A DNA stretch of 32,796 bases from Anaerolineales bacterium (lineage in GTDB: Bacteria > Chloroflexota > Anaerolineae > Anaerolineales > Anaerolineaceae), in contig JAGVAB010000072.1 of the NCBI GenBank assembly GCA_020060485.1, forward strand, positions 1 to 32,796. Direction: 5' to 3'. The notes beneath the pieces were generated by a model that was not told the DNA's origin, ran no database searches, and saw nothing but the letters and a program-made list of their open reading frames with translations. Shown here piece by piece: positions 1 to 32,796 of this stretch. The translations under genes were made by a program, and so were the position numbers. The first letter of the stretch is position 1, and each line of letters opens with the position of its first letter.

Positions 1-120
1 CAGCGGGCTTTCTTCGCGGGGGGGTTCCGCGGCGGGTGTTTTTTTCATGGAGAATAGACTGCACGATACAGAGAAAGCCACGACGAGCAACAGGAGCATG
101 ATCTTCAAATGACGACACAT
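1..120 (-). CDS. Partial lipoprotein, N-terminus only
   Basis: A reading frame on the minus strand starts at ATG 120-118 and runs open off the left edge, giving 40 residues. GAGG lies about 7 nt before the ATG and supports this start. The first 20 residues are a basic stretch, a Leu/Val-rich core and a lipobox-like SVSC, followed by a Lys/Pro/Glu-rich linker, so the product is probably a lipoprotein anchored on the outer face of the cytoplasmic membrane. It begins 93 nt after the stop of the membrane-anchored gene at 214-1299 on the same strand and may share its transcript. The functional domain lies outside the window, so no function can be given. Confidence 0.6.
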   Translation of the reverse strand, partial: MCRHLKIMLLLLVVAFSVSCSLFSMKKTPAAEPPREESPL

Positions 121-213
121 GGGAACCTCACTGGGAAATGGCGAATACGCTGGTGGATGAAGAACTATTTCCAGGGCAATCTATGGGGATATTTGCATGA
201 CAAACGTCTGCAT

Positions 214-1299
214 TCATTTCCATTCCGGGTCGGGGATGAAGGCAAACACTGTGCCGGGGTATTTATCGGTGGCGATCAGGAAACCATGCAAGTTGCGGGC
301 GTCGTCATCCAGGCGGGCCAGGGCCTCCCAGTTGCGCGGAATGCGCAGCGGCGAAAGCTGGATGTAGATGGGCGGCCGGCCTGTGTGAACGATGCCTTGC
401 GGGGTATATTGCAATTCCAGCAGACGTTCCACGTTTTCCTGGCGGGCATGGCTGCGGCCTTCGCCAAATTGCATGGCGAGCGGGTCGTCATCGGAGTGGT
501 AGACTGGTTCGCCCAGCCAATGCATATTGATCACCCAGAAGCGGCCATCTTCGTCGGGGGCGGTGGCGTCGGTGATGCGGTATTCGATGTGCGGCAGGGG
601 AATGCGCAGCGGCCCTTGCAGGTCGAGGGTGAAGACGCGCCCAAAGGGTTCCGTGTTGATCCTGGCTCCATTGACCTCGTACAGGGTGATTACCCTGTCG
701 CCGGCCACGAAGATGGTTTCATCGGATTTATTGTTGCGCCTGGCCTGGGCCTCCAGGGGCTGGATGCTGGTCATATCCACGCTGGCACTGCTTAGATCGG
801 GGGCGATCTGCCCGCTGACCAGAAAGCCGGTGGCGCCGCGCCGGTCTGCGGCTTCGATGGTCAGGAACATTTTTTCGCCGTGAAAAGCAATGCCTTCAAA
901 GCCGTCAAAATCATCGATGACCTGTTTCAGGCCTGGGGCAGAGAAAGGGATCATTTGCGGGGTGAGCGGGCCGTTGATCTCTCCATTCAGGTAGGCAGCC
1001 AGGTTTTCTTTGGACAGGGCAAACAAGGCGCCATCGGCGGATTTCTGGCCGTCGTAAAACCCCGGATACTGGGGCACCAGGATGAGATTGTCGCCGTACC
1101 AGGCCATGCTGGAGATTTCGGAGCGGTAGGAGGAAAGCGGCTTTGCCAGGGGGATGCGCTGGAATCTGGCTTCGGTCAAGGGCGAGGCCGGGTAGGGCGA
1201 ATTGGATGGGAAGATCCATTCCTGCTGCCAGGCCAGCACTACCAAAGCTGCCAGCAGGCAGATCAGCGCCAGAATGAAATACCATTTTGTTTTTTTCAT
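214..1299 (-). CDS. Membrane-anchored propeller-like protein, possibly phytase/esterase-like
   Basis: A 361-aa protein starting MKKTKWYFIL. AAGGA sits about 7 nt before this ATG; an in-frame extension further upstream lacks a ribosome site and is Cys/Arg-rich, so it was rejected. Residues 5-25 form one membrane segment with no lipobox. The rest is soluble and rich in short beta-like stretches. Patterns such as GFEGIAF around residue 155 and DEDGRFWVIN in the second half resemble the extracellular esterase-like phytase domain and SdiA-regulated propellers, but this is recognition by eye only. The leader contains two strong hairpins. No neighbour suggests a substrate, so the safest name is a conserved membrane-anchored protein of unknown function. 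Confidence 0.6.
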   Translation of the reverse strand: MKKTKWYFILALICLLAALVVLAWQQEWIFPSNSPYPASPLTEARFQRIPLAKPLSSYRSEISSMAWYGDNLILVPQYPGFYDGQKSADGALFALSKENLAAYLNGEINGPLTPQMIPFSAPGLKQVIDDFDGFEGIAFHGEKMFLTIEAADRRGATGFLVSGQIAPDLSSASVDMTSIQPLEAQARRNNKSDETIFVAGDRVITLYEVNGARINTEPFGRVFTLDLQGPLRIPLPHIEYRITDATAPDEDGRFWVINMHWLGEPVYHSDDDPLAMQFGEGRSHARQENVERLLELQYTPQGIVHTGRPPIYIQLSPLRIPRNWEALARLDDDARNLHGFLIATDKYPGTVFAFIPDPEWK

Positions 1300-1645
1300 T
1301 TTCCATCCTTGGGCAAACATGTGCGCCGCGTGGTAAACGAACACGCGGCGGCAAAATTGGCCGGGAAGCTGTCCTGCTGATGTTGATTGTAACACCAGCG
1401 GCAGCTTCCCGGTTGATGGTATTGATGGGGGGTGCACGAAAAGTATGTAGAAAATCACGCCCTAATTGCTGTCGTTGCGAAGGAACGACCCGCACCTGCG
1501 GTGGGGCAGGTGAGCGACTGTGGCCGCGAAGCGTCCAAGCCGTGATGGGGATTGCCACGTCGGGTGAAACCCTCCTCCAACGACAAAATCTACAACATTT
1601 TAGGGCACCCTTGGTGGGTCTAAAGGGTGTTTTTGCTGGAAAGGA
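1300..1645. other. Intergenic region with hairpins and a REP-like segment
   Basis: No convincing gene. On the minus strand it is the leader of the gene starting at 1299. It holds a perfect 9-bp hairpin (arms 1324-1332 and 1342-1350), an 11-bp inverted repeat (1361-1371 with 1402-1412) whose loop contains a TACAAT-like -10 box (1386-1391), and a REP-like stretch around 1470-1565 with a CACCTGC/GCAGGTG hairpin (1493-1512). A hairpin at about 1600-1630 is followed by TTTTT on the plus strand, but no plus-strand gene uses it. Confidence 0.5.
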
Positions 1646-3310
1646 TCAATCGATCCAGCGGTTGATTTCGCATGCGTGGTTCTCGGCGCCAAGCTGCACA
1701 GATAGCCTGCCGTATTCGTCATTCTTAACGGGATATTTGCTGAACAACTGCGGGGCGAGTGCATTCATCATGCGGATGGCACGGGCATTGGCCGGGTGGG
1801 TGCTTTGCCAGGGAACAGGCTCTTCCTGGGCGGCCAATGTCAGGCGGCAGGAAAGCTCGGCGCCCAGCTTGTCGCGTGTGGTTTGCAGCAGGTCGGGGTT
1901 GTTATAAGCCTGCGCCATGACGGGCACCGCATCACTGGAGAGTTCCGTCAGGTAAGAGACATCCAGGTCTCTGCTGGTACGATAGGTCAGTGCCCGCTGG
2001 ATGTTCTGACGGGCGATGAAGCCGTCTACATTCATCACGCCCAGAGCCAGGGCAAAGGCCAGGCTGAAAACCAGCAAGGCCAGGCCGAACCGGCCGCGGT
2101 TGTTGGTGACTTCGAGAAAAATGGTGGCAAGCAGCAGGGCTGCCAGGCAGAAGATGAAAACATGCGTATAGGTGCGCAAGCGGGTGAAGCCATAGGCAGC
2201 CTCGTATAACAACATGCGCTGCAGGCTGGAAGCCAGCATGACCAGCACCAGCAGCATGAGCAGAACGGAAAGGATGCTGAAGCCGCGCTGCTGGTGGGTT
2301 TGCTGCTTGCGGGTTACGGTTGCCAGACAGAGATAGATGCCCAGGCTGAGGATGGCCACTGCAACCAGTTCGCCAAAACCACGCCGGGCATATTCGGCGT
2401 AGGTGTAGTTGAATTCATTGATGTTGGTCGTGCCACCGAACAGGTAGCGGAACTGGATGGCAACAAAGACTGCAAACAGCAGGTCGATGCTGCCCAGCAC
2501 GATGGAGGTTTCTGTCCAGCCGAGGAAAGGTTGCATCCAGGCGCGCTGTGGGTCGGGACGTTTGGCGGCTTTTTGGGGCAGCACAGCCTGCAAATAAATG
2601 CCGATGAAGGTATAGGCCAGCACCAGAACATAGAACAGGCGGAAGAGGTATTCCGGCAGGCGTTCGAGATCAAAGAGTTTAAAGAATTCTTTCAGCTTTT
2701 CGGCAAAGACCATGTCTGCCTGGGCCAGCAGGCCGCCCAGGATGAGCAGAATGGGGACAGCGATCAGCAGGCCGCGCAGCACGGGGATAAAGTGCTTCAT
2801 CATCTGCGAGAGAGCTGATCTTTTTTCGGTCTCGCCGTTTTCATGAGCGGGCAGGGTAAGAATTTGACCAGCCCGCCCCAGGCCGCCAAAGACCGCCACC
2901 AGGATAGGTACAAAATAATCGATCACCCGGTAGTGTGTCCAGTGGCCGTTGGTGAAGGTGGCGGCCAGCAGCATCAACCCGCCCAAAGCCAGGAAGGTGT
3001 TCATAAAGCGGGTGAAGCTTTCCATGCGCAGGGCGGTCATGCCAGCCATGAGCAGGATGCCGCCAGCCAGCACCAGACTGAATAGAGAGGGGCGCACTTT
3101 TTCGCGCCAGGCCAGGAGGAAAATACCAGCCAGAGTTAACAGGATCCAGATTGCGATGGAGATGCCGGTTCTTTTGTTCCAGAAGAGCAGGTCAACGCTG
3201 ATAGCAAGCATCAGGCCAGCCAGCAGAAACCAGACTGGAAATCTGGCCTTGATCCCGGCTGGCAGTTTTGTTTCAGTTGATGCGGGGGTGTCTGATGAAG
3301 ATTGGGTCAT
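1646..3310 (-). CDS. DUF4173-type polytopic membrane protein
   Basis: A 554-aa protein with a short Ser/Thr-rich cytoplasmic start and then about 12 hydrophobic segments. The stretch with SIDLLFAVFVAIQFRYLFGG followed by a YAEYARRGFGEL motif is typical of the DUF4173/DUF4153 family, whose function is unknown. The C-terminal ~120 residues are soluble and end in a predicted extracytoplasmic or cytoplasmic tail containing HPANARAIRMMN. The start has an excellent AGGAGGT 5 nt before ATG and a TATAAT box at 3345-3340, which puts the transcript start about 24 nt upstream of the ATG. It appears to be transcribed alone. The family assignment is fairly sure, the role is not. Confidence 0.8.
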   Translation of the reverse strand: MTQSSSDTPASTETKLPAGIKARFPVWFLLAGLMLAISVDLLFWNKRTGISIAIWILLTLAGIFLLAWREKVRPSLFSLVLAGGILLMAGMTALRMESFTRFMNTFLALGGLMLLAATFTNGHWTHYRVIDYFVPILVAVFGGLGRAGQILTLPAHENGETEKRSALSQMMKHFIPVLRGLLIAVPILLILGGLLAQADMVFAEKLKEFFKLFDLERLPEYLFRLFYVLVLAYTFIGIYLQAVLPQKAAKRPDPQRAWMQPFLGWTETSIVLGSIDLLFAVFVAIQFRYLFGGTTNINEFNYTYAEYARRGFGELVAVAILSLGIYLCLATVTRKQQTHQQRGFSILSVLLMLLVLVMLASSLQRMLLYEAAYGFTRLRTYTHVFIFCLAALLLATIFLEVTNNRGRFGLALLVFSLAFALALGVMNVDGFIARQNIQRALTYRTSRDLDVSYLTELSSDAVPVMAQAYNNPDLLQTTRDKLGAELSCRLTLAAQEEPVPWQSTHPANARAIRMMNALAPQLFSKYPVKNDEYGRLSVQLGAENHACEINRWID

Positions 3311-3643
3311 GCACGACCTCCTGTAAGATGTGATGATGCATTATAGTCCTGCAGCAGCTATCAAAAACTGTCAGAAGACTCCAGGTTCTATCAGGATTGG
3401 TGTGCAGATACAATGCATGGGAAATGGCTGGTTAACTGTCGAGCGCCGGGGACGCCGACCCCGGCGCTCTTCGTTAAGGAGGAGAAAAAGAAGAGAAGTC
3501 GCCCTTTGCTTTTGTAATACTATTCTAACAGGGCAAGGCCGGGTGCACTTGACGCTAACTATACGATTACCCTACGATTACCTTTTGAAGTAAGGAAAAT
3601 CAGCGGTTTTGTTTACCAAAACGATAAAAAGGATGCGCCAGGC
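3311..3643. other. Intergenic region with a GC-rich perfect hairpin
   Basis: No gene seen. An 11-bp perfect inverted repeat (3441-3451 with 3459-3469, 7-nt loop) stands between the 43-aa gene and the DUF4173 gene, both on the minus strand. It lacks a clear T-tract on either side, so it may be a weak terminator or a transcript-stabilising stem. Around 3560-3590 a ten-base unit related to TACGATTACC occurs twice in tandem. Confidence 0.45.
3340..3345 (-). promoter_or_regulatory. -10 box for the DUF4173 gene
   Basis: TATAAT on the minus strand, 30 nt before the ATG at 3310. The -35 match is poor (TTTTTG with a 16-nt spacer). Confidence 0.5.
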
Positions 3644-3775
3644 TCAGAAACGGATGGTGGCAAGCACCATTGAGAAAATGATGATCAATGCGACCACGGC
3701 CATCAAGATCTGTTGGACGCGCTGGCGTTTCTGCCGTTGATTGGCGCTGTTTTTGGGAGAGTTTGTTTTTGCCAT
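3644..3775 (-). CDS. 43-aa single-pass membrane protein
   Basis: The minus strand encodes a 43-residue peptide beginning MAKTNSPKNS. It has a polar, strongly basic N-terminus (QRQKRQRVQQ, residues 13-22), one hydrophobic segment (about residues 24-41) and ends in ATIRF. AGGTGA is placed 5-6 nt before the ATG, and a TACAAT box lies about 30 nt upstream, so expression is plausible. The positive-inside rule predicts a cytoplasmic N-terminus. I do not recognise a named family. The basic head plus single helix resembles small membrane proteins that bind larger membrane complexes, but that is only an analogy. Confidence 0.6.
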   Translation of the reverse strand: MAKTNSPKNSANQRQKRQRVQQILMAVVALIIIFSMVLATIRF

Positions 3776-3936
3776 AGGTTCACCTGAATCCGATGCCTAT
3801 TGTACCATGAAGTTTTGCGGCTCCTGGCAATCATTTGCAGACGCTGCCAATCAATGCAGGCTTGTATATTGGCAGCCGAATCAATTTCCATCACAGGTGT
3901 GGAGAACGTCTCAGCCAGGGCTGGCCGGGGAAAATT

Positions 3937-3976
3937 AAAAAAAATGACCCGCCGAAATCCGGATTTCGGCGGGTCA
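3937..3976 (-). terminator. Rho-independent terminator of the TolB-like gene
   Basis: A 14-bp stem (TGACCCGCCGAAAT and its complement, 3945-3976) with a tiny CCGG apex is followed on the minus strand by eight T residues (3944-3937). It lies 18 nt past the stop of the gene at 3995. Confidence 0.93.
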
Positions 3977-3994
3977 TCAGGTGACTGGGCTGAA

Positions 3995-4978
3995 TTATGG
4001 CTGCCAGACCGGGTCGGTTTCGTTGGGAGCAGTGTAGGTGATCATGGCCATTTGGCTGCCGTCAGCAGCAACCACATACAGGTCCATGCCGCCGGTGCGC
4101 ATCGAGTTGAATGCCAGCAAGCTGCCGTCTGGCGACCAGGCGGGGAAGAGGTCAAGAACTTCTCCATTGGTCACTTTTATCTCGTTGGAGCCATCCGGGC
4201 TGATGGTGTAGATATTGTAAGCGCCATCCTTGCTGGAGGCAAAAGCCAGACGCGCCCCATCCGGCGACCAGGCGGGTTGACCGGAGTCGCCAGTGCCGAA
4301 AGTCAGACGGGTGGGGTTGGAGCCATCCACGCCCATCACATACAGGTTCAGGCTGCCATCACGATCTGAAGCGAAAGCGATCAGATTTCCGGCGGGCGAC
4401 CAGGCCAGGTCGCCGTCGTAGTTGTTATTGTTTGTCAGGCGCATGATGTTGGAGCCATCAGCGTTCATCACGTAGATCTCGCTGTTGCCGTCGCGGTCAG
4501 AGGCAAAGGCGATCCGGCTGCCGTCCGGCGACCAGACAGCCGGGCCGTCAAAGGCGGGACTGTTGGTAAGGTTGACCGGATTGGAACCATCGGCATTCAT
4601 CACATAGATATCATACACACCGGTGCGGTTGGAGATGAAGATCAACTTTTGGCCGTCAGGGGAATAGACCGGGGCCACATCTTCGGCGGGGTGGTTGGTG
4701 AGATTGACCGGGTTGCTGCCATCGGCGCCGATGGTGTAAATCTCGGAGTTGCCGTCCTGGTCGCTAATGTAAGCCAGGCGGCCAGTGCCGCCGCCAGAGG
4801 CAGCGGTCAGGGTTAGTGGGTTGATGCCTGGCACGGGGGGAATGGCCGGCGCAGCAGGAGCAGCAGCTGAATCCTGAGGCACGCTGACAGCCAGTGGGGC
4901 TGCTTCGGCTGCACTGCCGCAAGCTGCCGCCAGCAGGGCAAAGGTCAAAAGGAATACAATCGTGATTGGTTTTTTCAT
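3995..4978 (-). CDS. TolB-like six-repeat beta-propeller lipoprotein
   Basis: A 327-aa secreted lipoprotein. The signal peptide ends in the lipobox LAAAC with the lipidated Cys at residue 20, followed by an Ala/Pro-rich linker. From about residue 60 there are six consecutive ~43-residue units with the WD40-like PD40 pattern: LAFASDRDG, then IYVMNADGSN, a LTN step and WSPDG. This predicts a six-bladed propeller like the C-terminal domain of TolB. Such proteins bind peptides or partner proteins rather than catalysing reactions. ATG 4978 was chosen over ATG 4987 because AGGA is 8 nt upstream of the former but overlaps the latter. A TATAAT box (5017-5012) lies just upstream. There is no tol-pal neighbour, so a classical Tol role is not supported. 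Confidence 0.88.
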   Translation of the reverse strand: MKKPITIVFLLTFALLAAACGSAAEAAPLAVSVPQDSAAAPAAPAIPPVPGINPLTLTAASGGGTGRLAYISDQDGNSEIYTIGADGSNPVNLTNHPAEDVAPVYSPDGQKLIFISNRTGVYDIYVMNADGSNPVNLTNSPAFDGPAVWSPDGSRIAFASDRDGNSEIYVMNADGSNIMRLTNNNNYDGDLAWSPAGNLIAFASDRDGSLNLYVMGVDGSNPTRLTFGTGDSGQPAWSPDGARLAFASSKDGAYNIYTISPDGSNEIKVTNGEVLDLFPAWSPDGSLLAFNSMRTGGMDLYVVAADGSQMAMITYTAPNETDPVWQP

Positions 4979-5011
4979 TTTTTTCATCCTGTCGTTCAAA
5001 GGTTGCTGCGA

Positions 5012-5017
5012 ATTATA
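5012..5017 (-). promoter_or_regulatory. -10 box for the TolB-like lipoprotein gene
   Basis: TATAAT on the minus strand, 34 nt before the ATG at 4978. The -35 candidate is weak (CTGTTT with a 16-nt spacer). Confidence 0.5.
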
Positions 5018-5316
5018 ACAGCATGTGTTTCGCAAACAGGTGTCAGGTTGCAAGCTTGATGCCGGAAAACAAGCTGGCGGGTGAAATCGTATGGCATTCT
5101 CAAGAAAGCTTGACATGAGAAGTTTTCGAAAACAGCAGGGTACATCCAGCCCAAAGCAGTTTCAAAATGCCGATGATGGTTGGCTGCCCGCTCTCATCAT
5201 CCCTCCCCCGGCACGGATGTAATTTGCTCATCTGGTTTCACAAGCCGCCGCTCAACACTGCACAAAAAGCTTACCTTCCCGCAAAAGAATGAATTGGGAT
5301 TCGTCACGCAAGCAGC

Positions 5317-5341
5317 GGGGAGGGGAGTTCGAGGGGTGGGG
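5317..5341 (+). other. Intramolecular G-quadruplex motif (copy A)
   Basis: Four runs of four G separated by A, AGTTCGA and T on the plus strand, the canonical pattern for a three-layer or larger quadruplex. The same arrangement is kept in copy B, while the flanks have diverged. Confidence 0.7.
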
Positions 5342-5477
5342 TGAATAAACTCTGGTGATGCACAGACCGTCTTTCGTCCGGCCTTGTGCCATCAATAAAA
5401 GAAACAAATGGAAAATTAACTTTCAGAAAGCCCTGGGTGAAATAGAGTTTTGCGCTGCGAAAGCCTTTGTTTTCTAG

Positions 5478-5483
5478 TATAAT
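5478..5483 (+). promoter_or_regulatory. -10 box for the DUF4914 gene
   Basis: TATAAT within GTATAATCAGC, an 11-base string also present at the promoter of the thioredoxin-DsbD-like gene. The -35 position (about 5455-5461) is a weak match. It lies 46 nt downstream of the conserved end of repeat copy A. Confidence 0.6.
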
Positions 5484-5555
5484 CAGCCAACTTTGTTTTT
5501 TTATTCGGTATCATTAAGTTTTGAATATCGAAGTTTTCATGGCAGGAGGCTTAAC

Positions 5556-7424
5556 ATGATGTGGCAGAAACTGAACCCCCCAGACGTCATCCGCACACTG
5601 TTTGAAAGTGCGCCAAAGGTTGTGGTTGCCCGCACGCAGCAAGACCTGATAGATCTGGCCTGCGGCAGCCCGGACTCTGATTATTCTGAAGTTGCCTACG
5701 ATATCCCCGGCCAGGGGAGGGTAGTTGAAGCAACTGTGGCCAGGGTGCGTAACGGGATCGCAGTCAATTATATTGATCCGTACATGCGCCGCCGGGACCC
5801 GGACTCGCTGGTGGTTGGCGATGAGCTTGACACCGACAAGCCTACTTTTAAAGAGAATTATGGCGAAGATTTTGGGCCAGTACGTGCAGCAACGCTCGAG
5901 TGGCTAAAAACCCAGGAATTGGCTGCGTTTGCTTTCACCGCCGGAAAGCCGGGCATGGGCGCGGACGCGCTGGCGATTGTGCCGCTGAATGCCGCTTTCT
6001 TTGCTTTGGGCCTGGCCATGCTGCAGGGCATGATCCCGCTGGACGAACTCCCTGCTGAGTTTGCACCCAAGGCTGTTTTGATCGTTGCGCCGCCTTTCCG
6101 CCACACGTACTTTGGTGGCAAGCAGATCGTGGTGCATAACCGTACCGAAGACCTTTATGAAATATTTTCGTTTAATCTCTATCCCGGCCCCAGCGCCAAA
6201 AAAGGCGTGTATGGTGTCTTGATTGACATTGGTTCGCGTGAAGGCTGGGTGGTACCGCACTGTTCGGCGGTGATGGTCATTACCCCTTACGACAACTCGA
6301 CCATCATCATGCACGAAGGCGCCAGTGGCGGCGGCAAAAGTGAAATGCTTGAACAGGCGCACCGCGAGCCTGATGGCCGCCTGTTCCTGGGAGAGAACAC
6401 CATCACCGGCGAGAAGCGCTACCTGCAGATTCCGCGCACTTGCGATTTGCAGCCGATTGCTGATGATATGGCCATCTGTCATCCATCGATCCAGCGCAAT
6501 CACGGTCGCATCCGTTTGACCGATGCCGAGGATGCCTGGTTCCTGCGGGTCAATCACATCAATGCGTATGGCACCGATCCTTCTCTGGAGCAGATCACGG
6601 CGCAGCCTTCACAGCCGCTGTTGTTCTTGAACATCGATGCCGTTCCCAACAGCCGGGCGTTGATCTGGGAGCATATTCAGGACGCCCCGGGCAAGCCTTG
6701 CCCGAACCCGCGGGTGATCGTGCCGCGCAACGAATTTAAGAACATACTGGACGGAGCAGCCACAATCGATGTGCGTTCCTTTGGCGTGCGCACCCCGCCC
6801 TGTACCAGGGAAAAGCCCACCTATGGCATCATCGGCCTGTTCCATGTTCTGCCGCCGGCGCTGGCCTGGTTGTGGCGGCTGGTTTCGCCGCGCGGCTATG
6901 ACAACCCCTCGATTTTGGATACGGAAGGCATGAGCAGTGAAGGCGTAGGATCCTACTGGCCGTTTGCCTCTGGCAAGCGCGTCCGCCAGGCCAACCTGCT
7001 GCTGGACCAGTTCACCGATTACCTGCAAATGCGTTATATCCTCACCCCCAACCAGTACATTGGCGCATGGCGGGTTGGCTTCATGCCGGAGTGGGTCGCC
7101 CGTGAATACCTGGCGCGGCGCGGTAATACCAAATTCCGTCCTGAACATATTCGCCCGGCGCGTTCATCTTTGCTGGGTTATGCCCTGCACTCGATCCACG
7201 TGGAAGGTCAGCAGATCGCCCGCTGGTTCCTGCAGGTGGACACCCAGCCGGAAGTCGGCGTGGAAGCATACGATCAGGGCGCACGCATGTTGAGGGAATT
7301 CTTTTGCAAGGAGCTGGAAGACTTCAATACTCCCGAAATGGTGCCCCTTGGCCGCAAGATCATTGAGTGTTGTCTGGATGATGGCAGCCTGGCAGATTAC
7401 GAAAAATTGATTGTCTCTGAGTAA
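5556..7424 (+). CDS. DUF4914 family P-loop protein, PEPCK-like
   Basis: A 622-aa cytosolic protein. Two ATGs stand in tandem (5556 and 5559) after GGAGG with about 6-nt spacing; the first was chosen. A further in-frame upstream start at 5493 lies too close to the promoter to be used. The central motif EGASGGGKS (residues 254-262) is a Walker A loop of the kind found in HPr kinase and phosphoenolpyruvate carboxykinase, followed by a run of Asp/Glu-rich strands. The C-terminal third contains EGVGSYWPFASGKRVRQANL, a conserved block of DUF4914 proteins. The family has no established reaction that I know of; a kinase or nucleotide-dependent carboxykinase-like role is an inference from the P-loop. 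It is probably monocistronic, ending in a terminator. Confidence 0.8.
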   Translation: MMWQKLNPPDVIRTLFESAPKVVVARTQQDLIDLACGSPDSDYSEVAYDIPGQGRVVEATVARVRNGIAVNYIDPYMRRRDPDSLVVGDELDTDKPTFKENYGEDFGPVRAATLEWLKTQELAAFAFTAGKPGMGADALAIVPLNAAFFALGLAMLQGMIPLDELPAEFAPKAVLIVAPPFRHTYFGGKQIVVHNRTEDLYEIFSFNLYPGPSAKKGVYGVLIDIGSREGWVVPHCSAVMVITPYDNSTIIMHEGASGGGKSEMLEQAHREPDGRLFLGENTITGEKRYLQIPRTCDLQPIADDMAICHPSIQRNHGRIRLTDAEDAWFLRVNHINAYGTDPSLEQITAQPSQPLLFLNIDAVPNSRALIWEHIQDAPGKPCPNPRVIVPRNEFKNILDGAATIDVRSFGVRTPPCTREKPTYGIIGLFHVLPPALAWLWRLVSPRGYDNPSILDTEGMSSEGVGSYWPFASGKRVRQANLLLDQFTDYLQMRYILTPNQYIGAWRVGFMPEWVAREYLARRGNTKFRPEHIRPARSSLLGYALHSIHVEGQQIARWFLQVDTQPEVGVEAYDQGARMLREFFCKELEDFNTPEMVPLGRKIIECCLDDGSLADYEKLIVSE

Positions 7425-7470
7425 GAGCAGGCGGTACGACCCGCATTTTGCAGATCTTTCCAATGAGCTA

Positions 7471-7530
7471 TGCACCCGCCAGACAAACTTGAGGCGGGTG
7501 CAGTTTATAGCAGCTTGGGCTTTTTTGTTT
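7471..7530 (+). terminator. Terminator after the DUF4914 gene
   Basis: A perfect 10-bp stem (TGCACCCGCC, 7471-7480, with 7493-7502) and, 21 nt later, a T6 run. The distance between stem and T-run is longer than ideal. Confidence 0.6.
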
Positions 7531-7555
7531 CAAGCGGATTGAAAGCGAGGTGGTG

Positions 7556-8587
7556 ATGAGTTTAAATTCGTTTATTGAGGCCATGCCCAAGATCGAGCTG
7601 CATGTGCATATGGAAGGCTCAATCCGGCCGGAGACTTTGCTCAAGTTGGCCAGGCGGCACAACATCACTGTGCCGGCGGATGATGTGGAGGGTCTGCGCC
7701 GCTGGTACACCTTCACCGACTTTGACCATTTCATTGAAATCTACCGCACCATTGCGAGCTGTCTGCGCACATATGAGGATATCGAAACCATCGCCCGTGA
7801 ATTTCTGGTCGGGCAAGCGGCGCAACATATTCGTTACAGTGAAGTAACCTACACCGCTTTTTCGCAGTTCTATGGTTCGCGATTGAGCTTCAAGGGGCAG
7901 ATGGCGGCCATCAACCGGGCACGCGCCTGGGCAGCAGAAGAACTGGATACGCATATCGCCTTGATCATTGATATTCCGCGCATCATCCCGGCTCTGGCCG
8001 GAAGGCTGGTTGCGCATTGGGCTGTTTCGGCACGCGGCAATGGAGTGTGCGCCCTGGGCCTGGGCGGGCCGGAGGTGGGCAACCCGCCAGAGCGCTACAA
8101 GGGGGCTTTTGCCCAGGCATGGCGGGCGGGCTTGCCTTCTGTGCCGCATGCCGGTGAGACGGTGGGCCCGGAAAGTATTTGGGGCGCGTTGAACAGCCTG
8201 CGTGCGGTGCGCATCGGGCATGGTGTGCGCTGTCTGGAGGACCCTGCTTTGGTGGAGGAACTGCGCCGCCGGCAGATTCCGCTGGAGGTATGCCCGACGA
8301 GCAATGTTTGCCTGAAGGTGGTGCCGGATCTGGCCTCGCATCCTCTGCCGCGCCTGCTGGAGGAGGGGTTGTATGTAACCCTCAATTCGGATGACCCGCC
8401 CATGTTCAACACGACGTTGACCGGGGAGTATCAGAAGGCAGCAGAGACCTTCGGATTCGATGCTGATGTGATCGAGAAGCTGGTCTTTAATGCACTGCAT
8501 GCTTCATTACTGCCGGATGAGCGCAAGAAGGAAATGGAAACGGAGATGCAGGCGGAGTTCAAACGATTGCGCGCCGAGCATTTGTAG
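7556..8587 (+). CDS. add: Adenosine deaminase family amidohydrolase
   Basis: A 343-aa cytosolic TIM-barrel hydrolase that removes an amino group from an adenine-type nucleoside. The zinc ligands HVH (residues 16 and 18), the catalytic HAGE motif, the IGHGVR motif and the closing SDDPPMF segment that supplies the metal-binding Asp are all present, and the length is typical. ATG 7556 is favoured because GAGG is 5 nt upstream; the two in-frame GTGs before it overlap that site. The usual substrate-loop string in adenosine deaminases is replaced here by GLGGPEVGNPP, a form seen in the wider group that includes adenine and aminodeoxyfutalosine deaminases. The exact substrate is therefore uncertain, and the gene symbol denotes the family. 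Confidence 0.85.
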   Translation: MSLNSFIEAMPKIELHVHMEGSIRPETLLKLARRHNITVPADDVEGLRRWYTFTDFDHFIEIYRTIASCLRTYEDIETIAREFLVGQAAQHIRYSEVTYTAFSQFYGSRLSFKGQMAAINRARAWAAEELDTHIALIIDIPRIIPALAGRLVAHWAVSARGNGVCALGLGGPEVGNPPERYKGAFAQAWRAGLPSVPHAGETVGPESIWGALNSLRAVRIGHGVRCLEDPALVEELRRRQIPLEVCPTSNVCLKVVPDLASHPLPRLLEEGLYVTLNSDDPPMFNTTLTGEYQKAAETFGFDADVIEKLVFNALHASLLPDERKKEMETEMQAEFKRLRAEHL

Positions 8588-8628
8588 AAAAATCCCGATG
8601 GATTGTGTCGCGAGGATAAAGGGAATTT

Positions 8629-8673
8629 TTCTTTCCCCATTTCAAATTGGCGAAATGGGGAAAGAATTTTTAA
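8629..8673. terminator. Bidirectional terminator between convergent genes
   Basis: A 15-bp perfect stem (TTCTTTCCCCATTTC, 8629-8643, with 8652-8666) and an 8-nt loop. T-rich runs flank it on both strands. It separates the deaminase gene (plus) from the DUF3179 gene (minus). Confidence 0.9.
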
Positions 8674-8680
8674 GATGGGG

Positions 8681-9892
8681 TTATGGCTGGTAGATGCGCG
8701 TATCGGGTTGAAAGGCTGCCCAGGAAAACCAGAAGTGATTAACCGACACAACGGGGGTCAAAAGTTCACCTGAGGAGGCGCGGCCGAAGATATCCCACGA
8801 TCTTTCAGATGCGTTATCGACGATCTGGCCATCTTTGCTGACAAATGTCAAGACTTGACCGTTGATTTCACGAGAAAAGGCGGCGGCGGTACCAATATCC
8901 CGTCCCAGGGCAATTTCCCTGCTGTCCAGCGCCGAGGCAGTGCCAGGTGTCCAGAAAATGGCTATGGGTTGACCACCCACTTCATCGTTGATCACGCTGA
9001 TCTCCCTCAGAAGGTCATACGGGTAGGCCACGGATTCGCTGTTCCATTCCAGGGTCAGGACACGCGCCATTGGCAGGAGTTCGCCAGGTGTGGGTGGGCC
9101 ATCATAGAGGAAGGGTGGACGGTTGACGTCGTCATAACCGGCGTACGGGTTTTGCCCATAGGGACGTCCTAAACCGGTTTCTCGTGAAAGTACCTCACCC
9201 TGGGGGTAGCTGGATCTGAAATCTTGCCAGGCGATGATTGCAGCTGGGTAGAAAATCAGTTGGCTGCCGGTCAATTCCCCAGCGATGGCCTGACCAGTGG
9301 CTTGCTGCCACCAGGTTTCCGTCTGGCGGTCATACATGATCAGGTTACTGAAGCGCAGGCGGCCGGTGGTGCCAAAGTCCAGCACCCGGCCATCAAAAGT
9401 GCGTTCAAAGGCAATGGCAGTGTTGCATAGCGGGCAAAAGGTGACTGATACTGGTACTCCGCCCAGGGTGTCATTGACAATCTCGTGCCACATCAGTATC
9501 TGGATGGGATAGGCTTTGGCCTCTCCGGCGGCTTCCACCAGAATCACCGGTTCAACATCGGCCAGCCATTCATCGGCTTCTGCTACGGTAACGAAAGCCG
9601 GCTGGTCAATGGAAGGAATGCCATCTTTGGGCGGGCCGCCGGAGAGGATTTCATCGTAGTTGACGATGGTCTTGCTGAAATCGGTGCTGAATTCATTCCG
9701 GGCGCCGCCGGGCGGCTCTTGACCGGTTTCCATTTCCTGCATGGAGAGGGTTTCTTGGGCAGCAGGTTGTTCTTCCAGTGCCGGGGCAGGCGTTTCACTT
9801 ATTGCTGGCGGGTTGGCATTCAGCGCCGGGGCGCAGGCTGCCAGCAAAATGCTGAAGAGGGCAAAAATCAGGAGGTATGGTTTGGGGTTCAT
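8681..9892 (-). CDS. DUF3179 domain lipoprotein
   Basis: A 403-aa protein with a lipoprotein signal ending in LLAAC (Cys at residue 20), a ~50-residue Pro/Glu-rich linker and a large extracytoplasmic domain. VTFCPLCNTAIAFERTFDG followed by GTTGRLRFSNLIMYDRQTETWW is the hallmark of DUF3179; the CPLC pair could bind a metal or form a disulfide. The later block WTPGTASALDSREIALGRDIG is also characteristic. The family function is unknown. AGGA lies about 10 nt before the ATG. The gene converges with the deaminase gene and is followed by a strong terminator. The 80 nt that separate it from the flavoprotein gene upstream leave co-transcription open. Confidence 0.88.
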   Translation of the reverse strand: MNPKPYLLIFALFSILLAACAPALNANPPAISETPAPALEEQPAAQETLSMQEMETGQEPPGGARNEFSTDFSKTIVNYDEILSGGPPKDGIPSIDQPAFVTVAEADEWLADVEPVILVEAAGEAKAYPIQILMWHEIVNDTLGGVPVSVTFCPLCNTAIAFERTFDGRVLDFGTTGRLRFSNLIMYDRQTETWWQQATGQAIAGELTGSQLIFYPAAIIAWQDFRSSYPQGEVLSRETGLGRPYGQNPYAGYDDVNRPPFLYDGPPTPGELLPMARVLTLEWNSESVAYPYDLLREISVINDEVGGQPIAIFWTPGTASALDSREIALGRDIGTAAAFSREINGQVLTFVSKDGQIVDNASERSWDIFGRASSGELLTPVVSVNHFWFSWAAFQPDTRIYQP

Positions 9893-9972
9893 CAGGGGTC
9901 CTTTCCACTACCAGTAAGACAGCAGGTCAAACACTGTATGTCTTGGATGCAGCAGCCGAAGGACTCCTTACG

Positions 9973-10755
9973 TCAGCCCATGAGGCGCGCTAAGACGCCG
10001 CCCACCAGACGCGCCAGCCCCACCTTGAACGGATTGGCCTTGTGCGGGAAATAAAACGTGCTGCGTGGGTCAGTCCAGCCTTGGGCATACCAGTACTGGT
10101 AATCGTACGTTTGCGGGTACTCCCGGCTCCATGTGTATTGCTGGATGGCGAACATCATCAGGGAAAGGAAAGATGGTCGGGCATCTTGCTGGCGCAGTAC
10201 GGCTTTGAGAAAGCGCCGAGCATGCTTGCGGCAAGTCTGTGTGTAGCGCTGTTCCAGGACGTCGCTATCCATAAGTGCTCCCGTTTTGAAACAGGCCTGC
10301 CCCTGGAAAGCCAGACCCCAGCTCATTAATGCCCGCAGGCTGTAGAAGGCGATGGTGGCCGGGCTGCCGCCGGTGGTGGCCAGCAGGAAGATGCTCTTGC
10401 CGCCAAATTCCGGCCGGTGGCAGATGTAAGCCAGGCGGTCTTCCCAGTTCTTGAGAATGCCGCTCACATCTCCCACATAGACCGGTGTGGCAATGATCCA
10501 GGCATCCGCATCCTGCATCTTTTGCTTGATGGCGGGAATATCGTCTTTGAGCGGGCACAAAGCCTCGCCTTTGTCGAAGCACACCCGGCAGCCGCGACAA
10601 GCGCGGATGTCGGCGTGACCCAGGTTGAGAGACTCGAATTCAAAAGGCTCGCCAGCGCGTTGTGCTTCGGCTTGCATTTGTTTTGCGAACATATCCACCA
10701 TACGGCTGGTGTTGCCATTGTTGCGGTGGCTGCCGATGAGTGCCAGGATTTTCAT
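9973..10755 (-). CDS. Iron-sulfur flavoprotein, NADPH-dependent FMN reductase family
   Basis: A 260-aa flavodoxin-like protein. The N-terminus MKILALIGSHRNNGNTSRM is the FMN phosphate-binding loop of the FMN-reductase family. Cys53, Cys56, Cys59 and Cys67 form the compact CX2CX2CX7C motif known from archaeal-type iron-sulfur flavoproteins, which hold a 4Fe-4S cluster next to FMN and transfer electrons, in some cases to peroxide or oxygen. The TPVYVGDVSG segment completes the flavin site. The C-terminal ~80 residues are an extension. Its ATG overlaps the stop of the TetR gene in an ATGA, so translation is coupled and it is very probably the regulator's main target. Confidence 0.85.
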   Translation of the reverse strand: MKILALIGSHRNNGNTSRMVDMFAKQMQAEAQRAGEPFEFESLNLGHADIRACRGCRVCFDKGEALCPLKDDIPAIKQKMQDADAWIIATPVYVGDVSGILKNWEDRLAYICHRPEFGGKSIFLLATTGGSPATIAFYSLRALMSWGLAFQGQACFKTGALMDSDVLEQRYTQTCRKHARRFLKAVLRQQDARPSFLSLMMFAIQQYTWSREYPQTYDYQYWYAQGWTDPRSTFYFPHKANPFKVGLARLVGGVLARLMG

Positions 10756-11372
10756 GGTGTCAACTCCTCACGGTTTTCTTTTAGCCCTTGCAAAAGAAGA
10801 CTGGTGATCATTTGCGGATCAAAGTAGATATGGCCTTGCTCATCCTGAGGGATGCTGACGCCTAGATAAATGGTCAGCAGCAGGGTGGCCGTGCAGCCAA
10901 TATCCATGCGGCGGAATGTGCCGTCGGCCATGCCCGGCTCCAGGATGTCGTTCATCATGACCGCAAAGAGGGGCTGGTAAACGCGGGTGAGATGGGCTTT
11001 GTGATTTTCATCTGCACCGTACAGGGTGTGAACGATGACCTGCATGGGGTAGGGATGGGCTTCCACATAAGCGAAGCCAGCCTGGAAAAAGCGCAGCAGG
11101 CGTTCCTCGGTGGGCTGGATTTTATGCACGGCGGCGGCAATGAAGGCGATGTGGTCGTTGGCGGCGCGCTCGATCAGCTCCAGCAGCAGGGCTTCCTTGC
11201 TGGCAAAGTAATTGTAAACCGTGCCTTTGGCGAAGCCCGCCGCCTGCGAGATGCGGTTGATGTTGGCGGCATTGTAGCCCTGGCGGGCAAATTCCTCGGC
11301 GGCCGAATCAAGCAGCTTTTGACGGGTGTCGCTGGCAGTTTGTTCACTTTCGGATATTTTGAAACGAGGCAT
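10752..11372 (-). CDS. TetR/AcrR family transcriptional regulator
   Basis: A 206-aa regulator with an N-terminal DNA-binding domain: TRQKLLDSAAEEFARQGY, then the helix-turn-helix NINRISQAAGFAKGTVYNYF, followed by a ligand-binding all-helical C-terminal domain. The start was set at 11372 (MPRFK) because the in-frame ATG at 11420 lies upstream of the -10 box of a near-consensus promoter and so could not be in the transcript; the ribosome site before 11372 is weak. A 20-bp inverted repeat at the predicted transcript start is the likely autoregulatory operator. The gene forms an operon with the iron-sulfur flavoprotein and is divergent from the msrA gene. The ligand is unknown. Confidence 0.88.
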   Translation of the reverse strand: MPRFKISESEQTASDTRQKLLDSAAEEFARQGYNAANINRISQAAGFAKGTVYNYFASKEALLLELIERAANDHIAFIAAAVHKIQPTEERLLRFFQAGFAYVEAHPYPMQVIVHTLYGADENHKAHLTRVYQPLFAVMMNDILEPGMADGTFRRMDIGCTATLLLTIYLGVSIPQDEQGHIYFDPQMITSLLLQGLKENREELTP

Positions 11373-11386
11373 GGCATTGTTCTTAA

Positions 11387-11406
11387 ATGGGTGGGCGGTC
11401 ACCCAT
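11387..11406. promoter_or_regulatory. Probable TetR operator
   Basis: Inverted repeat with 7-bp perfect arms (ATGGGTG / CACCCAT) and a 6-nt centre. It directly follows the -10 box of the tetR promoter and covers the predicted transcription start, the expected place for a repressor site. Confidence 0.72.
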
Positions 11407-11434
11407 ATTATAATCAACATCCTGTAATTGTCAA
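11407..11434 (-). promoter_or_regulatory. Near-consensus promoter of tetR
   Basis: TTGACA (11434-11429), 16-nt spacer, TATAAT (11412-11407) on the minus strand: both hexamers match the sigma-70 consensus exactly. Confidence 0.85.
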
Positions 11435-11445
11435 GGAAAAGGTCA

Positions 11446-11474
11446 TTGAAGCAGGCAGCAGCTTCTGTTACAAT
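11446..11474 (+). promoter_or_regulatory. Promoter of the msrA selenoprotein gene
   Basis: TTGAAG (11446-11451), 17-nt spacer, TACAAT (11469-11474). It is back to back with the tetR promoter, the two -35 boxes lying 11 nt apart, so regulator binding could influence both. Confidence 0.7.
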
Positions 11475-11513
11475 TCCTAAACTTATTCGTATTGGTGTTC
11501 AATAGAGGTAGAA

Positions 11514-12278
11514 ATGAAAACACACGTTCGATGGATCTTCCCGATCCTGCTGGCGGGGCTGTTGCTCCTGTCAGCTTGTCAGCCGGATCTCCCGGCAAGT
11601 GAAACCACCCCCCCTCAGGAAAACCGGCAGTCAAAACCTGAAGTACCGGCCATTGACCTGGCGCAGCCGGATGATTTTGCCACAGCCACCTTCTCGATGG
11701 GCTGATTCTGGGGACCTGACTCCCGGTTCGGGAGCATCCCTGGCGTGATCCGTACACGGGTTGGCTATGCTGGCGGTACCAGCCCGTCTCCCACGTATGG
11801 CAGGATTGGCGATCATGCTGAAACGATCCAGGTTGATTATGATCCAACGGTCATTGCTTATGAAGAACTGTTGACGCTGTTCTGGAGTTCTCATTCCCCC
11901 ATCTCACGCGCATCTTCACGGCAATATGCGTCAATCATTCATTATGCGACTGAAGTGGAAAAGCTGCTCGCAGAGCAGAGCCTGCAAGAGCAGGAAACAG
12001 CCCTGGGCAGGAAATTGTATACCGAGATCATTCCCCTGACCGGTTTTACCCTGGCCGAAGATTATCACCAGAAATACTACCTGCAAAACCAGGTCGGCCT
12101 GATGTCTGAATATGCCGCCATTTACCCGGTTTTCATGGATTTTATCGATTCCACTGCGGCGGCACGGGTCAATGGGTACGTGGGGCGCAATGGTTCCTTG
12201 GAGCAGTTAGAGGCAGAGATCGGACAGCTGGGGCTGTCGGACAAGGCGCAGGAGGCACTGCAGGGGTATCTAAAGTGA
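11514..12278 (+). CDS. msrA: Peptide methionine (S)-S-oxide reductase, probable selenoprotein lipoprotein (TGA = Sec64)
   Basis: Read through TGA 11703-11705, this is a 254-aa MsrA, which reduces methionine-S-sulfoxide in proteins. In MsrA the catalytic motif is GCFWG; here the frame reads G-TGA-FWG, so the TGA sits exactly at the catalytic cysteine (residue 64). Upstream is a lipoprotein signal (LLSAC, Cys22) and a Pro-rich linker. Downstream, in the same frame, are VGYAGGT, the GDHAE motif with the catalytic Glu, and HQKYYLQ. A SECIS-like hairpin follows the TGA. No other Cys occurs after the lipobox, so there is no classical resolving cysteine. GAGG is 5 nt before the ATG. Anchoring outside the membrane suggests repair of envelope proteins. 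The alternative is a nonsense mutation, but its position and the intact remainder argue against decay. Sec machinery is not in this window. Confidence 0.87.
11703..11740 (+). promoter_or_regulatory. TGA Sec codon with SECIS-like hairpin
   Basis: Right after TGA (11703-11705), the mRNA can fold into CUCCC-GGUUC-GGGAG (11720-11734), with a possible sixth G-C pair leaving a GUU loop. A lower GGGA/UCCC stem (11711-11714 with 11737-11740) is separated from it by an internal loop. The apical loop begins about 20 nt after the TGA and has G at its first positions, both features of known bacterial SECIS elements recognised by SelB. Confidence 0.75.
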
Positions 12279-12322
12279 CCCTTTTTTTCCCTGCCTGTCA
12301 TAGGTTGGTTGCAGGGAATGGT

Positions 12323-12985
12323 TTATTCAGGCAAAGCTGGCTGGCAGGGGATCGTTGCCCGAACTGTAAAATTCATCAAATTGCCGGCAACATGTACGAT
12401 CTGGAAGCCTGCTTCCTGAAGTGTCTCGCAAACCCTGGCCGCATCCACATAGTCCGGGTCAGGAAGGAACTCGGTGTTGGCGATCAAGCCGCCCGGTTTG
12501 AGCACGCGCCGGCACTCGGCCAGCATGTTGGGCAGATTGGGAATCTCGAACATGGCGGCAACAAAGTAAACCAGGTCAAGCGAATTGTCAGCGAAGGGCA
12601 GGTTCCCGGCGCTAGCCTGCACAGCCAATAAAACATCTGGATGCTGGTTCTGGGGCTTGTTCAGGTAGGCTTTCATTTGGGTGAGCATATTGGTCTGGAT
12701 GTCGAGTGCGAAGACTTGACCTTTTTCACCGGCCAGTCGCGCCGCCGCGGGAAGGAAAGCGCCGCTTCCGCAGCCAATTTCCAGAACGCGCATTTCCTTT
12801 TGCAAGCCGGCACGCTCCAGCATCAGGTCAGGCGGCTGCATTCTGGCACGCATTGGGCTGCTCAGGAAGCGCCCGATGAAAGCTGGAGCAGGGAATTGCC
12901 AGTGTTGACGGATCAATCGCAAGAGGACCTGGTAGATGGTGAAAATGCCGACGGCGAGAGTCAAGGTTTTGAGCAGTTTTTTCAT
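12323..12985 (-). CDS. Class I SAM-dependent methyltransferase
   Basis: A 220-aa protein. Residues 8-25 are hydrophobic, suggesting an N-terminal membrane anchor. The Rossmann methyltransferase core follows: motif I VLEIGCGSGAF (67-77), the acidic end of strand 2 in VFALDIQ, PFADNSLDLVY (motif IV region) and RVLKPGGLI (motif V region). This is the Methyltransf_11/UbiE-like arrangement. The substrate is unknown; small lipophilic molecules or lipids would fit a membrane-tethered enzyme. GGAG lies about 10 nt before the ATG. It converges with msrA, with 44 nt between the stops, and shows no obvious functional link to its neighbours. Confidence 0.85.
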   Translation of the reverse strand: MKKLLKTLTLAVGIFTIYQVLLRLIRQHWQFPAPAFIGRFLSSPMRARMQPPDLMLERAGLQKEMRVLEIGCGSGAFLPAAARLAGEKGQVFALDIQTNMLTQMKAYLNKPQNQHPDVLLAVQASAGNLPFADNSLDLVYFVAAMFEIPNLPNMLAECRRVLKPGGLIANTEFLPDPDYVDAARVCETLQEAGFQIVHVAGNLMNFTVRATIPCQPALPE

Positions 12986-13043
12986 GAGGAATTCTCCGTG
13001 ATCGTGTGGCGCAAGGACACCTGTTATTCAGCCAAAAAAGGGT

Positions 13044-13090
13044 GAAAAGATACCCGCGACCACGCTTTACAGCGGCCGCGGGTATCTTGT
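13044..13090 (-). terminator. Hairpin terminator downstream of the first MDR oxidoreductase
   Basis: A perfect 12-bp inverted repeat (AAGATACCCGCG and its complement) around a ~18-nt loop, with TTTT-rich sequence after it on the minus strand and TTGTTT on the plus strand. It lies about 115 nt past the stop at 13207. Confidence 0.65.
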
Positions 13091-13206
13091 TTGATCAAAC
13101 CATTTATCAGGCTGGTCGAGGCCACGGTTTGATTTACGATTGGATAAAGATATCATTTCGCTTGAATGCATCACATCAAAACACTGCGCGCCGCACCTTT
13201 ATGATT

Positions 13207-14178
13207 TTACACCATCTTGATCACCACTTTGCCGCGGGCGTGACCGGTGTCGATGTAGCGCATGGCCTCGGCCGTCTGGCTGAGGGGATAGGTGCGGTCG
13301 ATGACGGGTTTGAGTTTGCCGTCCTCAATTATCTTTTTGAGGAAAATCAAGTCTTCAATGTCTGGTTCGGCGGGAGTGATGGTGATGGTTTTTCCACCGC
13401 GCGAGTTTAGCGGTCCCAGCAAGACAGCCTGGAAAATTTGCTTGTTGGTGCCGCCGACCATGACGTAAGTGCCGTTGTCGCTTAGGCAGCGTTTGTAGTC
13501 CCGGAGGTGGCGGGAACCGTTCACACCCAGGATGAGATCATAGCGCTGGCTGCTTTTGGCAAAGTCATCTTTCTTGTAGTCGATGACGTGGTCTGCGCCA
13601 AGTTCGTGAGCCTGCTCAACGTTGCGGGTGCTGACTACGGCGGTGACTTCGGCACCCAGGGCTTTGGCGATTTGCAGGGCGTAGGTGCCCACGCCGCCGG
13701 AAGCGCCGTTGATGAGTACTTTCTGCCCGGCCTGGAGTTTGCCTACCCTGCGCAGGCTTCGCAATGCGGTGCCGCCAGCCAGGGGGATGGCAGCGGTTTC
13801 CTCGAAACTGAGGTTGGCGGGTTTGGGCAGCAGGTTCCTGGCGGGCACGGCGGCGTATTCTGCGAATGCGCCCATCCCATCTTCAAAACCATTTTCACCG
13901 AAGATTTCATCACCGATTCTGAAACGGGTCACGTCCTTGCCCACGGCTTCCACGACACCGGCCAGATCACTGCCGGGGATGAGATTTTTGGGTTTGGGGA
14001 AACCAAACATGGGACGGAAGAGAAGGGGTTTGCCGCGCAAAATGCGCCAGTCGGCGGCATTCACCGAAGCAGCGTGGATCCTGACCAGGACTTGATCGTC
14101 ACCCGGAATGGGCTTGTCAACTTCTTCATAGGTCAGTACATCCGGCAAGCCATATTTTGTTTGGATGATTGCTTTCAT
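13207..14178 (-). CDS. Zinc-independent MDR oxidoreductase (quinone reductase-like)
   Basis: A 323-aa medium-chain dehydrogenase/reductase. The N-terminal GroES-like part holds the typical VLVRIHAASVNAADWRI and PGSDLAGVVEAVG strings, and the NAD(P)H-binding Rossmann part has INGASGGVGTYALQIAKALGA. The zinc-binding residues of alcohol dehydrogenases are absent, which points to the quinone oxidoreductase/enoyl reductase branch using NADPH. ATG 14178 was chosen for its GGAGG 6 nt upstream; an in-frame extension to 14256 has no such site. It is followed upstream on the same strand by a paralogous gene with a 131-nt gap. The substrate cannot be predicted. Confidence 0.88.
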   Translation of the reverse strand: MKAIIQTKYGLPDVLTYEEVDKPIPGDDQVLVRIHAASVNAADWRILRGKPLLFRPMFGFPKPKNLIPGSDLAGVVEAVGKDVTRFRIGDEIFGENGFEDGMGAFAEYAAVPARNLLPKPANLSFEETAAIPLAGGTALRSLRRVGKLQAGQKVLINGASGGVGTYALQIAKALGAEVTAVVSTRNVEQAHELGADHVIDYKKDDFAKSSQRYDLILGVNGSRHLRDYKRCLSDNGTYVMVGGTNKQIFQAVLLGPLNSRGGKTITITPAEPDIEDLIFLKKIIEDGKLKPVIDRTYPLSQTAEAMRYIDTGHARGKVVIKMV

Positions 14179-14309
14179 GGGATTCCTCCAGGTGAATCGT
14201 GGGCCGATTATTTGCGTATCACTATTATGTACGCTAAACCAGGTAGTAAGTTGCATTGAGGGAGCAATGATGGCAAGGCATTACCGTATGTTTGATTAGG
14301 GAGAAGTCG

Positions 14310-15239
14310 TTATACTGTGAAGATTGTGACGGCAACATTGCCTTTTTTGTGGCCTTGTTCCACATAATGGTGTGCCTCGACGATTTGCTCGAAGGGATAC
14401 ACGCGGTCAATGACCGGTTTGAGAAGGCCTGCCTCGATGATGTCCTTGATGGCAAGCAGGTTGGCGAGCTTGTTGCCGCCATCTGAATCGACGTGAACAT
14501 TGAGATATTTTCCGCCTGACTTGAGCAGTTGTTTTCCCTTTTTGGGGTCAAGCTTGCCGACAGCGTCGAAAACCACATCGCAGGTTTCGCCGTATTTTGA
14601 AATCTCCTGGTGGGTATAATCGATGACCCGACTGGCCCCCAGGGATTGGACCAAAGTCAGGTTGGCCGTGCTGCACACCCCGATCACTTCAGCGCCGAAA
14701 TGGCGGCTGGCAAGCTGGACGGCGTTTGTGCCGACCGCACCGGATGCGCCGTAGATGAGTACTTTTTGCCCTGGCTGGATATCGCCTTTTTTCAGACAGG
14801 TCAGGGCTGTCATGCCTGCTCCGGGGGCAGCGGCGGCTTCCTCAAAACTGAGGTTTACCGGTTTATGCGCCAGCACACCGGTTTCGGGCAGGTATTTGTA
14901 TTCGGCGTAGCCGCCAAAATTGACTGCAAACGTGGATGCAAAAACGGCATCGCCGGGCTGGAAGCGGGTCACTTTACGGCCAACCGATTCAACTGTCCCT
15001 GCTAGCTCCATGCCCAGGATTGGACGTTTGGGCCTGGACCACCCCAGGTACACCCTGGACAGGAGCTTCTGCCATCCGGCAATGGGCAGGTTGAGGCTGC
15101 GCATGATGGTATCGCCGATCGTAACGGTGGTGGCATGCACCTTGACCAGGACTTCGCGATCGCGCGGTTTTGGCTTGGGGATTTCCACAATACGCAGAAC
15201 TTCCGGCGGGCCATATTGGGTGTAGGTTATTGCTTTCAT
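14310..15239 (-). CDS. Second zinc-independent MDR oxidoreductase
   Basis: A 309-aa protein of the same fold as the gene at 13207. It has LVKVHATTVTIGDTIMR, LGMELAGTVESVG, the dinucleotide loop IYGASGAVGTNAVQLASRHFGA and the closing KPVIDRVYPFEQIVEAH, all as in quinone-reductase-like MDR proteins. The two share the domain layout and many short motifs but are clearly diverged, so they are old paralogues rather than a fresh duplication. ATG 15239 begins MKAITYTQYG, the usual family start, although the ribosome site (AAGAG) is weak. A longer upstream frame is an artefact that runs into the palindrome region at 15322. Substrate unknown. Confidence 0.87.
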   Translation of the reverse strand: MKAITYTQYGPPEVLRIVEIPKPKPRDREVLVKVHATTVTIGDTIMRSLNLPIAGWQKLLSRVYLGWSRPKRPILGMELAGTVESVGRKVTRFQPGDAVFASTFAVNFGGYAEYKYLPETGVLAHKPVNLSFEEAAAAPGAGMTALTCLKKGDIQPGQKVLIYGASGAVGTNAVQLASRHFGAEVIGVCSTANLTLVQSLGASRVIDYTHQEISKYGETCDVVFDAVGKLDPKKGKQLLKSGGKYLNVHVDSDGGNKLANLLAIKDIIEAGLLKPVIDRVYPFEQIVEAHHYVEQGHKKGNVAVTIFTV

Positions 15240-15321
15240 CTTAACTCTTTTCGGTAAGTGGTGGGTTGAAAGAAATGCGGGTCTCCAGGCAAACGATACC
15301 CGCCCAGTGCAGTTGAGGTGT

Positions 15322-15349
15322 TCCCCCATCGGGCGCGCCCGATGGGGGA
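15322..15349. repeat. Perfect 28-bp palindrome
   Basis: Arms TCCCCCATCGGGC and complement meet with a central GC. It sits between the stop of the DUF4386-like gene (15359) and the start of the second MDR gene (15239), both minus strand. There is no T-tract, so it could be an mRNA-stabilising or weakly terminating stem, or a regulator site. Confidence 0.6.
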
Positions 15350-15358
15350 GTTTCGAGT

Positions 15359-16006
15359 TCATGAAACCTTTGAGCGCAGGAGGACAACTCCCAGCCAGAT
15401 GTACCATATAACCTGGCTGATGGCGAAGAGGCCCACCAGGTCGGTCAATCCGGGGAAGATGGTGGCAATACCCACTGCACCGACCAACAAGCCCAGGTAG
15501 TTTAGCATTTTTGGCAGAACGCCAACCCGCAGGGCAGCCAGGCTGATCAGCAGGCTCCACACGCCGCCGAGGATCTCGCCATTTCCGTTGCCGATGCCGC
15601 TGGCAATGGTTTCGATGGTCTGCCAGGTGAGGGCTGCCTGGGCCGGGTCTTTGGCGTACAGGGCAACCACGGGGGCAATGCCGGCATTGGAGATCATGCC
15701 GCTGGCGATGAGGGAGCCAGCCCAGATGAGGGCCACCACTGTGGCAAAGCGGGACAATGCAGGCGCACCGGATTTGAGCAGGTCATACATTGTCAAAGCC
15801 AGGGGGATGAGGATCAGACCGAAGAACACATACATGAGCAGGTTGGTCCAGAAGATGACGCCTTGTTTTTCAACAAGCAGGGCTGCCTTTTGGGCCGGGT
15901 CGGTGATGCTTGGATAGTTCAGCACAACGATGAAGAGGGCGAGGCCGATGATGTAGGCGGCGGCCAGATAGAATGCGGCGAGGCCGCCAATTTTTTGTGT
16001 TTTCAT
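15359..16006 (-). CDS. DUF4386-like six-helix membrane protein
   Basis: A 215-aa protein with six hydrophobic segments (about residues 8-30, 50-73, 85-105, 130-155, 160-180, 190-212). The string GGLAAFYLAAAYIIGLALF at the start and the ALIWAGSLIASGMI segment match the look of DUF4386 family proteins, whose function is unknown. AAGGA lies 7 nt before the ATG. It follows the XRE regulator on the same strand after a 60-nt gap that contains a palindrome, and could be part of that operon. The family call is by pattern only. Confidence 0.65.
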   Translation of the reverse strand: MKTQKIGGLAAFYLAAAYIIGLALFIVVLNYPSITDPAQKAALLVEKQGVIFWTNLLMYVFFGLILIPLALTMYDLLKSGAPALSRFATVVALIWAGSLIASGMISNAGIAPVVALYAKDPAQAALTWQTIETIASGIGNGNGEILGGVWSLLISLAALRVGVLPKMLNYLGLLVGAVGIATIFPGLTDLVGLFAISQVIWYIWLGVVLLRSKVS

Positions 16007-16027
16007 GATTTATTCCTTTTCGATTTT

Positions 16028-16050
16028 GTAACGACTGAAGTCGTCGCTAC
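16028..16050. repeat. Small REP-like palindrome
   Basis: GTAACGAC, TGAA, GTCGTCGCTAC: an imperfect inverted repeat between the XRE gene and the DUF4386-like gene. Palindromes of this type are commonly dispersed in intergenic regions. Only one clear copy was seen in this window. Confidence 0.45.
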
Positions 16051-16066
16051 AATGGGTTGGTTTTGC

Positions 16067-16294
16067 TCAGTTTGTTTCGCCTTCAGGTTCGTATGAAAAG
16101 ACTTCTTCCAGCGGAACCCCAAAGATGAGGGCGATACGGAAGGCCAGTTCCAGAGAGGGGGAGTATTTGTCCTGCTCCATGGCGATGATCGTCTGGCGGG
16201 TGACGCCTGCCTTCTCGGCCAGTTCTTTCTGTGTCATTTCATTGTGTTCAAAACGCAGTCTGCGGATATTGTTGGTGATGTGATATTTTTTCAT
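16067..16294 (-). CDS. XRE family helix-turn-helix regulator
   Basis: A 75-aa protein that is essentially one HTH_3 domain: [29 protein letters not shown], then [28 protein letters not shown]. This is the compact form (YgzD/Cro-like) that often accompanies a small membrane protein gene. Its ATG is 2 nt after the stop of the membrane partner, so the two are co-transcribed and probably coupled. The palindromic sites upstream of the partner are the likely binding targets, giving autoregulation (inference). Confidence 0.92.
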
Positions 16295-16296
16295 AT

Positions 16297-16743
16297 TCAG
16301 AATCCCCTGCGGTACAGAGCAAGTTGGGAGATGTCTTCAAATATGCCTGCAAGGATGCCGGAGAGGATCAGCAGGCTGAACATCAGCAGAGGCGATTGGC
16401 CCAGTACGAAAGTGAGCATGGACAAACCAACACAGATCGAATTGATGATGTAGGCGTTACGTGTTCCTTTGAGTTCAATGAGCTTGTCGCGCTCGTCTTC
16501 GACGAAGTCTTCTACTTCGTTGGTTTTGACCATTTGAATGGCACTGGAGACGATGTTAGCGAGGATGTTGCCAAGAATGTTGATCAGGATCATCAGTACG
16601 ATGATCACGCCCCACATGCGGAAGACCAGGCCGGGTACCAGCGGACCAGCCTGGTAGAACTGGTAAATCTTGATGCTGAAATAACCCAGAATGAGAAGAT
16701 GGCTGGCGAGGGCTACGACGATGCTTTTTTCTTTATAGGACAT
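16297..16743 (-). CDS. Four-helix membrane protein, partner of the XRE regulator
   Basis: A 148-aa protein with four hydrophobic segments (about residues 8-27, 40-65, 98-117, 120-140) and a charged cytoplasmic loop, [18 protein letters not shown], between the second and third. That loop is typical of the DUF2178-like membrane proteins paired with small XRE regulators. ATG 16743 was preferred over an in-frame one 12 nt upstream, because GGAGG lies 5 nt before it. The function of this family is unknown; such pairs are thought to sense a membrane state or antimicrobial, which is not tested here. Its promoter overlaps a perfect palindrome. Confidence 0.75.
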
Positions 16744-16766
16744 GTGAACCTCCAAGGTTTGATATG

Positions 16767-16783
16767 TTTTACATAATGTAAAA
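16767..16783. promoter_or_regulatory. 17-bp palindrome, proximal operator candidate
   Basis: TTTTACAT-A-ATGTAAAA, a perfect palindrome between the -10 box and the ATG of the membrane-partner gene. It shares the TTACAT half-site with the larger palindrome 1 nt away. Confidence 0.65.
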
Positions 16784-16808
16784 ATTATATTACATATAGT
16801 AATATAAT
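16784..16808. promoter_or_regulatory. 25-bp palindrome overlapping the XRE operon promoter
   Basis: Perfect 10-bp arms (ATTATATTAC / GTAATATAAT) around a 5-nt centre. On the minus strand a TTGACT -35 box followed by a 17-nt spacer puts the -10 box TACTAT inside this palindrome. A bound regulator would block RNA polymerase. Confidence 0.7.
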
Positions 16809-16850
16809 TCGCACATTAAGTCAAGAGAATTTGACTGATTTCCTGTATGG

Positions 16851-16897
16851 AATTTGCCATCTGATACTTTGAATCTTTGCGAAACAGCGCGAAAAAC
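16851..16897 (+). repeat. Dispersed ~46-bp repeat, copy 1
   Basis: The stretch beginning AATTTGCCATCTGA and containing CTTTGCGAAAC matches 20474-20520 with about seven differences over ~46 bases by hand alignment. Both copies are intergenic and in the same orientation. The rest of the 16809-17026 gap shows no gene. Confidence 0.7.
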
Positions 16898-17026
16898 CCC
16901 GGCTTTCACAACTACATGCCTGAGTAGTTTTATGATGTCTTGGGGTGCAGGTGGTTTTGACGGCAATGGGATACTGCGGTTATTGGGAGATCATCAGCTG
17001 AACAGGAAAATTTGGTTAGCGGTTGT

Positions 17027-17773
17027 TCATTCAGGCACAGAAAGTGCGCAGCGAAAACCGGTGCGGTGGTTCTGGCGGATCAGATGTGACGAATCCCGGA
17101 AAAAGGTTTGGGCATGCTGCCATGGTCCGGCAAAGGAGCCACCGCGCAGCGAGTAGTCCATGATGTGGGTTGGGCCGCTGGGATTGTGTTCAGGGGCATA
17201 CGAGTAGTAATCGAAGGCAAAGTAATCGTTGATCCACTCGGCGGCATTACCGGACATATCCAGCGCACCATAGGGACTGGCGCCTTTGGGAAAACTGCCC
17301 ACGGGCTGCAGGTGACCATAGCCAGCTTCTATGGTGTTGGCATTGGCAGGGTTCCAGGTGTTGCCCCAGGGGAAGATACGTCCATCAGTGCCGCGGGCGG
17401 CTTTTTCCCATTCCGCCTCGGTTGGCAGTCGCCTGCCCATCCAGCGGCAATAAGCATCCGCATCCCGCCAGATTACGTCCACCACCGGCAGGTCGGGGTC
17501 GCCGCCAGGTATGAATTCCCAGTTCTCATTTGTATAGCCAGATTTCTCGAGGAACACAGCAAAATCGGCATTGGTCACCTCGGTGCGATCAATCCAGTAG
17601 GCATCAAGATAAACCTGACGCTGAGGGCCATGTGACCGGATGTTGTCGTTGTTGCCCATGGTAAACCAGCCCTCGGGCACCAAGATCATGTCACTCTGCG
17701 GCGATTTGGCAGCGCAGGCGGACAGGATACAGATGCAGACCAGGCAGATCAGGTTATGGGGTCTTCGGAAAAT
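17027..17773 (-). CDS. Formylglycine-generating-enzyme-fold (SUMF1-like) lipoprotein
   Basis: A 248-aa protein of the FGE-sulfatase fold: LVPEGWFTMG, DAYWIDRTEVTNADFAVFL, RLPTEAEWEKAARG, FPWGN and LRGGSFAG appear in family order, ending TGFRCA. The two catalytic cysteines of true formylglycine-generating enzymes, expected shortly after RGGS, are missing, so sulfatase activation is unlikely and a binding or other role is more probable. There is no ATG, GTG or TTG near a good ribosome site. GGAGG lies 7 nt before an ATT codon (17773-17771), and starting there gives a textbook lipoprotein signal with the lipobox LSAC at residue 20. A TTG 41 codons upstream is the alternative but adds sequence without signal-peptide character. 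Confidence 0.82.
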   Translation of the reverse strand: MFRRPHNLICLVCICILSACAAKSPQSDMILVPEGWFTMGNNDNIRSHGPQRQVYLDAYWIDRTEVTNADFAVFLEKSGYTNENWEFIPGGDPDLPVVDVIWRDADAYCRWMGRRLPTEAEWEKAARGTDGRIFPWGNTWNPANANTIEAGYGHLQPVGSFPKGASPYGALDMSGNAAEWINDYFAFDYYSYAPEHNPSGPTHIMDYSLRGGSFAGPWQHAQTFFRDSSHLIRQNHRTGFRCALSVPE

Positions 17774-17984
17774 GGGTTCACCTCCAAAAATATGCACAGA
17801 GCAGTTTTTGGGGATGTATGGAAGGGTAAGTGTTGCCAGGATGTGCGGGTCGCTCTGATGACGGGTGATCGGAAGGGGTCTATTACAGTATGGCAATCTC
17901 TTATCCCTTCCAGCAGGGTAGATTGTTGTGGTCTTTGCCCTCGCATGGGCTGGGCAACGGCGTTCTCATATAAATTGTAGCAAA

Positions 17985-18773
17985 TCAGCGGAGGAATTCC
18001 AATGATTGGCGAATGGCTTGTACCACAGCCTGGGGTTGGTCACGCTGGATGAAGTGTCCGCATTCAGCAAGGATGACATGCTTGCCCAACGGCGGCGGCG
18101 GAAGCAGACTGGCGTGCAGCTCCAGCCAGGCGGCGTGCAGGCTTTGGCGCAGTTCCGGCGGGGCATCCATTTCGATCAGATTTGTGCCCGAGGTGATCAC
18201 GGTCACTGGCAGGTTGGGCGGCAGGGGAAAACCAGGCATGGCGGCAATGCTGGCCGGGAAGTCAATGCCTTCGCGGTTCTGGTCGGGGTGTTTGTAGCCT
18301 TCGCTCCAGAAGGAGCGGAAGCGCTGCAGGGAAGGGGATTCGCGGGGTTCAGCGGGGGGCAGCAAGGCGCTCATCGTGCTGAACTGGGCTTGGTGGGTGG
18401 GGTCAACCAGTATCAGCCCGGCGGTGTGATCAGGGTGCGCGGCAGCGAAACAGCGCACGATCCAGCCGCCGATGGATTGCCCAACCAGCAGACAGGGCGA
18501 TGGAAGATTTGCGATCTGTAAAAGACTGAACAGATCGTCTGCCAGATGCTGGATGGTGCGCGGGAGCGGGGCCGGGTCACTTGCACCGCGTCCGGCGCGG
18601 TCATAGCGTATCACACTGGCAAAGTCGGCCACGCCATCGAAGACAGGCTGCCATTCCTGGCTTTCCGTCAGCAGGCCGGTTTCCAGCACCACAACAGGCG
18701 CCGCCTGACCCGAATGCAGCGAAGTTTCGAGTGCCAGGCGACGCCCGTTGATCTCAATCAGCCTTTGGCTCAT
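17985..18773 (-). CDS. Alpha/beta hydrolase
   Basis: A 262-aa alpha/beta-hydrolase-fold protein. VVVLETGLLTESQEW forms the oxyanion-hole region, VIRYDRAGRGASDP is the typical strand 4 loop, and LVGQSIGGWI carries the nucleophile Ser100 in a GxSxG elbow. The catalytic His is in AECGHFIQRDQPQAV near the end, and LILVDPTHQ follows the nucleophile helix. It resembles the hydrolases related to haloalkane dehalogenases and lactonases, but Ser rather than Asp is the nucleophile. Its ATG overlaps the stop of the substrate-binding protein gene in an ATGA, so the two are translationally coupled and may handle the same compound, perhaps an ester or peptide (inference). Confidence 0.88.
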   Translation of the reverse strand: MSQRLIEINGRRLALETSLHSGQAAPVVVLETGLLTESQEWQPVFDGVADFASVIRYDRAGRGASDPAPLPRTIQHLADDLFSLLQIANLPSPCLLVGQSIGGWIVRCFAAAHPDHTAGLILVDPTHQAQFSTMSALLPPAEPRESPSLQRFRSFWSEGYKHPDQNREGIDFPASIAAMPGFPLPPNLPVTVITSGTNLIEMDAPPELRQSLHAAWLELHASLLPPPPLGKHVILAECGHFIQRDQPQAVVQAIRQSLEFLR

Positions 18774-20431
18774 TGGATGGGTTCGGCATAAATAGCCCAG
18801 AATCGCTGTCCGGGCAGCACCTCAATATTGGCGAAATTGGCGGCGTATACCACCGGGTCGTCCTGTTGGTAGAGGAAGATCCACGGGGCTTCTTCCCAGA
18901 TAACCTGGCTGATGTTGCAGTAAAGATCAATGGCATCACCTTCATCCCGGAATGTTCTGGCACTGCGCAGCCATTCATCCACCTGTGGGTTGCTGTAGTG
19001 GGAGGCGTTCAGCGGGCTGCCGGTTTGCAGAAGTTGCAGGGTGTAGTTGGCATGGGGGATGTTTCCCGGCCAGGAAAAGAGGTACAGGTCAACCATGTTT
19101 TCTTCTGACGGGGCGCTGAGTGCGGCCAGGTAGGTGTCCCAGTCCAGGGCTTCCACGGTTACCGGAAATTCCACAGCACGCAGGGATTCAGCTACTGCTT
19201 CGGCCACCTGCTCGCCTAGCGGGATGCGCCCGGCGGGCAGGATGAGCTTCAATTCGCGGTCCTGCGGGACGCCGGCATCGTTCAGCCGGGCAAAGGATTC
19301 GGCAATATCCTGGGAATAAGGCTGGCTGGCCGGGCAGCTTCCCAGATAGCCTTCCGGAACGGGAGAGGTGGATGGCTGTGCAGAACCAGCCAGAACATTG
19401 TCGATGATGGCTTGCTGGTCAATGGCATAGAGAAGCGCCTGACGCACCTGGGGATTATCCAGATTCGGCCGGGTGGTATTGATGCCCATGAAGACCTGAC
19501 GGAAGGGCGCACCGCGGTTGACAACCATCTCTGGTTGTGCAGCGAGAGCCTCCAGATCAGCAGGCGGCAGTTCAAGGGTCAGGTCAATTTCGCCATTCAG
19601 CAGCATTGCCCCGCGCCGGCCTGCTTCGGGCACGATCTGGATTTGAATGATGTCCATGAAGGGGCTGAAGCCCCAATAATCCATCCGGCGATGCAAGACG
19701 ATCTGCTCCTGATTGGGAGCACCAGCCAGCAGGTAAGGGCCGGTGCCAACCGGGGCTTGCAGGCCGAGGTTCTGGTAATCACCGGAATTGACAGGAATGC
19801 TGCCTGGTGAGAGCATGCCCAGATGAATGTCCGACAGGGCCATCAACAGGTCATTGGCGGGGGCGTTCAGATGAAGTTCCAGCCGGTGGTCGTCGATGAT
19901 CTTGATCTCGTTGATATTTTCAATGGCGCTGCGGGAAACCATCGGTGGTTCGAGGTTGGTGAAGCGCTCCAGGTTGAATTTGACTGCCTGGGCGTTGAAG
20001 GGTGTGCCATCGGAGAAGAAGACATCCTGCTGCAAGGCAAAGGAATAGACCAGGCCGTCGTCCGAGACCTCCCAGTCTGTGGCAAGCATGGGCAGCAATT
20101 CTCCCCAAGGGGAAAGACGGGTGAGGGTTTCCAGCAGATAGGGCAGAATGTTTTCCGCGGTTGTGGTGAACAGGGGGTCAAAATTGTCCACAGGTTCGGC
20201 GAACGCGATGCGGAAGGTATCCTGTTCGTCCGGGGGCAGCACCGACAAAGTATCGGCAGGTGCCAGGGATACCGGCGGGGTCAGGATGGTCAAATCCTGG
20301 GTGGGTACTGGCTGCAAAGCGGACACCACCGGGGAAAAGATTTGAGAGAGTGGAGATTGCGGCTTGCAGCCCACTAACAGGGCTGCAAGGATCACGGCGG
20401 GGATCAGACGCCAGGCAATTTTTATTTTCAT
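18770..20431 (-). CDS. ABC transporter substrate-binding lipoprotein, family 5 (oligopeptide type)
   Basis: A 553-aa extracytoplasmic lipoprotein with the lipobox LLVGC (Cys22), a Ser/Pro-rich linker of about 40 residues and an SBP_bac_5 domain. NFDPLFTTTAENILPYLLETLTRL, LATDWEVSDDGLVYSFAL, VFFSDGTPFNAQAVKFNLER and QALLYAIDQQAIIDNVLAG are the classic blocks of DppA/OppA/NikA-type binding proteins. They deliver peptides, nickel or other solutes to an ABC permease. No permease or ATPase gene is nearby, so it is an orphan. AAGGAG lies 9 nt before the ATG. It is coupled to the alpha/beta hydrolase downstream. Confidence 0.9.
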   Translation of the reverse strand: MKIKIAWRLIPAVILAALLVGCKPQSPLSQIFSPVVSALQPVPTQDLTILTPPVSLAPADTLSVLPPDEQDTFRIAFAEPVDNFDPLFTTTAENILPYLLETLTRLSPWGELLPMLATDWEVSDDGLVYSFALQQDVFFSDGTPFNAQAVKFNLERFTNLEPPMVSRSAIENINEIKIIDDHRLELHLNAPANDLLMALSDIHLGMLSPGSIPVNSGDYQNLGLQAPVGTGPYLLAGAPNQEQIVLHRRMDYWGFSPFMDIIQIQIVPEAGRRGAMLLNGEIDLTLELPPADLEALAAQPEMVVNRGAPFRQVFMGINTTRPNLDNPQVRQALLYAIDQQAIIDNVLAGSAQPSTSPVPEGYLGSCPASQPYSQDIAESFARLNDAGVPQDRELKLILPAGRIPLGEQVAEAVAESLRAVEFPVTVEALDWDTYLAALSAPSEENMVDLYLFSWPGNIPHANYTLQLLQTGSPLNASHYSNPQVDEWLRSARTFRDEGDAIDLYCNISQVIWEEAPWIFLYQQDDPVVYAANFANIEVLPGQRFWAIYAEPIQ

Positions 20432-20780
20432 GAACGATGTCTCCTTGCAGGATCAAAATACATCCAGAGTCAAAATTTGCCACCTGACACTTTGTGTCTT
20501 TGCGAAACGGGGCGAAAAAAATGCCAACCTTTGGGGTACCTTCCAGTGCGTTTGCCCCGTTAAAGCAAGCTCCCCTTCAGTTTTTGAGACCGCCACAGCC
20601 CGAGGAAAGCACTTGGGCTTCGCGATGACAGATCAATTTGTATTTTGAAATGAGTCTATATAAAACTGTGAGGTAGCTAGAATGATTATAGCATGAAGGA
20701 TTGGGGAGTTTGCCATGCCAGCGGCGGGATGTACCTGGTTTGGAATCTAAGAACCAGGGGGACAAGGTTCTTGTGCCAGG
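20432..20780. repeat. Gene-free region with dispersed repeat copy 2 and a hairpin
   Basis: Holds the second copy of the ~46-bp repeat (20474-20520), a REP-like stretch around 20595-20635, and a 7-bp perfect hairpin (CCTGGTT 20734-20740 with 20752-20758) downstream of the GGDEF gene. No T-tract follows it on the minus strand. No gene is supported. Confidence 0.6.
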
Positions 20781-22448
20781 TCAGCTCTTGAGGAAATCCG
20801 CGCAGATGGTCTGGTTGCGGCCCTGTTTTTTTGCCAAATACAGGGCTTTATCGGCGGCTTCACTGAGCAACCCCGCGGTCTTGAATTTGGCTTGCGAAGC
20901 GATCCCGCAGCTGAAAGTGACAGAAAATTCCTGGTCTTCTGCCTGATGGCTAAGGCTGGCAAATCCCTGGCGCAGTTCTTCCATCACCCGCACTGCGTTG
21001 ACAATGGGTGTATTGGGCAGAATGATGGCAAATTCCTCGCCGCCGTACCGGCCAATGACGTCTGTTCTGCGCAGGCGCTGCACCAACAGGCGGGAAAGGC
21101 TTTTCAGCACCCGGTCACCGGCAGCATGGCCATAGGTGTCGTTGACCGATTTGAAGCGATCGATATCGATCATGACATAAGCCATGGGCTGCTGGGTGCG
21201 GTCTGCGTAGAGCACTTCCTGTTCCAGCCGTTCCTTGACAGTGGAGTGGTTGAACAGGCCGGTCAGACCGTCGCGTACCATCAGGGCGCGCAGCTCGCGG
21301 TAGCGGGCGGCGCGGGTGGTTACCGACGAGATCAGGTGTTCTGGCTTCATGCTTTTGTCGAGGAAATCATCACCGCCGAGTTTCATTGCCTGCAATTGTT
21401 TATCCTTGTCCGTTTCGGCAGACAGGTACACGATTGGAATGCTGAGGTAGGTTTCAATCTGACGGATAAGGCGGGCCAGTTCCATGCCGGTGGCCACCGG
21501 CATGTACATATCCAGCAAGATCAGGTCGGGGTTAAAATCCTGCAAGGTGCCGGTAATTTCCATGGGGTCGGTTAGAATGCGGGTGTCAATTCCGGCATTT
21601 TGCAGTTTCTTGGCGTAGAAGGTGGCTTGAAAGCGTGAGTCTTCGATGAGCAGCACACGATAAGGGTTGAGACGGTCCTCGTCACTGGTGAAATGGTCGA
21701 GCGTGTCGATCAACGAACTGATATTGACTGGCTTTGGGAAGAAAGCCGTGCCGCCGGCCTTGACTGCTTGCAGGCGCATGTCCATGGAATCTTCTACGGA
21801 CATAAATAGGACAGGGATATGCGGCCATTCACTGCGGATCTCTTGCGCCGCATCCAGTCCGCCGGTGTGGCTTTCGGGAAAGATGACATCCATCAGGATT
21901 GCCTGGGGTGGTTTTTTCTGCACAGCGGCTTTGAGGTCTGCCGGAGAGGAGAAGGTTTGCAGTTGATAGCCAAAATAACCGATCTGGGCGGCCAGTTTTT
22001 CTGCCTGGAAAATATCGTCTTCTGCCAGATAGATCAGTTGATGTTTGCGTTCATTGCCAGCAGTGGATTGCGCATCCGCGAGAAGATCCTTCTCGTCTGC
22101 ATTGTCAGCGGCAGCCGGCTTTTCGGTGCGCAGCACCTGCCACAGGGTTTCGAATTCGATCTCGATTTCCTGAACGCGTTCTCTGGCTTGTTGAAAAACC
22201 TCGGTTTCTTCCAGGGCGGCTTTCAGATTGCGCGCAGCCAGTTCGGTTTGCTTGTAGCCCATTGCCTGGCAGGTGCCAATGAGCCTGTGCAACAGAAAGC
22301 GCATGCGGTTGATGGCGCTGGCATTCCATTCCCCCCTGATCGTTTCGCGCCAAGTGTTGTCCAAATCACGCAGCAGGTCAGCATTGTCTTCGAAAAAATC
22401 CTGCTGGTCTTCAGAATTTGGCTCCAGGATATGAAAAACAGGGTCCAT
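20781..22448 (-). CDS. HPt-REC-REC-GGDEF protein, probable diguanylate cyclase
   Basis: A 555-aa signalling protein. An N-terminal helical region (about 1-110) resembles a histidine phosphotransfer domain, with the candidate His in LLHRLIGTCQAMG. Two receiver domains follow (about 135-250 and 263-380), each with acidic pocket residues (AEDD, IEDS), the phosphoacceptor Asp (ILMDV, LLLDMYMP) and a switch Lys. The C-terminal GGDEF domain has DGLTGLFNH, MIDIDRFKSVNDTYGH and the active-site RYGGEEF, with the inhibitory-site pattern RRTD just before it. All look active, so c-di-GMP synthesis controlled by phosphorelay is likely. The second of two ATGs was chosen because AAGGA is 6 nt upstream of it. 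No partner kinase is adjacent. Confidence 0.88.
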   Translation of the reverse strand: MDPVFHILEPNSEDQQDFFEDNADLLRDLDNTWRETIRGEWNASAINRMRFLLHRLIGTCQAMGYKQTELAARNLKAALEETEVFQQARERVQEIEIEFETLWQVLRTEKPAAADNADEKDLLADAQSTAGNERKHQLIYLAEDDIFQAEKLAAQIGYFGYQLQTFSSPADLKAAVQKKPPQAILMDVIFPESHTGGLDAAQEIRSEWPHIPVLFMSVEDSMDMRLQAVKAGGTAFFPKPVNISSLIDTLDHFTSDEDRLNPYRVLLIEDSRFQATFYAKKLQNAGIDTRILTDPMEITGTLQDFNPDLILLDMYMPVATGMELARLIRQIETYLSIPIVYLSAETDKDKQLQAMKLGGDDFLDKSMKPEHLISSVTTRAARYRELRALMVRDGLTGLFNHSTVKERLEQEVLYADRTQQPMAYVMIDIDRFKSVNDTYGHAAGDRVLKSLSRLLVQRLRRTDVIGRYGGEEFAIILPNTPIVNAVRVMEELRQGFASLSHQAEDQEFSVTFSCGIASQAKFKTAGLLSEAADKALYLAKKQGRNQTICADFLKS

Positions 22449-22541
22449 TGCCATTCCTTTTTGAATTGCAGTGCCTTGTAAGTATTATAGGCGATTTGCA
22501 AGGAAAAAAATCATTGGAATTGTGAAATTGCCTGGCCGGGA

Positions 22542-24482
22542 TCAACCATAAAAATCCTGAAAAGTGAACAGAAGCCAGCTGGTGATCCATTGCAGGAAAA
22601 AGATCAATGATATGGCGGCAGGTTTACTGCGACTCAAGCGTAGTATTTCTTTGGCGGCTAACAGGGCCAGTACAGGCAGCATGAAGAGCCACAGGCGCTG
22701 CACTTCGCCATTGGTTTGGCCGAAGAGGTTCAGAGCGACATAGGTGAGCAGGAAGGCTGCGGCCAATTCGTCCACAGGCTGCGGCTGGCGGCGCAGGCAG
22801 GCGGCCACAGAGCGCCCCATCTGCACCAGTGCCAGCAGGATGAAGGGCATACCGCTCCAGGTGAGCATTTCGGCGTTGTTGAGCAGCAGGGCATATACCA
22901 CCTGTTCCAGGCCGGGGACGTAGTCTTTGGCCCGGCGGTGCTGGGCCATGGCGTTGGCGTAGCGCAGCAGGATGTCATAATTGAGCAGCCACTTGAAGAG
23001 CAGGAACATGACCAGCAGCCCGGCGGCAAAAGCCAGGCCGAGTTTTATGACTTCTTGCAGAGAGAGTGACTTGCGGTTGGAAAGAAAATGCAGGCCGAAC
23101 CACAGCGGGATGAGGGGTACCAGGGGCAGCAGCGAAAAACCGAAATACAGGGCAGCATAGGTTGCCAGACCAGCCAGTCCGGCCAACTGCCAGGAACGGT
23201 TTTGCAGGGCGCGCCAGGCCAGCCACAATACGGCGATGAAGATCAGGGGATAGAGTACCTGGTCGAGGAAGAGTGGGATGAGGAGCACACTGGGCAGGGC
23301 GATGTAGAGCATGGCCGAAAGCAGGCTTTCCTGCTGGCCGAGTTCCAGTTCGTGCGCCAGCCGGTAGAGGGGCAGCAAGACCAGAAAAGCAAGGAAAGGA
23401 AAGACATACGCGCTGAAGGTGGTCAGCGAAAGGAATCGCCCGGCGTTGTCGGCGGCAGGCAGGAAGAGGTTGGAAGCTTTTTGGGTGAGGATATAGACGG
23501 CCAGTACACCCGGCGGTTTGGTGCCCAGGTACCAGTCGCCGCCGTAGTCGGCTTCGTAGTTGGTGAGGGCATGCCACAGACCGGGGTCTTCGGCGGCGGC
23601 CTCGGCGTAGTTGTTGAAGACTGAATCGGCGTATTTGAGACGCAGAGATTCAAAACCACCGCCTGCCAGAAAGCCAAAGCTGATTTGCAGTCCAGCGCCC
23701 AACAGGATGAGCGTCACCAGATTGCGGCGGATATGTTCCGGGCGGCGCAAGACCAGCCAGACTACACCCAGGGCAGTGACCAGCATGAGCGGGAACAGCC
23801 AGATTGGCTGCGGGACTTCTTTTTGCCAGAAGTACCACTTCCAGCCGCGGATCACCGCAAAGGTCTTAAGCTGCAAGACCAGCACCGTCCAGTGGAAGAA
23901 GGCCGCCCCGCTTAACAGCAGCATAACGGCGGCCCGGCCAAAGGCGCCGTCTTTGCGCAGTTGGCGAAAGGCGGGCGCATAACCAGCCAGCCACAGGGCA
24001 AGGGTTTGCAGGGCCAGGGCGGTCAACCACAAGGTGAGGGGCAGCAGCCGCGGGTAGGTTGCGTATAGCCGCTTCACCAACATCAGCCATTGCGGCCGGG
24101 TGGAGAGGAATATCTCGGCAGACAGCGGCAGCGGAACAGAGAAGAAGAGGTGATAAGTAGCAGAGACTGCTGCCCCCAGTACCAGCAGGATGGTCAGGGA
24201 AAGCAGAAAGCCTTTTTGCAATAACAGGGTTTCGCCGTTCCGCAGCCATTTGGCCAAGGTTGGCTGCCCGGTGAGTTTTTGCCAGGCTGCCCAGACCATG
24301 AGGGCGGTCAACAGCAGGGCTGCGCCGGCCAGGGCAAGGCGCATGGCCGAGTAGCCCAGCAAGAGGGCGCCTTCTGCCGAGGGGTCCTTGAGCAGGAAGA
24401 CCAGTGCCAGCAGTCCTTCCAGGGCGGCCAGTGGGTAGAAAAGGGAAGAAATTTTTTTGGAAATGGGTGTGTCTGCCTGCAT
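22542..24482 (-). CDS. Polytopic membrane protein, possible ArnT/PMT-type glycosyltransferase
   Basis: A 646-aa protein with about 14 hydrophobic segments throughout. After the first five helices comes a large loop with NYEADYGGDWYLGTKPPGVLAVY, the kind of conserved loop seen in GT-C lipid-linked sugar transferases such as ArnT and PMT; these usually carry catalytic acidic residues in an earlier loop. Here YADSVFNNYAEAAAEDPG lies just before it. The sugar donor and acceptor are unknown. AGAGGA lies 6 nt before the ATG. It stands alone between the GGDEF gene and hppA. A role in cell-envelope glycan or protein glycosylation is inferred from fold only. Confidence 0.65.
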   Translation of the reverse strand: MQADTPISKKISSLFYPLAALEGLLALVFLLKDPSAEGALLLGYSAMRLALAGAALLLTALMVWAAWQKLTGQPTLAKWLRNGETLLLQKGFLLSLTILLVLGAAVSATYHLFFSVPLPLSAEIFLSTRPQWLMLVKRLYATYPRLLPLTLWLTALALQTLALWLAGYAPAFRQLRKDGAFGRAAVMLLLSGAAFFHWTVLVLQLKTFAVIRGWKWYFWQKEVPQPIWLFPLMLVTALGVVWLVLRRPEHIRRNLVTLILLGAGLQISFGFLAGGGFESLRLKYADSVFNNYAEAAAEDPGLWHALTNYEADYGGDWYLGTKPPGVLAVYILTQKASNLFLPAADNAGRFLSLTTFSAYVFPFLAFLVLLPLYRLAHELELGQQESLLSAMLYIALPSVLLIPLFLDQVLYPLIFIAVLWLAWRALQNRSWQLAGLAGLATYAALYFGFSLLPLVPLIPLWFGLHFLSNRKSLSLQEVIKLGLAFAAGLLVMFLLFKWLLNYDILLRYANAMAQHRRAKDYVPGLEQVVYALLLNNAEMLTWSGMPFILLALVQMGRSVAACLRRQPQPVDELAAAFLLTYVALNLFGQTNGEVQRLWLFMLPVLALLAAKEILRLSRSKPAAISLIFFLQWITSWLLFTFQDFYG

Positions 24483-24591
24483 GGAGAATCCTCTGAGGTA
24501 TGATTTATGGAATTGTACATTAAAAATGAGGTGATGGATGGGTGGAATGGAATACTGTATTTATCACGCAAAGCCGCAAAGAAAACGATAT

Positions 24592-24627
24592 CAAATCGCA
24601 CGCTGAGCTTGTCGAGGTGTCGATTTG
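24592..24627. repeat. REP-like element with TCGACAAGCTCAG core, copy 1
   Basis: CAAATCG (24592-24598) and CGATTTG (24621-24627) flank a core reading CTCGACAAGCTCAGC on the minus strand. The same core, again between short inverted arms, occurs at 32305-32334. It lies in the gap between the glycosyltransferase-like gene and hppA, upstream of the hppA terminator. Confidence 0.6.
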
Positions 24628-24630
24628 CTG

Positions 24631-24668
24631 TAAAAAGAAACCGGCTGGCCCATGTGGGCCAGCCGGTT
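24631..24668 (-). terminator. Terminator of hppA
   Basis: A 13-bp perfect stem (AACCGGCTGGCCC, 4-nt loop, 24639-24668) followed on the minus strand by TTTCTTTTT. It lies 21 nt past the hppA stop. Confidence 0.92.
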
Positions 24669-24689
24669 GTTTGTGCTTTGTTGTTTATC

Positions 24690-26747
24690 CTAGAACAGGT
24701 GGATCACGGCGATGATCGGGGCAAACAGGGAAGACACCAGCGACATAACGGTGATGAGGGTGTTGAGGGAGGGACCGGCAGTATCCTTGAAAGGATCGCC
24801 AACGGTGTCGCCCACAACGGCCGCTTTGTGCGCTTCAGAACCAGGCCCGCCATACTGGCCGGTCTCGATGAATTTCTTGGAATTATCCCACAGACCGCCG
24901 GCGTTGGACATCAACAGAGCAAAGATCACGCCAGTGAAGATGGCGCCGCCCAGGAAACCGCCCAATGCATCCGGGCCGAGAATGAAGCCGACCAGCAGGG
25001 GCAGGCCGATGGCCAGGAAGGCAGGAATGACCAGGGAGGTCAGTGCGCCCTGAGCAGCCAAGCTGACGCACTTGGCGTAGTCTGGTTTGGCGGTACCGGC
25101 CAGGATGCCCGGATTCTCGCGGAATTGCTCGCGAATCTCTTCGATCATGTCGAAGGCATTATGGGTCACCGAGAGCATCAGCAATGCGCTGAACAGGGGC
25201 GGCGTGGCTGCCCCCAGGAGGACACCGGCGATCACCAGCGGGTTGAGCAGGCTGATGGTCAGTTGGGCACCAGCAGCCGAAATGACTTCGGCGTAGGCGT
25301 TGAACAGGGCCAGCACGGTCAGGGCTGCGGCGCCAATGGCAAAGCCTTTGGTGATGGCTTTGGCGGTGTTGCCGGCAGCGTCGAGGGTGTCGGCGCGTTC
25401 AATGACTTCGTGGTCCATGCCGGCCATTTCGGCGATGCCGCGGGCATTGTCCACAATGGGGCCATAAGCGTCTGAGGAGACGATCATGCCGGACACGGAA
25501 AGCATACCCACTGCGGCGATACCGATGCCGTAAATGCCGCTCAGGCCGTTGGCTTCAGCCAGGAAGTAGGAAGCCAGGGTGGCAACCACAATGCCGATGA
25601 TTGAAGGCACAACGCTGACCAGGCCGTAACTGTAGCCGGTGATGATCGTCATGGCTGAGCCGGAACCGGACACTTTGGCAGTTTCCATGACGGGGGTGTT
25701 GGTTTCGGTGGTGAAGTAATCAGAGGTGAAGCCGATCACCACGCCAGTGGACATGCCTACCAGTGTGGCCCAAAGTACACCAATGTTAAAGCCGCCCAGA
25801 AATACCAGAGCGACGACCATGGCAGCCAGGAAGAGGCAGGTGATGATCGTGCCGCGGTTGAGGGCCGCGCCAGGTTTGCCGTCCTTGCCGACGCGCACAA
25901 ACTGGATGCCAAGGATGGAAGCGAAGATGCCCAGGGTGCAGATGATCAGGGGCAGGGTGGTATAGCGAACGATCTCGTCGGTGGCGCCGCTCAGGCTGTA
26001 TGAGGCGCCGATCAACATCACAGCTACCGCACTGGCAACATAAGAGTCGAAGATATCGGCTCCGGTGCCGGCCACATCACCCACATTGTCACCCACATTA
26101 TCGGCCACAACGGCCGGGTTGCGCGGATCGTCTTCGGGGATGCCAACTTCAATCTTGCCAACCAGGTCGGCGGCAATATCGGCTGTCTTGGTGTAGATGC
26201 CGCCGCCAGCTTTGGCCAGCAGAGCCAGGGCAGACGCGCCAAAGCTGAAGCCTAAAACGACTTCAGGGTTTCCGGTCAGCAGGTAGATGAGGCTCATGCC
26301 AATGATGGCCAGACCAACGGTGGCCATGCCCATCACGGTGCCGGCATAGAAGGAAACCCTGAAAGCGAGGGGCAGGCTTTCTTTGGCGGCAACTGCGGTG
26401 CGCACATTGGCCTTGACGGCAATGCTCATACCCATGTAGCCCGCCAGGGCCGCACAGATGGCGCCAACTATGAAGGCAAAGGCCATTTCCAGCCCGCGGA
26501 TGCCTTCACCGGCGCTGACCCCAAAGACCAGCGCCAGGATGGCAGCCATCACAACTGCCACCAACGTCAGGGCAGTGTATAACCGCTTCAGGTAAGAACG
26601 GGCGCCCTCTTCGATCCAGGAAGCGACTTCCTGAGCGCGCGCTGAGCCGGCGCTTTGTCTCTGTACCCAGAAGTACAGATAGAAAGCAACCGCCAAAGCC
26701 AGGACACCAGACCCGACAGCAATATAAAGCCATACTTGATCGTTCAT
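24690..26747 (-). CDS. hppA: Membrane-bound proton-translocating pyrophosphatase
   Basis: A 685-aa integral membrane enzyme that hydrolyses pyrophosphate and pumps H+ across the membrane. The substrate-site motifs are intact: DIAADLVGKIE, DNVGDNVGDVAGTGADIFDS, DAYGPIVDNARGIAEM and DTVGDPFKDTAGPSLN. The string AAGNTAKAITKG has Lys at the position that separates K+-independent enzymes (Lys) from K+-dependent ones (Ala), so a K+-independent H+ pump is expected. About 15-16 membrane helices fit the length. AGGAG lies 9 nt before the ATG. A 165-nt leader with two stem-loops precedes it, and a strong terminator ends it, so it is probably monocistronic. Confidence 0.96.
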   Translation of the reverse strand: MNDQVWLYIAVGSGVLALAVAFYLYFWVQRQSAGSARAQEVASWIEEGARSYLKRLYTALTLVAVVMAAILALVFGVSAGEGIRGLEMAFAFIVGAICAALAGYMGMSIAVKANVRTAVAAKESLPLAFRVSFYAGTVMGMATVGLAIIGMSLIYLLTGNPEVVLGFSFGASALALLAKAGGGIYTKTADIAADLVGKIEVGIPEDDPRNPAVVADNVGDNVGDVAGTGADIFDSYVASAVAVMLIGASYSLSGATDEIVRYTTLPLIICTLGIFASILGIQFVRVGKDGKPGAALNRGTIITCLFLAAMVVALVFLGGFNIGVLWATLVGMSTGVVIGFTSDYFTTETNTPVMETAKVSGSGSAMTIITGYSYGLVSVVPSIIGIVVATLASYFLAEANGLSGIYGIGIAAVGMLSVSGMIVSSDAYGPIVDNARGIAEMAGMDHEVIERADTLDAAGNTAKAITKGFAIGAAALTVLALFNAYAEVISAAGAQLTISLLNPLVIAGVLLGAATPPLFSALLMLSVTHNAFDMIEEIREQFRENPGILAGTAKPDYAKCVSLAAQGALTSLVIPAFLAIGLPLLVGFILGPDALGGFLGGAIFTGVIFALLMSNAGGLWDNSKKFIETGQYGGPGSEAHKAAVVGDTVGDPFKDTAGPSLNTLITVMSLVSSLFAPIIAVIHLF

Positions 26748-26788
26748 TTCACAACACTCCTAAAGAAAGATATTAGATTACACACCAA

Positions 26789-26844
26789 TCCCACTGCTGA
26801 AATTGCTGCGGTGTGCGGGTCAGCGTAAAGAGTCAGCAGTGGGA
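26789..26844 (-). promoter_or_regulatory. Long hairpin in the hppA leader
   Basis: Perfect 12-bp arms (TCCCACTGCTGA 26789-26800 with 26833-26844) around a ~32-nt loop that itself can form a GCTG/CAGC inner stem. It lies 40-100 nt upstream of the hppA ATG. I do not recognise a known riboswitch class. Confidence 0.5.
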
Positions 26845-26869
26845 CTTATCACTTACGAGCAGGCACAGC

Positions 26870-26907
26870 ACACCCCGGTTGGGCCTGATGCGGCCGCACC
26901 GGGGTGT
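26870..26907 (-). terminator. GC-rich hairpin after the gene at 26913
   Basis: Perfect 10-bp arms (ACACCCCGGT / ACCGGGGTGT) with an 18-nt loop containing CGGCCG. It begins 5 nt past the stop of the upstream gene but lacks a T-tract, so it may end that transcript weakly or belong to the hppA leader. Confidence 0.5.
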
Positions 26908-26912
26908 TGGGG

Positions 26913-27674
26913 TTACATGTTGGCAGATCGACGCCAGTTATTATATTTGTCGCGCAGTTCCTCTTGGGTTGGCATGGGGAAGAAAATGAGTCCTTCCTTG
27001 TTGCCGAAATAAATGCCGCTGGCAATTGTGCGGTAAACCACTTCCGGTGAGTGTACCCGGTCTACCATTTTGGCATTGATGATCTTGGTTCCCAGTTCAA
27101 GCAGGCATTCGCGCAGATGGTCAATATTGCTGTATGGCAGATCGCCAACTGCGCCAAATTCGGGATCATCTGCCAATTCTCCCAATCTTAGCTCGGCAAA
27201 CACAATGGCCGGCAGAGTGACCAGGGTGGGGTTCTTGACGATGTATTCGTAGAATTCAATTGGCGGCAGTTTGGAAACGATCAATGGATGAACAGGGGCA
27301 ATTTCCTGGTAAAGGTGAGAGCCGTGGCTTTCGCCGTTTGGCATGGCACCCGGTTCCAGGCCCAGGGTTTTGCCATCGCGGGTGACCAGGTAGAGCTTCT
27401 TGATGGCCTTCAGCGGGATGTTTTCCAACACTCGATAGACGGAAATATAAATGGAGGATTTTGGTGTGCCATCATCATGAGGCACACAGCGTTCAATACC
27501 TTCCTGGATGCGGAAGAACTCATCCCGGAAATCTGGATCCAGCTCAAAGAATATGGCCTGACCGCGAGATTTCTTCTTGCTGCCAACGGCGTAGTATACA
27601 CCAAATTCTTCTGGCGACAGCATGGAGGCAATCAGCGCTTCGGGAAGCAATGAGACGTACAGATGAACGGTCAT
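26913..27674 (-). CDS. Conserved-looking soluble protein of unknown function
   Basis: A 253-aa protein without signal peptide or membrane segment. It begins MTVHLYVSLLPEALIASML, has a Lys-rich turn GSKKKSRGQAIFFEL near residue 33 and ends FPMPTQEELRDKYNNWRRSANM. The composition is that of a folded cytosolic alpha/beta protein, and AGGAG lies 11 nt before the ATG. A promoter-like pair TTTACT/TACAAT (27756-27751 and 27734-27729) is overlapped by a GGATAG/CTATCC inverted repeat, so it is probably regulated. I do not recognise the family. It lies just upstream of hppA on the same strand but is separated from it by hairpins. Confidence 0.75.
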   Translation of the reverse strand: MTVHLYVSLLPEALIASMLSPEEFGVYYAVGSKKKSRGQAIFFELDPDFRDEFFRIQEGIERCVPHDDGTPKSSIYISVYRVLENIPLKAIKKLYLVTRDGKTLGLEPGAMPNGESHGSHLYQEIAPVHPLIVSKLPPIEFYEYIVKNPTLVTLPAIVFAELRLGELADDPEFGAVGDLPYSNIDHLRECLLELGTKIINAKMVDRVHSPEVVYRTIASGIYFGNKEGLIFFPMPTQEELRDKYNNWRRSANM

Positions 27675-27728
27675 GATACGCTTTTCTCCTTTTATGTTAA
27701 GTTGGATCTATGCGTAACGGCAAAAAAC

Positions 27729-27767
27729 ATTGTATGAACAACTACCGGATAGTAAAAGGTTCTATCC
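27729..27767 (-). promoter_or_regulatory. Promoter with overlapping inverted repeat
   Basis: TTTACT (27756-27751), 16-nt spacer, TACAAT (27734-27729) on the minus strand. A 6-bp inverted repeat GGATAG/CTATCC (27747-27767) overlaps the -35 box and could be an operator. Confidence 0.5.
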
Positions 27768-27901
27768 TGTCATAATACTATTGTAAACCCGATTTCATTT
27801 TTTTTGGATGGATTGGGTCATGGGAAAATTCACAAATTTGATGGAAAGATGACACATCTCTGGTATGACATCTGGCAAACGCAACTAGGGAATTTGGGAA
27901 A

Positions 27902-27947
27902 CCTTGCCTGCTTTGCATGCAGGTAAGCCTGGATACCCCAAAACAAG
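27902..27947 (-). terminator. Weak terminator-like hairpin
   Basis: CTTGCCTGC and GCAGGTAAG form an 8-of-9-bp stem downstream of the 87-aa gene. On the minus strand it is followed only by a short TTT. The rest of 27768-27901 shows no gene. Confidence 0.4.
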
Positions 27948-28211
27948 TTATTTTTTTTGAAAGGGAACGGCTTGTTGGACGCTGCGCTGCTTGATGAGAG
28001 TCAGGGCTTGTTGAAGAACCGGCAGGGTTTGGGTATGGCGCTGGGGGTGGTAGATGGTCCAGGTGCGCTCCTGGGCATTGTAGCAGCGGTCTTCGGGCGG
28101 AATGGCGATCAGGCAGGCCAGGTCGGTCTTTTGCTCATCCGGCGGGGTGGATGGCTCAAGATAAACCTGCACGGCATTTTTTGAAAGACTCTCCGGAACC
28201 AGTGCGATCAT
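27948..28211 (-). CDS. 87-aa protein of unknown function
   Basis: A small soluble protein starting MIALVPESLSKNAV. The segment RCYNAQERTWTIYHPQ in the middle resembles the R-x-W/Y-x-P-x-x-R-x-W-T pattern seen in HARP-like modules of SNF2 helicases and related DNA-repair proteins, which suggests a nucleic-acid-linked domain, though weakly. There is no Shine-Dalgarno sequence. A TAGAAT box lies 6 nt before the ATG, so transcription would start at or next to the ATG and the mRNA may be leaderless. It follows the gene at 28248 by 36 nt. Confidence 0.55.
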   Translation of the reverse strand: MIALVPESLSKNAVQVYLEPSTPPDEQKTDLACLIAIPPEDRCYNAQERTWTIYHPQRHTQTLPVLQQALTLIKQRSVQQAVPFQKK

Positions 28212-28247
28212 GAATCTATTCTAGCACAAGCGGAGCGGAAGAGCAGC

Positions 28248-29066
28248 TCACCTGATTTCCAGCGGGGCCCAGGCACGCTGCGCCTGGCCATCCAGGTCGA
28301 GGGCCAGGATGCCGATCTGATAGCGTCCAGGCAGGGCTGGAGCGCTTTGCAGGCGAATGGTGGCTTCGTTGGGCAGGATTGGCTGCGTATAGCCAGAGGT
28401 GGTTTCCCAGCTAGCTGTCTGGGAGTCTTGGCGCAGCCAGGAAAAGACAGGGATGATTTGACCGCCGCTTTGCAGTGTGATCCCCCGCGTTCGGCCCGGA
28501 TGCCTCTGGCCCGTACCCAGGGCTGCGACGCGGGTCAGAGAGCCATCGCCAGCAAAGACCAGCCGCACCGCGCACAGCGTGCCATTCAAAGGCTGCCAGT
28601 TGGCATACAACTGGTATTCCTGCACGATGTTGCCTGCCAGATAACGGGTGGGCTGGGGGAATACCCAGGCAGCTTGAGGGTCGTTGACCATCAAGTGCAG
28701 GTGCGGCTGCCAATCAACGGTGAGTTCATTGCTTTCATCCCATAGCGGGTGGAACACTCCGCCGATTTCGCGGTTGACCGGAGCAGACAGCTCGCGGCGG
28801 CAGACTGGGCCAGCCAGCCAGCCTTGCGGCCCTTCCCAAAAAACCTCAAGATACAGACGGGCAATATGGCTGCCAGTTAATTCGGCTTCCAGGCGCACGG
28901 TCTCGTCAGCGGCTATCTGTGCGCTGGAAAGTGCCAGTCGGATGAAATTGACAAACCCGGCGCCGGGTGCTGGTTGTGTGTTTGGTTCCAATGGCTGCAC
29001 GGCAGAAGGAGCATCCATATTCAGGCTGAATTGATACCCCTGCCAGGTGAATTCCTGTGTCCACAT
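28248..29066 (-). CDS. Beta-rich protein of unknown function
   Basis: A 272-aa protein without signal peptide. It is rich in Trp, Tyr and alternating hydrophobic residues (for example IARLYLEVFWEGPQGW and YQIGILALDLDGQAQRAW), suggesting several beta-sandwich units: one around 40-130 and one at the C-terminus that resembles an immunoglobulin-like fold. AAGGAG lies 9 nt before the ATG. It is followed by the 87-aa gene and preceded by repeat copy B on the other side of the promoter region. I do not recognise the family and assign no function. Confidence 0.7.
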   Translation of the reverse strand: MWTQEFTWQGYQFSLNMDAPSAVQPLEPNTQPAPGAGFVNFIRLALSSAQIAADETVRLEAELTGSHIARLYLEVFWEGPQGWLAGPVCRRELSAPVNREIGGVFHPLWDESNELTVDWQPHLHLMVNDPQAAWVFPQPTRYLAGNIVQEYQLYANWQPLNGTLCAVRLVFAGDGSLTRVAALGTGQRHPGRTRGITLQSGGQIIPVFSWLRQDSQTASWETTSGYTQPILPNEATIRLQSAPALPGRYQIGILALDLDGQAQRAWAPLEIR

Positions 29067-29315
29067 CTTGGGCTGCTCCTTTGAGAAAAGGTTGGCTGAT
29101 AATCTTGTTTCCTGAGATTGATTGTATACATGCTTGCTGTTTTCGTCAAAGAGAATTGAGGTCGATGAGCATGGTATCTATGGCATTCTCAAGAAAGCTT
29201 GACAAAAGAGATTTTTGAAAGCAGTGGAATACATTCAGTCCAAATCAGTTGCAAAATACCGGTGATGATTTACCCCCTCCCGCAAAGAATGAAGATCACA
29301 CGTCAAGCACCTCGC

Positions 29316-29340
29316 GGGGAGGGGAGTTTGAGGGGTGGGG
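29316..29340 (+). other. Intramolecular G-quadruplex motif (copy B)
   Basis: Four G4 runs separated by A, AGTTTGA and T, one base different from copy A in the central loop. A CCCTCCCGC stretch about 40 nt upstream could instead pair with the first two runs, giving two competing structures. Confidence 0.7.
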
Positions 29341-29464
29341 TGCAGAAAACCTGGCGATATACGCAAACCGGGGCTTATTTGGCCTGTAATTTGGCGTCAT
29401 CATTAAGATAAGGGAACTGCAAATTAACCTTGAGAAGGCCATGGGATGGTATCATGGTTGCCTT

Positions 29465-29492
29465 TTGCAGTTTCCGGCAAGGCTGGTATAAT
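29465..29492 (+). promoter_or_regulatory. Promoter of the thioredoxin-DsbD-like gene
   Basis: TTGCAG (29465-29470), 16-nt spacer, TATAAT (29487-29492). It starts a leader of about 160 nt before ATG 29661. Confidence 0.7.
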
Positions 29493-29660
29493 CAGCACCA
29501 TTGCTGTCCTATTTACCTCAGATGATGAATTCACATTAATTCGTTTCTCTGCTGGTCGACGGGATGGCAAAGGAATGGGATTTGCAGAGAGGCTGGATGC
29601 GCCATCCAGCTTTTATTTGAAATAGTTCTTGCATGAATTGGTTTGGAAAAGGAGACCAGG

Positions 29661-31118
29661 ATGACAGGAAGAGAAAAAAGATTCCGGGCGCTATTGGTAA
29701 CCCTTTTGGTAGCTTTGGGTCTGGTGTTGTTTTTACAACCGGCAGCCGCCCTTGCGGCACCAGGGCAGCTGCCGGAAGTGGCAACTGACGGGAATGAAAC
29801 GGAAATCAGACTGGCAGCGCCGGTAACCCAGGCAGTTGAGCCGGCTGCCCCGGTGGTGATCTATTTGTTCTGGGGAGAAGGCTGCCCGCACTGCGCCGAG
29901 GCCGAGAAATACCTGATACCACTGGCTGAAGGAAATGAGCAGATTGAATTGCGCATGTATGAGGTTTGGAACGACAGGCTGAACCAGAATCTGTTCATCA
30001 AAATGGCAGAAAATTCTGGCTTTGAGCCACGAGGAGTGCCCACTATCTTTATCGGTAATCGCCACTGGGTGGGGTATTCTGATGTGATCCGCTCCGAGAT
30101 CCAGAAAACAATAGATGCCTGCCTGAAGAATGCATGTGTTGATGCAGGCGCTGGCATTATGCCGGGAGCGGCAGAACGGCCAGTCACTAGCCCTCCGCAG
30201 CCTGAGGTGAACGAGGGCGGTTCAAATCAAATCAAGCTGCCCCTCATCGGGACGGTGGATCTCTCAAAACAATCCTTGCTGATCAGCACGCTTCTCATCT
30301 CCTTTGTGGATGGGTTCAACCCTTGCTCAATCTGGGTGTTGACCATGCTGCTGGCGCTCACCCTGCATACCGGTTCCAGGAAGAAAGTCATTCTGGTGGG
30401 GGTGATCTTTGTGTCGGTTACGGCAGCCATTTATGCCCTGTTCATTGCCGGTTTGTTCACCATGTTCACCGTGGTCAGTTTTGTGGGTTGGATCCAGGTG
30501 GTGGTGGCGTTGGTGGCATTGTTCTTCGCCCTGGTCAACATCAAGGATTATTTCTGGTACAAGGAAGGTCTGTCCTTTACCATTGATGATGACAAAAAGC
30601 CGGGTATCTTTCAGCGCATGCGCCGCCTGATGGATGCCAGTCAATCCTTTTGGGGATTGGTGGGTGGAACGATCGTGCTGGCGGCAGGGGTCTCGCTGGT
30701 GGAGTTCTCCTGTACGGCCGGCTTCCCGGTGCTGTGGTCAAACCTTTTGGTTGCCCAGAACGTTGACGCCATAACCTTTGGCTTGCTTCTGCTGGTTTAC
30801 ATGGTGGTGTATCAACTGGATGAGCTGGGCATTTTCCTTGTGGCAGTGTTCACCATGCGCTCCACCAAGGTGGAGGAAAAGCACGGCCGAATTCTTAAAC
30901 TCATCGGCGGGGTATTGATGCTTGCTCTGGCCGGGGTGATGTTGATCAATCCTGACCTGATGGATAATTTATCCAGTTCGCTGATCGTCTTTGGTATTGC
31001 ATTTGGATTGACCATCCTGATCCTTCTGCTGCACCGGGTGGTGCTGCCCAGGATGGGTATTCATATCGGCACAGAGTTCACCGCCAAGTCCAGGAAGAAG
31101 AAACGCCATTCACAATAG
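29661..31118 (+). CDS. Thioredoxin-like/DsbD-like fusion, thiol-disulfide electron transporter
   Basis: A 485-aa membrane protein. An N-terminal signal or anchor (residues 8-30) leads to an extracytoplasmic thioredoxin-like domain with the redox pair C75-P-H-C78 in FWGEGCPHC and a cis-Pro loop RGVPTIFIG. After a Pro-rich linker come about six membrane helices of the CcdA/DsbD type, with the conserved membrane cysteines Cys222 (DGFNPCSIW) and Cys351 (EFSCTAGFP). Such proteins carry electrons from cytoplasmic thioredoxin to envelope targets. ATG 29661 was chosen for AAAGGAG 6 nt upstream; a TTG start at 29643 is less likely. It may reduce the Sec-MsrA lipoprotein (inference). A strong terminator follows. 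Confidence 0.88.
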   Translation: MTGREKRFRALLVTLLVALGLVLFLQPAAALAAPGQLPEVATDGNETEIRLAAPVTQAVEPAAPVVIYLFWGEGCPHCAEAEKYLIPLAEGNEQIELRMYEVWNDRLNQNLFIKMAENSGFEPRGVPTIFIGNRHWVGYSDVIRSEIQKTIDACLKNACVDAGAGIMPGAAERPVTSPPQPEVNEGGSNQIKLPLIGTVDLSKQSLLISTLLISFVDGFNPCSIWVLTMLLALTLHTGSRKKVILVGVIFVSVTAAIYALFIAGLFTMFTVVSFVGWIQVVVALVALFFALVNIKDYFWYKEGLSFTIDDDKKPGIFQRMRRLMDASQSFWGLVGGTIVLAAGVSLVEFSCTAGFPVLWSNLLVAQNVDAITFGLLLLVYMVVYQLDELGIFLVAVFTMRSTKVEEKHGRILKLIGGVLMLALAGVMLINPDLMDNLSSSLIVFGIAFGLTILILLLHRVVLPRMGIHIGTEFTAKSRKKKRHSQ

Positions 31119-31175
31119 ACCAGGTTGGCTGGATTCGCCCCACATTCAGGCGGTCTATGTGTCAGACAAGTTTCA

Positions 31176-31214
31176 AGCGGAGCGTGCAAGTTTTTGTGCG
31201 CCCCGCTTTTTTTT
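31176..31214 (+). terminator. Terminator of the thioredoxin-DsbD-like gene
   Basis: An AGCGG...CCGCT stem with some G-U pairs around a GTTT loop, followed directly by a run of T residues (31206-31214). It begins 57 nt past the stop. Confidence 0.88.
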
Positions 31215-31344
31215 GGGGCTTGCTGCAAACCGGAGATAGAAATGACAGCACCGGGGGCTTTTTGCTTTTGGTGAAAAATGTTACACTGACAATGCGCTGG
31301 AATGGCGCATAACCAACTCCCTTTGGACTGAAAACAAAGAAACC

Positions 31345-32265
31345 ATGAAACCAGTATATCAACGTCCCTTACTGATCCTTAACCCCGTTGCTGGCACCAG
31401 CGATCCTGACAGCGTGCGAGAGGCGTTTGCTCAGGCTTGCCGCCAGTATGGCTGGCAGCCGGAAGTGCATGTGACCAGGGAAGAAGATGATCTGAACGAG
31501 GTGGTGAAGCTCGGCCTGGAAAAAGGTTGCGATGTGGTCTTGGCTGGCGGCGGTGACGGAACAGTCTCGGCAGTGGCTTCAGCCCTGGTCGGTTCAGATG
31601 TGCCTATGGCGGTCATTCCGACTGGCACGGCCAATTTTCTGGCCAAACAGCTTGACCTGCCGCTTAAACTTGAGGATGCTTTTGAATATTTGATGCAACA
31701 ACCGGATATTCTTCATCTGGATGCGATGTGCATTGGTGAGCGGCATTATGTGTTGAACGCCAGTGTGGGATTTTCGTCTGCCTTGATTGAAAACACCTCG
31801 CGCGAAAACAAGCGCCGCTTTGGATTTCTGGCTTATATCTGGACTGCGATCAGGGTTCTCATCGGGCTGCAACCGTATCGTTTCAATCTGGTTGTAGATG
31901 GTGTGGCTCACTCGCTGCGTGCTTCGGAGGTTTTCATCTCGGGAACAAGTTTGTTGAAAGAAGAAGCATTGTTCAAGGATGTGAAAATGCGGGCAGATGA
32001 CGGCCAGCTGGAATTGTTTGTGGTTAAAGCTCGCACAGCGCGCGATTATTTTTTACTTCTTTGGGATATTGTGCGGGGCAGGGTGCGCCGTTCGCACGAA
32101 ATGAGTTATTATCCGCTGCGCAAGCAGGTAAAAATCAACACGAAAAAACCGTTGATTGTGCAGGCAGATGGCGAGGTCATTGGTTATACGCCAGTTAAGA
32201 TAAAGGTAGTTGCCCAGGCCGTTCCGGTGCTGGTGCCCAGGGTGAAGAAAGAGGAACATCTATAG
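31345..32265 (+). CDS. Diacylglycerol/lipid kinase family protein (YegS-like)
   Basis: A 306-aa cytosolic or membrane-peripheral lipid kinase. LLILNPVAGT starts the DAGK catalytic domain, GGGDGT (residues 68-73) is the nucleotide loop, and IPTGTANFLAKQLDLP is the conserved block after it. The C-terminal beta-sandwich contains GVAHSLRASEVFIS and the closing VQADGEV motif. The length is typical. The lipid substrate is unknown: diacylglycerol, phosphatidylglycerol, undecaprenol-type and sphingoid substrates are all known in the superfamily. The ribosome site is poor (no clear AGGAG), and no other start fits better. It follows the terminator of the preceding gene, so it has its own transcript. 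Confidence 0.9.
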   Translation: MKPVYQRPLLILNPVAGTSDPDSVREAFAQACRQYGWQPEVHVTREEDDLNEVVKLGLEKGCDVVLAGGGDGTVSAVASALVGSDVPMAVIPTGTANFLAKQLDLPLKLEDAFEYLMQQPDILHLDAMCIGERHYVLNASVGFSSALIENTSRENKRRFGFLAYIWTAIRVLIGLQPYRFNLVVDGVAHSLRASEVFISGTSLLKEEALFKDVKMRADDGQLELFVVKARTARDYFLLLWDIVRGRVRRSHEMSYYPLRKQVKINTKKPLIVQADGEVIGYTPVKIKVVAQAVPVLVPRVKKEEHL

Positions 32266-32304
32266 CGCGGGGTGTACGTGATGTGGCGTCCGCGATCTTG
32301 ACGC

Positions 32305-32334
32305 TCGATGCGGCCACTTCGACAAGCTCAGTGT
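32305..32334. repeat. REP-like element with TCGACAAGCTCAG core, copy 2
   Basis: GGCCACTTCGACAAGCTCAG followed by TGTCCGGC: the same core as at 24592-24627 between short inverted arms (GGCCACT / AGTGTCC). It marks the right end of the unique sequence after the lipid kinase gene. Confidence 0.55.
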
Positions 32335-32352
32335 CCGGCTTGATATGGATCA

Positions 32353-32427
32353 GCGGGGGCGACGGAACTCGAATATCATGACTTCAATGCTCCCTTGCGG
32401 GAGTGCTTCGCGAGTGCCCCGCGATCT
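32353..32427 (-). pseudogene. tRNA-Asp 3'-part remnant, older copy
   Basis: Matches the 3' part of the intact tRNA-Asp (T-arm side), with a 44-nt insertion (32374-32417) at the T-loop, and stops after the sequence GCGATCT. The same junction to TACAAAAAAA is seen in the younger remnant. It cannot form a tRNA. Confidence 0.7.
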
Positions 32428-32459
32428 TACAAAAAAAGAGTTCCATTTTAGGAACTCTT
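32428..32459 (-). terminator. Terminator in the tRNA-Asp remnant array
   Basis: Perfect 9-bp stem (AAGAGTTCC 32436-32444 with 32451-32459) followed on the minus strand by seven T residues. It is a near copy of the terminator of the intact tRNA. Confidence 0.85.
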
Positions 32460-32470
32460 CTTGCTCGGAG

Positions 32471-32520
32471 CGGGGACGACGGGACTCGAATATCATGACC
32501 TCAATGGTCGCCCGCGATCT
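32471..32520 (-). pseudogene. tRNA-Asp 3'-part remnant, younger copy
   Basis: 32471-32490 is identical to the 3' end of tRNA-Asp including the T-stem. A 20-nt insertion (32491-32510) breaks the T-loop, and CCCGCGATCT (32511-32520) resumes the tRNA sequence before it is cut off. The acceptor 5' strand, D-arm and anticodon are missing. Confidence 0.75.
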
Positions 32521-32522
32521 TA

Positions 32523-32553
32523 CAAAAAAAAGAGCTCCATTTCAGGAACTCTT
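32523..32553 (-). terminator. Terminator of tRNA-Asp
   Basis: A 9-bp stem with one G-U pair (32530-32538 with 32545-32553) and a run of T residues on the minus strand, 11 nt past the tRNA 3' end. Confidence 0.88.
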
Positions 32554-32564
32554 CTTGCTCGGAG

Positions 32565-32639
32565 CGGGGACGACGGGACTCGAACCCGCGATCTCGGCCT
32601 TGACAGGGCCGCATGTTGAACCGACTACACCACGCCCCC
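32565..32639 (-). tRNA. tRNA-Asp (anticodon GUC)
   Basis: Read on the minus strand, this 75-nt gene folds into a full cloverleaf: acceptor GGGGGCG/CGTCCCC with one G-U pair, a D-arm with AGTCGGTT, anticodon stem CGGCC/GGCCG around the loop CTGTCAA (anticodon GTC), and T-arm CGGGTTCGAGTCCCG. The discriminator base is G, as expected for Asp. The CCA end is not encoded. A promoter lies just upstream and a terminator just downstream, so it is transcribed alone. Confidence 0.97.
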
Positions 32640-32650
32640 GGGCAAACAAT

Positions 32651-32678
32651 ATTCTATCATATTTCTCTCTGCTGGCAA
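32651..32678 (-). promoter_or_regulatory. Promoter of tRNA-Asp
   Basis: TTGCCA (32678-32673), 16-nt spacer, TAGAAT (32656-32651) on the minus strand, 12 nt before the mature tRNA 5' end. Confidence 0.75.
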
Positions 32679-32700
32679 TGGCTGCACGGAAATTGATCAT

Positions 32701-32796
32701 GGCTTTCTCAAAGTTAATTTTCCATTTGTTTCTTTTATTGATGGCACAAGGCCGGACGAAAGACGGTCTGTGCATCACCAGGGTTTATTCACCCCA
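32701..32796 (-). repeat. Interspersed promoter-linked repeat, copy C (cut by the window edge)
   Basis: On the minus strand this is the same 96 bases as 5337-5432, with two differences in my hand alignment. It continues off the right edge, where the G-quadruplex block of copies A and B would be expected. It ends 45 nt before the tRNA-Asp -10 box. Confidence 0.9.

What the first reader, a model, noticed from the sequence alone, without database searches (positions are those of the whole stretch)
11514..12278. Probable selenocysteine-containing MsrA lipoprotein
TGA 11703-11705 stands exactly where the MsrA motif GCFWG has its catalytic cysteine. The frame stays open on both sides: lipoprotein signal before, complete MsrA domain after. 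A random stop or sequencing error would hit this one codon only by chance. Selenoprotein MsrA forms are known but rare, and I do not know of one that is a lipoprotein in this kind of organism. A standard annotation would split the gene or start it at GTG 11745, losing the active site.
Basis: partly seen in the sequence, partly recalled or inferred. Interest (0 to 1): 0.93.

Follow-up and report, generated by a model that had tools for sequence, protein, structure and literature searches.

The report
Selenium-dependent membrane-anchored methionine repair enzyme
This bacterial gene has a stop codon exactly at the active-site position of a methionine-repair enzyme, and that codon is likely read as the rare amino acid selenocysteine, so the gene would make a selenium enzyme predicted to be lipid-anchored outside the cell membrane; many of its relatives in public gene catalogues appear to be cut off or misread at this spot.

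Summary
Confirmed. Frame 11514-12278 is open except for TGA 11703-11705, at the catalytic residue (64) of an MsrA whose other listed active-site residues are present. It belongs to the MsrA subfamily with helical domain PF20939; the nearest solved protein is the Clostridium oremlandii selenoprotein MsrA. Of the best 80 of 368 genomic relatives, 75 carry TGA here; the TGA loci bear ten phylum names. A hairpin after the TGA meets the published bacterial SECIS model and covaries over 87 sequences (0.341 against 0.154 shuffled, reached by 0 of 500). Its wobble bases are nearly fixed in TGA genes, less so in Cys genes. No genome is held for the window, but 22 of 22 Chloroflexota relatives have SelB and 19 tRNA-Sec. 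The N-terminus has lipobox LSAC22; no Cys follows residue 64, so recycling outside the cytoplasm is open. Sec-MsrA is known; a lipid-anchored form was not described in the titles and abstracts that my searches listed. Many Cys relatives also look like lipoproteins (51 of 89 listed), so anchoring is not tied to selenium.

The parts
11446..11474 (+). promoter-like site TTGAAG-17-TACAAT with TG before the second hexamer (9 of 12); consensus match only
11504..11509 (+). Shine-Dalgarno-like AGAGGT, 4 nt before the ATG
   Evidence: read
11514..12278 (+). MsrA lipoprotein gene, 254 residues with TGA 64 read as Sec, stop TGA 12276-12278
11514..11579 (+). predicted lipoprotein signal, lipobox LSAC with Cys22
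   Evidence: prediction
11682..12098 (+). MsrA catalytic domain PF01625 (residues 57-195)
11703..11705 (+). in-frame TGA at the catalytic residue of the GUFWG motif
11708..11743 (+). bSECIS-like hairpin; conserved upper stem 11720-11725 with 11729-11734, apical loop GUU 11726-11728
11745..12278 (+). truncated standard ORF (177 aa, GTG start) that lacks the active site; the same start as in 18 of 120 listed database relatives
12150..12251 (+). selenoprotein MsrA helical domain PF20939 (residues 213-246)

Best explanation
The gene at 11514-12278 encodes a protein of the MsrA methionine sulfoxide reductase family whose active-site codon is an in-frame TGA that is likely read as selenocysteine, and whose lipobox would anchor the enzyme on the outer face of the cell membrane. 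Steps inferred: SelB carrying Sec-tRNA is recruited by the hairpin at 11708-11743 and inserts Sec64; the signal peptide is removed and Cys22 lipidated; Sec64, in a pocket with F65, W66, Y95, E103, Y138, H185 and Y188 and held by the helical domain, attacks the S-sulfoxide, releases methionine and becomes a selenenic acid. There is no resolving Cys, so that intermediate would be reduced from outside: by dimerisation through Sec64, then by an extracytoplasmic thiol reductant, as an external counterpart of the glutaredoxin route known for the C. oremlandii enzyme. The likely role is repair of oxidised methionines in exported proteins.
For: TGA at this codon in 75 of the best 80 loci. In three Chloroflexota searches every match at E 1e-40 or better (15 rows, 14 distinct genomes) has one internal TGA, at this codon. 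Hairpin: 92.4% of cells paired over 86 distinct sequences, 75 cells changed on both sides, covariation 0.341 against 0.154 (0 of 500 shuffles) and at most 0.156 when slid. It meets the bSECIS model read in PMC13188914: 3-nt loop with G first then U, 6-bp upper stem, 20 nt from the TGA, -19.8 kcal/mol. Wobble bases: C 85, G 83, G 86 of 87 TGA genes against 1, 3, 1 of 5 same-subfamily Cys genes. tRNA-Sec over the cut-off (all 65.8 bits or more) in 36 of 45 TGA genomes and 1 of 5 Cys genomes; SelB over the cut-off in 7 of the 9 TGA genomes left. Chloroflexota: SelB 22 of 22, tRNA-Sec 19 of 22. Model pLDDT 91.4; best PDB match 4lwj, TM 0.90 by target, 46% identity. Tree: inside a 100/100 group of 87 Sec and 5 Cys rows.
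Against: The window's own genome is not held, so its Sec machinery is inferred from relatives. That machinery is also in 11 of 11 Chloroflexota genomes without a TGA MsrA match, while the three of 22 without tRNA-Sec are all TGA carriers (8 of 11 carriers have it): it is permissive, not diagnostic. The tRNA-Sec cut-off is reached in 5 of 14 control genomes. G001 and G047 showed neither factor over the cut-off. The hairpin alone ranks third of 52 in the window; folded singly, the TGA gene L029 prefers another fold; two of five covariation measures do not exceed the shuffles. Full-length listed relatives mostly bear Cys: 89 of 120 listed, although gene callers select for that. The helical-domain score is modest (28.9 bits, cut-off 23.7). 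Anchoring and recycling are untested; no widely shared neighbour gene; DsbD/CcdA-like and glutaredoxin families do not track the Sec form.
Confidence: 0.88

Rival explanations
1. Sec is inserted, but the protein is not a lipoprotein: it stays in the membrane by an uncleaved N-terminal helix, or is secreted or cytosolic.
For: By the rule used, 27 of 87 TGA forms have a hydrophobic N-segment without a lipobox-like Cys and 19 of 87 have none. In the C. oremlandii enzyme the catalytic residue is number 16 (PMC4333827), which leaves no room for a signal peptide.
Against: The window has a basic n-region, a hydrophobic stretch and an LSAC lipobox.
Confidence: 0.1
2. The TGA is a random stop or a sequencing error in a Cys-MsrA gene, or the gene is a pseudogene.
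For: Cys relatives exist (5 of 80 loci; 89 of 120 listed proteins).
Against: The same codon is TGA in 75 of 80 records; hairpin and wobble conservation; frame intact on both sides.
Confidence: 0.01
3. TGA is reassigned to Trp or another residue in this organism.
For: 13 of 120 listed relatives are printed as GWFWG.
Against: TGA is the stop of this gene and of 8 of 16 other main genes of the window; Trp would remove the nucleophile; the hairpin would be unexplained.
Confidence: 0.01
4. A functional shorter protein starts at GTG 11745.
For: That ORF exists, and 18 of 120 listed relatives have this form.
Against: It lacks the catalytic motif, which is conserved upstream in frame in the loci.
Confidence: 0.02

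Closest known systems
Clostridium (Alkaliphilus) oremlandii selenoprotein MsrA (PDB 4lwj, 4u66)
   Same: Sec in GUFWG, helical domain, no resolving Cys, same active-site residues; E 8.8e-59 and 7.8e-59 by sequence, TM 0.90 by target for the model
   Different: That protein has 209 residues with one Sec at position 16 and no Cys (PMC4333827, passages); the window protein has a lipoprotein-type signal with Cys22 and is likely from Chloroflexota
Other bacterial selenoprotein MsrA (Syntrophobacter fumaroxidans in PMC1794560; marine metagenome in PMC2398784; review PMC13188914)
   Same: MsrA with Sec at the catalytic position (passages)
   Different: Localisation is not discussed in the passages seen; PMC1794560 counts 3 selenoproteins in Chloroflexi, and the passages do not say which
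Surface methionine sulfoxide reductase SpMsrAB2 of Streptococcus pneumoniae with Etrx lipoproteins and CcdA (PMC3914529, search listing only)
   Same: Extracytoplasmic methionine sulfoxide repair; works-like analogue
   Different: Served by thioredoxin-family lipoproteins; that it is an MsrA-MsrB fusion that uses Cys is recalled, not from a call

Membership tests
Selenoprotein MsrA (helical-domain, 1-Cys type) | MsrA catalytic domain | tested here: met
   PF01625 E 4.6e-39; TIGR00401 111.5 bits, cut-off 108.1
Selenoprotein MsrA (helical-domain, 1-Cys type) | C-terminal helical domain PF20939 | tested here: met
   28.9 bits, cut-off 23.7; 57 of 61 rows of A2 at E 0.01; helices within 207-253 of the model
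Selenoprotein MsrA (helical-domain, 1-Cys type) | TGA at the catalytic codon | tested here: met
Selenoprotein MsrA (helical-domain, 1-Cys type) | bSECIS after the TGA | tested here: met
   model constraints and covariation
Selenoprotein MsrA (helical-domain, 1-Cys type) | no resolving Cys | tested here: met
   0 Cys after residue 64
Selenoprotein MsrA (helical-domain, 1-Cys type) | Sec machinery in the same genome | tested here: inconclusive
   own genome not held; most relatives positive
Selenoprotein MsrA (helical-domain, 1-Cys type) | Sec in the purified protein; MsrA activity | not testable with these tools
   needs mass spectrometry, 75Se and an assay
Bacterial lipoprotein | basic n-region, hydrophobic stretch, lipobox with Cys | tested here: met
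   MKTHVRWIFPILLAGLLLLSAC
Bacterial lipoprotein | lipidated Cys22 | not testable with these tools
   experiment needed

The most novel reading that the evidence does not exclude
A widespread class of exported, often lipid-anchored selenium MsrA enzymes, in about ten bacterial phyla, repairs surface proteins with a single Sec and no resolving Cys, using a still unknown extracytoplasmic electron donor; it has gone unseen because gene callers cut it after the TGA or read the TGA as Trp.
Probability: 0.5. Interest if true: 0.6.

Novelty: new variant of a known kind. Interest (0 to 1): 0.45.

Why it matters
It extends selenoprotein MsrA from the Clostridium enzyme, which has no room for a signal peptide, to what looks like an exported, lipid-anchored form in many phyla. 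It raises a testable question: what reduces a lone selenocysteine outside the cytoplasm, where glutaredoxin and its thiols are not expected (general knowledge)? It also points to an annotation fault: of the 120 listed relatives (of 6078 found), 18 start right after this codon and 13 print Trp at the catalytic site.

Tried and rejected
Redox partner by gene neighbourhood: ORFs of 90 aa or more within 4 kb in 103 loci gave no widely shared neighbour; apart from the gene itself (79 loci) and an antisense shadow ORF over it (23 loci), the largest cluster has 9 of 103 loci. A glutaredoxin with TGA for the first Cys of CPYC, joined to a PDZ domain, lies beside the gene in L012 only; one more locus (L028) has a Cys glutaredoxin 8.4 kb away, and the window has none. 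Glutaredoxin matches with one internal TGA occur in 9 of 19 TGA-MsrA Chloroflexota genomes and 4 of 11 others (counted; the place of the TGA was checked in L012 alone): no clear link. DsbD/CcdA family: 13 of 19 and 8 of 11 (counted): no link. The NF041383 model, which matches MsrA in its second half, is over its cut-off in 2 of 50 genomes, both with Cys-MsrA.

'Only Sec forms are exported' was considered and dropped: in the genome sample 1 of 16 Cys forms passes the hydrophobicity rule, but among the 89 listed Cys proteins 51 look like lipoproteins and 17 more have a hydrophobic segment. Hairpin energy alone: rank 2 of 52, not decisive. Viral contigs: no relative confirmed.

Limits: the 80 loci are the best of 368 confirmed and were picked by likeness to a Sec query. 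Dropped rows: three duplicate loci (L082, L096, L099). A2 holds 42 of 84 usable TGA loci, 18 truncated proteins and the window. The export rule is a home-made hydrophobicity threshold, not a trained signal-peptide predictor. Phylum names are NCBI's for record titles; 17 of 86 TGA loci have none. The tree's bootstrap had not settled and 43 of 100 inner branches are open.

Full report
OBSERVATION. The frame 11514-12278 reads through a single internal TGA (11703-11705) to a stop TGA at 12276-12278. Residue 64, the TGA, aligns with position 16 of the C. oremlandii MsrA, Sec in nature and Cys in the solved chain. The other active-site residues listed in PMC4333827 (passages) are present: F65, W66, Y95, E103, Q137, Y138, H185, Y188. 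The N-terminus MKTHVRWIFPILLAGLLLLSAC is a lipoprotein-type signal. There is no Cys after residue 64, so the mature protein would carry only the lipidated Cys22 and Sec64.

FAMILY. Pfam gives PMSR and MsrA_helical, the latter named for selenoprotein MsrA. By sequence the best solved chains are 7c13, 4u66 and 4lwj to 4lwm, E 7.7e-59 to 2.3e-57; the titles of 4u66 and 4lwj to 4lwm name C. oremlandii. AlphaFold2 on 61 sequences gave pLDDT 91.4, and Foldseek places 4lwj first, TM 0.90 by target, rmsd 2.3, 46% identity. The tree puts the window in a 100/100 group of 87 Sec and 5 Cys rows, poorly resolved inside; Sec/Cys needs 4 changes over the 103 rows.

THE TGA IS CONSERVED. In the genome collection 368 stretches encode a relative; of the best 80, 75 have TGA, 3 TGT and 2 TGC at this codon. 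With loci added later there are 87 TGA and 16 Cys rows. By NCBI names the TGA loci lie in Bacillota 24, Chloroflexota 20, Synergistota 6, Thermodesulfobacteriota 5, Myxococcota 4, Spirochaetota 4, Planctomycetota 2, Acidobacteriota 2, Actinomycetota 1 and Calditrichota 1; 17 have no name. In Chloroflexota samples the TGA form was found in 4 of 400 genomes (11 more of the 400 have a weaker match without a stop), in 9 of 15 of one order and in 2 of 301 of another. Among the 120 listed of 6078 database proteins, 18 begin at residue 78, 14 residues after the TGA, 13 print Trp and 89 print Cys at this site. The 18 are 66 to 95% identical over 69% of the query and include the closest ones; that they carry TGA is inferred from the cut, since their DNA was not read.

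SECIS. The window hairpin has a 6-bp upper stem (11720-11725 with 11729-11734) and loop GUU, 20 nt from the TGA, -19.8 kcal/mol; 7 of 200 shuffles fold as well. It satisfies the four constraints of the bSECIS model in PMC13188914 (figure legend). On 87 TGA sequences (86 distinct) 92.4% of cells pair, the U-A/G-C switch at columns 19 and 31 is 40 to 38, and covariation is 0.341 against 0.154 shuffled (0 of 500) and at most 0.156 when slid. Two of five measures (pairs with a double change, further pair types) do not exceed the shuffles. Wobble columns 21, 24 and 30 are C, G, G in 85, 83 and 86 of 87, against 1, 3 and 1 of 5 same-subfamily Cys genes and 4, 6 and 5 of all 16; wobble columns 12, 15, 42 and 45 vary freely. 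Of seven sequences folded singly, the window, L010, L001 and the Cys gene L048 form this hairpin; L029 (TGA), L038 and L034 (Cys) prefer other folds. L048 lies in a genome with SelB and tRNA-Sec: possibly a fossil SECIS.

SEC MACHINERY. No genome is held for the window. Of 45 TGA genomes searched (of 75), 36 have tRNA-Sec over the cut-off, all at 65.8 bits or more against a cut-off of 47; of 5 Cys genomes, 1 (MAGs, stricter filters; 5 of 14 control genomes also pass the cut-off). SelB is over its cut-off in 7 of the 9 other TGA genomes, in 5 of 5 further TGA genomes, in 1 of 5 Cys genomes, and not in G058; G001 has a C-terminal stretch below the cut-off. The window is likely from Chloroflexota: of 120 listed relatives of its H+-pyrophosphatase six bear an organism name, five of them Chloroflexota, Chloroflexi or Anaerolineaceae and one just bacterium, all at 75% identity. 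In 22 Chloroflexota genomes, among them the five nearest by this protein (72 to 77%), SelB is in 22 and tRNA-Sec in 19. Eleven of these 22 have no TGA MsrA match, and the three without tRNA-Sec all have one, so the machinery permits Sec here but does not prove it.

LOCALISATION. By a simple rule 68 of 87 TGA forms have an N-terminal hydrophobic segment and 41 a lipobox-like Cys. Among the 89 listed Cys proteins 51 look like lipoproteins, 17 have a hydrophobic segment only and 21 neither. Export is thus a common trait of the subfamily and not of Sec alone.

MECHANISM. Shown: sequence, predicted fold, conserved residues, hairpin conservation. Inferred: Sec insertion, lipidation, catalysis, recycling, role. 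For C. oremlandii MsrA, thioredoxin does not serve, glutaredoxin does, and dimers form through the catalytic residue (PMC4333827 and PMC4479559, passages). An anchored enzyme outside the membrane would need another donor. In pneumococcus surface thioredoxin-family lipoproteins are redox partners of an MsrAB (PMC3914529, search listing), but neither CcdA-like nor glutaredoxin families track the Sec form here.

LITERATURE. Selenoprotein MsrA is established. Searches for a lipoprotein or signal-peptide form (4 and 2 papers) and for Chloroflexi, Anaerolineae or Chloroflexota selenoproteins (6 papers each) listed none whose title or abstract start describes one. Of, 25 of 89 papers were listed. Only passages of PMC13188914, PMC9312934, PMC4333827, PMC4479559, PMC1794560 and PMC2398784 were seen; subscription papers are not held, and two earlier papers on this enzyme could not be opened.

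VERDICT. It is very likely a Sec-MsrA with a predicted lipid anchor: a known enzyme family in a form and place not described in what I could search.

Noticed in passing
window 11372-11434: The TetR-type gene (minus strand) probably starts at 11372, not 11420. A 14-nt inverted repeat (11380-11393 / 11400-11413, 79%) overlaps the -10 of a 12-of-12 sigma-70-like promoter (TTGACA-16-TATAAT, minus strand), between it and msrA: a possible operator.
   Followed up: partly
L048:676-720: TGC in place of TGA with the SECIS-like hairpin intact, in a genome with SelB and tRNA-Sec: possible recent Sec-to-Cys change with a fossil SECIS.
   Followed up: partly
L012:10693-11211 (minus): A 173-residue glutaredoxin-PDZ protein with TGA in place of the first Cys of CPYC lies beside the Sec-MsrA; glutaredoxin matches with one TGA occur in 13 of 30 Chloroflexota genomes.
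   Followed up: partly
NCBIfam NF041383 positions 141-257: The VPGUxxT thioredoxin-like (seleno)protein model matches MsrA in its second half, which suggests a thioredoxin-MsrA-like fusion.
   Followed up: partly
window 214-1458 (-), 22542-24482 (-), 29643-31118 (+): Long ORFs (414, 646 and 491 aa) without a Pfam match at E 1e-5.
   Followed up: no
window 5493-7424 (+) and 8681-9892 (-): Strong matches to families of unknown function, DUF4914 (1035 bits) and DUF3179 (358 bits).
   Followed up: no
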